From Sedimenticola selenatireducens (GTDB lineage Bacteria; Pseudomonadota; Gammaproteobacteria; Chromatiales; Chromatiaceae): a stretch of 64,000 bases of DNA. The notes beneath the pieces are model-generated. The model was not told the DNA's origin. It worked only from the letters and a program-made list of their open reading frames with translations, and did not search any database. The position numbers and the translations under genes were made by a program. Shown one piece after another: positions 1 through 64,000 of this stretch. The first letter of the stretch is position 1; the number at the start of each line of letters is the position of its first letter. The stretch spans positions 1 to 64,000 of the forward strand of contig NZ_VMNH01000007.1 of the NCBI RefSeq assembly GCF_007625115.1, read 5' to 3'.

Positions 1-1
1 G

Positions 2-126
2 GGTGGGTTAGCGTCTTTTGCGTAACCCACCAAGCGTTGCGCAGCAACACAAGTCGTTTGTTTAAGGTGTGCCTGACGGCACGGCTGGTGGGTTACGGCG
101 CAAACAACGCGCCTAACCCGCCCTAC
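2..126. repeat. Tandem REP-like palindromes at the window start
   Basis: Two palindromes share the core GGTGGGTTA. The first pairs GGTGGGTTA at 2-10 with TAACCCACC at 23-31. The second pairs GGTGGGTTA (87-95) plus GGCGC (97-101) with GCGCC (109-113) plus TAACCCGCC (114-122), so it can form a long hairpin with a short loop. Short intergenic palindromes built on GTAGG-GGGTTA are common, dispersed and non-coding in many proteobacterial genomes. The stretch from here to the first gene at 337 holds no open frame that I can support. Confidence 0.7.
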
Positions 127-336
127 ATTGGACGCGATTCTGCTTAAGTAAGTGCCATTCGATGTTGGACCTTCTCGCGGCCCCTGATTGGGCTGCAATT
201 CAGACCTGCTATATATAGGGTTATCGAAGCTGAGTAAATACCAGTCAATTTTCACCCGTTGTGCGGCTGGTTTTTCTGCTATCAACCATGGATACTAGCG
301 GCCTAATTAATGGGTTGCGATCAGGTTAATCATTCA

Positions 337-1221
337 ATGCAGCAGATATTCAGTATCATCTTCCCCATCTTTGCCATCGTACTGGTGGGTTATCTGTATG
401 GCAGGCGACATGCGCCGGATATGGCGGCGGCCAATCAGCTCAATCTGGATATCTTTGTGCCAGCGCTCATCTTTCATGTGCTCTCCAAGAAGAGCTTTGA
501 ACTGGGTGCCTACCAGGAACTGGCGCTTGCAGCACTGATTATCGTGATGGGTTCAGGTGTCTTGGCTTGGGGTGTGGCCCGTCTGATGAAGTTTGAAACC
601 AAGACCTTTGTGCCACCGATGATGTTTTCCAACTCGGGTAATATGGGATTGCCTTTGGCGCTGTTTGCCTTTGGTGAGGCGGCTCTCCCTGCTGCAGTAG
701 TGTTATTCATTGTGGAGAATACGCTGCACTTCAGCGTCGGTATGAAGATGATGGACTCGCGCACTTCAATGCTGGGCATTCTGCGAATACCGATGGTGAT
801 TGCAACGATAGTCGGTATCGCCTTCAGTTTGACGGGATGGGTGCTGCCGGAGGTGTTATCCGTCTCGATCGAGATGGTAGGGCAGGTAGCAATCCCCTTG
901 ATGCTCTTTTCGTTAGGCGTGCGTCTGACGGGTATTGATCTGCGGGACTGGCGGATTGGTGTGGTCGGTGCCATCGTCTGCCCTGCAACGGGGTTGATCA
1001 TCGCGCTGATGATCACTCCGTTTCTCGATCTTCCGCCGCTGCAATACGGACAACTGCTGATCTTTAGTGTGTTGCCGCCAGCGGTTCTTAATTTCATGAT
1101 CGCAGAAAAATACAATCAAGAGCCACGGAAAGTGGCCTCGATTGTCATGATGGGTAATCTGGGCAGTGTGCTGATTATACCCCTGGCGCTGGCCTACATC
1201 CTTGCGCAGAATGGGGCGTGA
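337..1221 (+). CDS. AEC-family (auxin efflux carrier-like) membrane transporter
   Basis: A 294-residue, strongly hydrophobic inner-membrane protein. It starts MQQIFSIIFPIFAIVLVGY, the usual opening of bacterial AEC permeases, and has about ten hydrophobic segments with the conserved NSGNMGLPLALF stretch of the first repeat and NFMIAEKYN near the end. Family members export or exchange organic acids or other small anions; the substrate cannot be read from the sequence. The frame also has an ATG at 310, but the ATG at 337 fits the family N-terminus and follows an AGG-containing stretch, so I chose it. It is monocistronic by spacing, with 93 bases before the next gene. Confidence 0.85.
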   Translation: MQQIFSIIFPIFAIVLVGYLYGRRHAPDMAAANQLNLDIFVPALIFHVLSKKSFELGAYQELALAALIIVMGSGVLAWGVARLMKFETKTFVPPMMFSNSGNMGLPLALFAFGEAALPAAVVLFIVENTLHFSVGMKMMDSRTSMLGILRIPMVIATIVGIAFSLTGWVLPEVLSVSIEMVGQVAIPLMLFSLGVRLTGIDLRDWRIGVVGAIVCPATGLIIALMITPFLDLPPLQYGQLLIFSVLPPAVLNFMIAEKYNQEPRKVASIVMMGNLGSVLIIPLALAYILAQNGA

Positions 1222-1314
1222 GTAACAGTTAATTCATCTGTGTAAGAATAAATCTTTACTGTCGTGTACGCTGTTGATGTAACCTGAATAGAATCAGTCT
1301 GGGATGATGACAGT

Positions 1315-1575
1315 ATGAAAAAGATCAAACATGAGAAAGAATTGCTTAAAGAAGCGCTCCGGGTTGGAATGATCTATGCGGAAAAACGGGGTGCCGCCGA
1401 GTTTGAAAAGACCGACTCCCAACAACTCAAAGTAGAGTTTGTTTATAAACTGCTGGTTCATGACAAGGTGATTCAGCCGCTTGCAAAAGATCAGCTCAGT
1501 GATTCCAGCATGCGTCATAAACTGGCGATCTGGATTTCGCATCAACTGCCAAAAGATCATCCTTTGAATCAATAG
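1315..1575 (+). CDS. Small conserved protein, DUF5062-like
   Basis: An 86-residue soluble protein with a high content of Lys and Glu and no signal peptide or membrane segment. The pattern (MKK start, ELLKEALRVG, YAEKRGAA, then KLAIWISHQLPKDHPL at the end) resembles, from memory, the DUF5062 family of gammaproteobacteria, which has the same length. No function is known for that family. It sits alone between the AEC transporter and the aldo-keto reductase. Start ATG at 1315; no strong Shine-Dalgarno is visible apart from GGATGATGACAG just upstream. The family call should be treated as provisional; that it is a real gene is well supported by the non-random composition. Confidence 0.65.
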   Translation: MKKIKHEKELLKEALRVGMIYAEKRGAAEFEKTDSQQLKVEFVYKLLVHDKVIQPLAKDQLSDSSMRHKLAIWISHQLPKDHPLNQ

Positions 1576-1641
1576 CGTAAAAGAGGGGTGTTTGGGTCAG
1601 TGGTCCGCATTAACCCTCTGTTCAAATAGCAGGTAATCGGT

Positions 1642-2694
1642 ATGAAGTATTCTAAGCTTGGTAGCAGTGGTCTCTCTGTTTCACGAATTTGCCTGGGCAC
1701 CATGACTTGGGGAACCCAGAACAGTCAGCAGGATGCCAACGAGCAGATCGAATATGCCCTGAGCCAGGGAATAAACTTTATGGATACGGCGGAGATGTAT
1801 GCAGTACCTCCGACGGCCGAAACCTATGGTTCAACAGAAACAATCATCGGTCACTGGATAGCGGCCAACCCCTCTCGACGGGATGAGTTTATTCTCACCA
1901 CCAAGATTGCTGGCAATGGCCTGAAATACATCCGACAAGGCGGAGATATTACAGGTGAGTCAATAATTTCGTCCGTCGATGCCTCCCTTAAACGACTACA
2001 GACTGACTATATCGATTTGTACCAGTTGCACTGGCCTAATCGTACCTCTCCGCATTTTGCCAAACATCATCCCGGTAAACTGAAGTTTACGGATGTTGAT
2101 ATAACGGCACAGTCTGCACAGATGTTGGAAATACTGCAGGCGCTGGATGAGTGTGTTAAAGCGGGGAAGATTCGCCACTTCGGACTTTCTGATGACACCC
2201 CGTGGGGTATAAACGAATATATCCGGCTCAGTGAAAAGCATAACTTGGTGAGAGTGACCTCGATTCAAAATGAGTTCAGCTTGCTGCACAGCAAAGATTG
2301 GCCCTATCTGATCGAGAACTGTGTTAACGCTGACATTGCCTATTTGCCCTGGTCGCCTCTAGCGGGTGGCGCATTAACGGGAAAATATATTGATGGTCTT
2401 CGCCCATCAGGTTCCCGCTGGAGTACACTGCAACGCAATGGCCTGTTCCGTGATACAGCGCAAACCAACGCCGCGATTAAGGCCTATGTGGAAGTCGCTG
2501 AAAAGCATGGCCTTACCCCCGCTCAGTTGGCTTTAGCCTGGTGTAATCAGGTAGATGGCGTCACTTCAACCATCATTGGTGCCACCTCAATGGATCAATT
2601 GCGGGAAGATATTTCTGCTTTCGAATTATCGCTCGGTGAATCTGTGTTGGAGGATATTGCTTCAGTACAGCAGCAATATCCGATGCCGTTTTAA
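1642..2694 (+). CDS. tas: NADP(H)-dependent aldo-keto reductase, Tas-like
   Basis: A 350-residue cytoplasmic aldo/keto reductase very like E. coli Tas (346 residues). Seen in the sequence: GLGTMTWG-like start (CLGTMTWGTQNSQ), the active-site region FMDTAEMYAVPP with the Asp and Tyr of the AKR tetrad, the Lys in ILTTKIAG, and the His in LYQLHWPNRT. The NADPH-binding C-terminal part carries SPLAGGALTGKY and TSTIIGATS. Tas-type enzymes reduce aldehydes or ketones with NADPH; the physiological substrate is unknown (Tas was found as a suppressor of tyrosine auxotrophy in starved cells). ATG at 1642 follows a weak AGGTAA ribosome site. Its stop is about 190 bases before ygiQ, so it is likely a separate transcript. 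Confidence 0.92.
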   Translation: MKYSKLGSSGLSVSRICLGTMTWGTQNSQQDANEQIEYALSQGINFMDTAEMYAVPPTAETYGSTETIIGHWIAANPSRRDEFILTTKIAGNGLKYIRQGGDITGESIISSVDASLKRLQTDYIDLYQLHWPNRTSPHFAKHHPGKLKFTDVDITAQSAQMLEILQALDECVKAGKIRHFGLSDDTPWGINEYIRLSEKHNLVRVTSIQNEFSLLHSKDWPYLIENCVNADIAYLPWSPLAGGALTGKYIDGLRPSGSRWSTLQRNGLFRDTAQTNAAIKAYVEVAEKHGLTPAQLALAWCNQVDGVTSTIIGATSMDQLREDISAFELSLGESVLEDIASVQQQYPMPF

Positions 2695-2882
2695 TCCCAT
2701 TCGTTAAGATGAGGCTGGAGATTCCTCATTGTCACTGCCCCTTATAAAGCTTTGGCACTGCTAAAACGAGTGCATCTGCCGAAGTTTAACCCTGTATTTT
2801 ATCAGGTCAAATGAACATCTGACTGCAAAGCAAGCGCTGACCCGGTATACTATTCCGTCAAGTTCTATTCGGGTTTATTTCC

Positions 2883-5042
2883 ATGCAATCGGCTCCCAAT
2901 CTTTTCTCTCATCGTCAGTTCTGGGCCAAGCGGTTCGGCACGGCTCCGGTTCTTCCCATGTCCAGGCAAGAGATGGATGCGCTTGGCTGGGATAGCTGTG
3001 ATGTGATTTTGGTGACGGGCGATGCCTATGTCGATCACCCCAGTTTTGGTATGGCGTTGATTGGCCGGTTGCTGGAGTCTCACGGTTTTCGAGTCGGCAT
3101 CATCGCACAACCTGACTGGCGTTCGACGGAAGATTTCCAGCGCCTTGGGAAGCCCAATCTCTATTTTGGTATTACCGCCGGTAATATGGATTCGATGGTC
3201 AACCGCTATACGTCTGATCGGAAGATTCGCTCCAATGATGCCTATACGCCGAATGGAGAGGGCGGAAAGCGACCCGACCGTTCCGTAGTCGTGTATGCCC
3301 AGCGAGCCCGTGAAGCGTTTAAAGGTGTGCCGATTATCATTGGTGGTATTGAGGCCAGTCTGCGCCGAATAGCGCACTACGATTACTGGTCGGATAAAGT
3401 ACGTCGCTCCATTCTGCCTGATTCGAAAGCAGATCTGCTGATGTTTGGTAATGCCGAACGGGCGATTGTTGAAGTGACGCACCGGTTGGCACAAGGTGAA
3501 CCGATCAGTGATATCACGGACGTTCGTGGTACCGGGTTTATGCGGCAGGGATTACCAGAAGGCTGGCTTGAAATCGACTCAAGCGAAGTGGACGAACCCG
3601 GAAAGATCGATCCCAAAATCTCGCCCTATCAGGAAGAACCTGCGTGTGAGACCACGCCGGATAGTACGCCGGCCAATGTGGTCACCTTTCATCATCGGCC
3701 CAAAAAAGCGGACCGTTCACATGCAGTGGTACGCATTCCCTCCTATGATCAGGTTCTGTCCGACCCGGTGTTATATGCCCATGCCTCCCGTGTCTTTCAT
3801 TTGGAGACTAATCCGGGAAATGCCCGTGCCCTGATCCAGCAGCATGGCAAACGGGATGTCTGGCTTAATCCACCACCCATTCCGCTCGAAACTGACGAGA
3901 TGGATCGACTCTACGAGTTTCCCTATACCCGTTCACCCCATCCCGCCTATGGTGATGCGAAGAATCCCGCCTGGGAGATGATCCGTTTCTCCATCCCCAT
4001 CATGCGTGGCTGTTTTGGCGGTTGTACCTTCTGCTCGATTACTGAACATGAGGGGCGGATTATCCAGAATCGTTCCCATGAATCGGTTATACGTGAAATC
4101 GAGACTATCCGGGATACAGTGCCTGATTTCACGGGCACCATTTCTGATCTGGGTGGACCCACCTCCAACATGTATAAGATGCGTTGCGAGAGTGAAAAGA
4201 TTGAATCCGCTTGTCGTCGACTCTCTTGCGTCTTTCCTGATGTCTGCAAACATATGCAGACCGATCACAGTTCATTGACCCAGCTCTATCGCAAGGCAAG
4301 GGCAGTAAAAGGCGTAAAGCGGGTGTTGATTGCCTCTGGTCTGCGTTATGACTTGGCGGTGCGCGATCCTGAGTACATCAAAGAGTTGGTGACCCATCAT
4401 GTGGGTGGCTATCTGAAGATTGCCCCCGAGCATACCGAAGAGGGTCCACTGGACAAGATGATGAAACCGGGGATCGGTACCTATGACCGCTTCAAGAAGT
4501 TGTTTGAAAAATATTCCAAAGAGGCGGGGAAAGAGCAGTACCTGATTCCCTATTTCATCGCAGCGCATCCGGGTACGTCGGATAAGGATATGTTGCATCT
4601 TGCGCTCTGGTTGAAAGAGAACGGCTTCAGGCCGGATCAAGTGCAGGCGTTTCTACCGACACCGCTGGCCATTGCTTCGGCGATGTATCACACACAACGC
4701 AATCCACTGAAAAAGATCAAGCGGGATTCAGAGCAGGTTTCGATACCCAAGGGTGGACGACAACGTCGCATTCATAAAGCGTTTCTGCGTTATCACGATC
4801 CAGAAAACTGGCCGCTGTTACGAGAAGCCCTGAAGCAGATGGGTCGCGCTGATTTGATTGGAAACGGCAAGCGGCATCTGGTCCCAACCTGGCAACCTGC
4901 CGGTACAGGTGGTAAGGCAACATCTTCAGCCAAGGCAAAGGTGGGATCAGTAAAGCGTCCACAAAAGAGCAGGCCTTCGCAAGGTGTAAAAGCCAAGGCC
5001 AAATCACCCGCACGCAACAGATCAGGACAACGAAAAAAGTAG
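2883..5042 (+). CDS. ygiQ: YgiQ family radical SAM protein
   Basis: A 719-residue cytoplasmic radical-SAM protein of the YgiQ (UPF0313) family. The N-terminal about 300 residues are the YgiQ-specific domain ([19 protein letters not shown], then [18 protein letters not shown]). The radical-SAM core has the iron-sulfur ligand motif C-FGG-C-TF-C in [13 protein letters not shown] near residue 385. The C-terminal domain is followed by a tail of about 50 residues rich in Lys, Arg, Ser and Ala, probably disordered and possibly nucleic-acid binding. The chemical reaction of the family is not known to me. A TATACT box about 35 bases upstream could be the -10 of its promoter. It is monocistronic; a palindromic repeat lies just after the stop. 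Confidence 0.93.
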
Positions 5043-5072
5043 AGCCGATGTATTAGGTGATTGAGTTTCTGG

Positions 5073-5102
5073 TAGGTTGGGCTGAACGAAGTGATGCCCA
5101 AC
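5073..5102. repeat. Short palindromic repeat, GTAGGTTGGGC type
   Basis: Begins TAGGTTGGGC and ends GATGCCCAAC; GTTGGGC at 5076-5082 pairs with GCCCAAC at 5096-5102 around a 13-base loop. A near-identical copy (one base different in the loop, GAACGAAG versus GAGCGAAG) lies at 5732-5762. The two copies flank the creA gene and belong to a dispersed intergenic family. Confidence 0.75.
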
Positions 5103-5235
5103 ATAGTTAACCAAATTTTATGGCATTATGATGTCCGCTCAAACATCTAATCCCACATGCTCGCATGAAACCTGATGTAGTGAATAATAGCGTACACTTC
5201 GCATACTCTTTGAACTCTATACAAGCCAATATCCC

Positions 5236-5691
5236 ATGCGCCCAATCATACTGTTTTTCTCACTCCTCATTGTCTCGTACACCGCCCATGCTGAAAGCAT
5301 CGGCTGTGTATCAACGGTTTTTAAATTGATTGGCCCGAATGACAAGATCTGCATAGATTCATTCAACGACCCGGCGGTAGCGGGCGTAGTCTGTCATGTC
5401 AGTCGTGCCAAGACGGGTGGGGTCTCAGGAGCGATCGGGTTGGCGGAGGACACTTCGGATGCCTCGATCGCCTGTCGACAGATCGGACCCATCACCATCA
5501 AGCGAGAGATCAAGGATGGCGAGAGTGTCTTTAAAGAGAGTCGCTCCTGGCTCTTCAAAAAACTACAAGTTGTGCGTTTCTATGATAAGCCAAATAACAC
5601 CCTCATTTATCTGACCTATTCTGATCGTGTTATCGAGGGTTCACCGAAGAATTCTATTTCAACAGTACCGATTATGCCGTGGGGAAAGTAA
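5236..5691 (+). CDS. creA: CreA family protein, secreted
   Basis: A 151-residue protein with an N-terminal signal peptide (hydrophobic [12 protein letters not shown], cleavage probably after AHA at residue 19), so exported to the periplasm. The mature part matches Cre[57 protein letters not shown] and [10 protein letters not shown]. Four conserved cysteines suggest disulfides. CreA family function is unknown; in E. coli the gene sits beside creBCD but here it stands alone between two palindromic repeats. The ATG at 5236 is chosen because it starts the signal peptide directly. Confidence 0.9.
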
Positions 5692-5730
5692 TAAATTGGG
5701 GTAGGGTGGTTTGAGTGTGGCAATATTGTT

Positions 5731-5806
5731 GTAGGTTGGGCTGAGCGAAGTGATGCCCAACGTCTAGTCAAAGCCGTTGGGCTTCGTTGCACTCACCCCA
5801 ACCTAC
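5731..5806. repeat. Larger palindromic element of the GTAGGTTGGG family
   Basis: GTAGGTTGGG at 5731-5740 is mirrored by CCCAACCTAC at 5797-5806. Inside are two smaller palindromic units, GTTGGGC...GCCCAAC (5735-5761) and GTTGGGCTTCG (5776 onward). The element lies between creA and the convergent lipoprotein gene, where it could also act as a bidirectional transcription barrier. Confidence 0.75.
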
Positions 5807-5814
5807 GTGCCGTT

Positions 5815-6399
5815 TTAACGCGCCAGTACAGTCTGGAAATCTTTGTCGTCGAAAAGTTTTTCCACTAGTGCCTTATAGAGTGAACTGTATTGGTTCATTG
5901 CCTCTGGTATAGCAATGGCCCCTATAAAGGAAGATTCCCAACTGGAATCGACCGACAACGTTTTTTCAAAGACACGAGAGCCGGTTTTATCCACAGTAAA
6001 GATGGCGGCCAGTCTTGCTGTTCCCGTTCCTATTGCGGCATCTACATGGTTATCAGAAAGTTGTGCTTCGATTTGTATCGGAGACTTTTCATCATAAAGA
6101 CCAGCTGCTTTCAGTTCTACAATGACTACCTCTCTAAGTTGTTGGGAAAAGCTTCCATCAGCACCATGAATAGATGAGCCGCGAAGTCCACCGACCGTTT
6201 TATCCAGCGTTGGATTGAGTTCTGGTGCAAGTCCAAATTTACCAACGTTAGAGGGTATCAGATTAGCTGTGCGGAGTTTTTCAACTGTACTTACACTTGC
6301 CGTTGGCGGTGGCATGGCAACGGTGGCACAACCCGTCAGGCTGATGCCTAATATCACAAGTATAGAAAGGTGAAATGCACGTAAGAAATCTAATTTCAT
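5815..6399 (-). CDS. Predicted lipoprotein of unknown function
   Basis: A 194-residue protein with a lipoprotein signal: hydrophobic FHLSILVILGISLTGC with lipobox LTGC, lipidated Cys near residue 23. After that comes a Pro/Thr-rich linker (ATVAMPPPTASVS) and a domain of about 150 residues containing DKTVGGLRGSSIHGADGSFSQ and SWESSFIGAIAIPEAMNQYS. The second part suggests a subunit that detects or assembles in the envelope, like the many small lipoproteins with a repeated beta/alpha domain, but I do not recognise a family. It is the last of a minus-strand pair: the preceding lipoprotein gene ends 11 bases upstream, so they are co-transcribed. The next residue after the lipid Cys is Ala, which predicts outer-membrane sorting. 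Confidence 0.75.
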   Translation of the reverse strand: MKLDFLRAFHLSILVILGISLTGCATVAMPPPTASVSTVEKLRTANLIPSNVGKFGLAPELNPTLDKTVGGLRGSSIHGADGSFSQQLREVVIVELKAAGLYDEKSPIQIEAQLSDNHVDAAIGTGTARLAAIFTVDKTGSRVFEKTLSVDSSWESSFIGAIAIPEAMNQYSSLYKALVEKLFDDKDFQTVLAR

Positions 6400-6410
6400 T
6401 TATAATAACC

Positions 6411-7022
6411 TCACTTAAATTCGTCGTCGAGAGAGAGGTCGTTCAGGACATTGCTCACAATTTGCCGAGTCATCGATGTAACCGCTACTTCAATGTTCTC
6501 AGCTTTGGTGGAGTTAGCGGGTGCCGCAGCGTTACCCACTGTTGTATGAATGGCGTGGCGGGCCTTTTTTACAATAGCTTGTCCAGATGCGTTCGGTATA
6601 TAGCGTGCAATACAGACGTAACCATCGGTAACTTGTGATCCGGCTAATCCAAATGTAAACCCGGCAACAAAACCTTTGCTGAAAGCATCATCGGTTACGG
6701 GAATATTGTTCAATGTGATGCTTAACAGGGCACCTCCAGTAACAGGCCCTTCTGAAACTTCACTAAACAGGCCACTTGACGTGATCTGGTCCATGACTTT
6801 CACTTTCAAGAAGTCGGTTGCCTGAGCGTTCGCGACGCCTTTAGTTTGAAATTCAAACAATGCCTGGACTGGCCGTAACGGATCGGGTTTTTTAAAGTCA
6901 GATGCGCTGATTTCTCTCGTTGAACCGTCCACATACATGTTTGCACAACCAGTCAAGATAAAGAGACTTAGTAAGACAGCACCACGACAGGCAAAAGAGC
7001 CAAGTTTCACTATAGTATTCAT
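6411..7022 (-). CDS. Predicted lipoprotein of unknown function
   Basis: A 203-residue lipoprotein: signal GAVLLSLFILTGC with lipobox LTGC at about residues 23-26, followed by Ala, so probably sent to the outer membrane. The mature part includes VQALFEFQTKGVANAQATDFLKV cut by an all-beta/alpha pattern, a glycine-rich patch SKGFVAGFTFGLAGSQVTDG that could be a membrane-inserting hairpin, and a C-terminal helix. It is the first gene of a two-gene lipoprotein operon; both products have similar size and the same general layout, so they may be distant paralogues acting together. No family name recognised. Confidence 0.75.
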   Translation of the reverse strand: MNTIVKLGSFACRGAVLLSLFILTGCANMYVDGSTREISASDFKKPDPLRPVQALFEFQTKGVANAQATDFLKVKVMDQITSSGLFSEVSEGPVTGGALLSITLNNIPVTDDAFSKGFVAGFTFGLAGSQVTDGYVCIARYIPNASGQAIVKKARHAIHTTVGNAAAPANSTKAENIEVAVTSMTRQIVSNVLNDLSLDDEFK

Positions 7023-7213
7023 GTAAAATTTTCCCCGAGTATGTTGTTAATATCCACTTGTTATTTTCTTGATGTTATAGGTCATACCTGAAGGGTATGG
7101 CATGATATAAGAGTTGAACCATTTGATGGGTGTCCATTTTATTCTCTCCATTTTATTCTTAGTAATCGTCCATAGTGAAGTACCGAAGGCATGTAACGAT
7201 TTTGAGGGGCCTG

Positions 7214-8110
7214 TTATGCTTTGTTTCTTTTGAAGAACTTTGAAACTAATGCTCCCAATCCAACGAATATAAATACCCCAAATTTCTTTAAAAAAATTAA
7301 TGCGGCAGCAAAAAAACCGGCTTTTGCGGCCACTTTACCTGCCACCAAAGCTCCTAATCCGTACGCAGCAACTTCATCAATATCTGGATTAAAGTCTTCG
7401 TATCGAGAGCCATCATCAAATTCTGCTAAAGCTAAAACACCGTCAATTTGAGCGTCAATGGTGTCCTTCTGATCCATTCCTGCGATGAAATTCAGGATAA
7501 GTACGCCCTTTCTTCCTAATACCCGAATGTTGTAGTTAAGAGTGTTAGTAGTTTGTTCGCCAAATTTTACTTCTTTTGCCCAGTGAAGTTTATGTGAGTG
7601 CGCGTCATAAAATGGTTCGGATGCCCAACCTACAAGCTCTATTGGTTGGTAGCCTTGTTCAATCCTTAGTTTGCTTGCTTCTTTAGCTTCTTTCTTCATT
7701 TGAGCTAGTAGCTCGTGATAATCAATGTCTTCAGCATCTTTATCAGATACGTATCCATCTTCGATATATTCGATTGTTACTGCCCAAGAATTGTCATCAA
7801 ATGGGGTGAATTTAGAAGGTAGGAGCATGCCGAGCGTTTCTGAGCCAGCGCCTGGTGGGTTTCCCCACAGCTTTACTAGAATCGTTTCAGAATCATTAGG
7901 GCTTAGATAATAGAACTCGTCTGGGACTTGTAGAGTGGCAACGTCATTAGGAAGTTTGATTTTTCCTTTTTGCGGGGTAGTAGAATCCCATGCTGTCTTC
8001 ATTTCAAGTATTAATTGTTTTTGCTCAGGTGTAATAGATGATTGATCTGAATAAGAAGTTGGTGCTGAAAAAAGCGAGATGAAAATTAGTGCTAATCGTA
8101 TGTATTTCAT
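7214..8110 (-). CDS. DUF2167 family membrane protein
   Basis: A 298-residue protein with a signal peptide (LALIFISLFSAPTSYS) and a C-terminal membrane region. The large middle domain matches DUF2167: LPNDVATLQVPDEFYYLSP, ETLGMLLPSKFTPFDDNSW, YIEDGYVSDKDAEDIDYHE and VGWASEPFYD. The end has GLGALVAGKVAAKAGFFAAA and LKKFGVFIFVGLGALVSKFF, two hydrophobic segments with a basic tail FKRNKA. The family is uncharacterised, predicted envelope-located. It is transcribed toward the two lipoprotein genes with a 191-base gap; that gap holds no gene and may carry their promoter. Base composition here is AT-richer than neighbours. Confidence 0.85.
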   Translation of the reverse strand: MKYIRLALIFISLFSAPTSYSDQSSITPEQKQLILEMKTAWDSTTPQKGKIKLPNDVATLQVPDEFYYLSPNDSETILVKLWGNPPGAGSETLGMLLPSKFTPFDDNSWAVTIEYIEDGYVSDKDAEDIDYHELLAQMKKEAKEASKLRIEQGYQPIELVGWASEPFYDAHSHKLHWAKEVKFGEQTTNTLNYNIRVLGRKGVLILNFIAGMDQKDTIDAQIDGVLALAEFDDGSRYEDFNPDIDEVAAYGLGALVAGKVAAKAGFFAAALIFLKKFGVFIFVGLGALVSKFFKRNKA

Positions 8111-8249
8111 ATCCTTAATATTCCTTTGTCCTTGAATTTTGTTTATGAATAACGCCGTAAGCCGCCGCGCGGCTTTATCGCATCGGCCTGCCTTTCCTTG
8201 TTATGGGGATTTCGGCAGCATATACCAATATTTGGTACAGGAGGCACTC

Positions 8250-8489
8250 ATGGCTAGAAATACCAGCATTACACTAGGCCCCCACTTTGACGATTTTATA
8301 GCTGTACAGCTTGAGAATGGCCGATATGGCTCCGCAAGCGAGGTGGTGCATGCCAGACTGCGCCTGCTTGAGGAAACGGAGAGTAAACTTGAACGGCTTC
8401 GACGCCTCTTGGACGAAGGCGAGCAAAGCGGAATTGCGGACTACTCTCTCGAAAGTGTTATTGCTGAACTGGATAACGATGCTCACTAA
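8250..8489 (+). CDS. parD: Type II antitoxin, ParD/CopG family
   Basis: A 79-residue protein starting MARNTSITLGPHFDDFIA, the ribbon-helix-helix opening of ParD antitoxins, followed by RYGSASEVVHARLRLLEE and a C-terminal acidic helix that would wrap the toxin. The frame is open from 8139, but ATG 8250 is preceded by a perfect AGGAGG and gives the family length. ParD binds its own promoter and neutralises the ParE gyrase toxin. The toxin gene overlaps its stop codon (TAATG) but is frameshifted, so this antitoxin may be an orphan that still protects against incoming ParE or remains only as a remnant. Confidence 0.9.
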   Translation: MARNTSITLGPHFDDFIAVQLENGRYGSASEVVHARLRLLEETESKLERLRRLLDEGEQSGIADYSLESVIAELDNDAH

Positions 8490-8781
8490 TGCGCCCATTT
8501 CTGCTCACCGTCACTGCCCGAAAAGACATTATTGATATTGGCCGCTTTACCCCTGAAAAGTGGGGAAAGCGGCAGCGGAATAAATACTCAAGCAGCTTGA
8601 TGATGCCTTCAAGGTGCTTGCTCGTCAGCCTGAAATGGGTCGCGAGGCCGAAGATATAAAGCCAGGATACAAAAAGTTTAGCCAAGGCAGTCATATCATC
8701 TTTCACCGAGCAGGTACGGAATCCAAGATCGTTGTGATCCGAATTCTCCATAATAGTATGAATGTGGATCGATACCTCTAA
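8489..8781 (+). pseudogene. parE: ParE-family toxin with a single frameshift
   Basis: Reading from the ATG at 8489 gives MRPFLLTVTARKDIIDIGR..KWGKRQRNKY, a ParE start. Near 8586 the reading must move by one base: the sequence AATAAATACTCAAGC lacks one base relative to an intact frame. In the shifted frame the protein continues as LKQLDDAFKVLARQPEMGR, then KPGYKKFSQGSHIIFHRAG and IVVIRILHNSMNVDRYL, ending with TAA at 8779-8781. Both halves match the RelE/ParE fold, so the gene was full length (about 97 residues) and is now broken, unless the missing base is a sequencing error or the shift is suppressed. It overlaps parD by one base, the usual coupling. Confidence 0.85.
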
Positions 8782-9037
8782 AACCCATACAGTTGATCAT
8801 GCGGCTTCTATGCTGCCATAAGTGAGAAATGCAGCATGCTCGCTCGGTTAATTGAATTATGCGACTTATTGCGCTACGCATTATGTATCCGGTGTTTATG
8901 TTTCAGCGACTTGGAGAGAGGACTATGAAATGAGGTTTTCAGCATCCTGCCAAGTGGATATTCTTTAACTTCTCAGTAGGTTATCAGAGAATTTAATGTG
9001 GATGAACTATTTTCTTTGAGCTTTTTTGAAATTGTAT

Positions 9038-9661
9038 TCAGTTCGGGTGATAGCCAAACACAAAATAGTTGAACTGCTGTACAGCGCCTGAGGGCGTGGT
9101 GTGTGCTTCCTGCTCGACATGTTTTAGCTTGAACAGGGGGCCGAGTTCGATGGTGATGCGCTGTGCGTCGTACTGGACAATATCGAGATTGCTGCACTTT
9201 TTTGGGCCTTTTGGTGAGAAGGCGGCCAGGATGAGTGTGCCCTCTGGCGCAAGCGTGTTTTTAAGATTGCGGATATAGGCGTCCCGATCACGCGGTTCAG
9301 TGAGGAAGTGGAACACCGCTCGGTCATGCCAGAGTTGTACCGGATGATTGAGTTTGAAAGCGGTGGCATCTGCAACCAGCCACTCGACCTGTTCTGCGGC
9401 ATCACCCAGACGCTGTTGAGTAATATCAAGCGCTGCTTGTGCAATATCTAACACGGTTATCTTTTGATATCCCGCATTCAGGAGATGGTCGATCAGTCGG
9501 GAAGCGCCACCGCCGACATCAATGATCGCTTGATCTTTGCTGATTCCGGAGTCCCTTATCAAGGCCAATGATCTTGTCGGTTCGGGTTGAAACCAGCTCA
9601 CATCATCCGATGACTTGGTGCTGTAGATCTTTTCCCAGTGGGTTTTGCGGTCATGATTCAT
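9038..9661 (-). CDS. Class I SAM-dependent methyltransferase
   Basis: A 207-residue soluble methyltransferase. SAM-binding motif I is IIDVGGGASRLIDHLL (about residues 46-61); motif II is KITVLDIAQAAL; a following acidic ADATAF and LWHDRAVFHFL complete the Rossmann core. The start MNHDRKTHWEKIYSTKSSDDVSWFQ is typical of a widespread group of small methyltransferases acting on unknown small molecules, often annotated near the thiopurine or tellurite methyltransferases. It is alone, between the parDE patch and an inverted-repeat element. The 256 bases between the parE remnant and this gene contain no gene that I can see. Confidence 0.88.
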   Translation of the reverse strand: MNHDRKTHWEKIYSTKSSDDVSWFQPEPTRSLALIRDSGISKDQAIIDVGGGASRLIDHLLNAGYQKITVLDIAQAALDITQQRLGDAAEQVEWLVADATAFKLNHPVQLWHDRAVFHFLTEPRDRDAYIRNLKNTLAPEGTLILAAFSPKGPKKCSNLDIVQYDAQRITIELGPLFKLKHVEQEAHTTPSGAVQQFNYFVFGYHPN

Positions 9662-9703
9662 AGCGGCTTCTATAGGTTAAGTTCATCGCGGGATCTTTTT
9701 TAC

Positions 9704-9795
9704 GGGGTCGGAGTCAGTCTGCTTTCTTTCGTTCACTATTACTAGGCTGATTAAGTATTCAATCTGATCCATGGGTTCGGACTGACTCCGACCCC
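9704..9795. repeat. 92-nt element bounded by 18-bp inverted repeats
   Basis: GGGGTCGGAGTCAGTCTG at 9704-9721 is matched by the inverted copy at 9778-9795 with one mismatch (a G-U pair in RNA). About 56 bases separate the arms. Ends of the type GGGGTC-GAGTC are familiar beside REP-associated tyrosine transposase genes; no transposase is present here, so it looks like a stand-alone, non-autonomous copy or a remnant. It lies between two genes of the same strand and could fold as a hairpin in the transcript. Confidence 0.7.
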
Positions 9796-9839
9796 CTTAT
9801 GTTTTTTAGGCTGACTTTGACCTCTGCATGACTCTTTCG

Positions 9840-11285
9840 TCAACTCCCTTCTTCTTCTGAGCCTTCGAACGAGTAGGGGAAAGCGCTACGCGAATTTTCA
9901 TCAATACTAATGCGGCGTGATAGCGGCGGGAAGGCCCGTTGTGGACAGTCGCGTCGTTCGCAGACCCGGCAGCTCACGCCGATGGGTTCGACGGCATCTG
10001 TGCTTTCCAGATCAAGACCGGTCGAGTAGATCAGTTTACTGGCGTGTTTTATTTCGCAGCCCAAGCCTATCGAAAATTTACGTTGCGGATGCAGATAGCT
10101 GGTGCCAGTCTCATGGACCGTTCTTGCCAGGCAGAGATAGGTTTTGCCATCCGGCATCCTGGCCAGCTGGCGCAGAATGGTTCCGGGCGATGAGAATGCC
10201 TCATGTACATTCCACAACGGACAGACGCCACCCAGTCGGGCAAAATGGAAACTGGTGGCGCTCTGGCGTTTGGAAATGTTGCCGGCCATGTCGACACGTA
10301 CAAAATAGAAGGGCACGCCTTTGTCGCCCGGCCGCTGCATGGTGCTGAGACGGTGACACACCTGTTCAAAACTGGTGCCGTAGAGTCCGCTCAAGCAACC
10401 GATGTCATAACGCAGTCTTTTGGCGTTACTGAGGAACTGGGAGTAGGGCATGAGCAGAGCGCCGGCAAAGTAGTTTGCCAGACCCACTCGGCAGATGGCC
10501 TGGGCCTGAGAGCTGACGAGTTCTGCATCCTGCAACTCTTGCTCAATCAAGTCTGGGAATACCAGTAGGGCAATCTGATGGGCGATATGAAATGCGCGTC
10601 GTGCTGGTGAAGAGGGCTTGGATACATAAAGGATCTTGTTTTCTGCATCAAACTGTTTCTGTATCGAGCGTTTCTCTTCAAAGCTGTTCAGCTTCACCTT
10701 GATGTCATAGTTCTGTTTTAGGAAATCGGTCAGCCGTTGTTCCAGTTCATCGACGTTGAAGTCCTGTTTAATGAACAGGGATTCGGCGGCGTGATCCAAA
10801 GACTCAATGTGATTGTTGCGACGGTAGAAGAAGTCCCGTACCTCTTCATAGGGGAACTGCGCGCCATGTAGTGCCTTGATGCGCTCTTCGCCGGCAATGG
10901 ATTCAGACAGGGTTTGATGATCCACCTGAAGTCGCTGGTAGGCGCGGAACAGCTGCAGGAAGCGATCGGCAAGCCGGGGAGAGGTGGAAACGACCTCGCG
11001 CAGTTCATGGATCGGTATGTCGGTGCCGCGGAAGAGGGGGTCGTTGAGCGACTCCCTGAGTTGATTGGCACGCCGATCTTCGTCTTCGGCCCAATCGGTA
11101 AAATCGATATTAAGCGCCAGTTCCAGCTTGGTCAGAATACGCTTGTTGAGCGGCCGAGCATCGTTCTCGATCTGATTCAGGTAACTGGGGGAGATGGCCA
11201 TTTTCTCGGCCAGTGAGGCCTGTGTAAGACCTCTTCTGTCCCGTAGTTTTCTGATTCGACTACCCAGGTTGGTCAGCTTTGTCAT
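9840..11285 (-). CDS. ScfR/RamB-type transcriptional regulator (XRE plus IrrE-like domain)
   Basis: A 481-residue regulator. Residues about 9-63 are an XRE helix-turn-helix (RIRKLRDRRGLTQASLAEKM, then SPSYLNQIENDARPLNKRIL). The middle part is the IrrE/ImmA-like domain (ARRAFHIAHQIALLVFPDL), in which the zinc-protease HExxH is degenerate. The C-terminal part holds the conserved GVCPLWNVHEAF and a Cys cluster CRVCERRDCPQR. This architecture is that of the short-chain fatty acyl regulators (ScfR, RamB, PrpC-linked), which sense acyl-CoA or related metabolites and control propionate or acetate use. Here it faces thrC across 223 bases and no propionate genes are adjacent. It may autoregulate; the AT-rich spacer holds GCAAATA-like repeats (11331, 11393) resembling RamB sites. 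Confidence 0.88.
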   Translation of the reverse strand: MTKLTNLGSRIRKLRDRRGLTQASLAEKMAISPSYLNQIENDARPLNKRILTKLELALNIDFTDWAEDEDRRANQLRESLNDPLFRGTDIPIHELREVVSTSPRLADRFLQLFRAYQRLQVDHQTLSESIAGEERIKALHGAQFPYEEVRDFFYRRNNHIESLDHAAESLFIKQDFNVDELEQRLTDFLKQNYDIKVKLNSFEEKRSIQKQFDAENKILYVSKPSSPARRAFHIAHQIALLVFPDLIEQELQDAELVSSQAQAICRVGLANYFAGALLMPYSQFLSNAKRLRYDIGCLSGLYGTSFEQVCHRLSTMQRPGDKGVPFYFVRVDMAGNISKRQSATSFHFARLGGVCPLWNVHEAFSSPGTILRQLARMPDGKTYLCLARTVHETGTSYLHPQRKFSIGLGCEIKHASKLIYSTGLDLESTDAVEPIGVSCRVCERRDCPQRAFPPLSRRISIDENSRSAFPYSFEGSEEEGS

Positions 11286-11449
11286 CGAACTTGTACTCTC
11301 TGAATATGCTTATTTGCAAATATAGTTGCATAAAAATACATAACAAACAGGATCTTATGGTATAAATTGCTAATAGGCAATACGGCTTGTAAATATTTGC
11401 AGTAGATGGTTTTTGTTTGCCGGTTTGAATCTGAATCTGTGTGGAACAC

Positions 11450-11458
11450 TGGTATACT
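11450..11458 (+). promoter_or_regulatory. Likely thrC promoter, extended -10
   Basis: TGGTATACT at 11450-11458 is an extended -10 (TGnTATACT) about 50 bases before the thrC start. No good -35 lies at the right distance (CTGAAT at 11431 is weak), which is usual for extended -10 promoters. Confidence 0.5.
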
Positions 11459-11508
11459 GCAACGCTGTGAAATTTTTCAATGATATTTAGGATCGAGGGC
11501 GAGCAACA

Positions 11509-12891
11509 ATGCGCTATGTGAGTACCCGTGGTGGCATCGAGCCGGTGAGCTTTTCTCAAGCAGTAATGATGGGCCTGGCGACCGACGGGGGTTTGCTGTT
11601 GCCTGAGTCTTTTCCTCAGATTGATGAGGCCACGCTTAAACAGTGGGCAGGGCTCTCTTTTATAGAGCTGGCTGTTGAGGTGATGTACCCCTTTGTGGGT
11701 GAAGATATTTCGCGCCAGGAGCTGGTTGATCTGGTCGAGCGCTCTTATGCCAGTTTTACTCACCCCGAGGTTACCCCGGTGGTGGAATTGGGCCCATTGA
11801 AGATTCTTGAGCTGTTTCATGGACCTACTGCGGCATTTAAAGATGTTGCATTGCAGTTTCTCGGTAATCTGTTTGAGCTGTTGTTGGAACGCAGTGGTGG
11901 TCGACTGAATATTCTTGGGGCGACCTCCGGCGATACCGGTTCAGCCGCGATTTACGGTGTGCGCGGTCAGGAGCGGATTGATATCTTTATTCTGCATCCG
12001 AAAGGTCGTGTTTCGCCTATTCAAGAGCGGCAGATGACTACGGTGCTGGATGCCAATGTGCATAACATTGCTATCACCGGTACCTTTGATGATGGGCAGC
12101 GGATTGTAAAAGCGCTGTTCAATGATCTTGAATTCAAAAGTGAATATACCCTGGGCGCTGTCAATTCGATTAACTGGGCGCGTATTCTGGCCCAGGTGGT
12201 CTACTACTTCTATGCTTGGGGACGGGTGAGTGGTGGTGACGTCAATCACCCTGTGACATTCTCTGTGCCGACCGGGAACTTTGGCGATATTTTTGCCGGC
12301 TATGTTGCCAAACGCATGGGGCTGCCGATTGAGCGCCTGATTCTCGCTACCAATCGCAACGATATTCTGAGTCGCTTCGTGAATAGCGGAGTCTATTCGA
12401 CCGGCACCGTACATCCGACGATCAGTCCTTCCATGGATATCCAGATATCATCCAACTTTGAGCGTTATCTTTACTATTTGATGGATGAAAATCCTGCCGC
12501 GGTGAAGGCGCTGATGGAACAGATGAATAGTGAAGGCCGGTTGGAAGTACCCGAAGAGAAGCGGGTTGAGGTCAATCGCCTGTTCTATGCTGCCGCCGTG
12601 AGTGAAGAGGAGACGCAGTCGCAGATTCGTGAGACCTATGAACAGACCGGCTATATCCTGGATCCGCATACAGCGGTAGGCGTTCATGCTGCCAGGGCAT
12701 TCCCGGGTGCAGTTTGTCTTGCAACAGCGCATCCCGCCAAGTTTGGTGCGGCGGTAAAAGAGGCTATTGGTGTAGAGTCTGAACCACCACCATCACTTCA
12801 GGGTTTGATGGAAAAAGAGGCCCGCTGTGCGGTGCTGGATGCAGACGCGGCCGTCATCAAAGCGTATATGAAGTCAACACTTGCCAATTAA
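11509..12891 (+). CDS. thrC: Threonine synthase
   Basis: A 460-residue PLP enzyme converting O-phospho-L-homoserine to L-threonine and phosphate. Seen: start MRYVSTRGGIEPVSFSQAV, the PLP-lysine region FHGPTAAFKDVALQFLGN, the phosphate-binding GATSGDTGSAAIYG, and VPTGNFGDIFAGYVAKRMG. This is the long, proteobacterial-type threonine synthase with SNFERYLYYL. ATG 11509 follows GAGGGCGAGC. In many gammaproteobacteria thrC sits after hom or thrAB; here neither is adjacent. It ends 29 bases before an intrinsic terminator, so it is probably monocistronic despite the closely following cimA. Threonine is a precursor of 2-oxobutyrate, the same product that cimA begins to make by another route. Confidence 0.96.
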   Translation: MRYVSTRGGIEPVSFSQAVMMGLATDGGLLLPESFPQIDEATLKQWAGLSFIELAVEVMYPFVGEDISRQELVDLVERSYASFTHPEVTPVVELGPLKILELFHGPTAAFKDVALQFLGNLFELLLERSGGRLNILGATSGDTGSAAIYGVRGQERIDIFILHPKGRVSPIQERQMTTVLDANVHNIAITGTFDDGQRIVKALFNDLEFKSEYTLGAVNSINWARILAQVVYYFYAWGRVSGGDVNHPVTFSVPTGNFGDIFAGYVAKRMGLPIERLILATNRNDILSRFVNSGVYSTGTVHPTISPSMDIQISSNFERYLYYLMDENPAAVKALMEQMNSEGRLEVPEEKRVEVNRLFYAAAVSEEETQSQIRETYEQTGYILDPHTAVGVHAARAFPGAVCLATAHPAKFGAAVKEAIGVESEPPPSLQGLMEKEARCAVLDADAAVIKAYMKSTLAN

Positions 12892-12919
12892 AGCAAGGTT
12901 TTATAAATAAGTACCTTCA

Positions 12920-12950
12920 GATCGGCCGTTTGCCCGGCCGGTCTTTTTTT
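12920..12950 (+). terminator. Intrinsic terminator after thrC
   Basis: GATCGGCCG at 12920-12928 pairs with CGGCCGGTC at 12935-12943 (9 bp, one G-U) around a 6-base loop, followed by seven T. It separates thrC from cimA, whose start is only 38 bases downstream, so it may also be an attenuation point for read-through into cimA. Confidence 0.85.
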
Positions 12951-12987
12951 GCGGACAGTAACACCTGACAGACAAGCGAAGAGAGCC

Positions 12988-14532
12988 ATGGCAAAAGAGC
13001 CCAGACAAATCAAGATAGTCGATACCACCCTGCGGGATGGCGAACAGACCCAGGGGGTTTCGTTCTCTCCTGAAGAGAAGTTGAATATTGCCAAGGCGCT
13101 ACTGGAACTGCTCAAGGTAGATCGTATTGAGGTGGCCTCTGCGCGTATTTCTGAAGGTGAGAAAGCGGCTGTTGCAGAGATTATCAACTGGGCAAAAACC
13201 GTGGGTCTGGCAGACCGGGTTGAGGTGCTGGGATTTGTTGATTACAAGCGCAGTGTCGACTGGATCAGAGAGGCGGGCGGTCGCGTTATCAATCTGTTGG
13301 CCAAGGGTAGTGAGAATCATTGTGTTAACCAACTGAAAAAGACCCTGACGCAACATGTCGGTGATATCAAAAAGACCATCAACTATGCCCATAAGCAGGG
13401 TATGAAGGTCAATATCTATCTGGAAGATTGGTCCAATGGTTATCGGGATAATCCCGACTATGTCTATGATCTGATGTCACGTCTACAGGATCTGGATATC
13501 GAACATTTCATGCTGCCAGATACTTTGGGTGTGCTGACGCCGGATGAAGTGTTTAATGATCTGACGGACATGATCGCGCGCTTTCCTGACTGTCAGTTCG
13601 ATTTCCACCCACACAACGATTATGGCCTGGGCACGGCCAATGCGGTGATGGCGGTGAAGGCCGGCGTCGCCTCGGTACACTGTACTTTGAACTGTCTGGG
13701 TGAGCGGGCGGGTAATGCGTCACTGGCCGAGGTTGCGGTTAATTTAAAAGATCAGATGGGTATCAAGCTATCCATTAAAGAGTCTCACCTGGTACTGCTC
13801 AGCCAGATGGTTGAGAACTTCTCTGGCAAGCGTGTGTCGGATAATGCACCCATTATTGGTGCCGATGTGTTCACTCAGACCAGCGGTATTCATGCCGACG
13901 GTGACAAGAAGGGTGGCCTGTATCAGACCAAGCTGACACCGGAGCGTTTCTCACGTCGCCGCAGTTATGCGCTGGGCAAGATGAGTGGCAAGGCATCGCT
14001 ACAGAAAAACCTGGAGAAGATGGATATTTCGCTCTCTCCTGAAAATATGGAGAAGGTGCTGAAGCGGGTTGTGGAGCTGGGTGATGAGAAAAAGGCGATC
14101 ACCTCGGATGATCTTCCCTTTATCATCGCCGAAGTGCTGGAGAGCAAGGATTACCACCATATAGAACTGATCAACTGTTCAATTACTTCAGGTCTTGATC
14201 TGGAGTCAACGGCCAGTATCCGGGTCATGATTGAGGGCGAAGAGATACGTTCGGCCGGGATAGGAAATGGCGGATTTGATGCGTTCATGAATGCCATTGG
14301 CAAGGTGTTAAAAAAATATGATGTGGTGTTACCCCGCCTGGTGGATTTTGAGGTACGTATTCCACGGGGTGGCAAGACCAATGCACTGACCGAGGCGACG
14401 ATTGCCTGGGATGTAGAGGGTCGCAGCTACAACACCCGTGGTATTCATTCCAATCAGGTGTTTGCGGCGATCAGTGCCACCATGCGCATGTTGAATATCT
14501 TGTTGCATCGTAAAGAGAAAAAGCGGTCGTAG
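12988..14532 (+). CDS. cimA: (R)-citramalate synthase, Leptospira type
   Basis: A 514-residue LeuA-family enzyme condensing acetyl-CoA with pyruvate to (R)-citramalate, the first step of the threonine-independent route to 2-oxobutyrate and isoleucine. Seen: VDTTLRDGEQTQGVSFSPEE (catalytic RDG-E), NLLAKGSENH, NIYLEDWSNGYRDNPDYV, FHPHNDYGLGTANAV (metal-binding H-x-H) and GERAGNAS. The C-terminal about 130 residues are the LeuA-type allosteric domain (isoleucine binding in this group). The sequence pattern is much closer to Leptospira citramalate synthase than to the 2-isopropylmalate synthases of enterics: the Leu in NLLAKG and the Tyr in NIYLED are pyruvate-pocket residues in that enzyme. The frame is open from 12949, but the ATG at 12988, after GAAGAGAG, starts directly at the family N-terminus. 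Confidence 0.88.
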   Translation: MAKEPRQIKIVDTTLRDGEQTQGVSFSPEEKLNIAKALLELLKVDRIEVASARISEGEKAAVAEIINWAKTVGLADRVEVLGFVDYKRSVDWIREAGGRVINLLAKGSENHCVNQLKKTLTQHVGDIKKTINYAHKQGMKVNIYLEDWSNGYRDNPDYVYDLMSRLQDLDIEHFMLPDTLGVLTPDEVFNDLTDMIARFPDCQFDFHPHNDYGLGTANAVMAVKAGVASVHCTLNCLGERAGNASLAEVAVNLKDQMGIKLSIKESHLVLLSQMVENFSGKRVSDNAPIIGADVFTQTSGIHADGDKKGGLYQTKLTPERFSRRRSYALGKMSGKASLQKNLEKMDISLSPENMEKVLKRVVELGDEKKAITSDDLPFIIAEVLESKDYHHIELINCSITSGLDLESTASIRVMIEGEEIRSAGIGNGGFDAFMNAIGKVLKKYDVVLPRLVDFEVRIPRGGKTNALTEATIAWDVEGRSYNTRGIHSNQVFAAISATMRMLNILLHRKEKKRS

Positions 14533-14599
14533 ATCAATCTAAAATCTTCGCCCGGAATAGCCACGGGTGATTGAGCCAAAGGGATAATAAGAGGTTGTG

Positions 14600-15658
14600 A
14601 TGAAAGAGTCAGTCAAAGAGTATTACGGTAAGATTCTGCAACACTCCAATGATCTTCAAACCAATGCTTGTTGCACGACCGATGCCAGCACACCGGATTT
14701 TCTCAAGAAGGCCATGGCCAACATCCATGATGAGGTTGCAGCCCGTTATTATGGTTGTGGACTTGTGCGTCCTGAAGTGTTGGAGGGAATGCGAATTCTT
14801 GATCTGGGCAGTGGCTCGGGTCGGGACTGTTACCTGTTGGCTCAATTGGTTGGCGAGAAGGGTTATGTACTCGGCGTCGATATGACCGATGAGCAGTTGG
14901 AAGTGGCCAATCGACATATCGAGTGGCATCGCGAACGTTTTGGCTTCGCCCGGTCCAATGTTGAATTCCGCAAGGGCTATATCGAGCAGCTCGATGAACT
15001 GGGGCTGGAAGAAGGCAGTTTCGATATTATTGTCTCCAACTGTGTGATCAACCTCTCTCCTGATAAGGAAGCGGTGCTGCGTGAGGCCTATCGCCTGCTG
15101 AAGCCCGGTGGTGAACTCTACTTTTCGGATGTCTATTCTGATCGACGCGTCCCGGCTGAATTGCTTAATGACCAAGTGCTTTATGGGGAGTGCCTCAGTG
15201 GTGCCCTTTACTGGAATGATTTTCAGAATCTGGCCAAGAAAGCGGGTTTTCTTGATCCTCGATTAGTGGAAGATCACCCGATTGCTATCGGTAATGATGC
15301 GATACACGCAAAGATTGGACATATTCACTTCTTCTCGGCGACCTACCGCTTGTTCAAACTGGAGGGGCTGGAGAGTCATTGCGAAGACTACGGGCAAGCC
15401 GTGATTTACAAGGGTGGTATCACCAACAATGCGCAACGGTTTGAGTTGGATAAGCACCACCTGATTGAAAAAGGGAAGATGTTTCCCGTTTGTGGCAATA
15501 CTTACCGCATGCTAAATGAGACCCGTTTTGCCAAGTTCTTTGACTTCTTTGGCTCGCAGGACACGCACTTCGGCATCTTTGATGGATGTGGTACCAGCCT
15601 GCCCTTTGATGCAGATGTCGGAGGGTCTTCCGCCCCGCAAAACACGGGTTGCTGCTGA
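14600..15658 (+). CDS. arsM: Arsenite methyltransferase
   Basis: A 352-residue SAM-dependent methyltransferase that methylates trivalent arsenic. Motif I is ILDLGSGSGRDCYLLAQLVG; the ArsM-type cysteines are present: Cys in LDLGSGSGRDC, the Cys of IIVSNCVINLSPDK and the Cys of LYGECLSGALYW. The tail ends GGSSAPQNTGCC, with the C-terminal vicinal Cys pair common in ArsM. An additional pair, NACCTTDAS, lies near residue 21. The start is ATG 14600, with AAGAGG six bases upstream; a GTG codon just before is in frame but less likely. No arsR or other ars gene is adjacent, so its control is not evident. The product would be volatile or less reactive methyl arsenicals. Confidence 0.9.
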   Translation: MKESVKEYYGKILQHSNDLQTNACCTTDASTPDFLKKAMANIHDEVAARYYGCGLVRPEVLEGMRILDLGSGSGRDCYLLAQLVGEKGYVLGVDMTDEQLEVANRHIEWHRERFGFARSNVEFRKGYIEQLDELGLEEGSFDIIVSNCVINLSPDKEAVLREAYRLLKPGGELYFSDVYSDRRVPAELLNDQVLYGECLSGALYWNDFQNLAKKAGFLDPRLVEDHPIAIGNDAIHAKIGHIHFFSATYRLFKLEGLESHCEDYGQAVIYKGGITNNAQRFELDKHHLIEKGKMFPVCGNTYRMLNETRFAKFFDFFGSQDTHFGIFDGCGTSLPFDADVGGSSAPQNTGCC

Positions 15659-15827
15659 GATCGCTTTAATATTTATCCTGTAACCGGCAAGCGAACACCT
15701 CCAAAGCGGTATTAAACGTCCTTTGCCCAGCCCATTTACCCATTGGTGAGCTAAAATCATATCTAAAGATTAGAATTTGGCTGTCGATAAATCCTCAATA
15801 AGCCTGTATTCGTGTGGAGATCGCTAA

Positions 15828-16298
15828 ATGGATAAAATGCGCAAACTGTTGGAATCTGTAGATGCCTGTGCAGACCGGCTGGAAGCATTGAATACCCGTT
15901 TTTCCAATCTCGCGAGTGACTCAACCCGTGAAAGCGTTGAGGCTTGGCGAAGGGTAAAAGAGCAGGTTGAATTTGATCAAACGGTCGAGAAAAAAGAGGT
16001 GGGTTCTGGGCCTGATGTGAAATCGATAGCGGTAGAGTTACTGGAAAAACAGGGCCATAGTCTCGAAGATGTCATTGATATCCTGATGAGTGATCATAAT
16101 ATCGAGGTCACTATAGACGGCTTGGCACAGACGATCGGAAAACAGGCCTATATTGCCGCCTTACGGAAAGATGCTAGCGATCTTTTGGGTAACGCCATTT
16201 CCTATGCTCAGATTGCCAGCCTTTGGAATGATCTTGATCGTCCAGCGTTTGGTGGGGAAAGCTGGACAGCTCGAAGTGTCTCAATCCTGGTAGAATAG
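15828..16298 (+). CDS. Conserved hypothetical protein, unknown function
   Basis: A 156-residue cytoplasmic protein with no signal or membrane segment. Residues 1-60 look like a helical coiled region (RKLLESVDACADRLEALNTRF, cut here by charged spacing), followed by a predicted helical domain LEDVIDILMSDHNIEVTIDGLAQTIG of a DNA-binding or interaction type, and a C-terminal WNDLDRPAFGGESWTARSVS. I do not recognise it. GGAG lies eight bases before ATG 15828. It ends about 125 bases before the HDOD gene, in the same direction. The middle segment has the look of a helix-turn-helix (DGLAQTIGKQAYIAAL), but that is only an impression. Confidence 0.6.
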   Translation: MDKMRKLLESVDACADRLEALNTRFSNLASDSTRESVEAWRRVKEQVEFDQTVEKKEVGSGPDVKSIAVELLEKQGHSLEDVIDILMSDHNIEVTIDGLAQTIGKQAYIAALRKDASDLLGNAISYAQIASLWNDLDRPAFGGESWTARSVSILVE

Positions 16299-16423
16299 AG
16301 TCCCGATGGGTCTATGATCACTGCTTTCTATACGAAGTATAGGAAGTGGGATCGGTTTGGCGAATTAATTGATAACTATCCCTATAATTAACGGGTTCTA
16401 TTCCTACACTTTGTGGTTGCTGC

Positions 16424-17284
16424 ATGAGTTCCAGTGACAATCCTAAATTCGATATGAAGGCCTTCGCCAATACACTGGTGGAGGATATCGAGAAAAATCG
16501 CATTCGTTTGCCAACGCTACCGGCCATCTCCCTCGAGGCCTTGTTGGTGGTCAACGATGCGGGTAGTTCGATGGCGGATGTTGCCAAAATCATCAGTAAA
16601 GATACCTCCATGGCTGCGCGGCTGGTTCGCTATGCGAACAGTCCGCTTTATCATGGTGTTACACCTGTCAGTAGCGTGAAGGCAGCCATTACGAGAATTG
16701 GCTTTGACGCAGTCAAAAACGCCATACTCAGCCTGGCAATGCGGGATGTATTCACTACCTCATTCCGGCCAATTCAGGACCGTATGGAAGCCCTGTGGCA
16801 GCATAGCGTAGATGTGGCGACCAGGGCGACTCAATTAGTGGCTCATTTTCCGCATCTTAATAAGGATGAGGCGATGCTGGCTGGACTTATCCATGACGTG
16901 GGAACTATCCCGATATTAATTAAGGCTACCGAGTATCCGGTATTGCTGGAAAAAGAGGGTAATCTGGATAAGGTGATTGATAAGCTCCACATGCCGGTAG
17001 GTAAATTTTTACTCTCCCGCTGGAATTTTGATCCTCAACTGGTGGAAGTCGCTTCAAGCCACGATAAGCTCGATCGGGTACCGAAAGGGGATCAAGTGGA
17101 TTATGTTGATATCATCCAGGTGGCCAATATCCTCAGTCATCAGAGTTCATCGGAAAGTCGCTGGTCCGATCTGGATATCCGTAAAAATGCATCCTGTAAA
17201 CGGGTGGGTATTGATCTGATACTCGGTCTTGGGGATATCGAGGATGATGAATCACACTCTCAATTCAGCACGATGTTAAGCTGA
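16424..17284 (+). CDS. HDOD domain protein
   Basis: A 286-residue cytoplasmic HDOD protein. The domain covers about residues 28-225: LPTLPAISLEALLVVND, ISKDTSMAARLVRYANSPLY, and the HD region AGLIHDVGTIPILIKATEYP. HDOD proteins are non-catalytic or uncertain relatives of HD phosphohydrolases used in signalling, biofilm and virulence control; no catalytic output domain is attached here. The acidic tail EDDESHSQFSTML is probably disordered. It runs to just before a bidirectional terminator that also serves tRNA-Gly on the other strand. Confidence 0.85.
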   Translation: MSSSDNPKFDMKAFANTLVEDIEKNRIRLPTLPAISLEALLVVNDAGSSMADVAKIISKDTSMAARLVRYANSPLYHGVTPVSSVKAAITRIGFDAVKNAILSLAMRDVFTTSFRPIQDRMEALWQHSVDVATRATQLVAHFPHLNKDEAMLAGLIHDVGTIPILIKATEYPVLLEKEGNLDKVIDKLHMPVGKFLLSRWNFDPQLVEVASSHDKLDRVPKGDQVDYVDIIQVANILSHQSSSESRWSDLDIRKNASCKRVGIDLILGLGDIEDDESHSQFSTMLS

Positions 17285-17295
17285 ACAATGCAGAT

Positions 17296-17332
17296 AAAAA
17301 AGGCCCGGAACCTTGAGGTTCCGGGCCTTTTT
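17296..17332. terminator. Bidirectional intrinsic terminator
   Basis: AAGGCCCGGAACC at 17300-17312 pairs perfectly with GGTTCCGGGCCTT at 17317-17329 (13 bp, TTGA loop). A run of A lies before it and a run of T after it, so it can stop transcripts of the HDOD gene from the left and of tRNA-Gly from the right. Confidence 0.92.
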
Positions 17333-17338
17333 CGTATT

Positions 17339-17414
17339 TGGAGCGGGAAACGAGATTCGAACTCGCGACCCCAACCTTGGCAAGGTTGTGCTCTACCAGC
17401 TGAGCTATTCCCGC
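17339..17414 (-). tRNA. tRNA-Gly (GCC)
   Basis: A 76-nt cloverleaf on the minus strand: acceptor GCGGGAA/TTCCCGC, D arm AGCTCAGCTGGTAGAGC, anticodon stem around CTTGCCAAG with GCC anticodon, T arm GTTCGAATC, and an encoded CCA. It is a standard glycine isoacceptor. Confidence 0.97.
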
Positions 17415-17431
17415 ATCAATTGAAGGCCGGT

Positions 17432-17459
17432 ATTCTATTGTTTATCTCCAGCATGTCAA
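17432..17459 (-). promoter_or_regulatory. tRNA-Gly promoter
   Basis: On the minus strand: TTGACA (17454-17459), a 16-base spacer, TAGAAT (17432-17437), then a GC-rich discriminator just before the tRNA start at 17414, as is usual for stringently controlled stable-RNA promoters. Confidence 0.8.
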
Positions 17460-17498
17460 GTCTTAAATGTGTAAAACCACCCTCGCATTTGGGCTGAT

Positions 17499-18296
17499 TT
17501 ACCCCGGCAGACCACTCCATTGAAGTAGCTCTGGATGGTTACTCAAAAACAGTTTTATGCTGATTAGAATTGAGACAATTACGATCATCGGCCTTACCAG
17601 ATTGGCTCCGCGACGCAGTACTAAGCGTGCGCCAATCCTTGCGCCAATCAGTTGCCCAATGCCCATGGTAAGACCGATACTCCAAACTACATAGCCACTG
17701 ATTGCAAAGAAGCAGAGAGAGGCAATATTGCTGGTAAGATTCAGAATCTTGGTATGTGCCGTCGCCTTGGTCAGACCATAACCGAGGAGACTGACAAACC
17801 CGATCGCAAAAAATGAGCCAGCACCTGGCCCAAAAAAACCATCGTAAAATCCAATGCCGAAGCCAATGCTCAATGAGAACAGCAGGCTAGAGATTCGCGC
17901 TGGATGCTGTTCATCGCTGATGCGGGGAGACAGTAAAAAGTAGAGTGCAATGGCAATCATTAGCAGCGGAATGATGCTTGCGAGATAGTCGGTACTGATA
18001 TTTTGAACGGTGAGTGTGCCAAGCGCTGACCCTACGAAGGTACAGCCCACCATGAAACGGATCTCTTTGAGTGATACCAAGCCGTTATGGATGAAATAGA
18101 GGCTCGAAGAGAAGGTACCAAAAGATCCCTGCAATTTGTTGGTGGCCAGTGCTTGAATAGGGGGTAGGCCCGTGGCCAGGAGCACTGGAAGGGCAATCAG
18201 TCCACCGCCCCCGGCAATCGCATCGACCATGCCGGCAACCAGACCTGTTATGAACAGGAGTGTTAGAATATCAAGTGATAGCTGAAGTTCTGGCAT
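17499..18296 (-). CDS. TSUP/TauE-SafE family membrane transporter
   Basis: A 265-residue inner-membrane protein with about eight hydrophobic segments. The two half-repeats of the family are visible: LLFITGLVAGMVDAIAGGGGLI and, later, IGFGIGFYDGFFGPGAGSFF. GGGGLIALPVLLATGLPPIQALATNK (split here by position) is the hallmark TauE motif. TSUP proteins export sulfite, sulfoacetate, or other organosulfur anions, or anchor such pathways; the substrate is undefined. It sits next to tRNA-Gly, is divergent from the asparaginase-domain gene, and has no sulfur-oxidation gene beside it in this window. Confidence 0.92.
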   Translation of the reverse strand: MPELQLSLDILTLLFITGLVAGMVDAIAGGGGLIALPVLLATGLPPIQALATNKLQGSFGTFSSSLYFIHNGLVSLKEIRFMVGCTFVGSALGTLTVQNISTDYLASIIPLLMIAIALYFLLSPRISDEQHPARISSLLFSLSIGFGIGFYDGFFGPGAGSFFAIGFVSLLGYGLTKATAHTKILNLTSNIASLCFFAISGYVVWSIGLTMGIGQLIGARIGARLVLRRGANLVRPMIVIVSILISIKLFLSNHPELLQWSGLPG

Positions 18297-18491
18297 GGTG
18301 GGAATCTAGTAAGAGTGCAATTGGGTCGTGTCAGCTGTTTCTGGCCTCCACGATACAGACTGCATGTTAGCTGAGATCGTGCAGCGGGCATATAGGTGTA
18401 CCATTATCAGCATGTTTTTGAACGTTCACTTAATGGTTGAACATACCCAGTAAGCAGCTGGATCCACCCAATCCAAGAGGATAAAGAGCGC

Positions 18492-18974
18492 ATGAAAATC
18501 AAAATTTATACAACCGGTGGTACGATTGACAAAATTTATTTTGATCAGAAGAGTGAATTCCAGGTAGGGGAGCCGCAGATTGCAGAGGTGCTGCGGGAGG
18601 CCAATATTACGTTTGAGTTTGAAGTTGAATCAATCATGCGTAAAGACAGTCTGGAGATGACGGATGCCGATCGTCAACTGATTGCGGAGAAGATTCGCAA
18701 TGACTTGGCCGATCGAATCATTCTGACCCATGGTACCGATACCATGGTGGAAACTGCACGAGCCCTGGTTGGCATTCAGGGTAAGACCATCGTATTGACT
18801 GGCTCTATGCAGCCGGCACGATTACGTATCAGTGATGCCATATTCAATATTGGCTATGCGGTTGCTGCGGCACAGATGATGGGGCCGGGAATTTATGTGG
18901 CCATGAATGGCCAGGTGTTTGATCCATTACATGCGCGCAAGAATGTCGCCTGTCATCGGTTTGAAGTGATCTGA
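18492..18974 (+). CDS. Short asparaginase-domain protein
   Basis: A 160-residue protein consisting only of the N-terminal asparaginase/glutaminase domain. Both catalytic threonine sites of type I/II asparaginases are present: TTGGTIDKI near the N-terminus and LTHGTDTMVETA, with the conserved Thr and Asp, plus LTGSMQPARLRISDA. True asparaginases are about 330 residues with a second domain that completes the active site; this one lacks it, as does a known family of stand-alone proteins of this size. Amidohydrolase activity is possible but not proved. It is convergent with the GCS2 gene, its stop only 10 bases away. ATG 18492 follows AGAGGATAAAGAG. Confidence 0.88.
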   Translation: MKIKIYTTGGTIDKIYFDQKSEFQVGEPQIAEVLREANITFEFEVESIMRKDSLEMTDADRQLIAEKIRNDLADRIILTHGTDTMVETARALVGIQGKTIVLTGSMQPARLRISDAIFNIGYAVAAAQMMGPGIYVAMNGQVFDPLHARKNVACHRFEVI

Positions 18975-18983
18975 TCGTTTAAC

Positions 18984-20126
18984 TCAGTCACGCGCTTCTG
19001 TTCCAATGAGTGTCTCGTCGATCAGCAGATCCACCACGGCATGCAGGGCGGTTTCGTGATCCATCCCCTCTGCCAACGCCTGCTCATAGGCATGAACCTG
19101 ACGATGGGCACTGGTCCCTTCCTGAATAATGGTGCGCATATGGTTCAGCTCACGCTCACAACCGAAGAACGCGGCATCTTCTTGCAGAAGTTCGAGAATC
19201 TCTTCAATCAGATCTGCAAAAGGGGCGATCTCTCCACGGCCAAAATCTAACAGTCCTTCATCAATGCCATAGCGGTGCGCACGCCAGCGATTTTCGTTTA
19301 TCAGGAACAGGGTGTAGCGGCGCCAGCGTTGATTACTGCGTCTGAGACGATAGAGCATACGCAGCCAGCAGCGATAGAAGGCGGCTACGCAGAGGGCGTC
19401 ATCCAGACGGGTACAGACATCAGAGATGCGCATCTCCAGTGTCGGGTAGCGGGTGCTGGGACGAATGTCCCACCATATCTTGGTGGCATCTTCAATGACG
19501 CCGGCCTTCACCAACACATCAATGTGGCGCTGGTATTCACCATAGCTGTCGAAATATTCTGGCAGCCCTGTTCTGGGCATACCGTCCCAAAGTGAGATGC
19601 GGTAGGATTTGAGACCGGTATTCCGTCCACGCCAGAAGGGGGATGATGTAGTGAGCGCAAGGATGTGGGGCAGAATATAGGCGGTCTGACCCAACAAGTC
19701 GATTCTCAGGTCATTATCTTCGATGCCCACATGAATATGCATGCCACTGATAACCAGTTGACGAACCACTTCCTGCAGATCATTGGCTAACTGGTCATAA
19801 CGTTCTTTGTGGGTATGGGCCAGTTGACTAGGTCGACCGAACGGATGGGTCGAGACGGCCACGAGTGCAAGATTGTGTTTATTGGCAACACTGGAGACAG
19901 TTCTTCGCAGGTAGGCCAGATCATTCCTGGCCTCGTCCAGCGTATTACAGACTCGGGTGCCCACTTCAATCTGGCACTGGAGGAATTCAGGGGATACCTG
20001 ACCTTGCAGTAGCGCCTCACATTCAGGCAACATGGTCGCTGGTGCATGGCTGATGAGGTCCCGAGTATCTTTATCGACGAGCATGTACTCCTCTTCGATT
20101 CCGATGCTGAATGTTGGCTCCTTCAT
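18984..20126 (-). CDS. Carboxylate-amine ligase, GCS2 (YbdK-like) family
   Basis: A 380-residue ATP-dependent ligase of the glutamate-cysteine ligase type 2 family. Seen: FSIGIEEEYMLVDKDTRDL (metal-binding Glu cluster), EVGTRVCNTLDEARNDL, STHPFGRPSQLAHT, SGMHIHVGI and DIRPSTRYPTLEMRISDV. E. coli YbdK has weak glutamate-cysteine ligase activity; the physiological substrates of the family are uncertain. The ATG at 20126 is four bases after AGGAGG; a GTG just upstream is a worse start. It is the second gene of a probable operon with the N-formylglutamate amidohydrolase (39-base gap), and faces the asparaginase-domain gene. Confidence 0.92.
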   Translation of the reverse strand: MKEPTFSIGIEEEYMLVDKDTRDLISHAPATMLPECEALLQGQVSPEFLQCQIEVGTRVCNTLDEARNDLAYLRRTVSSVANKHNLALVAVSTHPFGRPSQLAHTHKERYDQLANDLQEVVRQLVISGMHIHVGIEDNDLRIDLLGQTAYILPHILALTTSSPFWRGRNTGLKSYRISLWDGMPRTGLPEYFDSYGEYQRHIDVLVKAGVIEDATKIWWDIRPSTRYPTLEMRISDVCTRLDDALCVAAFYRCWLRMLYRLRRSNQRWRRYTLFLINENRWRAHRYGIDEGLLDFGRGEIAPFADLIEEILELLQEDAAFFGCERELNHMRTIIQEGTSAHRQVHAYEQALAEGMDHETALHAVVDLLIDETLIGTEARD

Positions 20127-20165
20127 CACTCCTCCTGATCGTGATTCATGATTATTATTGTTGTC

Positions 20166-20966
20166 TCATGCGAGATCAACCTTAGCGAGCACCTGTTTGA
20201 GATGTCTGTGAATCAGCCTTGCCCACTCTGCAACCCCTTCATCATGGCCAATCAAGTCTTGCCTAATCTCCAAGAGTACATGGGGGTAGCCGTTGTGTTC
20301 GCCGTGGATGTCCATAGTGTATCCCACAGGATTTCGCGCATGATAGGGTTCATTGTCGCCGACGCAGATATTTGGCTCTGCTCTTAAACTTTCTAATAAC
20401 GGCGTTGATAGTCGCTGATCTCTATCCCACAGTACCCCGATGTGCCAAGGGCGTTGATACTCTTTGAATACTGGGGTAAAGCTATGAATTGCGCAGAGTA
20501 CTGGTGTTTGACCGCGTGCTTGTATTGTTTGTAATAGGTGCTCAATCTGATTGTGATAGGGCCAGAAGAGGGCGTCTTCCCTGGTTTTTATCGCTTCAGG
20601 TGTGAGTGCGTGATTAGCGGGTATCTGAATAGTGTCACTGATCTCAGGAATGGAAGAGCCATCACCTGGATGACGGTTCAGGTCAATGACCAGTCGTGAG
20701 TAGTGAGCCAGCAGTGCTGTGGCATCGAAGCGCTCAGCCAGTAAGCGAGTCAGCTTTTCACAGCCGATATCGTACGCAACATGTTTACCAAATACGGATA
20801 AATCCAATCCAAGATGGTCAAGTGATTTAGGAACCCGATTGTTGGCGTGATCACATAAAAACAGAAGTGGTGAGGTGCTGTCTGGGTTTAGCGTTTCCCA
20901 TGGCTCGGGTTCATCGCTGGAGATGAGAGACTGGGTGATCAGGTCATGGGGCAGACTCGGTATCAT
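20166..20966 (-). CDS. N-formylglutamate amidohydrolase family protein
   Basis: A 266-residue protein of the N-formylglutamate deformylase family, zinc-dependent amidohydrolases. Recognisable: LLFLCDHANNRVPKSL (zinc His), SRLVIDLNRHPGD, IHSFTPVFKEYQRPWHIGVL and the closing VLLEIRQDLIGHDEGVAEWA. In histidine catabolism the enzyme (HutG) frees glutamate, but no hut gene lies nearby and family members next to GCS2 or ATP-grasp ligases are common. The physiological substrate is therefore unknown. It is the first gene of the pair with the GCS2 ligase; the 169-base gap upstream may contain its promoter. Confidence 0.88.
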   Translation of the reverse strand: MIPSLPHDLITQSLISSDEPEPWETLNPDSTSPLLFLCDHANNRVPKSLDHLGLDLSVFGKHVAYDIGCEKLTRLLAERFDATALLAHYSRLVIDLNRHPGDGSSIPEISDTIQIPANHALTPEAIKTREDALFWPYHNQIEHLLQTIQARGQTPVLCAIHSFTPVFKEYQRPWHIGVLWDRDQRLSTPLLESLRAEPNICVGDNEPYHARNPVGYTMDIHGEHNGYPHVLLEIRQDLIGHDEGVAEWARLIHRHLKQVLAKVDLA

Positions 20967-21135
20967 GATCAGTAAAAGTATCGTTTATGTGAGCTTAAAT
21001 CTTTGTTGGATAGGGAAAATCAACATCATTCGACTACCAGTATATCCGAGGTGAGATTGATCCCGCCAGCAAGATTAGGATGAGCCTGCGAGGCGATATG
21101 GATTCCCCGCAGGCTGATTTAACTAACGTGGTCAA

Positions 21136-22188
21136 TTAGCTGGCAAAGCGCTCTTCGGCCAATTGGTCAGCCAGTTCATATGTTGGCTTGTGTTGTGCCT
21201 CAGCGCGCATAAAGATCTCTTGCAGGGTTTCGCCTATGGCATCCACCTGTTGGATGATCTGAGCTTGCTGGACGTTACTGCGCTCATAACAGACGTCGAT
21301 GACACCGCCGGCATTGATCACATAGTCGGGGGCGTAGAGAATCCCCTTGGCTGCCAGGGCCTCACCATGTCGCTTCTCGGCGAGTTGATTATTCGCTGCA
21401 CCGGCAACAATCGTGGCCCGCAGGCGCGGAATGGTCTGGTCGTTGATGATGGCACCCAGTGCGCAGGGGGCAAACACATCAACCTCCTGATCATAGATGG
21501 CTTCATTGGCAACCGCCGTGACGCCCAGCTCTTCTACCATTCGGGTCACTGCGGCTTGATTGAGATCGGCGACCCAGATTTTCGCACCAGCATCATGCAG
21601 TTGTTTGGCGAGATGGTGACCGACGTTACCAATCCCTTGTATCGCCACTCGCACGCCATCCAGGTCTGTTCGGCCCAGGCGATGCTTGACGGCGGCTTGA
21701 ATCCCTACAAAGGTACCTCGGGCTGTCATTGGCGAGGGGTCGCCACTGCGGCAGTTACCGACGGCATCACATTTTTCGGCGATTCCAGAGACATGCTTTG
21801 TCATCTCTCCCATCAACAGCATATCTGCTACGCTGGTGCCGGAATCCTCTGCAACAATATACCGTCCCCCCAGACGATCGACGGCTTCACCCATGGCCCG
21901 CATGAGTGCGGGTGTCTTATCACTGCCAGGATTGCCAATGATGACGGATTTACCGCCACCCAGCGGAAGATTAGCGATGGCGGATTTATACGTCATGCCT
22001 TTGGACAGGCGCAATACATCAATAAGTGCCGCTTCCTCATTGGCATAGGGATACATGCGACAGCCACCGAGAGCGGGTCCTCTGTGGGTATTGTGAATCG
22101 CGATAATGGCCTTCAAACCAGAGGCTTGATCGTGACAGAAGACTACCTGTTCATGATGATCGAATTCGTGATGTGTAAAGAGTTTCAT
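21136..22188 (-). CDS. Glu/Leu/Phe/Val dehydrogenase, leucine-dehydrogenase type
   Basis: A 350-residue NAD-dependent amino-acid dehydrogenase. The substrate domain has [19 protein letters not shown] and the catalytic Lys in [14 protein letters not shown]; the Asp of [12 protein letters not shown] is the second catalytic residue. The nucleotide domain has [17 protein letters not shown], and the closing [14 protein letters not shown] is typical of leucine dehydrogenase. It deaminates branched-chain (or Phe) amino acids to 2-oxo acids. It follows the fused indolepyruvate:ferredoxin oxidoreductase by 30 bases on the same strand, giving a plausible two-step oxidative route from amino acid to acyl-CoA. 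Confidence 0.9.
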
Positions 22189-22218
22189 GGTGTTGTCCTG
22201 GTATTAATTTTGTCGGGC

Positions 22219-25200
22219 TCAAGCCGCTTTGTTGTTGATGCTGGGTTGGGCAAGGAACTGCTTAAGCAGTGCATCCTTTTGCAGTGCGACCTGCTTAACA
22301 GCATCCTGCTTGATATGTCCAAAGCCACGAATCTGTTCAGGTAATCGGGCAATGGCAATCGCCCTCTCCACGTTCTCGTTGGTCAAATGGGTCAGCAGTA
22401 TCTCCAGTGTCTGTTCGTATTCACTGATCAGACTACGTTCCAGTTTTCTGTCGGGATTATTTTTAAAGGGGTCAAGCCAGCTTCCACGAATAACTTTAAA
22501 GCGGCTGAGTAGCCCCATCAGTTTCATCATCCAGGCTCCAAAATGACGCTTTTGGTGTGCACCGGTCTCCGGATCGGTTTTGGCCATGAAAGGCGGATCG
22601 AAATGAAATTCCAGGTGATAGTTGCCTTCAAATTGATTGGCAATCTGTTCCTGAAAAGAGGGGTCACGATAGAGTCTGGCAACCTCGTATTCATCTTTGT
22701 AGGCCAGAAGTTTGGCGTAGTTCTGTGCTACAGCAGCGGTAAGCCCGGTTACTTGCAATGATTGTTCGCGTGCTCGAACACGCTCAACCAACTGGCTGTA
22801 ACGTGATGCGTAGGCCTTATCCTGATAGGCCGTCAGATAGTCAGCTCGATGGGCGATTAACTGCTCCAGGGTTTTCGGTGGTGCAGTCAGGTTATTGTCG
22901 GGTGCGGCTAACTGGCGTACTGCATTAAGATCAACCGCAGCACGTCGCCCCCATAACAGGGCACGTAGATTGTCTTCAATCGACACTCCATTCAACTCAA
23001 TGGCCTTTTTCAACGCTTCCAATGAGAGAGGGAGATAGCCTTTCTGCCAGGCGAATCCGACCATGAACAGGTTGGCGCCAATGGCATCACCTAACAGTGA
23101 TTCGGCGAGTTTACTGGCATCAATAAAATGGGCTTCAGCGGTTGTGGCTGCGAGCTGGGATTCAAGAGCCGCGCCAGGGAAGGTGAGATCTTTCTGTTTG
23201 ATGAAACCGGATGTCATTGTCTGGTGACTGTTTACCACGGCACGGGTGCGCTCCGGGTTCAACTTGGCCATTGCCTCAAATCCGGTGGCTACTGCCAGAT
23301 CACATGCCAACAGGGTATCGGCTTGCCCAGCGGCAATTCGCATAGCGTTGATATCTTCTGGTGTCTTGGCGATACGAATGTGGCTGACAACGGCGCCGTA
23401 TTTCTGTGCCAGTCCGGTCATGTCGAGTACTGTTACCCCGCGTTCATCAATGTGCGCGGCCATGCCTAACAGGGCACCTATAGTCACCACACCTGTGCCA
23501 CCAATTCCGGTCAACAGGATGCTGTGTGGGTGTTCCAGGTCAGGAAGTTTCGGCAATGGGAGGTCGGGCCACGCCAGTCCATCCGGTTGATTGGCTGCTC
23601 GTTTTAACTGGCCGCCATGTACCGTTACGAAGCTGGGGCAGTAGCCTTTTATACAGCTCATATCCTTGTTGCAAGAGGATTGGTCAATGGCGCGCTTGCG
23701 ACCAAGATCGGTCTCTACGGGGATCACAGAAAGACAATTGGATTGTGTGCTGCAGTCACCACAGTTTTCACACACGGCTGTATTGATGAAAGGGCGAATC
23801 TTGGGGTCTTCCAGTTTTCCACGTTTACGGCGCCGGCGTTTTTCAGCGGCGCAGGTTTGTTCATAGATCAGCACTGATACGCCGGGTGTTTTGCGCAACT
23901 CGCGTTGAATATTATCCAGCCGGTCACGGTGATCAATAGTAATCCCCTTGGCCAAATCAGATCGGTCCTGGTATTTATCGGGTGCATCGCTGACCAGTGC
24001 GATGCGTTGAACACCTTCGGCCTCGAGTTGGCGACTTAACTGCTGGACACTGAAAGGCCCGTCGACAGGTTGGCCACCCGTCATGGCGACGGCATCGTTA
24101 TAGAGAATCTTGTAGGTAATATTTACACCGGCTGCCAAAGCTGCACGAATGGCCAGTACCCCAGAGTGAAAGTAAGTGCCTTCTCCCAGGTTGGCGAAGA
24201 TATGCTTGGTTTTGGTAAAGGGGGCTTGACCAATCCAAGGGGCACCTTCACCTCCCATCTGTGTGAAGGTGTCCGTGCCTCGATCCATCCAGGTTGCCAT
24301 GTAGTGACAGCCGATACCTCCAGTTGCACGGCTCCCTTCGGGGAGACGGGTTGAGGTGTTATGGGGACAGCCTGAACAGAAGTGCGGTACCCGGTCCAGG
24401 GTAATTCTTGGCAGTGCAAGTTGGACCTCCTTTTTCTCCAGAAAATGCAGGCGTTTTTCGATCTCTTCGCTCTGGAAAAAACGATGAATCCGGCGGGCAA
24501 TTACCCGTGCAATAAGTGCAGGTGTTAATTCCCCCTTAGATGGGAGCAACCATTTGTTTGTTTCATCAAATTTGCCAATAACCCGTGGGCGTACATCTTC
24601 TTTCCAGTTATAAAGTTGCTCTTTGATCTGGTTTTCTATCAGGCCGCGTTTCTCTTCCACGACCAGGATTTCATCGAGTCCCTGAGCAAACTGGCGAACA
24701 CCTTCACGTTCCAGGGGCCAGCTCATACCAACCTTATAAAGTCTGATGCCGATCTTGGCGGCGAGTGCTTTGGTAATGCCCAGATCTTCCAGGGCCTGCA
24801 ACACATCCAGATAAGATTTTCCTGTTGTGGCGATGCCCAGGCAGGGTTGCGGACTGTCGATGACAATCTTGTTCAACTTGTTGACCCGAGCAAAAGCAAG
24901 TGCGGCATACAGTCGATGCTGATGTTGTAGCGCTTCCTGATCCAGTGGTGTGTGTGGCCAACGGATATTGAGACCGCCCTCGGGCATCACGACATCCGTA
25001 GGGATGGTGATCTTGATCCGTTCAGGATCAATGGATACAGAGGCTGAGGTGTCGACAGTTTCTGCAATGGTCTTGAGGGCAACCCAGCAACCTGAGTAGC
25101 GGGAGAGTGCCCAGCCGATCTGGCCGAAATCAAGGATCTCCTGTACGCCTGCTGGATTAAGTACCGGGATCATGGCATCCATGAAGGCGTACTCTGTCTG

Positions 25201-25671
25201 GTGTGGCAAAGTAGAGGATTTGCTGTTGTGATCATCGCCCGCGATTACCAGCACGCCACCGTGCGGTGATGTACCAGCGGCATTGGCGTGTTTAAAAACG
25301 TCACCAGAGCGATCAACACCGGGGCCTTTTCCGTACCACATGCTGTAGACGCCATCATACTCGGCACCTTCAAACAGGTTGAGCTGTTGGCTACCCCAGA
25401 CGGCTGTTGCCGCGATGTCTTCATTCAATCCGGGCTGGAAGGTGATGCGGTGCTGGCTCAGGTATTTCTTTGCAGACCAGAGCTCTTTGTCGAAGCCCCC
25501 TAAGGGTGATCCGCGATAACCTGAGATAAACCCTGCTGTGTTTAAGCCTGCTTGCTGGTCACGCTGCTGTTGTAGCATCGGCAAGCGAACCAGGGCCTGA
25601 ACACCTGTGAGATAGACTCGACCAGAGTCGAGGGTGTACTTGTCATCCAACTTGATTTCGGCAAGCGCCAT
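22219..25671 (-). CDS. Fused indolepyruvate ferredoxin oxidoreductase
   Basis: A 1150-residue single-chain 2-oxoacid:ferredoxin oxidoreductase (fused IorA/IorB type). The N-terminal part has the thiamine-enzyme pyrimidine domain. The TPP region has FCSGCPHNTSTRLP and GIGCHYMATWMDRGTDTF at about 430-465. The iron-sulfur cysteines are in INTAVCENCGDC and SCNKDMSCIKGYC (about 630-680). The gamma domain follows, with LLTGIGGTGVVTIGALLG near 730. The last about 220 residues are the conserved C-terminal extension (DUF6537). It oxidises aryl or branched 2-oxo acids to acyl-CoA with ferredoxin as acceptor. It is first in the operon with the leucine dehydrogenase-like gene. Confidence 0.95.
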   Translation of the reverse strand: MALAEIKLDDKYTLDSGRVYLTGVQALVRLPMLQQQRDQQAGLNTAGFISGYRGSPLGGFDKELWSAKKYLSQHRITFQPGLNEDIAATAVWGSQQLNLFEGAEYDGVYSMWYGKGPGVDRSGDVFKHANAAGTSPHGGVLVIAGDDHNSKSSTLPHQTEYAFMDAMIPVLNPAGVQEILDFGQIGWALSRYSGCWVALKTIAETVDTSASVSIDPERIKITIPTDVVMPEGGLNIRWPHTPLDQEALQHQHRLYAALAFARVNKLNKIVIDSPQPCLGIATTGKSYLDVLQALEDLGITKALAAKIGIRLYKVGMSWPLEREGVRQFAQGLDEILVVEEKRGLIENQIKEQLYNWKEDVRPRVIGKFDETNKWLLPSKGELTPALIARVIARRIHRFFQSEEIEKRLHFLEKKEVQLALPRITLDRVPHFCSGCPHNTSTRLPEGSRATGGIGCHYMATWMDRGTDTFTQMGGEGAPWIGQAPFTKTKHIFANLGEGTYFHSGVLAIRAALAAGVNITYKILYNDAVAMTGGQPVDGPFSVQQLSRQLEAEGVQRIALVSDAPDKYQDRSDLAKGITIDHRDRLDNIQRELRKTPGVSVLIYEQTCAAEKRRRRKRGKLEDPKIRPFINTAVCENCGDCSTQSNCLSVIPVETDLGRKRAIDQSSCNKDMSCIKGYCPSFVTVHGGQLKRAANQPDGLAWPDLPLPKLPDLEHPHSILLTGIGGTGVVTIGALLGMAAHIDERGVTVLDMTGLAQKYGAVVSHIRIAKTPEDINAMRIAAGQADTLLACDLAVATGFEAMAKLNPERTRAVVNSHQTMTSGFIKQKDLTFPGAALESQLAATTAEAHFIDASKLAESLLGDAIGANLFMVGFAWQKGYLPLSLEALKKAIELNGVSIEDNLRALLWGRRAAVDLNAVRQLAAPDNNLTAPPKTLEQLIAHRADYLTAYQDKAYASRYSQLVERVRAREQSLQVTGLTAAVAQNYAKLLAYKDEYEVARLYRDPSFQEQIANQFEGNYHLEFHFDPPFMAKTDPETGAHQKRHFGAWMMKLMGLLSRFKVIRGSWLDPFKNNPDRKLERSLISEYEQTLEILLTHLTNENVERAIAIARLPEQIRGFGHIKQDAVKQVALQKDALLKQFLAQPSINNKAA

Positions 25672-25695
25672 GTGGGGATCTCCCTGGGCCTGATG

Positions 25696-25711
25696 TGGAC
25701 AGTGTTGTCCA
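25696..25711. promoter_or_regulatory. Inverted repeat upstream of the indolepyruvate oxidoreductase
   Basis: TGGACA-GTGT-TGTCCA, a perfect 6-bp inverted repeat with 4-base spacer, 25-40 bases before the start codon. The size and position suit a dimeric repressor or activator operator; which regulator would bind is unknown. Confidence 0.4.
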
Positions 25712-26188
25712 TAAAAACTATCACCGATCGTCAGCAGAACGTACAGGGATTACCTGATGAACTCCGCCCGATTGATCGATGTATGAATCTGCGACTGGCA
25801 GCAAATAGCTAGCTGATCGATCTCGATCGGCTTTGGTGTGCCAGTGGCTGGGGATAACGATGTGATTGATGGGGTGGGGAGATCCACCTGTGGTGTGTAG
25901 TGTGTATCATTGTTTCATCCTCCAATGCGGGATTGCCGCGTTTGGTATGTGCCTGAAGCGTTGCTTCAGGCTGACCGAAAACCCTTTTGGGGTTTCAATT
26001 CAGTGCTTTCAAGGCCTTTGTGAGGCGTATTGGGCGCAGACAATAGGATAACTCTGTCGATGCGTCAAGTGACTCTTTAGTGTGAGCTGCTCGTTAATAA
26101 GAGGTTAATTGAGACCGAAATGTTCCCGCTATCGGCGGCTGCACAAACAATATACCAAAATTATAGGCCAACATTTCTGACGTGATAA
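25712..26188. other. Intergenic region with two hairpins, no gene
   Basis: About 480 bases between the oxidoreductase start and the PHA depolymerase stop, both minus strand. I see no supported gene. GCCTGAAGC (25951-25959) pairs perfectly with GCTTCAGGC (25963-25971) around GTT; a second hairpin pairs AAACCC (25979-25984) with GGGTTT (25990-25995). The region also holds a GATCGATC-rich stretch at 25818-25832. No clean T-run follows the hairpins, so termination is doubtful. Confidence 0.5.
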
Positions 26189-27358
26189 TCAAACAGCTGG
26201 ATCTTTGGCGGCCTGTTGGATGAACTGTCGGATGCGTGGTGCAATCTCTTCTCTGAATCGCCGACCATTAAAAATACCATAGTGACCGACACTTTTTTGT
26301 GTGTAGTGCTCATGCAGTCGGGTATTGGGGGAGAGCCTGTGAGCGGCTTTGGTTTGACCTGGGCCTGTGATGTCGTCCAGTTCCCCTTCAATAGTCATTA
26401 AGGCCGTACGCTCTATCAATGCTGGTTTTATCAAGCGACCACCACACTCGAGAATGCCCTTCGGCAGATGATGTTCGAGAAAAACCTTCTCGATAGTTTC
26501 CAGATAAAAAGGCGCATCCAGATCCATCACCGCCAGGTACTCATCATAAAAGGCTTCATGCTGAGTGGCGCTGTCACCATCACCGGAGACCAGATGTTCA
26601 AAGTAGTCGTGATGGGCTGTCATGTGCCTATCCAGATTCATCGAGAGAAAGCCTGCAAGTTGTAGGAATCCTGGATAGACCGACCGACCTCTACCTCTGC
26701 GATTAAGTGGCACAGTATGGATGGTGTGTCGCTTGAACCAGTGAATATTTCGTTGACCGGCAAAGTCATTCACTTCGGTCGGGGTTTTCCGTGTATCCAC
26801 GGGGCCACCCATCAGGACCATGCTCAAAGGGACCGGCTCCTGATCTTCGGACATCAGTGCCACAGCGGCGATAGCCGGGACGGACGGCTGACAGACCGCC
26901 ATGAGATGGACATTGCCATTGAAGTAGCGAATGTACTCCTTCAGATATTCGACATAACTGTTGAGTGTGAAACGGCCATCTGAGAGTGGCACACTGCCGG
27001 CATCATGCCAGTCAGTGATGTATACATTATGATCGTTCATAAACTCACGAACCGTACCGCGCAGCAGGGTGGCGTAGTGACCTGACATGGGTGCCACCAT
27101 GAGCAGATTTGGTTTGCTTGCGTCGGGTGTGCCGAAACGCAATAGATCGCCAAAGGGATTGCAGATGACCGTAGTCTCTTCCACGCCCAGATCAAAAGCA
27201 GGCCTTGAATAGGGACGGGTATAGCGTTCTAGCAGTCGACTGGCAGCATGCCACTGTTTCATCCATGGGATATCTTTTGTCAGAGTGGCATTCATGAATG
27301 CGTAGAAGTTGACTGAGCGGGCCCAGAATGTACCTAAGGCATGGAGATTATAAAGCAT
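26189..27358 (-). CDS. phaZ: Intracellular polyhydroxyalkanoate depolymerase
   Basis: A 389-residue alpha/beta hydrolase of the intracellular PHA depolymerase family, which hydrolyses stored polyhydroxybutyrate. Seen: LYNLHALGTFWARSVN at the start, NPFGDLLRFGTPDAS, NLLMVAPMSGHYATLLRGTV, ITDWHDAG, and the nucleophile region HLMAVCQPSVPAIAA (Cys in place of the usual Ser). Later come the Asp in GELDDITGPGQT and the His in KSVGHYGIFNGRRF. The catalytic Cys-Asp-His set is complete. The implied carbon-storage polymer needs a synthase not seen in this window. It is monocistronic; its upstream spacer is shared with divergent msrB and holds a DnaA-box pair. Confidence 0.93.
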   Translation of the reverse strand: MLYNLHALGTFWARSVNFYAFMNATLTKDIPWMKQWHAASRLLERYTRPYSRPAFDLGVEETTVICNPFGDLLRFGTPDASKPNLLMVAPMSGHYATLLRGTVREFMNDHNVYITDWHDAGSVPLSDGRFTLNSYVEYLKEYIRYFNGNVHLMAVCQPSVPAIAAVALMSEDQEPVPLSMVLMGGPVDTRKTPTEVNDFAGQRNIHWFKRHTIHTVPLNRRGRGRSVYPGFLQLAGFLSMNLDRHMTAHHDYFEHLVSGDGDSATQHEAFYDEYLAVMDLDAPFYLETIEKVFLEHHLPKGILECGGRLIKPALIERTALMTIEGELDDITGPGQTKAAHRLSPNTRLHEHYTQKSVGHYGIFNGRRFREEIAPRIRQFIQQAAKDPAV

Positions 27359-27594
27359 AAAGATGGCTCATTAGACTGCTTGAGAAGTGAGTTACAGTAA
27401 CGGTAATAGTGCGGTGCAGCAACCTCTCAAGTGTTTTTTCAACCCATTATTTTATTCGCCGCAGTTATGAGGTGAATGGTAACAAATGTAACTGATTGAA
27501 TTGTATGTAGATGTGGCTGTATGAATTATGGTCAATCAGTTCCGGGTCAGCTCAGATAACGTTCTTCGATCATTCACGAACAATTGTTAACAGG

Positions 27595-27619
27595 GTTATC
27601 CACACGATCTGTGGATAAC
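27595..27619. promoter_or_regulatory. Paired perfect DnaA boxes in inverted orientation
   Basis: TTATCCACA at 27596-27604 and TGTGGATAA at 27610-27618 are both exact matches to the DnaA-box consensus, facing each other over 5 bases; the arms extend to GTTATCCACA/TGTGGATAAC. They lie in the 346-base spacer (27359-27704) between divergent phaZ and msrB, about 90 bases before msrB. The spacer also contains the palindrome AACAATTGTT at 27580. No gene lies in the spacer. Confidence 0.8.
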
Positions 27620-27707
27620 TGCGAGAGGCCATAAGCGCTCTATTTATAAGGTTTATATCGGCGCTGTTTTAGGCTATAGATCCTTTTAATGCAGGAAGGA
27701 GGATATG

Positions 27708-28178
27708 ATGAGTAATGATAGGCCCGTGAAGGTGAGCCGTTCATTTAAGCGGCCAGATGATGAGCAGTTACGCCGTGAGTTAACGGAGTTGCAATATCAA
27801 GTCACACAGCAGGAAGGGACTGAGCGACCTTTTCAGAATGAGTATTGGGATGAGAAACGTGTAGGACTTTATGTAGATGTGGTCAGTGGTGAACCATTGT
27901 TCTCATCCGTTGATAAGTTTGATTCGGGCACTGGCTGGCCAAGCTTTTTTCGTGTGGTCAACCCAGATCATATTGTTGAACGTAAAGACCGAAAATTGTT
28001 TATGACTCGTATCGAGGTACGCAGTCGTGAGGGTGACTCCCATCTAGGGCATCTGTTTGATGATGGTCCTGCGCCAACCGGACTGCGTTACTGCATCAAC
28101 TCAGCGGCGCTTCGATTTATCCCCAAGGAGGCACTTGAGACAGAGGGGTATGGAGAGTACCTGAAGCTTTTTGAGTAG
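27708..28178 (+). CDS. msrB: Peptide methionine-R-sulfoxide reductase
   Basis: A 156-residue MsrB, which reduces methionine-R-sulfoxide in proteins. Seen: [31 protein letters not shown], the motif [13 protein letters not shown], and the catalytic Cys in [14 protein letters not shown]. The two CxxC zinc-binding pairs of many MsrB proteins are absent ([16 protein letters not shown] has no Cys), so this is the zinc-free subtype, and no resolving Cys is obvious. AAGGAGG lies five bases before ATG 27708; an ATG at 27705 is too close. Transcribed away from phaZ, past the DnaA-box site. metZ, another methionine gene, follows. Confidence 0.95.
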
Positions 28179-28219
28179 AATCATCATCGGATTGTAGTCC
28201 TCTGATCAGTGATATTTGC

Positions 28220-28249
28220 TTGACAATAGGATGCCGACAGACCTAGTCT
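28220..28249 (+). promoter_or_regulatory. Sigma-70 promoter of the metZ leader
   Basis: TTGACA at 28220-28225, 18-base spacer, TAGTCT at 28244-28249. Transcription would begin near 28256, giving a leader of about 135 bases before metZ. Confidence 0.7.
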
Positions 28250-28257
28250 TACCCGAA

Positions 28258-28360
28258 GCGCCGATTTATCTCAGATTGCGGGCGCTATAAAAATGCGGCT
28301 AAAGCGAGGAATACCTGCTTTGGCTGTGGTAAGCCAGGCGGGTTTTTTTGTGCCCGCAAT
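28258..28360 (+). promoter_or_regulatory. Structured leader RNA upstream of metZ (attenuator or riboswitch candidate)
   Basis: Three mutually exclusive or nested foldings are visible. ATTGCGGGC (28275-28283) pairs perfectly with GCCCGCAAT (28352-28360), closing the element. Inside, GCGGCTAAAGC (28295-28305) plus AGG (28307-28309) pairs with CCT (28314-28316) plus GCTTTGGCTGT (28317-28327), a 14-bp hairpin with AATA loop. That hairpin uses the left half of an intrinsic terminator (28314-28349), so it is an antiterminator. The 5' arm also has an alternative partner: GCGCC (28258-28262) with GGCGC (28281-28285). The layout is that of a ligand-, tRNA- or translation-responsive attenuator controlling metZ. 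It does not fit the SAM-I, SAM-II, SAM-III or SAH consensus patterns I know. No short leader peptide rich in Met codons was seen. Confidence 0.65.
28314..28349 (+). terminator. Intrinsic terminator within the metZ leader
   Basis: CCTGCTT (28314-28320) and GGCT (28322-28325) pair with AGCC (28332-28335) and AGGCGGG (28336-28342), 11 bp with one bulged T and loop GTGGTA, followed by seven T. The metZ start lies 41 bases further on. Confidence 0.85.
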
Positions 28361-28390
28361 GTCTTTTTATTCAAAAGAAGGTTTTCTTAA

Positions 28391-29575
28391 ATGACTGAAT
28401 CGTACGATGACTGGGGCATGGCAACCCGGGCGATCAGGGCGGGCCACAATCGAACGGGGGAGGGTGAGCATTCAGAACCGATCTTCACCACCTCCAGTTT
28501 TGTTTTTAATAGTGCTGCAGAAGCGGCGGCCCGTTTCAGTGGTGATGCGCCAGGGAACATCTATTCGCGTTTCACCAATCCTACCGTGGCCTGCTTTGAG
28601 GAGCGCTTGGCTGCGATGGAGGGGGGAGCATCCTGCGTGGCGACCTCTTCAGGCATGGCTGCGATCCTGGCGACCTGTATGGCACTGTTAAAGTCTGGAG
28701 ATCACATCGTCTCTTCCCGCAGTATCTTTGGTACCACCAATGTGCTGTTTAATAAATTCATGGCGAAGATGGGCGTCACGACCAGTTATGTGGCGTTATC
28801 CAACTTGTCTGACTGGGAAGCGGCGATCCGTCCCGAGACGCGTATTCTCTATGCTGAAACACCCTCCAATCCCATTACCGAAGTGGGTGATATCGCGGCC
28901 CTGGCGGCTCTGGCCCATTCCCGTGGGTTGATTCTGGTAGTGGATAACTGTTTCTGTACACCGGCACTCCAACAGCCCCTGGCATTGGGTGCTGACATCG
29001 TCATTCACTCGGCGACCAAGTATCTGGATGGTCAGGGACGGTGTGTGGGTGGCGCAGTCGTTGGTGACAGTAAGTTGGTGGGTGAAGAGGTGTTCGGTTT
29101 CTTGCGCAGTGCTGGCGTCACCATGAGCCCGTTCAATGCCTGGGTATTTCTCAAAGGATTGGAGACGTTGCATCTTCGCATGAAGGCACACTCTGAAAAT
29201 GCGCTGGCACTGGCGCTCTGGTTGGAGCAGCAAGAGGCCGTTGAACGAGTGCATTACCCTGGTCTCAAGAGTCACCCTCAATATGAACTCGCTGCGCGCC
29301 AGCAACAGAGTGCGGGTGGCATCGTCTCCTTTGTGGTGAAAGGCGGGCGCGAACAGGCCTGGAAAGTGATTGATTCAACCCGGATGTTGTCAATTACGGC
29401 CAACTTGGGGGACACCAAAACCACCATTACCCATCCTGCCTCGACTACCCACGGTCGTTTGACCGATGAAGAGAAGCAGGCGGCAGGTATCGAAGAGGGG
29501 CTGATTCGAATCGCTGTAGGCCTGGAAGCATTTGATGATATTCAGCGTGATCTCCAGTCAGGTTTGATAGGCTAA
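28391..29575 (+). CDS. metZ: O-succinylhomoserine sulfhydrylase
   Basis: A 394-residue PLP enzyme of the Cys/Met metabolism family, converting O-succinylhomoserine and sulfide directly to homocysteine. Seen: AGHNRTGEGEHSEPIFTTSS, NIYSRFTNPTVACFEERLAA, the PLP Lys in DIVIHSATKYLDGQGRCVG, and the terminal substrate-binding SITANLGDTKTTITHPAST. Direct sulfhydrylation suits bacteria with abundant sulfide. AGAAGG lies nine bases before ATG 28391. A structured leader with terminator precedes it, and a methyltransferase gene starts three bases after its stop, so the two are translationally coupled. purF, the usual neighbour in many proteobacteria, is absent. Confidence 0.95.
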   Translation: MTESYDDWGMATRAIRAGHNRTGEGEHSEPIFTTSSFVFNSAAEAAARFSGDAPGNIYSRFTNPTVACFEERLAAMEGGASCVATSSGMAAILATCMALLKSGDHIVSSRSIFGTTNVLFNKFMAKMGVTTSYVALSNLSDWEAAIRPETRILYAETPSNPITEVGDIAALAALAHSRGLILVVDNCFCTPALQQPLALGADIVIHSATKYLDGQGRCVGGAVVGDSKLVGEEVFGFLRSAGVTMSPFNAWVFLKGLETLHLRMKAHSENALALALWLEQQEAVERVHYPGLKSHPQYELAARQQQSAGGIVSFVVKGGREQAWKVIDSTRMLSITANLGDTKTTITHPASTTHGRLTDEEKQAAGIEEGLIRIAVGLEAFDDIQRDLQSGLIG

Positions 29576-29578
29576 TCA

Positions 29579-30157
29579 ATGCAAGAGAAAGATCTGCTGG
29601 CCATGTGGAATCAGCGGCACACTGAGGCAGAGGGTCTGGGGCAGGTCGCCACGGTATTGGAGCAGAACAGTCATCTGATAGCGCCCCATTCAAGCGCACT
29701 GGATCTGGCCTGTGGCCGTGGCGCTAATGCGCTGTATTTGGCTCGCCTAGGTATGAAGGTCACCGCCTGGGACTTGTCTCCCGTGGCGATTGAACGACTC
29801 GATACGGCTGCCCACGCTGAAAATCTGATGCTGACGACAGCCGTGCGGGATGTCATAGCTATACCGCCGGAAACGGAATCTTTTGATCTGATTCTGGTCA
29901 GCTATTTTCTGGATCGGACGTTAGCTCCGGCCATTATTCGTGCTTTGAAGCCGGGGGGATTGCTCTTTTATCAAACCTATACTCAGGCCGCTGTCAGTGA
30001 TGATGGGCCGAGTTCCAGTCGATTTCGACTGGCTGACAATGAACTGCTCAAGCTGTTTGACTCCCTCAAGGTCAGGGTTTATCGGGAGGAGGGTTTGCTG
30101 GGTGATACACAGCAGGGCTGGCGTGACCGGGCGATGTTGGTCGCAGAAAAGGTTTAA
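29579..30157 (+). CDS. SAM-dependent methyltransferase, TehB-like
   Basis: A 192-residue class I methyltransferase. Motif I is ALDLACGRGANALYLARLG and is followed by KVTAWDLSPVAIERLD; the motif IV region is FDLILVSYFLDRT and post-motif LKPGGLLFYQTYT. The pattern is close to the TehB/thiopurine methyltransferase-like small-molecule enzymes. It starts three bases after metZ, a strong hint that it works on, or spares, a sulfur or methionine-cycle metabolite, but the substrate cannot be inferred further. Confidence 0.88.
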   Translation: MQEKDLLAMWNQRHTEAEGLGQVATVLEQNSHLIAPHSSALDLACGRGANALYLARLGMKVTAWDLSPVAIERLDTAAHAENLMLTTAVRDVIAIPPETESFDLILVSYFLDRTLAPAIIRALKPGGLLFYQTYTQAAVSDDGPSSSRFRLADNELLKLFDSLKVRVYREEGLLGDTQQGWRDRAMLVAEKV

Positions 30158-30274
30158 AAGGGGGCAGAAACTAGAGTTCGCTAGTCAGTTGGATAATAAT
30201 GTCCGCTAATAACCTTGATTCAGTGATCATCTGTATTGATACCAAGATGATGCGTTACTCCGGGAGTAAGCGAC

Positions 30275-30694
30275 ATGAATGACAAAAGGCGCCGTGTTTC
30301 TGTACGGGACGTCATGAAGACAGAGTTCGGTCTCATTGAAGGCAGTGCAACAATCTATGAAGCACTGTTGTTGATGAAGAAGCTGCGAACATCTGTTCTG
30401 GTGGTGAATAAGCGTCATGATAGTGATGAGTACGGTCTGTTACTTGTCTCGGATATTGCGCGACAGGTAGTGGCATTGGATCGTTCTCCCAAACGGGTCA
30501 ACGTGTACGAGGTAATGACCAAGCCGGCTGTTTATATTGAACCTGATATGGATATTCGCTACTGCTCACGGTTATTTGCCCGGTTTGACCTGGTGCGCGC
30601 GCTCGTCGTCGATGACAGGAAGATTATCGGGACCATCAGCCCCAATCTTCTGGTACTGGATGGCCTCTTTTTTGGTATCGAGCCAGAAGCGTGA
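30275..30694 (+). CDS. Small CBS-domain protein
   Basis: A 139-residue protein made of two CBS repeats (a Bateman module). First repeat: VSVRDVMKTEFGLIEGSATIYEA, with LRTSVLVVNKRHDSDEYGLLLVSD; second: VYEVMTKPAVYIEPDMDIRYCS, with RALVVDDRKIIGTISPNL. CBS pairs bind adenosyl nucleotides such as AMP, ATP or SAM and relay energy or methyl status. No partner domain is fused. It is the first of four closely spaced genes (CBS, DUF2835, FG-GAP, WD40). ATG 30275 follows GGGAGTAAG. Confidence 0.88.
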   Translation: MNDKRRRVSVRDVMKTEFGLIEGSATIYEALLLMKKLRTSVLVVNKRHDSDEYGLLLVSDIARQVVALDRSPKRVNVYEVMTKPAVYIEPDMDIRYCSRLFARFDLVRALVVDDRKIIGTISPNLLVLDGLFFGIEPEA

Positions 30695-30704
30695 TTTCAG
30701 CGCA

Positions 30705-30923
30705 ATGAAGCGCCACTGTTTTCAGCTCAATCTGAGTGCACAGGAGTATCTCCCTTACTATCGTGGTCAAGTCAGTGCGTTGATCGTGCAGGCCGATGAT
30801 GGGCGAACGATCCAGCTGCCCGCAAACAGTCTGAGACCCTTTGTTACAGCCAGCGGTATCGCAGGACGTTTTGAGCTCACCCTGGATGACAACAATAAGC
30901 TGATCCACCTGAGACGGTTATGA
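30705..30923 (+). CDS. DUF2835 family protein
   Basis: A 72-residue protein. Its pattern FQLNLSAQEYLPYYRGQVSA, then GRTIQLPANSLRPFVTASG, and the closing GRFELTLDDNNKLIHLRRL (written in parts) is that of DUF2835, a small gammaproteobacterial family of unknown function. The frame is open upstream into the CBS gene, but the ATG at 30705 gives the family length; the longer frame is only overlap with the CBS gene. Its stop overlaps the next start (ATGA). No catalytic residues are evident. The next gene is the exported FG-GAP protein. Confidence 0.85.
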   Translation: MKRHCFQLNLSAQEYLPYYRGQVSALIVQADDGRTIQLPANSLRPFVTASGIAGRFELTLDDNNKLIHLRRL

Positions 30924-31822
30924 TGCTTCAATCCCGCTTAATTCCTTTACTGCTCATGCTCTGGTCTGTGTCGGCTTTTGCTATCGAGGTCCGCTACATT
31001 GATGCAACACAATCTACCCCATTAATCGATTACCACATGAATACGTCGCTTCCCGATGCCCTGCCCGATGGGGTCGTGATTGAGGGAGCGGGTGCTGTTA
31101 AACGTGCCTGGTTGGTGTTTCCGACTCGGCGCTATGATCATGCCATATTAGGTGATGACATCGAGGCCGCAGGTATACGTGTTGAGTTGGCCACTGGAGA
31201 GCAACTTACCTTTACACTACCAGAAGGATCGGTTTTTGAGGATCGCTACCCTCGTTTGGTCGATCTGGATAATGATGGTATTGAAGAGATTGTTCTAGTT
31301 CGGAGTTATCTTGATCGGGGTGCGGCGTTGGCAGTGCTGAAGATCAACAATGCGGGGATCGAGCTGTTGGCGGAATCAACCCCCATTGGGTTGGCGCATC
31401 GTTGGCTCAATCCTGTCGGCGCGGGGGATTTTGATCAGGATGGACAGCAGGAACTGGCCGTCGTGATTACACCGCATATTGGTGGTGTGTTGACCCTCTA
31501 TAAAGTTGAAGGGAACCGACTGCAACCAATTTATCAAATGCCTGGCTTCTCTAATCATCGCATCGGGTCAAGGGAGTTGGGGCAATCGGCAATCGTGGAT
31601 GTTAACGATGATGGTGTGCCTGATATGGCGGTGCCGGCCGTTGGTTTTCATGAGCTTCGACTCATTTCCATAATAAATGGAGCGTTGAAAGAGATAAATC
31701 GAGTAGCGCATAGTAGTCCTATCAGGACAGCACTGGAGGTGAGAGATCTTGACGGAGATGGTGATCAGGATCTCACCTACGGTCTTGCCGATGGCAGACA
31801 GGTTGAGTTATTGCTGCCATGA
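30920..31822 (+). CDS. Exported FG-GAP/VCBS repeat protein
   Basis: A 300-residue secreted protein with a signal peptide (LIPLLLMLWSVSAFA, cleavage after AFA). It carries at least four calcium-type loops: DLDNDGIEE, DFDQDGQQE, DVNDDGVPD and DLDGDGDQD, spaced about 45-60 residues apart, which are the Asp-rich loops of FG-GAP/integrin-alpha-like beta-propeller blades. This implies a periplasmic or surface calcium-stabilised propeller. The first 80 residues, before the loops, form an extra domain. It overlaps DUF2835 by four bases and is followed, 24 bases on, by the WD40 lipoprotein; both are predicted envelope propellers. Confidence 0.88.
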   Translation: MMLQSRLIPLLLMLWSVSAFAIEVRYIDATQSTPLIDYHMNTSLPDALPDGVVIEGAGAVKRAWLVFPTRRYDHAILGDDIEAAGIRVELATGEQLTFTLPEGSVFEDRYPRLVDLDNDGIEEIVLVRSYLDRGAALAVLKINNAGIELLAESTPIGLAHRWLNPVGAGDFDQDGQQELAVVITPHIGGVLTLYKVEGNRLQPIYQMPGFSNHRIGSRELGQSAIVDVNDDGVPDMAVPAVGFHELRLISIINGALKEINRVAHSSPIRTALEVRDLDGDGDQDLTYGLADGRQVELLLP

Positions 31823-31846
31823 ATAGCATGCAATGGAAGAAATCTA

Positions 31847-32854
31847 ATGGCGTCAATCCGAGGGCTGGTTTGCCAGTGTAAGTATGCCGTACTCTTTCTG
31901 TTTAGCGCATTCCTGGCTGGCTGTGCTGGACTGGAACCGGCACAGCCCCCCGATCTGAATATCCCCTCTACCCATCTGTTCGGCGTTACCCGACTGGCAT
32001 TTTCCCCTTCTGGTACGCTTATCGCATCTGGCGGTTTTAAAGGTGATCTGGCCATTTTGCAAGTTCCAGACGGAGCGCAGATTGGAAAGTTCCAGTGGCA
32101 TCGGGATGCCGTGCGTGGTCTGATCTGGATCGATAAAGAGTACCTGCTCAGTGCTGGAGAAGAGGGGGCAATTGCTGTCACGCATATCACTTCCGGTAGC
32201 CTAAAAAGTAAGTTAGAGACCCATGCGGGGTTAACATCGTTGGCCTATCTTGCAGGCACTTCTCAGATTGTTGCAGGCTATACCGATGGTTCGCTAAAGA
32301 CTTTCTCTTACCCCACATTTCAACCTATTCATACGATTCAATTGGGCGCAGAGGTGGTTGCCCTCGCAGTGGATCATATGGGTCGTAGGCTGGCCGTATC
32401 GACAGAGGATGAGCGTGTCTTGTTGTTCGATCAAAAGCTCAGCGAGGTCATGGCGTTGCAGCGACCATCGCGTAGGGCTCTGGAATTGCGATTCTCCCCG
32501 GATGACAGTGAATTGGTTGCGGGTGCCTGGTATCAGGTCTTTTACTGGGATCTGGTCAGTGGAAAAATCCGCGTTCAGGAGACAGAGCACTGGGGCGCTG
32601 TAACTTCACTGGATTATCATCCGAAGGGAGATCAATTGATTACCCTGGGACGTCATACGGATGCCAATCTGCGATTAGTTGATGCGGCTTCAGGTCATGT
32701 GCAGCGTCGGTTACAAGGGCATCGGCTCTGCGGTGCGGCGGTGCGCTTTAGCCCAGATGGTCGCTACGTCGCCAGTGGTAGTGATGATGAAAGTATCCGT
32801 TTTTATGATCTGACTAAACCCTATCTTCCACAACGGGTGGGGGATAACTGGTAA
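31847..32854 (+). CDS. WD40-repeat lipoprotein
   Basis: A 335-residue predicted lipoprotein: hydrophobic YAVLFLFSAFLAGC with lipobox LAGC near residues 23-26. The mature part is a beta-propeller with WD40-like blades. Good signatures are FGVTRLAFSPSGTLIASGGFKG, the repeat around LELRFSPDDSELVAGAWYQV, and the last blade AVRFSPDGRYVASGSDDESI (each cut to fit). Others are more diverged. WD40 proteins are scaffolds without catalysis; as a lipoprotein it probably faces the periplasm. It closes the CBS-DUF2835-FG-GAP-WD40 run. Confidence 0.85.
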   Translation: MASIRGLVCQCKYAVLFLFSAFLAGCAGLEPAQPPDLNIPSTHLFGVTRLAFSPSGTLIASGGFKGDLAILQVPDGAQIGKFQWHRDAVRGLIWIDKEYLLSAGEEGAIAVTHITSGSLKSKLETHAGLTSLAYLAGTSQIVAGYTDGSLKTFSYPTFQPIHTIQLGAEVVALAVDHMGRRLAVSTEDERVLLFDQKLSEVMALQRPSRRALELRFSPDDSELVAGAWYQVFYWDLVSGKIRVQETEHWGAVTSLDYHPKGDQLITLGRHTDANLRLVDAASGHVQRRLQGHRLCGAAVRFSPDGRYVASGSDDESIRFYDLTKPYLPQRVGDNW

Positions 32855-32937
32855 GCGTAATCCTGAGGTGGGCTGTCCATCTTAATAAAGATATAAAGAT
32901 GCCCCAGAAAGGGGTGTGCAGTGGCTTTTCTTCCACA

Positions 32938-32968
32938 TAAAAAAAGGGCTGCATTGCTGCAACCCTTT
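32938..32968 (-). terminator. Terminator of tRNA-Asn
   Basis: Read on the minus strand, AAAGGG (complement of 32963-32968), TGC, loop, GCA and CCCTTT form a stem followed by seven T, just downstream of tRNA-Asn. On the plus strand the same hairpin is followed by a weaker TTTGTTTTG. Confidence 0.7.
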
Positions 32969-32976
32969 GTTTTGTA

Positions 32977-33052
32977 TGGCTCCTCGGGACGGGCTCGAAC
33001 CGCCGACCTAGTGATTAACAGTCACCCGCTCTACCAACTGAGCTACCGAGGA
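32977..33052 (-). tRNA. tRNA-Asn (GTT)
   Basis: A 76-nt cloverleaf on the minus strand: acceptor TCCTCGG/CCGAGGA, D arm AGCTCAGTTGGTAGAGC, anticodon loop CTGTTAA with GTT, T arm GGTTCGAGCC, and encoded CCA. Confidence 0.97.
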
Positions 33053-33068
33053 ATGTATCGAGGCGCGT

Positions 33069-33097
33069 ATACTAATCAGCTATTTCCGCGGGGTCAA
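33069..33097 (-). promoter_or_regulatory. tRNA-Asn promoter
   Basis: Minus strand: TTGACC (33092-33097), 17-base spacer, TAGTAT (33069-33074), then a GC-rich discriminator ACGCGCC before the tRNA. Confidence 0.8.
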
Positions 33098-33160
33098 GGG
33101 AACGGTGAAAAAATGTTCCAAATTGGTTGCCCTGAGCGTGGGTTGAGAACAATGCTATCT

Positions 33161-33718
33161 TCATGAACAATCAATCGGTGTTCCGTCAGGCTGTTTATCT
33201 GATAAGCGGGGCCGGCCAGTATTTGATACAATAACGGCCTTTGGAGTGACCGTTTGCTGTCGGTCGCAGAAACTGAGGGTTAGGTTGTAACCGGGTGTCA
33301 TGCCAAGCCAGTTGAACAGGATTTTTTTGCGATTGCTGGTAGAGGTGATGGTTATTCTCTGATCCAGGCCTTCAAATACACGTACCACCTCATCATCAGA
33401 ATCCGCATATTTGTTGCCATTTTTATCGGCAACCAGAATATAACCATCATTCCATCGAGTGGTGTTAAGGCAGGTGCTTCCATTGATACTGGGACAGAGG
33501 ATTGTTTGACCTCCTCTGGCTATGGCTTCGCTACGGGCCAACTGGATATGTGAGACCAGTGTGTTGATGGCGCTTGCTCGCGCATTGTTCCCGATCAGAC
33601 TACCCATGGCAGGTACAGCCATTGTCAGCGTTATTGCACCAATGGCCAATGTGATGAGCAGTTCGATCAGTGTGAGTCCTGCACATGAGGATGCAGGCTC
33701 AATTACATGAGATTTCAC
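33161..33718 (-). CDS. fimT: GspH/FimT family type IV pseudopilin
   Basis: A 185-residue prepilin-like protein. The leader is followed by AGLTLIELLITLAIGAITLT, with the prepilin peptidase site at Gly-Leu and the conserved Glu at position 5 of the mature chain, then the hydrophobic helix. The body has NTLVSHIQLARSEAIARGGQ, an alpha-helical spine, and a Cys-containing C-terminal domain with NTTRWNDGYILVADKNGN. GspH/FimT minor pseudopilins prime assembly of type IV pili or type II secretion pseudopili. It stands alone, with no pil genes nearby, divergent from uvrB across about 128 bases. Confidence 0.9.
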   Translation of the reverse strand: MKSHVIEPASSCAGLTLIELLITLAIGAITLTMAVPAMGSLIGNNARASAINTLVSHIQLARSEAIARGGQTILCPSINGSTCLNTTRWNDGYILVADKNGNKYADSDDEVVRVFEGLDQRITITSTSNRKKILFNWLGMTPGYNLTLSFCDRQQTVTPKAVIVSNTGRPRLSDKQPDGTPIDCS

Positions 33719-33846
33719 GATGACACTCCTTTGTCTGGTTGTGGCACAATTCCATTGCGCACGAGTAGGGTACGGCAGTCTGAAAGAGGTCTGAATAGGA
33801 TTGATTCGAATCAGTCGTAGGAAATTTCCGATTATATGGATTTGAT

Positions 33847-35853
33847 ATGTCTAAGGCGTTCCACCTAGTTTCAGATTTCGAGCCAGCCGGTGATCAACCT
33901 GAGGCCATTCGTCGTCTGTTGGAGGGTCTTAAGGATGGGGAGGCCGGTTTGACACTGCTGGGGGTGACTGGATCAGGTAAGACCTTCACCATTGCCAATG
34001 TCATTCAGGAGTTACAGCGCCCCACACTTGTGCTGGTACATAACAAGACACTCGCTGCTCAGCTCTACGGTGAGATGAAGGAGTTTTTCCCCAATAATTC
34101 GGTTGAATATTTCGTCTCCTATTACGACTACTATCAACCAGAAGCCTATGTGCCATCCTCTGATACTTTCATTGAGAAAGATGCCTCTATCAATGAGCAT
34201 ATCGAGCAGATGCGTCTCTCGGCTACCAAGGCGTTGTTGGAGCGACCCGATACCATCATCGTAACGACGGTCTCCTGTATCTATGGTCTGGGTGACCCGC
34301 GCTCCTATCTGAGTATGGTGCTGCATCTGGTGCGTGGAGATGTCTTGGATCAGCGCGCGATTCTGCGTCGCCTCGCAGAACTCCAGTACAAACGTAATGA
34401 TGTGGAGCTTCATCGCGCAACCTATCGGGTGAGGGGGGAGCTGATTGATATCTACCCGGCTGAATCGGACGGGGAGGCCGTTCGATTGGAACTGTTCGAC
34501 GGAGAGGTAGAGTCCATAGCCCTGTTTGATCCTCTGACCGGGGAGGTCTTACGAAAAGTACCGCGCTACACCATCTATCCCAAATCCCACTATGTGACCC
34601 CTCGAGAGAAACTGCTGGAAGCGGTTGAATTGATCAAGGTGGAGCTGAAAGAGCGGTTGGAGCAGCTGTATGAGGCCAATAAACTGGTAGAGGCTCAGAG
34701 ACTCGAACAACGTACACGTTTTGATATTGAGATGATCATGGAGTTGGGCTACTGCTCCGGCATCGAAAATTACTCGCGCTATCTTTCTGGACGCGAGGCT
34801 GGCGAAGCGCCACCCACCTTGTTCGACTATTTGCCTGAAAATGCCCTGCTGGTTGTGGATGAGAGTCATGTCTCGATTCCTCAGGTGGGTGGCATGTTCC
34901 GGGGAGATCGGTCACGCAAAGAGACCTTGGTTGAGTACGGCTTCAGATTGCCCTCAGCCTTGGATAATCGGCCCATGCGGTTTGAAGAGTTTGAGCAACG
35001 CGCCCCACAGACCATTTATGTCTCTGCGACACCCCGGGAGTACGAGCTGGAACATTCCGGCGCCGTGATTGAACAGGTGGTGCGTCCAACCGGCTTGATT
35101 GATCCAGAACTTGAGGTGCGCCCCGCGACGTCACAAGTGGATGACCTGCTTTCTGAAATCAATTTGCGTGTTGCCGTAAAAGAGCGTGTGCTGGTAACAA
35201 CGCTGACCAAGAGGATGGCCGAGGATCTCACCGATTATCTGCATGATCATGGCATTCGTGTGCGCTATCTGCATTCGGATATCGACACGGTTGAACGTGT
35301 TGAGATCATTCGGGATCTTCGTCTTGGTGAGTTTGATGTGCTGGTGGGTATCAATCTTCTGCGCGAGGGATTGGACATGCCGGAGGTCTCGCTGGTGGCC
35401 ATCCTGGATGCCGATAAAGAGGGGTTCTTACGCTCAATGGGTGCGTTGATACAGACCATCGGTCGTGCAGCACGCAATGTTAATGGCAAGGCGATTCTCT
35501 ATGCTGATCGCATTACGGGCTCTATGCAACGTGCCATTGATGAAACGAATCGCCGGCGTGAGAAACAGGTTGCCCACAATCTTGAACACAACATAACCCC
35601 GCAGTCGATCATAAAATCAGTGACCGATATCATGGAAGGGGCGCGGCCTGGTGGGCCCATGTCAGCCAAACGATATGCCCGTGTAGCGGAAGAGGTGGCT
35701 GAATACAGTGCTATGACACCGAAGCAGATGGCGAAACGTATTCAGGACCTGGAGAAGCAGATGTATCAGCATGCCAAGGACCTGGAGTTTGAAGAGGCTG
35801 CCCGTATACGCGATCAGCTCAAATCACTACAGGATAAGGGTCTGCTTGCCTGA
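33847..35853 (+). CDS. uvrB: Excinuclease ABC subunit B
   Basis: A 668-residue UvrB, the damage-verification helicase of nucleotide excision repair. Seen: [14 protein letters not shown], Walker [11 protein letters not shown], the beta-hairpin [20 protein letters not shown] (one run of 20), [14 protein letters not shown], and helicase motifs [43 protein letters not shown]. The C-terminal UVR motif ([20 protein letters not shown]) binds UvrC or UvrA. Full length. ATG 33847 is five bases after GGATTTG. A possible lexA-type control site is not evident. Confidence 0.97.
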
Positions 35854-35859
35854 CTATCG

Positions 35860-36660
35860 TTAAAAACGCGGGTTGCTACGCCAGCTTTGCGGCAAAATGA
35901 AACCGAGTATCCATTCGCCAAGTCGCTGAAGATAATAAGCAAGGGGTGTGCAGAGTATCCAGGCGACCATCAGCAGTACCAAAAGGCTGGAGCCCACGAG
36001 ATTATCTGATAGCCAGTGTGCACCGGCCACCATGCGGGGAAGCAGGATCAAGGTACCAATCAAAGTGGCGGCTACACCCCAGCGCCAGTTAGCGAAGAAC
36101 CAGATACAGCCTACCCATATAAAGGTGACGATGCCGTGATCACCCGGGAAGCTGCCATGCGAGGCGTCCTTTGCCTTAATGTGAGGTACCAGCTCACTCA
36201 GACGATAGACCGGTTCAAGCGTCAGTGAAGGACTGGCACGACTGACTGAGATGATCTCCTTGTAGAGATCCACCAGCCCACCATCCTGACTCAATAGAAT
36301 CATGCTGGACATGATGCCAAACATGCTCAATCGACCAACTCGTTGCGCTTTTGCTCCAGAGAAGATGAAAAGGAAAAAGAAGGCAATCATGCCCAGTCCG
36401 GTGGTGACATCCGCAATCCGGGTATTGGCCGTGGCCCAGAAAACTTGCCAGCTTTCCGCTTGCTCCAGAAAACCATTCAAAAAATAGAAGAGTTGAGTGT
36501 CGAGTGCATCCCAGAGTACTCTGGTTGGCTCAAATAGCCAGCTTCCATAAATCAACAATGCGAACAGATGGCAGAGGAGAAAGGCGAGTGGGTACCAGAT
36601 GCGCTGAGTCTGTTGCACAAGAAACTCCAAGATTGGAAAGAGAACGGTTTTTAGCTGCAA
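35860..36660 (-). CDS. PAP2-family membrane phosphatase
   Basis: A 266-residue inner-membrane protein with about six hydrophobic segments and the PAP2 phosphatase motifs. The C2 part is SHGSFPGDHGIVTF with the catalytic His; C3 is ARMVAGAHWLSDNLVGSSLL-like (RMVAGAHWLSDN), with the second catalytic His and Asp. C1, the Lys-rich phosphate-binding segment, is present in reduced form at LVPHIKAKDASHG. The fold acts on lipid phosphates such as undecaprenyl or phosphatidate pyrophosphate, or lipid A 1-phosphate. It is convergent with uvrB, its stop six bases after uvrB's. The next gene upstream is the ABC export operon, 26 bases away, possibly read through. Confidence 0.85.
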   Translation of the reverse strand: MQLKTVLFPILEFLVQQTQRIWYPLAFLLCHLFALLIYGSWLFEPTRVLWDALDTQLFYFLNGFLEQAESWQVFWATANTRIADVTTGLGMIAFFFLFIFSGAKAQRVGRLSMFGIMSSMILLSQDGGLVDLYKEIISVSRASPSLTLEPVYRLSELVPHIKAKDASHGSFPGDHGIVTFIWVGCIWFFANWRWGVAATLIGTLILLPRMVAGAHWLSDNLVGSSLLVLLMVAWILCTPLAYYLQRLGEWILGFILPQSWRSNPRF

Positions 36661-36686
36661 TCGATGGGGAAGTCAACCAGACGCTA

Positions 36687-37886
36687 TTACTCATCCCGTA
36701 ATGCTTCGATCGGATCGAGCCTGGCTGCCCGCCAGGCGGGGGTCACCCCGGCTATCAGGCCTATAACGGCAGCAACGCCTTCCGCCGCCAGTACATAGCC
36801 CCATGAGGTATGGGTAGGCAGAGCGGGTATCGCGACATGAAGAAGCCAGGCCCCGCCTGCTCCGATGATCAATCCGGCAATCCCTCCCAGGCAGGCCAGC
36901 ACCACGGCTTCACCAATGAAAAGCCAGAGGATCTGCTGTTTGCGTGCGCCGAGTGCGCGGAAGAGCCCCACTTCAGCACGGCGTTCGTTGACCGAGATTG
37001 TCATGATGGTCAGGATGCCGACACCGCCAACTAATAAAGAGATGCTGCCAAGAGCCCCCACTGCGAGGGTGAGTATGTTCAGTACCGATCCGAGAGTATC
37101 GAGCATCTGATCCTGTGTGGTGATGGTGAAATCTTCATTGCCATGGCGTTTAATCAGATGCTGTTTGATATTCTCCGCGATCACTGCACTGTCGAGGCCT
37201 TCTCTATAGAGCAGGTCAATCTCCATCAGGCCTTCCTGATCAAACAGTGCCATCGCCTTGTAGGTGGGGATATAGACCGCGTCATCAAGATCGAAGCCGA
37301 GGAGCTGACCCTTGGATTCCAAAACGCCGATCACCCGAAAACTCTCTCCGCCAATCCGTATGCGTTCACCCAGGGGATTTTCCTGTTTGAACAGTTCGTC
37401 TCGAACCTTGCTGCCCAGGACAACGAATGAACGAGAAAAACGGGGATCATCATCCGGGAGGAAGCGACCCAGGGCGGGTTTCATTTTCCATACCTGTGGG
37501 ACGTACTGATTGACACCATAGATATAGGTGCGGCGCGAGCGCTGGTTAAACTCGATCGCCGCATTTCCCTGGGCCAGGGGAACCACCGCCTGTATATGGG
37601 GTAGTCGTGCGAGGGTCTCTGCGTCCTCCAGGCTCAGTGGTCTAACGCTGTTAACCAGGGCGCCGGAGATGCCGAAAGTCTCCGATTTGCCGGGGTTTAT
37701 GGCGATTATATTGGTACCAAACTGGGTAAACTCGGAGAGTACAAATTTATTAATGCCTTCTCCGATGGAGGTCAGCAGCACGACGGCCGCAATACCAACG
37801 GCAATGCCCAAAGCGGTCAACAGGCTGCGAGTGCGGTGAAAGCTGACCGAACCGAGCGCTAGTTTAATGAAGTCACGGGTGAGCAT
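36687..37886 (-). CDS. MacB-like ABC transporter permease
   Basis: A 399-residue permease of the MacB/FtsX type. One N-terminal membrane segment (TALGIAVGIAAVVLLTSIG) precedes a large periplasmic domain (MacB core), then three more segments near the end (VGALGSISLLVGGVGILTIM, GEAVVLACLGGIAGLIIGAGG, GVAAVIGLIAGVTPAWRAA in parts). FRALGARKQQILWLF is the coupling-helix region that contacts the ATPase. The frame runs from 37952 but ATG 37886, one base after the preceding gene's stop, suits the family start MLTRDFIKLALGSVSFHR. It is the last gene of the MFP-ATPase-permease-permease operon. Confidence 0.88.
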   Translation of the reverse strand: MLTRDFIKLALGSVSFHRTRSLLTALGIAVGIAAVVLLTSIGEGINKFVLSEFTQFGTNIIAINPGKSETFGISGALVNSVRPLSLEDAETLARLPHIQAVVPLAQGNAAIEFNQRSRRTYIYGVNQYVPQVWKMKPALGRFLPDDDPRFSRSFVVLGSKVRDELFKQENPLGERIRIGGESFRVIGVLESKGQLLGFDLDDAVYIPTYKAMALFDQEGLMEIDLLYREGLDSAVIAENIKQHLIKRHGNEDFTITTQDQMLDTLGSVLNILTLAVGALGSISLLVGGVGILTIMTISVNERRAEVGLFRALGARKQQILWLFIGEAVVLACLGGIAGLIIGAGGAWLLHVAIPALPTHTSWGYVLAAEGVAAVIGLIAGVTPAWRAARLDPIEALRDE

Positions 37887-37887
37887 G

Positions 37888-39093
37888 TTAACGACCCGCC
37901 AACGCAACGATTGGATCCAGTCGTGCAGCGCGCCTTGCTGGCAGAATGCCAAACAGAAGACCGGTAATCAGCGAGATCCCCAGAGCGGATGCCAGAGACC
38001 AGAGCGGGATAATGAGTGGAAACTCGGGATACAGTTGTCCCATTACCCAGATGCTGCTGTAGGCAATAATGATACCGATGGCCGCACCAGCGGCGGAGAG
38101 AAGACCGGCTTCGATCAGAAATAGCCGCATGATCTCTTCCCGTTTTCCACCGATTGCTTTGATCAGTCCGATCTCTGCGGTGCGCTGTGACACCGCAACC
38201 AGCATCACATTCATGATCAAGATACCGGCAACCGCCAGACTGATGGAGGCGATGCCGGCAACCGTATAGGTGAGTGAACGGAAGATGCCATCGAAGGTAG
38301 AGAGGAGGGCATCTTGAGTGATAACAGTAATATCTTCTTCGTTATCATGGCGCTTCTTGATGATATCGATAACGGCTTGTTTGGCCCGCGGAACAGATTC
38401 ACGGCCTTCGGCTTGAACCAGTATTCTGAATAATCCTTCCGTATTAAACAGGCTTTGAGCCGATGCCACAGGGATAACAGCAATGTCACCAATATCCATA
38501 CCGAGTGACTCACCCAGCGGCTTGAGTATGCCAATCACTCGAAATCGACGGTCGTGAATGCGTATCCACTCGCCGAGCGCCCTTTTATTACCAAAGAGCT
38601 CTTTTTTTAGTTTGTCTCCGATTACTGTAATGGCACTCTCTCGGGTGGGGTCAGCCTCGGGGAGGAATTTGCCTCTGGCCAACTCCAGATTGCGTACCGG
38701 CATCAGGGCGGCGGTAGAACCCATCACGGTGATGTCCCGCTCAAGTTGTCGGTAAGAGATAGGTGCAGCTCCGAGTGCGAGGGGAGCAATCAACTGTATG
38801 GCGCTGCTGCGTTCAAGGGCCAAGGCATCGTCCAGAGTCAGATCTCTGGCCGTTCCGCCGATTAGGGGTGGTGAATCACCTGTTGTTTCGATTTTTCCTG
38901 GGATGACGATGATTAAATGTGAGCCCAGGCTGGAAAACTCATTGGCCACATAGCGTCTGGCCCCTTCCCCCAGCGCCGTTAGTATAATGACCGATGCAAC
39001 GCCAATCGCCATCGCTAGCAGCATTAACCAAGTGCGGCTGCGAGCGCCGGTCAATGCCTGTATGCCAAAGCTGAAGGCATCCGCCAGTTTCAT
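37888..39093 (-). CDS. MacB-like ABC transporter permease
   Basis: A 401-residue paralogue of the neighbouring permease, starting MKLADAFSFGIQALTGAR and having the same layout: N-terminal membrane segment (WLMLLAMAIGVASVIILTALG), a large periplasmic domain with LVIVIPGKIETTGDSP-like surface, and three C-terminal segments ending GILPARRAARLDPIVAL. Coupling helix IGLIKAIGGKREEIMRLFL. Two different permeases beside one ATPase suggest a heterodimeric channel. It overlaps the ATPase gene by four bases. Confidence 0.88.
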   Translation of the reverse strand: MKLADAFSFGIQALTGARSRTWLMLLAMAIGVASVIILTALGEGARRYVANEFSSLGSHLIIVIPGKIETTGDSPPLIGGTARDLTLDDALALERSSAIQLIAPLALGAAPISYRQLERDITVMGSTAALMPVRNLELARGKFLPEADPTRESAITVIGDKLKKELFGNKRALGEWIRIHDRRFRVIGILKPLGESLGMDIGDIAVIPVASAQSLFNTEGLFRILVQAEGRESVPRAKQAVIDIIKKRHDNEEDITVITQDALLSTFDGIFRSLTYTVAGIASISLAVAGILIMNVMLVAVSQRTAEIGLIKAIGGKREEIMRLFLIEAGLLSAAGAAIGIIIAYSSIWVMGQLYPEFPLIIPLWSLASALGISLITGLLFGILPARRAARLDPIVALAGR

Positions 39094-39788
39094 GGTGTTG
39101 TTCCACCGGGTGAGGATCGGGGGATTTCGCCTACAATAGCACCATCGACCATACGGATGGTCCTGGAGGCTCGGCTGCCAATTTCCGGATCGTGCGTCAC
39201 AACCACCAGCGTTATTCCCTGTTGATTCAGCGCTTCCAATGTCTGGATAACCTCATCACCCGAATGTTTATCCAGGTTCCCTGTGGGCTCATCTGCCAGC
39301 AGTAGCGCCGGTTGCATAATGGTTGCACGGGCGATGGCGACGCGCTGGCGTTGACCTCCGGAGAGTTGATCGGGCCGATGCTTGGCTCGATCGCTTAATC
39401 CCATCAACTCCAACGCCTTGGCTACGCGTTCCGCACGTTCACCCGGCTCAATGCCTGCCAGGATCAGGGGTAGCTCCACGTTTTGTGCCGCATTGAGTCG
39501 CGGTATCAAATGAAAGGACTGAAATACAAAACCGATATGATCCCGTCTTGCCACGGCCTGATCGGTCTCATTGAGTGTGGTTGTGTCGGTCTCATCGAGA
39601 AAATAGTGACCGCTATCGGGTTGATCCAATAGTCCCAATATATTCAGCAAGGTTGATTTGCCCGAACCGGATGGGCCCATGATGGAGATATAGTCACCCG
39701 TGGCGAGATCGAGCGTGACATCCCTCAGGGCATGGACCGTCTCATCGCCCACTTCAAAACTACGGTTGATCTGTTCCAGGCGGATCAC
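39090..39788 (-). CDS. ABC transporter ATPase, LolD/MacB type
   Basis: A 232-residue ATPase with a complete nucleotide-binding domain: Walker A IMGPSGSGKSTLLNI, Q-loop FVFQSFHLIPRLNAAQNVEL, signature LSGGQRQRVAIARA, Walker B LLLADEPTGNLD, and H-loop VVVTHDPEIGSRA. The close match to the LolD/MacB/FtsE group and neighbouring genes make it the motor of a tripartite export system. It overlaps its neighbours on both sides by four bases. Confidence 0.93.
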   Translation of the reverse strand: MIRLEQINRSFEVGDETVHALRDVTLDLATGDYISIMGPSGSGKSTLLNILGLLDQPDSGHYFLDETDTTTLNETDQAVARRDHIGFVFQSFHLIPRLNAAQNVELPLILAGIEPGERAERVAKALELMGLSDRAKHRPDQLSGGQRQRVAIARATIMQPALLLADEPTGNLDKHSGDEVIQTLEALNQQGITLVVVTHDPEIGSRASRTIRMVDGAIVGEIPRSSPGGTTP

Positions 39789-40948
39789 TTTTCCTTGTCC
39801 ATTTTTTCTTTAGCCAGTGCGCCATCCTCCAGACCCTCGACGTCTACCGAAGTGACCACGCGTTCTCCGAGCTTCAGACCTGATACAACCTCGGTGTGAT
39901 CCCAGTTACTCAGGCCTACCTCAATCTCTCGCTTTTCAATGGTTCCAGTATCTTTCAGCAGTACATATACCTGGTTCTCTTCAATCACGGCTTCGGTTGG
40001 TATTCGCAGGGCATTTTCTTTGGTCTCCAGTATGATCTCGACATCGGCTGAGTAGCCTGCCAGCAGTTGTTTGATGTCATCAGCGTGACTGAACTCAACC
40101 TCTACATCGACTGTTCGCGCCTGCTTTTCGCGATCAAGGACATAAGCGGCTATTCGCCTGACGGTCCCAGGGAAATTACGCTTATCAAAGGCATCCAGCG
40201 TCACTCTGGCTGGCTGGCCAATCTTGATTTTAGACGCATCCACCTCATCGATGGGAGCTTCCATATAGAAACAGCTGTTATCGATCAGGTCTACAGCGGG
40301 TGGAGTGGCGATGCCGGGAGGTGAAGGGGTGACATACTCATTCAGCTCGCCATTGATTTCGGCCACGATGCCATCAAAGGGCGCAAATAGCTGGGTACGC
40401 TCTAGATAGCTGCGGTTCACTTCAACTCTGTCGGCGGCCACCCTGGAAGAGGCGTTTGCAGATTCGCAGTCAGCCTTTCTTGCCTCGGCTTCTGTGGAGA
40501 GCTTGTCAATGGCCTCCTCGGAGACAAGCCCCTTTTTATGCAGACGTTGTAGCCGATCGGCCTCACGCCGGGAAACTTCCGCCTGAAGGCAGGCGGCTCG
40601 GGCATTTGCAATGGCTACTCGTGCCTCTGCCTCGCTCAGTTTGATCTGAGCCATAAGATCTTTGTTCCAGAGCTGTAGCAGTAACTGGCCCTGCTTGACC
40701 TGGTCGCCTTCGTGAATGTCCAGTTGTGCAATCTGTCCACCTGTCCCAGGCGAGAGCTTGGCTCGTCTGCAAGCTTGGACAGTGCCGGCTCTTGTGTTGG
40801 AGACGTTTTTTTCAACGAGTCCAGTCTCAGCACTGGATAGCGTAACGGATAAAGGCTTAGGGCGATTTAAATACCAGGTTGCACTGATAGCGATGGCAAC
40901 AATCAGAATGATGATAAAGAGTGATTTCGATTTTACAGCCACATTCAT
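39785..40948 (-). CDS. Periplasmic adaptor (membrane fusion protein), MacA-like
   Basis: A 387-residue adaptor with an N-terminal anchor (FIIILIVAIAISATWYLNR). The biotinyl-lipoyl-like halves flank a helical hairpin: KLSPGTGGQIAQLDIHEGD and, after LFAPFDGIVAEINGELNEYV, the second half. The hairpin region is Ala/Arg/Glu-rich (EAEARVAIANARAACLQAEV). The end is a beta-barrel and membrane-proximal domain with RIPTEAVIEENQVYVLLKD. It is first in the operon and probably couples the ATPase-permease pair to an outer membrane TolC-like protein. The tail ends in Lys/Glu. Substrate unknown: macrolide, peptide or lipid export are all possible. Confidence 0.9.
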   Translation of the reverse strand: MNVAVKSKSLFIIILIVAIAISATWYLNRPKPLSVTLSSAETGLVEKNVSNTRAGTVQACRRAKLSPGTGGQIAQLDIHEGDQVKQGQLLLQLWNKDLMAQIKLSEAEARVAIANARAACLQAEVSRREADRLQRLHKKGLVSEEAIDKLSTEAEARKADCESANASSRVAADRVEVNRSYLERTQLFAPFDGIVAEINGELNEYVTPSPPGIATPPAVDLIDNSCFYMEAPIDEVDASKIKIGQPARVTLDAFDKRNFPGTVRRIAAYVLDREKQARTVDVEVEFSHADDIKQLLAGYSADVEIILETKENALRIPTEAVIEENQVYVLLKDTGTIEKREIEVGLSNWDHTEVVSGLKLGERVVTSVDVEGLEDGALAKEKMDKEK

Positions 40949-41079
40949 TTCCTTGTTTGAAACCAGAAGGCAGGGATTTTGTGTCTTTTTTCCTTCCCAT
41001 TACTCTATATATGCCTGCACTGTGGGCAAAATCAATCCTTATATTGTTGGCAATGATGCTGAAAATTACCTTTTTGCGC

Positions 41080-41109
41080 TTGCACAGCAGGTCTTTCAGC
41101 GTGTATTAT
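41080..41109 (+). promoter_or_regulatory. tRNA-Val promoter
   Basis: TTGCAC at 41080-41085, 18-base spacer, TATTAT at 41104-41109, then TCGCGCTC, a GC-rich discriminator, 14 bases before the tRNA. Confidence 0.75.
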
Positions 41110-41123
41110 TCGCGCTCTTTTAC

Positions 41124-41200
41124 AGGCGCGTAGCTCAGTTGGTTAGAGCACTACCTTGACATGGTAGGGGTCGTTGGTTCGAATCCGATCGCGCCTACCA
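41124..41200 (+). tRNA. tRNA-Val (GAC)
   Basis: A 77-nt cloverleaf: acceptor AGGCGCG/CGCGCCT, D arm AGCTCAGTTGGTTAGAGC, anticodon stem CTACC/GGTAG with loop TTGACAT and anticodon GAC, T arm TTGGTTCGAATCC, and encoded CCA. Confidence 0.97.
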
Positions 41201-41206
41201 ACACCT

Positions 41207-41238
41207 AAAAAAGCCTCCGTAAATTCGGGGGCTTTTTT
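41207..41238 (+). terminator. Terminator after tRNA-Val
   Basis: GCCTCCG (41213-41219) pairs with CGGGGGC (41226-41232), flanked by six A and six T. It closes the tRNA-Val transcript; the 200 bases to thrS hold its own leader. Confidence 0.9.
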
Positions 41239-41436
41239 ATTTACAACCCTTGGGGATTTGACTAATCGGCATCCCCGGGTTTTAAGTATCGGGCTAAATG
41301 TCTACAATGGCACCAGTTTGATACCCAGTTGACCGTGCAGCATGCTTCCCGAAGTTAAAGATGCGGTAGTGGATCTTGATGATCTGTTTTATTCATGTGG
41401 CCTCTCGTATGGGTCACCACTGAGAGAGAGAAAATA

Positions 41437-43347
41437 ATGCCCGTTATTACCCTCCCTGATGGCTCCCAGCGGAGCTTCGACAACCCCGTTTCAGTTTATG
41501 ATGTGGCCGCATCGATTGGTCCTGGACTTGCCAAGGCTTCTCTTGCTGGACGCGTTAATGATCAATTGGTCGATACCTCGTTTATTATTGAACAGGATGC
41601 ACAGCTTGCGCTTATAACCGAGCGTGATGAAGATGGTCTCGATGTGATTCGTCACTCAACGGCGCATCTGCTGGCGCAAGCAGTGAAGCAGCTATTCCCG
41701 TCAGCGCAGGTCACCATCGGGCCTACCATCGAAAATGGTTTTTACTACGACTTCTCTTATGAGCGCCCGTTTACACCGGATGATCTGAAGGCGATTGAAG
41801 AGAAGATGAAGGAGTTGGTCAAGCAGGATATACTCGTCAGTCGTTCGGTTATGTCCCGGGATGAAGCTGTCAAGTTCTTCAAGGATATGGGGGAACTGTA
41901 CAAAGCAGAGATCATCGAGTCGATCCCGGCTAATGAAGACCTCTCTCTCTATACCCAGGGTGAGTTCACTGATCTCTGTCGTGGACCTCACGTGCCCAGC
42001 ACCGGACATCTAAAGGCCTTCAAGCTGATGAAACTGGCAGGTGCCTACTGGCGCGGTAACTCGGATAACGAGATGCTGCAGCGGGTTTATGGTACGGCCT
42101 GGAAGGATAAGAAAGAGCTGAAGGCCTATCTGCATCGGCTGGAAGAGGCTGAGAAGCGCGATCATCGTAAACTGGGGAAGGCTCAAGACCTGTTCCATAT
42201 TCAGGAAGAGGCCCCGGGCATGGTGTTTTGGCACCCGAATGGCTGGACCATCTACCGTGAAGTAGAGCAGTACATACGCAACAAGATCAAAAAAGCCGGA
42301 TACCAGGAGATTCGTACTCCGCAGATCGTTGATCGGTCGCTGTGGGAAAAATCGGGTCACTGGGATAAGTACCGGGCCGATATGTTCACCACGCATTCAG
42401 AAGAGCGGGACTTTGCCATCAAGCCTATGAACTGCCCGTGCCATGTCCAGGTGTTCAATCAGGGATTAAAGAGCTACCGTGAACTGCCACTGCGCTTGGC
42501 GGAGTTTGGTTCCTGCCATCGCAACGAGGCAAGCGGTACGTTGCATGGTCTGATGCGGGTACGCAACTTCGTACAGGATGATGCGCATATCTTCTGTACA
42601 GAAGACCAGATACAAGGTGAGGTGTCGGCCTTTGTCGATCTGCTGTTTGAGGTCTATGCCGATTTTGGCTTTACCGATGTCATGATCGCCCTCTCAACCC
42701 GCCCTGAAAAACGGGTCGGTAGTGATGCGGTGTGGGATAAGGCCGAAAAATCGTTGGAAGAAGCCCTCAACGCAAAGGGGCTGGATTGGCAGTTGCAGCC
42801 GGGTGAAGGAGCTTTCTACGGACCTAAGATTGATTTCTCGCTGCGGGACTGCCTGGGGCGGGTTTGGCAGTGTGGCACCATGCAGGTCGATTTTTCCATG
42901 CCTGGCAGACTGGATGCCAGTTACATTGCCGATGATAATAGTCGTCAGGTTCCTGTGATGCTGCACCGGGCAATCCTCGGTTCGCTTGAGCGATTTATCG
43001 GTATTTTGATCGAAGAGTCGGCTGGCGCCTTGCCTCTCTGGTTGGCGCCAAAACAGGCCGTGGTCATGGATATTACCGACCGCCAGGCCGATTATGTGAA
43101 AAAAGTGGCGGAAATCTTAGAAAATCAGGGCTTCCGGACACAAATAGACTTGAGAAACGAGAAGATCGGCTTTAAAATTCGCGAGCATACATTGGCGAAG
43201 GTCCCTTACCTGTTGGTAGTGGGCGATCGCGAGATGGAAGAGGGAACAGTGGCCGTCCGCACCCGCAGCGGCGAAGATCTTGGTAGCATGAGCATCGAGA
43301 CCTTTGCGGCGCGTATGAGCGAAGAGATAAGCCGCCGTTCAAATTAA
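41437..43347 (+). CDS. thrS: Threonine-tRNA ligase
   Basis: A 636-residue class II synthetase charging tRNA-Thr. TGS domain at the start ([20 protein letters not shown]), second additional domain with [18 protein letters not shown] and ENGFYYDF, then the catalytic core: [36 protein letters not shown] (motif 2), and [18 protein letters not shown] (motif 3). C-terminal anticodon domain ends [10 protein letters not shown]. The frame begins at 41395, but ATG 41437 gives the family start. AGAGAGAG upstream serves as ribosome site. In E. coli thrS autoregulates its translation through a tRNA-like leader; a comparable leader could lie in 41240-41436. Confidence 0.97.
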
Positions 43348-43361
43348 AAGCTTACCAGTTG

Positions 43362-43385
43362 AAAGCACCGGTTATCGGTGCTTTT
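43362..43385 (+). terminator. Hairpin between thrS and infC
   Basis: AAAGCACCG at 43362-43370 pairs with CGGTGCTTT at 43376-43384 (9 bp, loop GTTAT), followed by only a short T-run. It may be a partial terminator that lowers read-through into infC, or a processing site. Confidence 0.65.
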
Positions 43386-43422
43386 GCATTGGTAGGCTTT
43401 GGTCGTTTGGAGGAACTGAGTT

Positions 43423-43938
43423 ATCGCCGCACCAAAAAGAAATCGGATGAACGATGAGATCGATGTCCGTGAAGTAAGACTGATCGGCGCCGATGGCGAA
43501 CAGATTGGGGTAGTTTCCATTGCAGAGGCAATGGCTGTCGCCGCTGAAACGGGGCAGGATCTGGTTGAGATTCAGCCAAATGCTGAGCCACCTGTTTGTC
43601 GGGTGATGGATTACGGCAAGTTCATCTTCGAATCGAAGAAACAGAAGTCTGCGGCGAAAAAGAAGCAGAAGCAGGCTCAGGTAAAAGAGATTAAATTCAG
43701 ACCAGGGACGGGCGTGGGGGATTATCAGGTAAAACTACGCAACCTGATACGTTTCCTGAAAGACGGGGATAAGACCAAGGTAACCATGCGGTTCCGCGGT
43801 CGTGAGCATGCTCATCGAGAGCTGGGTCTGGAGTTGTTGCAACGTGTTGAGACAGATCTGTCTGAATACGGCGAAGTTGAGCAGCAGCCTCAGATGGAAG
43901 GCCGGCAGATGATCATGGTTCTGCGTCCCAAAAAGTAA
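43423..43938 (+). CDS. infC: Translation initiation factor IF-3, non-ATG start
   Basis: A 171-residue IF-3. Domains: N-terminal [20 protein letters not shown] with [21 protein letters not shown], a basic linker [20 protein letters not shown], and the C-terminal 30S-binding part ending [17 protein letters not shown]. The first in-frame ATG is at 43447, but the protein then lacks the usual eight residues. The codon ATC at 43423 lies nine bases after GGAGG (43409-43413) and just after an in-frame stop TGA (43417-43419) and GTT, so ATC is the likely start ([12 protein letters not shown], read as Met). Rare starts (AUU in enterics) let IF-3 repress its own translation. Confidence 0.85.
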
Positions 43939-44047
43939 GTATCTTAAAATCTAAAGATCCAAGGATCGAGATTGGTTGTTTTCCCGGGTTGAACAGACCT
44001 GATGATGGTAACCCCGGTCGGCGGATTAAATAGCGGAGTTATATGTA

Positions 44048-44245
44048 ATGCCAAAGATTAAGACTAATCGTGGCGCGGCCAAGCGGTTCAAGGTAACCGG
44101 TTCCGGCGCCATCAAGCGTGGTCAGTCTCACCGTCGTCATATCCTGACGAAGAAGAGCACCAAGCGTAAGCGTCAGTTGCGTTGTCCATCGCAGCTACAC
44201 AAAGCCGACGTTGCAGTAGCACGTCGTATGATCCCTTACGCCTGA
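44048..44245 (+). CDS. rpmI: 50S ribosomal protein L35
   Basis: A 65-residue basic ribosomal protein: [38 protein letters not shown] and the closing [12 protein letters not shown]. Located between infC and rplT as in other gammaproteobacteria. The 109-base upstream region may carry the L20-binding site through which rpmI-rplT is repressed. Confidence 0.97.
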
Positions 44246-44265
44246 TTCTTTAGGAGACTGAACCA

Positions 44266-44625
44266 ATGCCTCGCGTAAAACGTGGTGTACAAGCACACGC
44301 CCGACATAAAAAAGTGCTTAAAGCGGCTAAAGGTTACTACGGTGCCCGCAGCAAGATTTATCGTGTAGCAAAACAGGCCGTCATCAAGGCGGGTCAATAT
44401 GCCTATCGTGATCGTCGCCAGAAAAAGCGTCAATTTCGTGCACTCTGGATTGCCCGTATCAATGCCGGTGCCCGCAACAATGGTCTCTCTTACAGCCGTA
44501 TGATTAATGGCCTCAAGAAAGCGAACATTGAGATTGATCGTAAGATGCTGGCTGATCTGGCCATCTTTGACAAGCCGGCGTTTAGCGCCCTGGCAGAACA
44601 GGCTAAGGCCAGTCTCTCCAGCTGA
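44266..44625 (+). CDS. rplT: 50S ribosomal protein L20
   Basis: A 119-residue L20: [38 protein letters not shown]-like ([19 protein letters not shown]), [20 protein letters not shown], and the C-terminal globular part. L20 represses rpmI-rplT translation in E. coli. AGGAG precedes the ATG. Confidence 0.97.
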
Positions 44626-44664
44626 AAGCTTGTCATTGCGTCTGCAGTAAACCGACGCAAATGA

Positions 44665-45783
<1,119 letters not shown>

Positions 45784-45867
45784 CCGATGCCTGGTGAACT
45801 AGAACCGAACATTGAACAACGATTTTCAGAGTACGCAGTGTGCTCGATTAGGATTGGATAAGAGATT

Positions 45868-48246
45868 ATGAAATTCAGTGAAGCCTGGTTACGTGAATGG
45901 GTGAATCCCTCCGTCAATACCACTGAACTGGCCGATCAGCTCAGTATGGCGGGTCTGGAAGTGGACTCCGTGGAGCCGGTTGCAGGTGAATTTGAGGGCG
46001 TGGTAGTAGGCGAGGTCCTGACGCGGGAACAGCATCCTGATGCAGACAAGCTCAGCCTGTGCACGGTCAATGTGGGCGCTGCAGAGACACTGCAGATTGT
46101 CTGTGGTGCACCGAACGTTGCGGCTGGACTGAAAGTGCCTGTTGCGGTCATCGGTGCTGTGTTGCCGGGGAATTTCAAGATCAAGCGGGCCAAGCTTCGG
46201 GGTGTTGAATCCCAAGGAATGATCTGCTCAGCTTCTGAACTTGGATTGGCGGCCTCATCTGAGGGTATTTTACCGTTGGCTGAGGATGCGCCAGTTGGTA
46301 CGGATTTCCGGGAGTATCTGTCGCTCAATGACCAATCGATTGATGTCGATCTGACCCCCGATCGGGGCGATTGCCTCGGTTTAGCGGGCATTGCGCGAGA
46401 AGTAGGGGTTATAAACCGTTCTCCTGTCACGCCTCCTAAGATGGCGCCGGTGCCAGCCGTGATTCAGGATCAGTTTCCTGTTGCATTGGAGGCTCCAAAT
46501 GCCTGTCCGCGTTATCTCTGCAGGATCGTAAGAAACATAAATCCTGCTGCCGAGACGCCCCTGTGGATGCAGGAGCGGTTACGCAGAAGTGATCTGCGCT
46601 CAATCAGTCCAGTAGTGGATGTCACCAACTATGTGATGATGGAATTGGGTCAGCCCATGCATGGGTTTGATCTGGCTGAACTTGATGGCGGTATACGGGT
46701 GCGTATGGCCGACGAAGGTGAGCCGTTGGTACTGCTGGACGGTCAAACGGTCACCCTACGCAATGATACGCTGGTCATCGCGGACCACAGCAAGGTTGTT
46801 GCCGTGGCGGGGATTATGGGGGGTGAGCACTCCGGTGTGGGTGAGCAAACCAAGGATATCCTGCTGGAGAGCGCCTTTTTTACGCCTATGGCTATTAGCG
46901 GTAAGGCGCGCAGCTATGGCCTGCATACAGATTCCTCTCATCGCTTTGAGCGCGGCGTTGATCCAGAGTTACAGCGCCAGGCAATTGAGCGCGCAACACA
47001 ACTGTTGCTTGATATTGTGGGTGGAGAGCCCGGTCCTGTCGTAGAGGCGCTAGAAGCGTCTCATATTGATCCGCGTCCTGAAATCCTGCTCCGCCGTACA
47101 CGTGTTGCCATGGTGCTTGGACTGGAGATAGAGGATGAGATCATTGCCGATATTCTGGTTCGCCTGGAAATGAAGGTTGAGACGGTTGCAGAAGGCTGGA
47201 AAGTGACGGCTCCCAGCTGTCGGTTTGATATCAGCATCGAAGAAGATCTGATAGAGGAAGTCGGTAGAATCTACGGCTACACGCGTATCCCAACAAAGCG
47301 CACAGCGGCAGCTACCGTGATGCAAACCGAGGCTGAAGTTACCTTCAATCTACAGCGGGCAAAGCGTCTGCTGGTCGATCGAGATTATCAGGAAGCAATC
47401 ACCTATAGCTTCATCAGTCGTGAGATGCATGACCTGATTGATCCGGGTCATGTGCCGGTGGTGTTGGCGAATCCGATATCCTCCGATATGTCGATCATGC
47501 GTACCACGCTTTGGCCGGGTCTGTTGCAGACGGCAATATATAACCAATCGCGCCAGCAAATGCGCGTTAGAATCTTTGAGTCAGGTCTTAGGTTTGTAAA
47601 GCAAGATGATGAAATAAAACAAGAAATGATGCTTTCTTGCTTGATTTCAGGTACGGTAACACCTGAAGGGTGGAGTGACTCAGCCCGCGAAGCGGATTTC
47701 TTTGATATCAAGGCCGATTTAGAGGCGATTTTTGCACTGACAGGCTGCCCTGATGACTTTGATTTTGTTCAGGCATCACATCCCTCGCTTCACCCGGGAC
47801 AGACGGCCGAGATTACCCGTGCGGGTCAATCGATTGGTTGGATTGGTAAGCTTCACCCTGAACTGGAAGCGAAACTGGATCTCACGACAGGTGTCTATCT
47901 GTTTGAGATTCGGATAAATGAGTTGCTGGAAGGGCGATTGCCGGCATTTAAGCCGCTTTCCAAGTACCCGTCAATTCGTCGTGATATTGCGATTGTGGTG
48001 GATGAGAGTGTTAGATTTAGTGATATTCGTCAGGCAATTAGAGGTTCGGCACCTGAAATCTTAAGAGAAATATTGATTTTCGACGTCTATACTGGAGAAA
48101 AGGTAGACTCAGGACGAAAAAGTCTCGCTTTGGGCTTGATTTTACAGGAAAGTTCCCACACTCTTACCGATGAAAAAGTGGAAAGCGTAATGGCGCAGGT
48201 GATCTCCACGCTAAAAGAGCATTACAACGCACAACTGAGAGATTGA
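45868..48246 (+). CDS. pheT: Phenylalanine-tRNA ligase beta subunit
   Basis: A 792-residue subunit. In order: tRNA-binding EMAP-like domain (GVVVGEVLTREQHPDADKLS), B3/4 editing region (RICRIVRNINP-like, LCRIVRNINPAAETPLWM), B5 domain (RTAAATVMQTEAEVTFN), core-like domain, and ferredoxin-fold anticodon domain at the end (KPLSKYPSIRRDIAIVVDES). Eighty-four bases after pheS and three before ihfA, in the same operon. Confidence 0.97.
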   Translation: MKFSEAWLREWVNPSVNTTELADQLSMAGLEVDSVEPVAGEFEGVVVGEVLTREQHPDADKLSLCTVNVGAAETLQIVCGAPNVAAGLKVPVAVIGAVLPGNFKIKRAKLRGVESQGMICSASELGLAASSEGILPLAEDAPVGTDFREYLSLNDQSIDVDLTPDRGDCLGLAGIAREVGVINRSPVTPPKMAPVPAVIQDQFPVALEAPNACPRYLCRIVRNINPAAETPLWMQERLRRSDLRSISPVVDVTNYVMMELGQPMHGFDLAELDGGIRVRMADEGEPLVLLDGQTVTLRNDTLVIADHSKVVAVAGIMGGEHSGVGEQTKDILLESAFFTPMAISGKARSYGLHTDSSHRFERGVDPELQRQAIERATQLLLDIVGGEPGPVVEALEASHIDPRPEILLRRTRVAMVLGLEIEDEIIADILVRLEMKVETVAEGWKVTAPSCRFDISIEEDLIEEVGRIYGYTRIPTKRTAAATVMQTEAEVTFNLQRAKRLLVDRDYQEAITYSFISREMHDLIDPGHVPVVLANPISSDMSIMRTTLWPGLLQTAIYNQSRQQMRVRIFESGLRFVKQDDEIKQEMMLSCLISGTVTPEGWSDSAREADFFDIKADLEAIFALTGCPDDFDFVQASHPSLHPGQTAEITRAGQSIGWIGKLHPELEAKLDLTTGVYLFEIRINELLEGRLPAFKPLSKYPSIRRDIAIVVDESVRFSDIRQAIRGSAPEILREILIFDVYTGEKVDSGRKSLALGLILQESSHTLTDEKVESVMAQVISTLKEHYNAQLRD

Positions 48247-48249
48247 ATT

Positions 48250-48549
48250 ATGGCTTTGACCAAGGCGGATATTGCCGAAAAACTTTTTGATGAGCTGGGC
48301 CTTAACAAGCGTGAGGCCAAAGAGATGGTTGAAATGTTTTTTGAGAAAGTGCGCATTTCACTTCAGGAAGGTTCACAGGTTAAGTTGTCTGGATTTGGTA
48401 ATTTTGATCTTCGTGAAAAGAAAGAACGGCCAGGGCGTAACCCTAAGACGGGAGAAGAGATACCTATCTCAGCTCGTCGTGTCGTAACATTTCGTCCCGG
48501 TCAAAAATTGAAGGCGAGGGTGGAAGCTTATGCTGGAAGCGAGCAGTAA
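48250..48549 (+). CDS. ihfA: Integration host factor subunit alpha
   Basis: A 99-residue HU/IHF protein: [40 protein letters not shown], and the DNA-binding arm [25 protein letters not shown] (in parts; Arg-Asn-Pro present). Binds and bends DNA with IhfB. It follows pheT by three bases and overlaps the MerR-like gene by 20 bases. Confidence 0.97.
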
Positions 48550-48889
48550 TACTGCAGATCTGCCGGCCATACCCGGCAAGCGCTACTTCACCATTGGTGA
48601 GGTGAGTGAGCTATGTGGCGTAAAACCCCATGTTCTTCGCTACTGGGAGCAGGAGTTTTCTCAGCTCAAGCCGATCAAACGACGCGGAAATCGTCGCTAT
48701 TATCAGCGCCACGATGTACTGATGATTCGTCAGATTCGCAGCCTCTTATACGATCAGGGCTTTACTATTGGTGGAGCCAGACAGCAGCTTTCTGGTGAAG
48801 GCGCAAAAGAGGATCAGGACCAGAGCCATCAGATCGCCAGGCAGCTTCGGACCGAACTGGAAGAGGTGCTACAGATACTGAAACGCTGA
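48530..48889 (+). CDS. MerR-family regulator
   Basis: A 119-residue MerR-type protein with an intact helix-turn-helix ([40 protein letters not shown]) followed by a short helix. It has no effector-binding tail and no metal-binding Cys beyond the one in the HTH, so it is the small, orphan type found after ihfA in most gammaproteobacteria. Target genes are unknown. It overlaps ihfA by 20 bases, so translation is likely coupled. Confidence 0.9.
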
Positions 48890-48900
48890 TTTTGTCAGCA

Positions 48901-48929
48901 TTGACAATGAGGTGCATACCGCCTAGTAT
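48901..48929 (+). promoter_or_regulatory. tRNA-Pro promoter
   Basis: TTGACA at 48901-48906, 17-base spacer, TAGTAT at 48924-48929, then a GC-rich discriminator GCGCGCTC; tRNA-Pro starts at 48943. Close to consensus. Confidence 0.85.
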
Positions 48930-48942
48930 GCGCGCTCAGTTT

Positions 48943-49019
48943 CGGGCGGTGGCGCAGTCTGGTAGCGTGCTTGTCTGGGGGACAAGTGGTCGCAGGTTCA
49001 AATCCTGTCCGCCCGACCA
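48943..49019 (+). tRNA. tRNA-Pro (GGG)
   Basis: A 77-nt cloverleaf: acceptor CGGGCGG/CCGCCCG, D arm GCGCAGTCTGGTAGCGTGC, anticodon stem CTTGT/ACAAG with loop CTGGGGG and GGG anticodon, T arm GCAGGTTCAAATCCTGT, and encoded CCA. Confidence 0.97.
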
Positions 49020-49023
49020 AACG

Positions 49024-49061
49024 AAAAAAGAGGATTATCCGAAAGGGTGGTCCTCTTTTTT
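49024..49061 (+). terminator. Terminator after tRNA-Pro
   Basis: AAAAAAGAGGATTATCC pairs nearly perfectly with GGGTGGTCCTCTTTTTT (17 bp with several G-U pairs, tetraloop GAAA), ending in six T. A strong, long hairpin. Confidence 0.92.
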
Positions 49062-49202
49062 GTTTTCAGGGGAAGATGACCATGAGAAATTGGTCTGGGT
49101 GCAGGGACGCGGTTTTGAGAAACCTGACTGATTGGTGAGTGCTATACTCTGCCACGCTAAAAGTCTTTGGCCTCAATTTATGCAAGCAGACAATCCCAGA
49201 CA

Positions 49203-50591
49203 ATGACCGATCTACCCCTGCGTATGCAGGCGCTTCCCTATATTGCCGATAGTAGTCGACTTTTTGCCTCACTTGCGGCGCGGCCTTGGGCCGTGTTTCT
49301 CGATAGTGGCCGTTCGATGGCTACTCAAGGGCGCTATGATCTACTTGCCTCTGATCCAATGATTACCCTGGTGACTCAAGGTCGGCAAACCCTCATAAAA
49401 GACGCTGAAGGCCGCGGTGTGCATGCAGACGAAGACCCGCTGACAGTGTTGCAGTCTTATCTCAGACACTATCGGCAGAATTCTCCGACTGATCTGCCCT
49501 TTTATGGTGGGGCTCTGGGTTACTTTTCGTATGATCTTGGTCGTCACTTCGAACGGTTGCCTCTACTAAGCCATGATGAAGATTGTTTGCCGGAGATGGC
49601 CGTAGGCATCTATGACTGGGTGGTAGTGGTTGATCACGCGGAGCAAGCCAGCTGGCTGGTTGGTGCCGGATTTGATTCGGCTACTGACGAGAAGTGGTCT
49701 GATCTTGTTGCGTTATTTTCCCCCGTTGATCCTCCATGCGACAAGTCAGCTCCGTTATCAGTGATAAGTGAAATAGAATCCAATATGCCCCCCCGGCAGT
49801 ACGCAGAGGCATTCCAGAAGGTGCAACGCTTTATTCGGGAGGGTGATTGCTATCAAGTCAACCTGGCCCAGCGCTTCAGCGTGAAAGTCAAGGGCTCACC
49901 CTGGTCGGCCTACAAGCAATTGCGTGAACTAAATCCAGCTCCATTTTCGGCCTATTTGAATACGCCGGTGGTGCAGATTTTATCTTCCTCTCCTGAGCGG
50001 TTTCTAAAGGTTGAAAACGGAGCAGTAGAAACCTCACCTATTAAAGGAACCATGCCCCGTAGTGACGATACCGAGCTGGACCAGCAACAGCGATGGCGCT
50101 TGTTAAGCAGCGAAAAGGATCGGGCGGAGAATCTGATGATTGTCGATCTGCTGCGCAACGATCTGAGTAAGGCCTGTGCCCTAGGCAGTGTTACTGTGCC
50201 CAAACTATTCGATGTAGAGAGTTATGCCACCGTGCACCATCTGGTCTCTACAATCCGGGGGCAACTTGCAAATGACAAAGATGCCGTCGATCTTCTTCGG
50301 GGTTGTTTTCCCGGTGGCTCCATCACCGGTGCGCCCAAGTTGCGGGCAATGGAGATTATTGAGTTGCTGGAGCCCGATAGACGGGGTGTCTATTGCGGCT
50401 CAATCGGCTATATCGGTTTTAATGGCAATATGGATACCAATATTGCGATACGTACAATGATACATATTGATGGTACGATGCGGCTTTGGGCGGGTGGAGG
50501 TATCGTCGCGGATTCAGTCATGGAGACCGAGTATGCGGAGACCTTTCACAAGGCGAAGGCCATGTTACAACTGCTTCAGCCAGAGTGCTGA
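49203..50591 (+). CDS. pabB: Aminodeoxychorismate synthase component I
   Basis: A 462-residue chorismate-using enzyme. It has the anthranilate-synthase-like core: SPERFLKVENGAVETSPIKG, RDRAENLMIVDLLRNDLSK-like (EKDRAENLMIVDLLRNDLSK), GCFPGGSITGAPKLRAMEII, YCGSIGYIGFNGNMDTNIAI and GGGIVADSVMETEYAETFHK. The PIKGT motif, with Lys, is the PabB signature (TrpE has PIAGT). With PabA it makes 4-amino-4-deoxychorismate for folate. ATG 49203 chosen; upstream in-frame ATG at 49167 adds residues unlike the family. Confidence 0.93.
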   Translation: MTDLPLRMQALPYIADSSRLFASLAARPWAVFLDSGRSMATQGRYDLLASDPMITLVTQGRQTLIKDAEGRGVHADEDPLTVLQSYLRHYRQNSPTDLPFYGGALGYFSYDLGRHFERLPLLSHDEDCLPEMAVGIYDWVVVVDHAEQASWLVGAGFDSATDEKWSDLVALFSPVDPPCDKSAPLSVISEIESNMPPRQYAEAFQKVQRFIREGDCYQVNLAQRFSVKVKGSPWSAYKQLRELNPAPFSAYLNTPVVQILSSSPERFLKVENGAVETSPIKGTMPRSDDTELDQQQRWRLLSSEKDRAENLMIVDLLRNDLSKACALGSVTVPKLFDVESYATVHHLVSTIRGQLANDKDAVDLLRGCFPGGSITGAPKLRAMEIIELLEPDRRGVYCGSIGYIGFNGNMDTNIAIRTMIHIDGTMRLWAGGGIVADSVMETEYAETFHKAKAMLQLLQPEC

Positions 50592-50655
50592 GGAACTCTT
50601 TTTTCAAGTAGGGGATGGATTATCACTACTTCAGATTGATTCGTAGAAGCCACAG

Positions 50656-51498
50656 ATGTCTATACGTATTGCCAGTATTCTATTTTCGATACTGGCCCAT
50701 GGAACAGCATTTATCTATTTAGACAGTTTTATCTCGCTCGACAAACCCACAGGGGTTGAAACGGGACAGGGGATGAAAGTCACCCTTGTGCGCGCCGAAA
50801 AAAAAATTCCGAGTATGCAACCTCAACATTCTATAGCGTTGCCTGATACACCCGTAAAGAGTGAGCAGAAGCCACTAGAATACAAGGAAGTGGTCGCAGA
50901 TTCTGTCGCTGTGTCCAGCGAAATTAAACAAATCTCAACCCTGGACGTTGACCAGATAAATGCACGTAGTCCCACGAGTGCGGGTAAGTTCAATTCCGTA
51001 GAGGAAAAAGTACCATCAACAAAAAAGAGGAAGCTCATCAAGCCCAGGCCAGTAAAAGCGCTGCCACCACCTGCGCAGATTGTAGCTCCTCAATTACCCA
51101 GCAAGGCCGCACCCCTGGTAGTGGCAACAGTAGCTCCGGAGAGTAATAGCGTCTGGGTTGAATCAAGGACGCTGGTACCATCCAGCGATCAATCTGATCA
51201 GCTACCGGCTATCGAACAGACTTATACCCAGGCCTTGGCTGAAGCCATAGAGAGGAATAAGCACTATCCCTTGCGGGCTAGAAAAAAAGGCCAGCAGGGT
51301 GAGGTGACGGTCCGCTTCACAATTCTAAAAGATGGCTCTATCTCTCAGGTCCAGATTAGCAGCAGTTCCCACTTTTCTGTCCTCGATCGTGCCGCATCAA
51401 AGGCAGTCGAAAGCCTGAGCCGATTCCGTCCTATCCCTGATCAACTAAAGCGTGATCGCTGGGATTTTCAAGTCCCGGTACGTTTTGCGGTGAATTAA
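50656..51498 (+). CDS. tonB: TonB-like energy transducer
   Basis: A 280-residue protein: N-terminal membrane anchor (ASILFSILAHGTAFIYL), a long Pro/Lys/Glu-rich periplasmic linker (KKRKLIKPRPVKALPPPAQI), and a C-terminal TonB domain with HYPLRARKKGQQGEVTVRFT, LDRAASKAVESLSRFRPIP and DFQVPVRFAV. TonB couples proton motive force to outer-membrane receptors. Neither ExbB nor ExbD is encoded here. The gene precedes the cobalamin riboswitch and btuB, so it may specialise in BtuB, but it is upstream of the riboswitch and so not under it. Confidence 0.9.
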   Translation: MSIRIASILFSILAHGTAFIYLDSFISLDKPTGVETGQGMKVTLVRAEKKIPSMQPQHSIALPDTPVKSEQKPLEYKEVVADSVAVSSEIKQISTLDVDQINARSPTSAGKFNSVEEKVPSTKKRKLIKPRPVKALPPPAQIVAPQLPSKAAPLVVATVAPESNSVWVESRTLVPSSDQSDQLPAIEQTYTQALAEAIERNKHYPLRARKKGQQGEVTVRFTILKDGSISQVQISSSSHFSVLDRAASKAVESLSRFRPIPDQLKRDRWDFQVPVRFAVN

Positions 51499-51544
51499 AA
51501 GCCCTTGTGCATTTTTGATCTTGCATTAAAATAGCCGACTCTGA

Positions 51545-51712
51545 TGGGTGCCCCTCGTGGGTTAAAAGGGAACAAGGTGAGTCATCCAGACAACTCCTTG
51601 ACTGTCCTCGCAACTGTAAGCAAGTAGTCCGGTCTCAACAAGCCACTGACAACCTGTCGGGAAGGCGACACCGGGTGATGATCTGCAAGTCAGGAAACCT
51701 GCCTCTCACGCG
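51545..51712 (+). promoter_or_regulatory. Cobalamin riboswitch
   Basis: The adenosylcobalamin-riboswitch pattern is present in order: GGGTGCCCCTCGTGGG, AAAAGGGAACAAGGTGAGTC, TCGCAACTGTAAGCAAG, CCACTGACAA, GGGAAGGCGACA, and the B12 box GCAAGTCAGGAAACCTGCC at 51685-51703. It lies 200 bases before btuB and will lower btuB expression when the coenzyme is abundant. Ends of the aptamer are approximate. Confidence 0.95.
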
Positions 51713-51865
51713 TCGCAATTCTATTGAACGGGGTATTCTGTAGAGCGGTCATCCGTTAGCTGGCGCATTCAAGCAGGCTGGAAAAGCCTGTACTTGTATG
51801 CAGTCCTGTTGTAGCCGAATCATCTTCGGTCCCTGCAGCATAAACAAGTCTCACTTTTCCGTCCT

Positions 51866-51906
51866 GCATTTAAAAAATGCCTCGCCCATAAATGGGCAAC
51901 GGAGAG
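51866..51906 (+). promoter_or_regulatory. Hairpins over the btuB ribosome-binding region
   Basis: GCATTT (51866-51871) pairs with AAATGC (51875-51880), and GCCCAT (51884-51889) with ATGGGC (51892-51897). The second lies just before GGAGAG (51901-51906), the btuB ribosome site. They are the likely expression platform of the riboswitch acting on translation. Confidence 0.6.
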
Positions 51907-51913
51907 ACCTGTA

Positions 51914-53755
51914 ATGAAGTTCATTCGTTTTGATCAATCGACTCAACCCCTGCTGTTTCTGACCACGCTGTTTACGGTTCCTGTTACCACGGCGCTGGCG
52001 GCCACCTCGCTGGATACTATTAATATAACGGCTAATCGTATGGCCCAGACCATTGATGAGACGCTGGCCGCTGTCACCGTTCTAACGCGTGATGATATTC
52101 AGAAAAGCCAGGCCAAGAATATTACCCAACTGCTAGACGGTACTCAGGGCTTGACTATGAGTAACAACGGTGGATTGGGGAAGGCGACGGGAATTCGACT
52201 ACGCGGTACAGATTCTAAACAGGTGTTGGTATTAATCGATGGAGTTCGGATTGGGTCGGCTACGCTAGGTACTGTCGCCTTTCAGGATATTCCTCTATCC
52301 CAGATCGAGAGGATTGAGGTGGTGCGTGGCCCTCGCTCACAACTGTATGGTGCGGATGCGGTTGGTGGTGTAATACATATTTTTACCCGCCAGGGACGAC
52401 AAGGTACGCGTGTTAGCGGGGATGTAGAATATGGCTCTCATAATACAAAGCGTGTTGGTCTTGGCGTATCAGGCGCGGATGGCAGTTTCGATTACAGTCT
52501 TCAACTCTCGCATTTAAATACAGACGGGTTTAATGCGCTGAAAAACAACAACCCTGACAAGGATGGTTATGAGAATCGTGCTTTCTCAGGAAGTGTAGGC
52601 TATCTTTTTGATAATGGTGTAAAGCTCAATCTTAATGTATTGCGGTCAGAAGGTGAGAATGAATATGACAGTGCCTGGGGGCCAGGCAATCTTTATACAG
52701 CGGATTCACTCCAGCAGTCGGTCAGTGGAAAACTGACATTCTCACCTAATGAAATCTGGGATGTAACATTGTTGTTGGGTGAGACGCGAGACCAGAGTAC
52801 CAACAACACTAACGGTGCCTTCACTTCATATTTCAATACCAAGCGCCGCCAGCTCTCCTGGCAAAATGATCTGGAATTAGGTGAAGAAAGTCTTTTAACC
52901 TTTGGTCTGGACTTCACGCGTGATGCTGTAGAAGGCAGCAGCAACTACAGTGTGAATGAGCGGGATAATAAGGCCCTGTTTGCGCAGTATCAGCGCGAGT
53001 TTGGTAAAAACAGTATTGTGCTGGGACTTCGTCACGATGATAGTGAATCGTATGGTAGCTATAACACCGGCAATATTGCCTTTGGCAGAGATCTGACCGA
53101 TATGCTGAGAGTGATCGCTTCTTACGGTACGGGTTTTAGGGCGCCTACCTTTAATGATCTCTATTACCAGGATCCCTGGGGCTCCAATGGTAACCCCAAC
53201 CTGACCCCGGAAGAGTCAAACAGCTTCGAGCTGGCGTTCAAGGGAAAACAGTCCTGGGGCAATTGGAACATCAACCTGTTCCGCACAGATATTGATGGTC
53301 TGATCGATTGGGTTGAGATTGCGCCATTTACATACCAGCCACAAAATATCAGCCAAGCCAGAATAGATGGTTTAGAGACGGGGCTTGATACGGAGTTGGT
53401 TGGATGGACGGTTGCTGCAAACCTCACGTTACTTGATCCACGCGATAAAACGACGGATAAGTTCTTAATAGACAGAAGCCAACGCACACTGCGTATTGAT
53501 GTCGATCGTACTTTTGGTGACACAGAGCTGGGTGCCACGTTCAATGCTCGAAGCCGAAGTTATAGTAATATCAGCAATACACTCATGGCGGATGGATTCG
53601 GAACCCTTGATCTTCGAGCGGCTCATCATCTGAGCAGCGACTGGACATTGCGTGGTCAGATTCGAAATCTTTTTGATCGGGATTATGAAACTATCCGTAC
53701 CTATAATACGGGCGGACGCGAGTTCTTTGTCTCTGTACACTATGAACCCAAGTAA
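51914..53755 (+). CDS. btuB: TonB-dependent cobalamin receptor BtuB
   Basis: A 613-residue outer-membrane receptor. Signal peptide (PLLFLTTLFTVPVTTALA), TonB-box-like SLDTINITANRM, plug domain (DETLAAVTVLTRDDIQKSQA, LRGTDSKQVLVLIDGVRIGS, IERIEVVRGPRSQLYGADAV) and a 22-strand beta-barrel. It ends with the aromatic FVSVHYEPK-type C-terminal region (two residues after the last aromatic), atypical but not unknown. The riboswitch and the Btu genes downstream make cobalamin the clear substrate. ATG 51914 preceded by GGAGAG. Confidence 0.95.
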   Translation: MKFIRFDQSTQPLLFLTTLFTVPVTTALAATSLDTINITANRMAQTIDETLAAVTVLTRDDIQKSQAKNITQLLDGTQGLTMSNNGGLGKATGIRLRGTDSKQVLVLIDGVRIGSATLGTVAFQDIPLSQIERIEVVRGPRSQLYGADAVGGVIHIFTRQGRQGTRVSGDVEYGSHNTKRVGLGVSGADGSFDYSLQLSHLNTDGFNALKNNNPDKDGYENRAFSGSVGYLFDNGVKLNLNVLRSEGENEYDSAWGPGNLYTADSLQQSVSGKLTFSPNEIWDVTLLLGETRDQSTNNTNGAFTSYFNTKRRQLSWQNDLELGEESLLTFGLDFTRDAVEGSSNYSVNERDNKALFAQYQREFGKNSIVLGLRHDDSESYGSYNTGNIAFGRDLTDMLRVIASYGTGFRAPTFNDLYYQDPWGSNGNPNLTPEESNSFELAFKGKQSWGNWNINLFRTDIDGLIDWVEIAPFTYQPQNISQARIDGLETGLDTELVGWTVAANLTLLDPRDKTTDKFLIDRSQRTLRIDVDRTFGDTELGATFNARSRSYSNISNTLMADGFGTLDLRAAHHLSSDWTLRGQIRNLFDRDYETIRTYNTGGREFFVSVHYEPK

Positions 53756-53835
53756 CTGAAGCAGAGACATGCTCATTCATTGTTAATGAGTGAGCATGTT
53801 TCAAATTAAATGGAAGCGTGGGTGAGTCAATTTAA

Positions 53836-54660
53836 ATGAAAAAAACACTGCTCACTTTTCTCTTGTTACTGATAGTTTACCCCGTGGTCTGGGGTTCCGA
53901 TAAACCCGCCCGCATAGTCTCCATCAATCTCTGCACTGATCAGCTTTTATTGTTGCTGGCTGATCCTGGGCAGATCACCTCAGTCAGTTTTTTGGCTTTA
54001 GAACCTACGAGCTCCTACATGGCTCGGCAGGCGGCACAGTATCCAGTCAACTATGCCAAGGCTGAAGAGTTGATTGATCTCCAGCCGGATCTGATATTGG
54101 CGGGTGCCTATACCGATCGCGCACTGATTTTACTGTTAAGAAAACTGGGTTACCGGGTTGAAACCTTTCCGCTCTCGTCGAGCATTGATGACATACGCGA
54201 TAACATTCGCCTTATGGCTAAATTGATTGATCGCGAATCAGAAGGGGAGATGTTGGTGTCTGAGATGAACCGCCGGCTTGAGAAGATCAGTCGTGCCCAC
54301 CCCAAGCGAAAACCGCGCGGTGCGTTCTATCAACCGAATGGTTACACCGGTGGACGAGGCACACTACAGCACAGTGCCCTTGAACTGGCGGGTTGGAAAA
54401 ATATTGCAGACGAAGAGGGTGTGGTTGGTTATGGCGCCATTGATCTGGAGCGCTTGATACGCTCCCAGCCTGAACAGCTGTTTACCTCATCCTATGCACC
54501 AGGTACTCAGTCGCGTGGCCAACAACTATTGAAACATCCCGTACTCAGGCAAATTACTCAGGGCAGGGAGCCGGTAGAGATCGACTACAAATACTGGATC
54601 TGCGGCGGTCCAATGATTGCCGATGCAGTAGAGATTCTACACCGGAGTCTTCCTCAATGA
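53836..54660 (+). CDS. btuF: Periplasmic cobalamin-binding protein (BtuF type)
   Basis: A 274-residue exported binding protein: signal peptide (TFLLLLIVYPVVWG), then RIVSINLCTDQLLLLLADPG, ELIDLQPDLILAGAYTDRAL, the typical helical-backbone hinge, and the C-terminal LFTSSYAPGTQSRGQQLL. It belongs to the helical-backbone metal-chelate binding family (BtuF/FhuD). It delivers cobalamin from BtuB to BtuC2D2. Overlaps btuC by four bases (ATGA). Confidence 0.85.
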   Translation: MKKTLLTFLLLLIVYPVVWGSDKPARIVSINLCTDQLLLLLADPGQITSVSFLALEPTSSYMARQAAQYPVNYAKAEELIDLQPDLILAGAYTDRALILLLRKLGYRVETFPLSSSIDDIRDNIRLMAKLIDRESEGEMLVSEMNRRLEKISRAHPKRKPRGAFYQPNGYTGGRGTLQHSALELAGWKNIADEEGVVGYGAIDLERLIRSQPEQLFTSSYAPGTQSRGQQLLKHPVLRQITQGREPVEIDYKYWICGGPMIADAVEILHRSLPQ

Positions 54661-55664
54661 GATCTGTTGAATTGATACATCAGAGGATGTTGATCGTTAT
54701 TCTTGTAATTGTGATGGTCTGTCTGTTTGTTGTCTCGCTGTTTATCGGTTCAAATCCACTCCCGGTTATCCAGGCAGCCAGAGAGAGCCTGCTGGATACA
54801 CCGACAGTCATTGGGCTGATCTTTGGTGAAATTCGTTTACCCCGAGCACTCATTGCACTCTTCACAGGGGCAACGCTGGGCTTATGTGGTGCAGCCATGC
54901 AGGGGCTGCTACGCAACCCTCTGGCCAGTCCCGGCCTGATTGGCAGCTCCAGTGGTGCCGCATTGGGTGCGGTATCCATGCTCTATTTTGGTTTCGGTGT
55001 TGTCATGCCTCTCGCTGTTCCACTGGGTGGGGTGGCGGGCGCGCTACTGGCAACCTTTATGGTCTATCTGATGGCCGGTCGTGAGGGCGGGACATTGACC
55101 TTGATTCTAGCGGGTGTGGCAATCAATGCACTTGCCCTGGCACTGATTTCACTGTTACTCAATCTGGCGCCCAGTCCCTATGCAGTCAGGGAGATTGTCC
55201 TCTGGATGATGGGTTCCATCGCCAATCACAGCATGACAGATCTCTGGACACTGTTACCTGGCGTGTTACTGGGTTGGCTGATGTTGTTTGGCACTGGCCG
55301 TTCGCTGGATGCCTTGACGCTGGGGGCAGAGACCGCCAGCACCATGGGCATTTCACTGTCCAGATTGCGCTGGCGCATCTTTCTGGCCGTCGCGTTATCC
55401 GTAGGCTCGGCAGTGGCTATCACCGGCTCTATCGGCTTTATCGGGCTGGTGGTACCCCATCTGTTACGACCGCTGGTGGGTTTTCAGCCATCCCGCCTAT
55501 TACTCACCAGTGCCCTCGGTGGAGCATCACTGTTGCTGGCAGCTGATATCTCTACACGTCTGTTTCCGGCGGGTACAGATATCAAGGTGGGTGTGCTTAC
55601 CTCTCTCGTTGGAGCACCTTTCTTCCTCTATCTGATCATCAAGAGTCGGCGGTATCAGCTATGA
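54657..55664 (+). CDS. btuC: Cobalamin ABC transporter permease
   Basis: A 335-residue FecCD-type permease with about ten membrane segments. Signatures: RLPRALIALFTGATLGLCGA, MQGLLRNPLASPGLIGSSSG, GREGGTLTLILAGVAINALA, and GSIGFIGLVVPHLLRPLVG, the region contacting the ATPase. It overlaps both btuF and btuD by four bases, one operon with translational coupling. Confidence 0.94.
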   Translation: MRSVELIHQRMLIVILVIVMVCLFVVSLFIGSNPLPVIQAARESLLDTPTVIGLIFGEIRLPRALIALFTGATLGLCGAAMQGLLRNPLASPGLIGSSSGAALGAVSMLYFGFGVVMPLAVPLGGVAGALLATFMVYLMAGREGGTLTLILAGVAINALALALISLLLNLAPSPYAVREIVLWMMGSIANHSMTDLWTLLPGVLLGWLMLFGTGRSLDALTLGAETASTMGISLSRLRWRIFLAVALSVGSAVAITGSIGFIGLVVPHLLRPLVGFQPSRLLLTSALGGASLLLAADISTRLFPAGTDIKVGVLTSLVGAPFFLYLIIKSRRYQL

Positions 55665-56437
55665 ACAGATTACAGGGCTCACAGCTTGTTGTTTCACTGG
55701 GTGGCGCGGCTATTCTCAAAGGTGTTGACTTCAAGCTTAATGCGGGTGAAATGCTGGGGCTGGTCGGACCGAATGGTGCAGGCAAGACCACGCTGTTGCG
55801 AGTGCTTGCCGGTCTACAGAAGCCCGATGGGGGCAATCTGTTGTGGAACGCGGGTGATTATTTTTCGCTCACAGCAAGAGAGCGGGCCCGGCGTCTCTCC
55901 TATTTGGCACAGAGTGGAACAGCGCACTGGCCAATGAGTGTGGAGCGACTGGTGGCTTTGGGCCGCTTGCCACACCTCTCTGATTGGCAGAAACCTGGCG
56001 AGACCGATGAAGCACTGATCGAGCAAGTCATGGAAGAGACTGATCTGAGTGATTTCAATACGCGCCAGTTCAACACCCTCTCTGGTGGGGAACGATCCCG
56101 TGTATTGTTGGCGAGAGCGCTGGTCGCTGAGCCTGAGGTGTTGTTGGCTGACGAGCCAGTGGCCGCACTGGACTTGGCACATCAGATAGAGGTGATGTCA
56201 CTGCTACAGCGTTATTGTGAGCGCGGCGGATCTGCGGTGGTGGTGTTGCATGATCTACGTCTGGCCGCTCATTACTGTCATCGGATCATGCTGTTGGTCG
56301 ATGGTAAAACATTAGCGGAAGGATCACCTGAAGCGGTTCTGACTGAGCAGCACATGCGTACCGCCTTTGGTGTTCAGGTCAGCCCGGAGGTGGGTGCTAT
56401 TAGGGATACTTTAAAACTTCCCTGGGTCAGGGCATGA
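55661..56437 (+). CDS. btuD: Cobalamin ABC transporter ATPase
   Basis: A 258-residue ATPase. Walker A LVGPNGAGKTTLLRVLAG, signature LSGGERSRVLLARALVAEPE, Walker B VLLADEPVAALD, H-loop VVVLHDLRLAAHYC. BtuD length and order (btuC-btuD) are normal. Drives ATP-dependent transport of cobalamin through BtuC. Confidence 0.94.
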   Translation: MNRLQGSQLVVSLGGAAILKGVDFKLNAGEMLGLVGPNGAGKTTLLRVLAGLQKPDGGNLLWNAGDYFSLTARERARRLSYLAQSGTAHWPMSVERLVALGRLPHLSDWQKPGETDEALIEQVMEETDLSDFNTRQFNTLSGGERSRVLLARALVAEPEVLLADEPVAALDLAHQIEVMSLLQRYCERGGSAVVVLHDLRLAAHYCHRIMLLVDGKTLAEGSPEAVLTEQHMRTAFGVQVSPEVGAIRDTLKLPWVRA

Positions 56438-56468
56438 TGCTTTTTTATCACCCTAGCGCTAACATGCC

Positions 56469-57188
56469 ATGAATCTGTTACTCATTACTGAAAGCGACTT
56501 AGTGCAGCCTGACCGGGCGATCATCAGGGATAGTCGCTTGCGCCATATGCTCGAAGTCCATCGATCCAAGGTGGGTGATCAGGTGCGAGTAGGGCTGTTG
56601 AATGAGTTTATGGGCAGCGCAGTGATCTTGTCACTCAGTCAGTCAGAAGCAGAACTTCAATTGACATTGACCGAACAGCCGCCCGTACCGCTGCCGGTTA
56701 CATTGGTTCTGGCCCTGCCTCGACCGAAGATGCTGCGGCGCTGTCTCCGAATGGTGGCGGAGTTGGGTATAAAAAGGTTGATCCTGCTGAATAGCTTTCG
56801 CGTTGAGAAGAGTTATTGGCAGACACCCCTGCTCTCAGAAACACAAATTAATGAAGCCCTGATTGCGGGTCTTGAGCAGGTCAAAGATACGCGTTTGCCT
56901 CTGGTTACTCTGCACAAACGCTTTAAGCCCTTTGTGGAGGATGAATTGCCTAGCCTGTTAAAAGGGCAGCTTGGTCTGGTGGCCCACCCTTATTCGGTAA
57001 CGGATAGTCCTATTGTGTTGCCGATAGATCGACCGGCGGTGATCTGTATCGGTCCGGAAGGCGGTTTCATACCCTATGAAGTGGATAAACTGATGCAGGC
57101 GGGTTGCCTGCCCCTGGATCTCGGTGATCGCATCTACCGGGTTGAAACGGTATTGCCGTTACTGGCGGGGCGGCTTTACAGTAGCTAA
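56469..57188 (+). CDS. rsmE: 16S rRNA (uracil-1498-N3) methyltransferase
   Basis: A 239-residue RsmE of the SPOUT class. Seen: RLRHMLEVHRSKVGDQVRVG, LALPRPKMLRRCLRMVAELG, the SAM-knot VICIGPEGGFIPYEVDKLMQ and DRIYRVETVLPLLAG. Methylates N3 of U1498 of 16S rRNA. Starts 31 bases after btuD. Usual family length. The final YSS follows the RVETAxxxx motif (here RVETVLPL). Confidence 0.94.
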   Translation: MNLLLITESDLVQPDRAIIRDSRLRHMLEVHRSKVGDQVRVGLLNEFMGSAVILSLSQSEAELQLTLTEQPPVPLPVTLVLALPRPKMLRRCLRMVAELGIKRLILLNSFRVEKSYWQTPLLSETQINEALIAGLEQVKDTRLPLVTLHKRFKPFVEDELPSLLKGQLGLVAHPYSVTDSPIVLPIDRPAVICIGPEGGFIPYEVDKLMQAGCLPLDLGDRIYRVETVLPLLAGRLYSS

Positions 57189-57292
57189 GTGAAGAAGGGG
57201 TGTTACCGGTGTTCCTATTTTTTACCGATTCGAATGTGATAGAATACGCTTTCATTTGAAAGTAACTAACATGCTGAATTATATGTAAATAT

Positions 57293-57931
57293 ATGTACTT
57301 CGATTCCTATCTTTGGGCTTTTCTGATCGCCATAACCCTGCTCACGGTTTCACCGGGCGTGGATACGTTACTGGTTATTCGCAATACCGTCCGGGGAGGG
57401 TTCCGCGATGGTGTCCTGACGAGTTTTGCCATCTGTCTTGGATTGTTTGTCCATGCGGCCGTATCTGCAGGGGGTATCTCTCTTATCCTCATGCAGTCGG
57501 CATGGATGTTTACCCTGCTCAAAGTGGCGGGTGCCTGTTATCTGGTCTGGTTAGGGGCGAAGAGTCTTTATTCTGCCTATCGTGGCCAGAGTGGATTGAA
57601 ACTGGAGACAGGAAAAATAAAACATCGACACGTATCGGCATGGGTGTCACTGCGCGAGGGATTTCTGTCTAATGTGTTGAATCCAAAGACAGTGGTTTTT
57701 TACATGGCTTTTCTTCCACAGTTCATTCAGCCTACTGATCCTGCCCTGACCAAATCACTGTTTCTGGCGGGCATTCACTTTGTTATAGCCAATATCTGGC
57801 AACTGATGCTGGTGCTGATGGTACGCCGCGCCTATAACTGGCTGTCGCGTCCGCGAGTGGGGCGTGTGTTTGATAGCCTGACGGGTTCGATCATGGTCTT
57901 TTTTGGCTTGCGACTGGGTCTGGAATCTTAA
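57293..57931 (+). CDS. LysE/RhtB-family amino-acid exporter
   Basis: A 212-residue inner-membrane exporter with six hydrophobic segments. Start YFDSYLWAFLIAITLLTVSP, hallmark GVDTLLVIRNTVRGGFRDGV, then KVAGACYLVWLGAKSLYSAY and FLSNVLNPKTVVFYMAFLPQ. These proteins export basic or neutral amino acids. ATG 57293 follows ATGTAAATAT with no strong ribosome site. It may be connected to the Lrp-type regulator 350 bases downstream on the opposite strand. Confidence 0.9.
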   Translation: MYFDSYLWAFLIAITLLTVSPGVDTLLVIRNTVRGGFRDGVLTSFAICLGLFVHAAVSAGGISLILMQSAWMFTLLKVAGACYLVWLGAKSLYSAYRGQSGLKLETGKIKHRHVSAWVSLREGFLSNVLNPKTVVFYMAFLPQFIQPTDPALTKSLFLAGIHFVIANIWQLMLVLMVRRAYNWLSRPRVGRVFDSLTGSIMVFFGLRLGLES

Positions 57932-57932
57932 T

Positions 57933-58184
57933 CTACTCTTCTAACCACTCGATCAGATAATAGAGTCTAAAGCCCTCTGAAGAGACAGAAGGGCCGTACA
58001 CAAGTGCCGGGTAATACTGTTTCGCTTTATCGGCCTGTTCAATGGCCGCTTGTGGTGAGTCCATGATCTGCACACAGTTCTCTGCAAACCGGGCGCGTCG
58101 TTTTCCGGGGGCATAGATCACTACATAATGTTTTTCTACGACGGAACTTTCGGAGTCGGCTCCGTGGGTTCTTGGAAAATCCAT
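57933..58184 (-). CDS. Small hypothetical protein
   Basis: An 83-residue protein without signal peptide or membrane segment. Pattern EKHYVVIYAPGKRRARFAEN, then CVQIMDSPQAAIEQADKAKQ and PSVSSEGFRLYYLIEWLEE (in parts). No family recognised. The stop lies one base beyond the stop of the LysE gene on the other strand. The CDS is supported by reasonable composition and a compact alpha/beta-like layout, but the evidence is thin. It is downstream of the Lrp gene on the same strand (97-base gap). Confidence 0.55.
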   Translation of the reverse strand: MDFPRTHGADSESSVVEKHYVVIYAPGKRRARFAENCVQIMDSPQAAIEQADKAKQYYPALVYGPSVSSEGFRLYYLIEWLEE

Positions 58185-58281
58185 CCTGCTAAGCCTATAT
58201 TGTTTTACTGCACTACAGCCTATCGTGATTGAACCCTGTTTAACAATCAGTGCTGTTAATCCTGCAATAGACGGGGCACTC

Positions 58282-58704
58282 TTACTCTTTTGTTACAGAC
58301 TGCAATACAGGACAGGTCAGCAGCCGTTTCAGATCGGGGAGTTGTTCGAGTTGACGGCGGATCTGGTTCAGTCTCTCCATGGAATCGGTTTCAGCAAACA
58401 GTATCAGATCAATTTCCCCGCTGAGTGCGTGTCCCATTCGGATCTCAGGAATCGTTTGAAGTGTGGGCAGTAATTCATCAAGTTTGAAGGGAGACAGGCT
58501 CAGTTGAAAATAGGCTTGCACGGCCTTTTGCCCGGCTCCACCCAATCGGATGGTATAGCCCTGAATAATGCCGCGCTCTTCGAGTCGTTGTATCCGTTCC
58601 GCTACCGCACTACGGGAGAGGCCGATATCCCGGCCAATTGCAGACAGAGATTCACGCGAGTGGCTTTGTAATCGGCTGATGATCTGTTGGTCAAATTTAT
58701 CCAT
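58282..58704 (-). CDS. Lrp/AsnC-family transcriptional regulator
   Basis: A 140-residue regulator with an N-terminal HTH (DQQIISRLQSHSRESLSAIG, RDIGLSRSAVAERIQRLEER) and an RAM ligand domain (AVQAYFQLSLSPFKLDELLP and GEIDLILFAETDSMERLNQI). These bind amino acids. The frame is open from 58728; ATG 58704 (MDKFDQQI) fits the family. It is divergent from a diaminopimelate decarboxylase gene across 172 bases. Confidence 0.9.
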   Translation of the reverse strand: MDKFDQQIISRLQSHSRESLSAIGRDIGLSRSAVAERIQRLEERGIIQGYTIRLGGAGQKAVQAYFQLSLSPFKLDELLPTLQTIPEIRMGHALSGEIDLILFAETDSMERLNQIRRQLEQLPDLKRLLTCPVLQSVTKE

Positions 58705-58876
58705 ATCCTGAATAGTGCGGTTTTTCAATCATATCGTCCAGTATTCTCTGCACAGTTAAATTAACGGAAATTCTGTCTAAATAACGGGCTAAAACCAGCA
58801 TTTTTACAGCTGTATGGTCCAGTCGTTATCGCTAGCATCAATTCATCGAATCAAATTAGTCAGGATTAAAGAAGAG

Positions 58877-60127
58877 ATGAATAACACATTGCACTATACA
58901 AACCAGCAACTCCACATGGAGTCTGTTTCACTCGATAGCATTGCTGAACAGGTCAGCACGCCTTTCTACTGTTACTCCAGGGCAGTAATAGAGCAGCAGA
59001 TTTCGGCTTGTAAAAACGCCTTTAAAGTCCTTGATGCCACGCTTCACTATGCGGTCAAGGCGAACAGTAATCTTGCGGTATTAAGAATTATGGCGGGTGC
59101 CGGACTGGGTGCAGATGTGGTATCGGCAGGTGAGATGGAAAGGGCGTTGATGGCCGGGATAGCCGCCGAAAAAATTATCTTTTCGGGAGTAGGCAAACGT
59201 AAAGCAGAGATGTTGGCGGCCCTGGAGGCAGGTATTGCCCAGTTCAATCTGGAATCGATCTCTGAGCTAAAGGTCTTGATGGTACTTTGTGAGCAGCAGA
59301 AAAAAAGGGCCGGCGTCTCTGTGCGAATCAATCCAGACGTGGATGGCAAGACCCATCGGCACATCACGACCGGTGTTAAAGGGAGTAAGTTTGGCATACC
59401 GATGGAACAATTATCGCAGGCACTAGGCCTGATTGCTCAGAGTGATCATCTGACATTGCGTGGGCTGGCCGTTCATATCGGTTCCCAGATAGTCACTACT
59501 GAGCCTTACCGTGCAGTCTGTGAGCGTTTGCGTGATTGGATCATCGATTTACGGGGGCAGGGTCACGCCATTCAGCATCTCGATCTGGGAGGTGGTTTTG
59601 GGATTGATTACGGTGATGGTCAGGTCCTCTCTTTTGAGAATGTTGCCCAGGTCATGCGGCAGGCGTTGCAGGGCGTGAAGGATTTAAAAATTGCTATTGA
59701 GCCAGGGCGATCCCTGGTTGGAGATGCCGGAGTTCTGGTCAGCGAAGTCATCTATCGGAAGGAAGTCGAACCCGTACCTTTTCTGATCTTGGATGCAGGC
59801 ATGAACGACCTTATGCGTCCTGCGCTCTATCAGGCCTCGCACAGCCTGGTGCCACTGATTTCCATGGAGAGAGGACATGAAACAGTGAGTGTAGTGGGGC
59901 CCATCTGCGAGAGCAGTGACTCTTTTCATAAGGAGATCAGTTTGCCTAGAATTGAAGAAGGTGAACGTATTGCCCTGCTTCAAGCGGGCGCCTATGGGGC
60001 GGTTATGGCCTCTGGCTATAACAGTCGGGACATCATTCCAGAAGTGTTGGTGGATAGTGGTGAATATGCGCTGGTTAGACGGCGAATAAACCACCGAGAT
60101 CTCCTTGAACTTGAACAAGTTAGCTAA
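58877..60127 (+). CDS. lysA: Diaminopimelate decarboxylase-like protein
   Basis: A 416-residue PLP decarboxylase of the alanine-racemase-fold group. Seen: TPFYCYSRAVIEQQISACKN, the PLP Lys in LHYAVKANSNLAVLRIM, GLAVHIGSQIVTTEPY, LDLGGGFGIDYGDGQV, EPGRSLVGDAGVLVSEVIYR, DAGMNDLMRPALYQ (LysA signature), and GPICESSDSFHKE with the catalytic Cys. It converts meso-diaminopimelate to lysine. The frame starts at 58814, but ATG 58877 gives the usual start MNNTLHYTNQQLHMESVSL. AAGAAGAG precedes it. No dap or lptM genes are nearby. Confidence 0.9.
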   Translation: MNNTLHYTNQQLHMESVSLDSIAEQVSTPFYCYSRAVIEQQISACKNAFKVLDATLHYAVKANSNLAVLRIMAGAGLGADVVSAGEMERALMAGIAAEKIIFSGVGKRKAEMLAALEAGIAQFNLESISELKVLMVLCEQQKKRAGVSVRINPDVDGKTHRHITTGVKGSKFGIPMEQLSQALGLIAQSDHLTLRGLAVHIGSQIVTTEPYRAVCERLRDWIIDLRGQGHAIQHLDLGGGFGIDYGDGQVLSFENVAQVMRQALQGVKDLKIAIEPGRSLVGDAGVLVSEVIYRKEVEPVPFLILDAGMNDLMRPALYQASHSLVPLISMERGHETVSVVGPICESSDSFHKEISLPRIEEGERIALLQAGAYGAVMASGYNSRDIIPEVLVDSGEYALVRRRINHRDLLELEQVS

Positions 60128-60332
60128 ATTACACGGCTGATTTGATCTATATCAGATCGGAGGCTTTTTCACTAAAGTAATGTTCCCCAGGGTCGATAGC
60201 CTGATTAACTATGTTGAGACATGCGGAAACGGCGTGGATTTGTGAGCCTTAGGAAAGGCTTTGCATGATCTGATCGGCAATGTGCAAAACCGGTCAGAAA
60301 ACAAGGACATTTATTCGTCTGGGGAACATTTC

Positions 60333-62282
60333 ATGAGAGCATCAATTACCCATCTGATTCGTTGGTTTCTGTCCTTTTTGGGCATGCGCTCAATCAACAG
60401 TCAGTTTCTTTTCTCCTACGCATTGATTTTTTTCTGTGCACTCACGTCCGTGGTAACCATCTATCTGAGTATTGGCGCTGACTCCAATGCTATTAACGTG
60501 GCAGGACGGCAACGTATGTTAAGCCAGCGTTTGGCCAAAGAGGCAATGCTGGTCGGCCAACAGGCGGAAAGTCGAGCAGTGATGGATAAGACCATCACAT
60601 TGTTTGAATCGTCCCATCAGGCACTCATTAAGGGTGATCCTGAGCAGAAAATGGTAGCGGTGAATGATGATGCCATTATTGCCCAGTTGAAGCATGTTGA
60701 GTCGCTCTGGTCACCTTACAAGAATATCGTTATTCAATATGCTGAAAAGCCCGAAGCCTCCGCATTGACTGCTATCCAAAAACAGTCTGTGCAAGTACTG
60801 GTTGAGATGAATAAGGCGGTAGTCATGATGGCCAACAAGGCCAGCGAAGCGGTGGCATTTCAGCAGGCTATCGCGTTTATCATGACCATTGCCATTCTTA
60901 TATTGGTTGTTCTGGGTCGTATGTTCGGCATGACAGTTTTGATGTCTGAGATAGAGCGTCTGCGAAATCATTTGAGGGAAGTGAGTAAAGGCGATTTTTC
61001 TAAACCGATCAGCTATCTGGAAAAAGATAATGAAATAGGTCATGCCTATGCGGCCTATAACAATATGCTGCAGCAAGTGAGTGAGATGATCCAAGGCGTC
61101 TGTAATGTGGCTAATCAAGTCAGTAGCGCGACTGCTGAGGCCACACAAACACTCGATAGAACAGACCAAGGTGTCATTCAACAGCAACAGGAGATTACCC
61201 AGGTAGCGACGGCGATAAACGAGATAACAGTTACCGTACAAGATGTGGCTCGCAATACGGCCCATGCAGCCGATTCAGCCACTCAAGCCGATAATGAAGC
61301 CCGTACTGGCCAGACGATTGTGAATCATACTCGCACCGGAATACAGAATATGGCGCTGCAGATTGAAGAAGCAGCCTCGACGATCGGCATCCTTGAGAAT
61401 GATACCCAGCAAGTCGGACAAGTACTTGAAGTGATCACCAGTATCGCTGAACAGACCAACCTGTTGGCACTCAATGCAGCGATTGAGGCGGCTCGTGCGG
61501 GTGATCAGGGTAGGGGCTTTGCCGTTGTCGCAGATGAAGTGCGTACACTGGCAAAACGGACACAAGAATCAACGGGCAAGATTCGCGAGATTATTGAGCG
61601 GTTGCAGAATCAGGCCGCCGCCTCAGTGAAGGCCATTGGAAAAAGCCGCGAGATTGCCAACCAGAGTGTTGAACAGACAACGGAAGCGGGTGTTGCTCTG
61701 GAGAAGATTGTGGAGATGGTGACCACAATCCGTGATATGAGTACACAGATTGCGACCGCGGTGGAACAACAGAGTCAGGTTACGGCTGAAGTGGATCGAT
61801 CGATTGTCAGTATCGCTGATGTGGCGGATAGTACACGCAAGGCGGCACGACAGACCGTTAATTCCAATGCCCGTATCAGTGAAGAGATACAACAGCTCAA
61901 CCGGGTTATGTCCCAGTTTCATACGAAGTCCGGTGTTGACCTCTCTGTAGCCAAAGCTGCGCACCTGGCCTGGAAAGGACGCTTGCGTGCCTATCTGGAT
62001 GGCGAAGGTATGCTGACTGAACAAGAGGCGGTTTCGCATCATGATTGTGTCTTTGGTAAGTGGTATTACGCCGAAGGGATGAAAAGTTATGGCCATCTGC
62101 CCGTGATGAAGCAGATCGAACCGCCACACGCTGAATTGCACCAACTCATCAAAAAGATTATCCAGGCTAAAGAGGCTGGAAAAGATGCGGAGGCACAACA
62201 GCTCTTTACTCGGGTTGAACCACTTTCAGGGCAGATTGTTAGCTTGATTGATCGGCTGGAAGCAGAAATCAATAAAGCCTGA
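60333..62282 (+). CDS. Methyl-accepting chemotaxis protein with C-terminal CZB domain
   Basis: A 649-residue chemoreceptor. First membrane segment [20 protein letters not shown], a periplasmic PilJ-type helical domain with [20 protein letters not shown] (the nitrate/nitrite-sensor-like helix), second segment [24 protein letters not shown], and the signalling hairpin with [20 protein letters not shown] and [20 protein letters not shown]. The last about 110 residues form a chemoreceptor zinc-binding (CZB) domain: [26 protein letters not shown] and [10 protein letters not shown], with the 3His-1Cys zinc site. CZB receptors respond to zinc, HOCl or thiol redox. The frame opens at 60261; ATG 60333 follows GGGGAA. 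Confidence 0.9.
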
Positions 62283-62335
62283 GTAATGCATATTCACTTG
62301 CTTGTAATATGAGTGGGTGAATATTTTCAACCTAT

Positions 62336-63700
62336 CTAGCGGGCTGTTTTAAAGCGAAGCGATATGCTGAACTTTGTGGTTTTAGATGCAGGATTGACTG
62401 AAACCTGAGCGTTATGAATATCACCGATTCTTTGCACAATAGATAAACCCAGCCCACTTCCACTGGCGCTATTGTCACTGCCCCGTTTGAAGCGTTGAAA
62501 CATCTGTGCAACCGCTTCAGGTGGAATACCTTTACCGGTATCCCATACACTTAAAATCACTTCGCCGCTTGTGCTGGAACGGGTTAAGTCAATGCCGGCT
62601 TGGGCGGGTGGTGCTGTATAGCGCAGTGCATTTTCCAGGAGATTTCGCAAGGCAATCTCTATCATGGTGGGTTCGCACTCCACATAAATACTTCGTTGAT
62701 CAGTAGTAAAATTGAGTTTAATTCCGAGCTGTAGGGCCTCGGCCTTCATTGTTGATAATATGTTTTCTGACAGGCTTACTAAATCCACTCTGCCCATAAC
62801 CAGTGTTCCAGCATCCTCTCTATCCGCTCTGGCAAGGGTAAGCAATTGATTGACTAGATGGGTCGCACGATCAATTCCCTCAACAGCCTTTTTCATTGCA
62901 TTAGCTTTTTGTTGTGGGTCATCTGCCCTTAATGCAACCTGCAATTGTACCTTTAGACCGGCTAAAGGTGTTCTAAGCTCATGGGCTGCATCGGAAGTAA
63001 AGCGGCGTTCATTCTCTATGGCAAGATTTAATCGCTCCAGCAACTGATTAAGTGCAGTGATGAGAGGTGAAACTTCGCTGGGTGCATCTTCGATATTAAA
63101 AGGTCGGAGTGAATGGGAATCCATTGCACCGGCTTCATCGACCAGTTGTTTAAGTGGCTTGAGACTGCTGCTAATGCCCCACCAGATCAGCAGACCCATA
63201 ACAGGCAGTATCAAGATATTGACAGACAGTGTGTCTTTTATCAGGTAGGCGACCAACTCCTCCCGTGCTTCCAGTTTTTGCGCGGTATGAATTACGAGAT
63301 CAGTCTCTCTGTCCCTTAACGTGAATACCCGCCACTTGCTCCCGTTAAATGTATAATCGCTGAATCCGTCGGGCAGGGCAGTAAGAAACTCTGGTGCACC
63401 GCTTGACTGGATAGTAACTTTCCCAATACTGGCCCAGAATGCAATGTTCAACTCATAGGCGTGCATGCGGTCAGAATTCAATTCAATATCGCTAAGCAAC
63501 TCAAGTTCACCTTCCTTGACCTCCTGCTGCAACAGTCCAAACAGGATGCGTGCGTTTTGTGCAAGACTGGCATCGTAGATCTCTTCCAGTTCATGTGTAC
63601 TGTCTTTGCTAATCAGTACAAACACACCTAACCACGTCACACCAATCAATCCAATGAGGGTGATGAGCAAACGTTTACGGATTGAGATAGGGCTACTCAT
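62336..63700 (-). CDS. Sensor histidine kinase, QseC/TctE type
   Basis: A 454-residue kinase with two membrane segments (LITLIGLIGVTWLGVFVLIS and SVNILILPVMGLLIWWGISS), a short periplasmic sensor domain, HisKA with FTSDAAHELRTPLAGLKVQL containing the phospho-accepting His, and HATPase c with LRNLLENALRYTAPPAQAG, DTGKGIPPEAVAQMFQRF and GSGLGLSIVQRIGDIH. The frame extends to 63805, but ATG 63700 overlaps the response-regulator stop by eight bases (ATGAGTAG), typical coupling. It autophosphorylates and controls the adjacent OmpR-type regulator. Confidence 0.93.
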   Translation of the reverse strand: MSSPISIRKRLLITLIGLIGVTWLGVFVLISKDSTHELEEIYDASLAQNARILFGLLQQEVKEGELELLSDIELNSDRMHAYELNIAFWASIGKVTIQSSGAPEFLTALPDGFSDYTFNGSKWRVFTLRDRETDLVIHTAQKLEAREELVAYLIKDTLSVNILILPVMGLLIWWGISSSLKPLKQLVDEAGAMDSHSLRPFNIEDAPSEVSPLITALNQLLERLNLAIENERRFTSDAAHELRTPLAGLKVQLQVALRADDPQQKANAMKKAVEGIDRATHLVNQLLTLARADREDAGTLVMGRVDLVSLSENILSTMKAEALQLGIKLNFTTDQRSIYVECEPTMIEIALRNLLENALRYTAPPAQAGIDLTRSSTSGEVILSVWDTGKGIPPEAVAQMFQRFKRGSDNSASGSGLGLSIVQRIGDIHNAQVSVNPASKTTKFSISLRFKTAR

Positions 63701-64000
63701 GGATATGTGCTTTCTTTGGGATTTTATAACCAATACCACGAACTGTTTCGATGGTTGATTTTCCAAGCTTTTTACGCAAATGGTGGATGTACACCTCAAT
63801 GGCATTACTCTCTACACCATCCTCCCAGCCATACAGGGCCTCTTCAAGACGCTGTCTGGTCAGTGTCTGTCCGGCATTGCGCAAGAGTGTTTCAAGAATC
63901 GCAAATTCTCTGGATGTGCAGGTGATGGGCGTATCCTTGAACTGTACTGTACGACCAGCGGGGTCCAGAGTGATATCACCATACTGGAGTAGTGGTGTGC
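63693..64000 (-). CDS. OmpR-family response regulator, 5' part beyond the window
   Basis: Only the last 102 residues are in the window: the end of a linker and a complete winged-helix DNA-binding domain with TSREFAILETLLRNAGQTLT, LYGWEDGVESNAIEVYIHHL and RKKLGKSTIETVRGIGYKIP. The receiver domain lies outside. The frame is open to the window edge (64000), so the start is not visible. Operon partner of the histidine kinase, whose ATG overlaps its stop. Of the QseB/PmrA/TctD group by sequence pattern. Confidence 0.9.
   Translation of the reverse strand, partial: TPLLQYGDITLDPAGRTVQFKDTPITCTSREFAILETLLRNAGQTLTRQRLEEALYGWEDGVESNAIEVYIHHLRKKLGKSTIETVRGIGYKIPKKAHIHE

Follow-up and report, generated by a model that had tools for sequence, protein, structure and literature searches.

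The question raised by the spacer between a phaZ-like gene and msrB in Sedimenticola selenatireducens is what two perfect DnaA boxes, set face to face across 5 bp, are doing between two divergent genes. The window analysed here, a stretch of 64,000 nucleotides, carried a first-pass annotation which reported the facing boxes, the 10-bp inverted repeat formed by the pair with a flanking G and C, and the position between divergent phaZ and msrB genes; each of these observations holds (Table 1). The annotation overlooked a third box-like 9-mer, TTGTTAACA, which sits exactly 3 bp outside the first of the pair, so that positions 27584–27619 read TTGTTAACA ggg TTATCCACA cgatc TGTGGATAA c, with the inner boxes II and I separated by CGATC. 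This is the layout of the cores of DARS1 and DARS2, the E. coli sites at which ADP-DnaA is converted back to ATP-DnaA. The stretch 27584–27618 is probably a DARS1-like core that would recharge DnaA, the exchange itself being extrapolated from E. coli.

Table 1. Features of the phaZ–msrB spacer and the flanking genes, in window positions
Feature	Position	Strand	Basis
Candidate DARS-type core (box III, 3-bp spacer, box II, 5-bp spacer, inverted box I)	27584..27618	+	box-match score, conservation
Box III-like 9-mer TTGTTAACA	27584..27592	+	6/9 matches to TTATCCACA
Perfect DnaA box TTATCCACA, counterpart of DARS box II	27596..27604	+	
Perfect DnaA box, inverted, counterpart of DARS box I	27610..27618	-	
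10-bp perfect inverted repeat, box pair plus flanking G and C	27595..27619	unstranded	
Promoter-like block before msrB (TTTATA, 17 bp, TATAGA)	27652..27680	+	seen by eye in 9 aligned genus spacers
msrB (SelR PF01641), downstream neighbour	27705..28178	+	E 4e-48
Intracellular PHB depolymerase-type gene, phaZ-like (PF06850), divergent neighbour	26189..27358	-	E 2e-85

The core is intergenic, lying in a 346-bp spacer, with 33 bp separating it from the downstream promoter-like block and 86 bp from the msrB start. A block of similar appearance can be seen by eye before msrB in all nine aligned spacers from the genus, including five that have no core, and we read it as a putative promoter; a sigma-70 promoter scan did not list it. 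When the window was scanned for box matches, the core scored 24 of 27 and was the sole site above 20; a score of 20 belongs to the same core read from the opposite strand. The best score in the reversed window was 17 of 27, and 21 stretches picked independently of cores reached at most 19 of 27. No Rfam family was found in the spacer at gathering scores.

Chance accounts poorly for the pair. The genome (4.03 Mb in 41 contigs) contains 51 perfect DnaA boxes, 22 forward and 29 reverse, compared to 18 occurrences of the pattern read backwards. Head-to-head perfect pairs are expected by chance 1.6e-4 times at one given spacing and 0.005 times over 31 spacings; with spacings of 0–30 bp allowed, two were found, both of exactly 5 bp. 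The rarity claimed in the first-pass annotation thus stands for the pair but not for single boxes, of which the window holds 20 with at most one mismatch against 14.75 expected, a number reached by 9 of 100 shuffles. Nor are there many similar pairs genome-wide, which the annotation had named as a result that would count against it: a scan allowing up to three mismatches in the inner boxes returned four sites, with one for the reversed-pattern control. At each of the four, a 9-mer resembling box III stands 3 bp outside box II. Matches in boxes III, II and I are 6, 9 and 9 of 9 at both the phaZ/msrB core and the HNH/priA core, 8, 9 and 8 at the Sel1/ycgN core, and 8, 9 and 7 at the SH3/typA core. 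The core at priA, the only other one in the genome with two perfect inner boxes, has the same 9-mer TTGTTAACA in the box III position. The gene dnaA, flanked on both sides by perfect boxes, lies on a contig other than that of the msrB core (C26:328189); the priA core is found on the same contig as dnaA, 188 kb away (C26:140168).

In E. coli MG1655 the DARS1 and DARS2 cores show 7, 9, 8 and 7, 8, 7 matches of 9 in boxes III, II and I, with spacers of 3 and 5 bp, and three other E. coli loci score 15, 16 and 17. Passages of PMC5742627 describe DARS as three boxes, box I being opposite to II and III, with equal spacing at both sites. Excerpts of that paper, of PMC8682772 and of PMC10380432 describe the head-to-head arrangement as essential for ADP release and box III as helpful. 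The msrB core shares the three boxes, the opposed box I and the 5-bp and 3-bp spacers, with a weak box III (6 of 9), and is a non-coding site away from oriC in so far as it is intergenic and dnaA is on C26.

DARS1, in the bioD–uvrB spacer, is likewise a short core in a spacer. The msrB core differs in that its inner boxes are both perfect while box III is weaker (6 rather than 7 of 9), and in its neighbours, phaZ and msrB. DARS1 has a stimulatory flank according to passages of PMC5742627; a conserved flank was not seen at the msrB core. The absence of uvrB next to it means that it is not placed as a DARS1 orthologue would be. DARS2, upstream of mutH, has the same core and spacings, and carries three additional DnaA boxes together with sites for IHF and for Fis according to sections of PMC4245941 and PMC4585315. 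The msrB spacer, by contrast, gave no match to three IHF and Fis consensus patterns in any of the four core-bearing genomes of the genus, and mutH is not adjacent, so that orthology to DARS2 fails on both counts; neither uvrB nor mutH is found among the immediate neighbours of the genome's four cores. Gating of the msrB core by IHF and Fis was dropped for want of a consensus match, and for the same reason a simple DARS1-like site would be expected rather than an IHF/Fis-gated one resembling DARS2. DARS1 is independent of the trans-acting activators of DARS2 in the account given in part of PMC4245941. The double-box sites of E. coli at polA, purH, nrdD and datA, as listed in a section of PMC11317965, are also DnaA boxes outside oriC; their boxes are given there as tandem and 2–3 bp apart, whereas the msrB pair is head-to-head.

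The DnaA of this organism is identical to that of E. coli at 288 of 467 positions, and at 68 of 94 in domain IV. Judged from its sequence it retains D269, R285, L290, R227 and the domain IV positions that were checked, as would be expected of a DnaA able to respond to DARS; it differs in having Q for E21 and F for H136. In E. coli, ADP-DnaA is made by Hda, and an Hda is encoded here (279 bits against an NCBIfam cut-off of 194.8), as is Fis (E 2e-23). D269 (sensor 1) and L290 (AID-2) are named for DARS activity in passages of PMC5742627, from which part of the residue roles is taken.

Within the genus, the gene order phaZ–msrB is kept in nine of nine genomes, the window's genome included, and two of the nine assemblies are only 65% and 78% complete. 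The msrB core is present in the spacer of four (G000, G004, G007 and G008) and missing from that of the other five, where the best score is 16; conservation of the pair in relatives, proposed in the first-pass annotation as a check, is therefore seen in three of the eight other genomes and not in the remaining five. Where the core occurs it is selectively conserved: its 35 bp are 97% identical among the four genomes, while two 40-bp blocks on each side are 31–42% identical in ungapped comparison, and box III has 5 of 9 matches in G007 and G008. Since five of the nine genomes lack it, the msrB copy is dispensable in the genus. The priA core was found in all nine genomes, and the ycgN and typA cores in seven each. 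A box III-like 9-mer with 5 to 8 matches was present at 3 bp in 20 of 20 further retrieved loci, although loci from one genus are not independent; four other pair matches, each with three mismatches, look like chance.

The same layout recurs in other genomes of the class. In a first survey of 55 genomes, 24 (the window's included) had a perfect pair within 30 bp; among the 34 of the family, 16 had such a pair and 18 did not. In a wider survey the pair was found in 121 of 276 class genomes, again including the window's, and was lacking in 155, while the reversed pattern occurred in one of 276. Of the 40 head-to-head matches in the first survey, 38 had a spacing of 5 bp and two of 17 bp. In the class survey, among the matches listed, the spacing was 5 bp in 70 of 75 and 17 bp in two, the others being 22, 29 and 30 bp. 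A spacing of 17 bp is 3 + 9 + 5, the same layout measured from box III to box I. Because these counts require perfect inner boxes, worn cores, such as those of E. coli itself, are missed.

Evidence on the third box comes from 52 non-redundant loci selected solely for the pair (53 before removal of one duplicate). A third box with at least six matches lay at exactly 3 bp in 48 of them, whereas each other spacing in the range 0–8 bp gave such a box at 0–2 of the 52; at the four exceptions box III scores 5, 5, 5 and 1. Everted pairs provide a comparison. They occurred in 14 of 114 genomes against 53 of the same 114 for head-to-head pairs, and their spacings ran from 9 to 26 bp, with 26 bp the commonest (5 of 15). 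Two everted perfect pairs (G108:C1:150390 and G066:C1:575028) stand directly after dnaA and are probably part of oriC.

A scan for the full core, with one genome per species, returned at least 117 stretches; since sites were selected for TNNACA in box III, the scan does not count as separate evidence for that box. Among the 117 matches listed, nine are labelled only Proteobacteria, five are labelled as other groups and the rest as Gamma- or Betaproteobacteria, with genera including Pseudomonas, Legionella, Xanthomonas, Nitrosomonas and Methylomonas. Labels of other groups, for which contamination is possible, are those of a Planktophila MAG (L087), a Bacilli MAG (L121), an Alphaproteobacteria MAG (L131), Asaia (L174) and Ectorhizobium (L184). 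In five genomes whose main contig spans nearly the whole chromosome (G003, G052, G104, G150 and G066), the distance from dnaA to the nine cores ranges between 0.09 and 0.71 of a half-chromosome, each contig being taken as circular; on the 3.93-Mb contig of G003, the core-less msrB is 1.51 Mb from dnaA, or 0.77 of a half-chromosome. A separate observation concerns Legionella massiliensis (G311, the genome behind L091), which has 12 pair matches at up to three mismatches, including five perfect ones, against one for the control; the other genomes searched likewise have between 2 and 5.

One neighbour recurs. Of 170 non-viral core loci, no two of them identical, 46 (47 before removal of one duplicate) have the core within 600 bp upstream of priA, and its orientation is the same at every one of the 46, box III being the box farthest from the gene (for example L002, L004, L007, L019 and L065). 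A [CGT]TTA[GC] motif starting 25–27 bp beyond box I accompanies 34 of the 46 priA loci and 22 of 123 other non-viral loci. An inverted repeat between these cores and priA was also considered and dropped, as a 6-mer test found it at 8 of 46 loci, while shuffled sequences averaged 4.8 and reached 11. The sequence preceding priA in E. coli holds no core at 19 or more of 27, its best score being 16. Other neighbours of cores include hemW, xseA, thrB, rimI and a citrate synthase gene. The literature searched gave no account of priA-linked DARS-type cores; the founding paper (Fujimitsu 2009), which lay outside that search, may list some.

The layout is not confined to chromosomes. On contig C40 of genome G006 (L241, about 3620–3660) it reads TTCCTAACA-ggg-TTATCCACA-aattc-TGTGGATAA, with a TrfA gene nearby and surrounding repeats which we take to be IncP-1 iterons; this core probably sits at an IncP-1-type plasmid origin, and 564 plasmid records match the region. 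The full core is also present in 34 IMG/VR contigs, viral by database label (L194–L227), where the recurring neighbours are a gene resembling Pam3 gp33 (DUF7307; 11 loci) and a reading frame with a LexA DNA-binding domain (9 loci). As the layout occurs at an IncP-1-like plasmid origin and on viral contigs as well, it is by itself no proof that nucleotide is exchanged, and the head-to-head DnaA pair may serve more than one purpose under the same three-box layout.

How the msrB core might work can be sketched from E. coli, on which the expected DnaA binding, ADP release and effect on initiation are modelled. Box II and the inverted box I would hold two ADP-DnaA molecules head to head, and the weak box III would take a third DnaA molecule that stabilises the complex through box II. 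The head-to-head contact between AAA+ domains would then loosen the bound ADP. Apo-DnaA would depart and take up ATP, leaving more ATP-DnaA for the next initiation at oriC. A DARS core is the best fit to the layout, the exact spacing, the selective conservation and the small number of copies per genome. The chance estimates, geometry and conservation point to a genuine DnaA-binding element, as the first-pass annotation had proposed, while the three roles that it offered, a DnaA-regulated promoter, a titration site or part of an ectopic origin, suit the evidence less well than a DARS core, a name that it did not contain.

Regulation of msrB, or of phaZ, by DnaA at this core would couple the replication cycle to the repair of methionine sulfoxide or to the use of PHB, and sections of PMC11317965 document gene regulation by E. 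coli DnaA. The short distances from the core to the msrB start and to the promoter-like block would suit such an operator. A role that depends on where the core stands with respect to the gene would account for the single orientation at the 46 priA loci, but so would common descent. However, a similar block stands before msrB in the five genus genomes that have no core, the other cores of this genome precede unrelated genes (priA, ycgN and typA), and 15 of 16 E. coli bound regions in the part of PMC11317965 concerned have close matches to tandem boxes 2 or 3 bp apart rather than a fixed head-to-head layout, although DARS1 and DARS2 are themselves among the 16. An operator is unlikely here. Two perfect boxes should also bind with high affinity, and excerpts of PMC12371093 argue for titration by chromosomal DnaA boxes in E. 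coli; the core could then bind and hold DnaA with its nucleotide unchanged. Titration calls for a number of boxes, though, while what is held across the class sample is a fixed head-to-head layout with 5-bp and 3-bp spacers, and everted pairs are both fewer and variably spaced; we regard this role as distinctly unlikely.

DnaA boxes at the oriV of RK2 help to load the helicase DnaB, and the occurrence of the same layout near a TrfA gene among iteron-like repeats in G006 raises the possibility that the msrB core is an ectopic or plasmid-type origin. The two share the core layout; the iteron-like repeats and the TrfA gene of G006 were not seen beside the msrB core. The neighbours of the msrB core are the phaZ-like gene and msrB, with no initiator gene among them, and dnaA is on another contig. 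Such an origin is very improbable. The palindrome itself could form an 11-pair RNA hairpin (-14.5 kcal/mol), but a terminator scan found none between 27300 and 27800, on which ground a terminator was rejected. A hairpin would leave box III at exactly 3 bp unexplained, and some cores have a box I unlike box II (TGTGAGTAA, TGTGAATAA), which reduces the symmetry; for a palindrome arising by chance the expectation given above is far too low. A hairpin or a chance palindrome is hardly credible.

DARS has been studied mainly in E. coli and species near to it. Passages in print report DARS-like sequences in V. cholerae (PMC6090056) and in 'many proteobacterial species' (PMC10380432), and part of PMC8682772 compares DARS across seven species close to E. 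coli. A broader scheme can be offered tentatively, and is somewhat more doubtful than not when taken as a whole: DARS recharging would be old and general in the Gammaproteobacteria, including the former Betaproteobacteria; the priA site would be the most widespread, in a fixed orientation; copies of the msrB type would be gained and lost, tuning initiation; and some plasmids and phages may draw on, or recharge, the DnaA of their host. The 35-bp signature with its exact spacings makes such sites mappable across the class and reveals the recurring priA-linked copy. Spacers between phaZ and msrB with and without the core form natural pairs for asking whether the number and position of recharging sites tune initiation, and the set of cores allows a direct test of whether geometry alone suffices for ADP release.

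Two further features of the window were observed outside this spacer. Between msrB and a Cys/Met PLP-enzyme gene, positions 28261–28390 appear, by eye, to contain a G+C-rich repeat with a run of T after it; there is no Rfam match there. At 51529–51720 (+) there is a cobalamin riboswitch (RF00174, 111.8 bits).

Follow-up and report, generated by a model that had tools for sequence, protein, structure and literature searches.

What kind of RNA precedes metZ in Sedimenticola selenatireducens, and does it belong to a known family? The leader lies between msrB and metZ in the window, the 64,000-nucleotide stretch of DNA that was analysed, and a preliminary description had presented it as an undescribed attenuator. 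Our analysis suggests that positions 28248-28349 are very probably a SAM-II riboswitch that represses metZ through premature transcription termination. The features discussed below are collected in Table 1.

Table 1 Positions of the leader elements, the neighbouring genes and the second element (window positions unless a contig is given)
Feature	Position	Strand	Details
msrB	27705-28178		upstream neighbour of the leader, stop at 28178
Promoter	28220-28249	+	-35 TTGACA 28220-28225, 18-nt spacer, -10 TAGTCT 28244-28249
SAM-II (SAM_alpha, RF00521) riboswitch	28248-28319	+	Rfam match 26.1 bits, E=3.1e-4
P1 stem	28257-28286	+	AGCGCC 28257-28262 with GGCGCT 28281-28286
L1 third strand GAUUUA	28263-28268	+	U28265 and U28266 equivalent to SAM-contacting U10/U11 of SAM-II
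Short P2a helix	28270-28308	+	CUC 28270-28272 with GAG 28306-28308, by sequence inspection
P2 pseudoknot	28275-28303	+	U28276:A28302, U28277:A28301, G28278:C28299, C28279:G28298, G28280:C28296
Antiterminator hairpin	28295-28327	+	GCGGCUAAAGC 28295-28305 with GCUUUGGCUGU 28317-28327, plus AGG/CCU
Intrinsic terminator	28314-28349	+	stem 28314-28342, U-tract 28343-28349
Post-terminator strand GCCCGCAAT	28352-28360	+	complementary to aptamer 28275-28283 and to the terminator 3' arm
metZ, O-succinylhomoserine sulfhydrylase	28391-29575	+	controlled gene; TIGR01325 557.4 bits (cut-off 510.05)
Class I SAM-dependent methyltransferase-like gene (TehB/Methyltransf_25)	29579-30157	+	starts 3 bp after metZ
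Second SAM-II element	C14:136795-136867 (= L003:996-1068)		RF00521 25.8 bits, below cut-off

An Rfam scan at gathering thresholds called nothing in the leader region. When the thresholds were relaxed, RF00521 (SAM_alpha) was far ahead as the top match there, with an E-value of 0.00137 when the whole genome was searched. The gathering score of RF00521 is 36 bits, and the default scan misses the aptamer because its 26.1 bits fall below this score. We note that the gathering score is an annotation cut-off and not a structural definition, and that the leader seemed new solely because it scores under that cut-off. The sub-threshold match assigns the RNA to a known family, and together with the shared binding pocket it leads us to reject a novel riboswitch class.

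The leader contains the SAM-II core, GAUUU ... AUUGC ... GCUAAA, folded as an H-type pseudoknot of P1 and P2, and the earlier statement that no known SAM riboswitch core could be matched does not hold. The alternative pairing noticed at 28258-28285 is real and corresponds to P1. The pseudoknot between 28276-28280 and 28296-28302, which identifies the RNA, had been overlooked. In the RF00521 alignment, the two strands of P2 are AUUGCG at 28275-28280 and CGGCUAAA at 28296-28303. The P2a helix is found in most close relatives, and the AUUU of the third strand is invariant in alignment A1. SAM is contacted in SAM-II by U10, U11, A20, U21, U22, U46, A47, and A49 (PMC11508383). By alignment of the cores, the equivalent positions are U28265, U28266, A28275, U28276, U28277, U28300, A28301, and A28303, and all eight nucleotides are present. 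The A20 position is C in many homologs, as it is in the Rfam consensus. By the same equivalence, the pocket would be lined by U28300, which faces the SAM adenine, and by A28301, A28303, and A28275. The extra pair G28280:C28296 seems to match one predicted for SAM-II by Barrick and Breaker, a Watson-Crick pairing of the final loop nucleotide with a position further downstream (PMC2258182). The whole leader is more stable than its shuffled versions (z=-2.7), with 2 of 200 shuffles equally stable.

A second SAM-II element of the genome has its own terminator and sits ahead of metK and ahcY. Two sub-threshold matches, each in front of genes of the methionine/SAM cycle, are hard to credit to chance. 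A third RF00521 candidate (C15:67588, 16.1 bits) lies inside an apparent ftsH-like coding sequence and was set aside as a chance match.

The ahcY gene downstream of metK is a reason to consider that RNAs of SAM-II architecture here might recognise another ligand such as SAH, as SAH riboswitches often control ahcY according to Leyn et al. 2014 (PMC4239095). However, the nucleotides that give SAM-II and SAM-V their specificity for SAM, namely the U:A.U triple and the U pairing with the adenine (PMC6061858), have unchanged equivalents in the leader. In addition, no SAH-type riboswitch family was matched in Rfam at E<=10, and metZ and metX as targets accord with feedback by SAM. We therefore consider recognition of another ligand highly improbable. 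SAM-V (RF01826) also has to be weighed, as it has the same pseudoknot core as SAM-II and binds SAM in a nearly identical way, the two classes sharing their pocket logic (PMC6061858). SAM-V differs in having its own P3 helix and in controlling translation by sequestering the Shine-Dalgarno sequence, whereas the leader has a terminator platform, contains no P3 hairpin, and gives no SAM_V match at E<=10. We give very little credence to an assignment to SAM-V, and the SAM-II reading, in which the region 28248-28319 would bind SAM, is preferred.

A DNA search recovered homologs of the leader in each of the eight congeners examined, as well as in many further genera. A model, R1, was built from 29 homologs; in the family, 43 of 116 genomes match it at E<=1e-4. 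RF00521 itself matched 136 of 369 sampled genomes of the window's class at E<=0.01 and none of 14 control genomes, and only 30 of the 369 exceed its cut-off, so that most SAM-II riboswitches in this class are missed by the Rfam cut-off. Clear SAM-II elements of other genomes match R1 reciprocally. Canonical SAM-II sequence occurs in some members of the class (L176, P1 CGUGG/CCACG), which bridges both forms. RF00521 scores elsewhere are 22.1 in the alphaproteobacterium Oceanicaulis and 29.9 in Microvirga, and values of up to 48.5 occur among sister elements of the window's class. We also scanned named genomes with a pattern that fixes part of the core and hence gives breadth rather than frequencies. 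Among the matches listed, the core is carried by Thalassospira, Bradyrhizobium, Bosea, Microvirga, and Oceanicaulis in the alphaproteobacteria, by Novimethylophilus, Nitrosospira, Thauera, Ramlibacter, and Herbaspirillum in the betaproteobacteria, and by Halomonas, Thiogranum, Chromatiales, and Legionellales in the gammaproteobacteria. Two pattern matches, L072 and L085, are not matched by R1 and were regarded as chance. Tandem SAM-II-like elements about 95-145 nt apart were seen in L184, L194, L198, L207, L079, L120, L121, and L025/L049, and the second member of such pairs is often more divergent.

Covariation among the relatives agrees with the proposed fold. In 66 homologs, 98.5% of the 725 cells of P1 and P2 are paired, compared with 91.1% after shuffling and 25-53% after sliding by 1-3 columns. 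Double-sided changes occur at 7 of 11 pairs, including all six pairs of P1. P2 is paired in 100% of its cells; the pair G28280:C28296 is replaced by A:U in three homologs and by C:G in one, and the other four of its five pairs are invariant, which gives no covariation signal and is neutral. Because the alignment was fitted to P1 and not to the pseudoknot, the G:C, A:U, and C:G forms of this pair provide independent support. Compensatory changes are thus found in P1 and in one pseudoknot pair.

The genes behind these RNAs point to control of methionine and SAM metabolism. Open reading frames downstream of 163 homologs fell into clusters that include 71 of metZ/metY type, 28 of metX, and 11 of metK, and smaller clusters include metF, metN, and metH/bhmT. 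Cluster representatives were checked with NCBIfam, and about one quarter of the picked reading frames fell in small unnamed or mis-framed clusters. The same core therefore precedes metZ, metX, metK, metF, metN, and metH/bhmT-type genes across alpha-, beta-, and gammaproteobacteria, and the leader ahead of metZ and the second copy ahead of metK-ahcY share this gene context.

The promoter TTGACA/TAGTCT that had been proposed for the leader is present, and both hexamers are conserved in the metZ leaders of congeners that were compared and in L016/L018, with a spacer of varying length. A generic sigma-70 scan did not list this promoter because its -10 element agrees with the consensus at just three of six positions. 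Since the hexamers are fixed while the spacer varies, the leader RNA probably has a start of its own near 28256 and is more than a mere msrB terminator. A plain intrinsic terminator of msrB with chance complementarity upstream is suggested by its place downstream of the msrB stop codon, where it could also stop read-through from msrB. However, the conserved promoter lies between msrB and the element, and the aptamer is kept ahead of metZ, metX, and metK in many genera with covariation in P1 and P2. The promoter and the conservation lead us to reject this explanation, to which we attach almost no weight, and leave the SAM-II riboswitch as the preferred reading.

The 14-bp hairpin and the terminator of the preliminary description are both present, and the following analysis supports its proposal that the leader is sensory and that its terminator and antiterminator exclude each other. 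The antiterminator hairpin contains 11+3 pairs, is part of the minimum free energy structure of the free leader, and is incompatible with both the pseudoknot and the terminator. One of its strands, 28298-28305, coincides with the 3' strand of the pseudoknot, and the partner at 28317-28324 lies in the 5' arm of the terminator. The terminator alone has z=-3.8, and none of 200 shuffles was as stable. An arm of the form CTTTRGC (CUUURGC) between the aptamer and the U-tract is found in 44 of 111 distinct terminated leaders and is missing in the other 67; shuffles predict about 0.3 occurrences in 117, and flanking control stretches gave 2 and 0. Covariation of the antiterminator was tested at its one free position, where 21 of 44 leaders are paired against 17.4 expected, which is not significant (279 of 2000 shuffles reach this count).

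We assessed the switch in an equilibrium calculation that leaves out pseudoknot energies and co-transcriptional kinetics, and mimicked SAM binding by keeping seven bases of the aptamer 3' strand from pairing. Across 43 leaders with the arm, the mean terminator probability rose from 0.43 to 0.84, compared with 0.42 when the same constraint was placed on the third strand. For the window leader, blocking 28298-28304 raised the probability from 0.40 to 0.85. In this model the leader behaves as expected for a ligand-dependent choice between terminator and antiterminator, consistent with the conserved arm.

These observations suggest the following mechanism. Transcription would begin near 28256. At low SAM, the aptamer 3' strand GCUAAAGC would pair with GCUUUGGC, which lies in the terminator's 5' half, and this pairing would block the terminator and allow expression of metZ. 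At high SAM, the ligand would bind the H-type pseudoknot and keep GCUAAAG in helix P2, so that the terminator at 28314-28349 could fold and transcription would end before metZ. From its sequence, the leader is thus predicted to be an OFF-type terminating SAM-II riboswitch. At metZ of S. meliloti, a SAM-II riboswitch has likewise been predicted to terminate transcription. An sRNA whose size fits this prediction was seen there and was more abundant in rich medium, a condition in which the authors assume SAM to be high (PMC9373788).

The 9-bp closing stem described earlier is also present, as ATTGCGGGC at 28275-28283 and GCCCGCAAT at 28352-28360 are perfect complements. Its downstream strand belongs to a TGCCYGC motif that follows the U-tract in most gammaproteobacterial metZ-type leaders, and GCCYR directly after the U-tract is found in 45 of 117 leaders against 4.9 expected. 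The GCCCGCAAT strand is transcribed later than the termination decision. It might act as a third regulatory strand that pairs, after polymerase has moved beyond the terminator, with GCGGGC of the aptamer or with the terminator 3' arm, and thereby lock the read-through RNA in the ON state or stabilise it, an idea that we consider rather unlikely. Covariation with the terminator 3' arm is unsupported, as 17 of 117 leaders are fully complementary compared with 13.9 when strands are reassigned among leaders, which is not significant; the control terminators for this test were 25 from the loci retrieved. We found no description of a third regulatory strand in SAM-II leaders in the literature surveyed.

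Assignment of the controlled gene as metZ is also supported by NF006003 (691 bits, cut-off 522) in the NCBIfam check. The methyltransferase-like gene behind it matches PF03848 (55.5 bits, cut-off 20.4) and PF13649 (53.5 bits, cut-off 27), and is probably co-transcribed with metZ under the same SAM switch. Elsewhere in the window, a cobalamin riboswitch at 51529-51720 (111.8 bits) lies ahead of a TonB-dependent outer-membrane receptor-like reading frame, with a periplasmic binding protein-like reading frame also downstream, and this region is likely a vitamin B12 uptake locus.

The element is ordinary in kind: the class is known, the target gene is known, and papers from 2007 and 2009 had already noted SAM-II in gammaproteobacteria (PMC2258182, PMC2704228). 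It shares with RF00521 the H-type pseudoknot, the GAUUU third strand, the AUUGC/GCUAAA pocket, the contact nucleotides, and the methionine-gene targets, and with the SAM-II leader at S. meliloti metZ the terminator expression platform predicted there (PMC9373788). It differs from the RF00521 model in P1, which is GCGCC/GGCGC here and CGUGG/CCACG in the model, in the extra pseudoknot pair, which is usually G:C in these leaders and not A:U, in a shorter P2a, and in a score under the gathering cut-off. A rebuilt model would mark many methionine genes as SAM-controlled, would probably provide a ligand for an orphan element called metXZ, and would correct the orientation of RF02424.

RF02424 (Bp2_287) is filed as a "Burkholderia sRNA", and its model matches the antisense strand of SAM-II leaders at about 30-40 bits (L003, L049). 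Matches were seen at L003:977-1110 (-), L049:295-422 (-), and L136:298-447 (+). Of the 24 places where it matches in the class, most are shared with RF00521 on the opposite strand, and all matches stayed below the gathering score of 70. Judging from the leaders matched here, RF02424 looks like a SAM-II leader in reverse complement.

The metXZ RNA element of betaproteobacteria, described by Leyn et al. 2014 (PMC4239095), has six conserved regions, a pseudoknot formed by regions 1:4 and 2:6, and a terminator before metX or metZ, and is presented there without a ligand or a link to SAM-II, in which it differs from the leaders described here. It precedes metX in most genomes and metZ in Methylophilales and Nitrosospira, and our survey of genes downstream of the SAM-II motif reproduces this distribution. 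Compared by that description, the metXZ element agrees with the SAM-II leaders in taxon, gene, and architecture, and is probably the same RNA. Two betaproteobacterial leaders, L112:5165-5242 and L071:4108-4188, score 52.0 and 50.4 bits with RF00521 and are probably metXZ elements.
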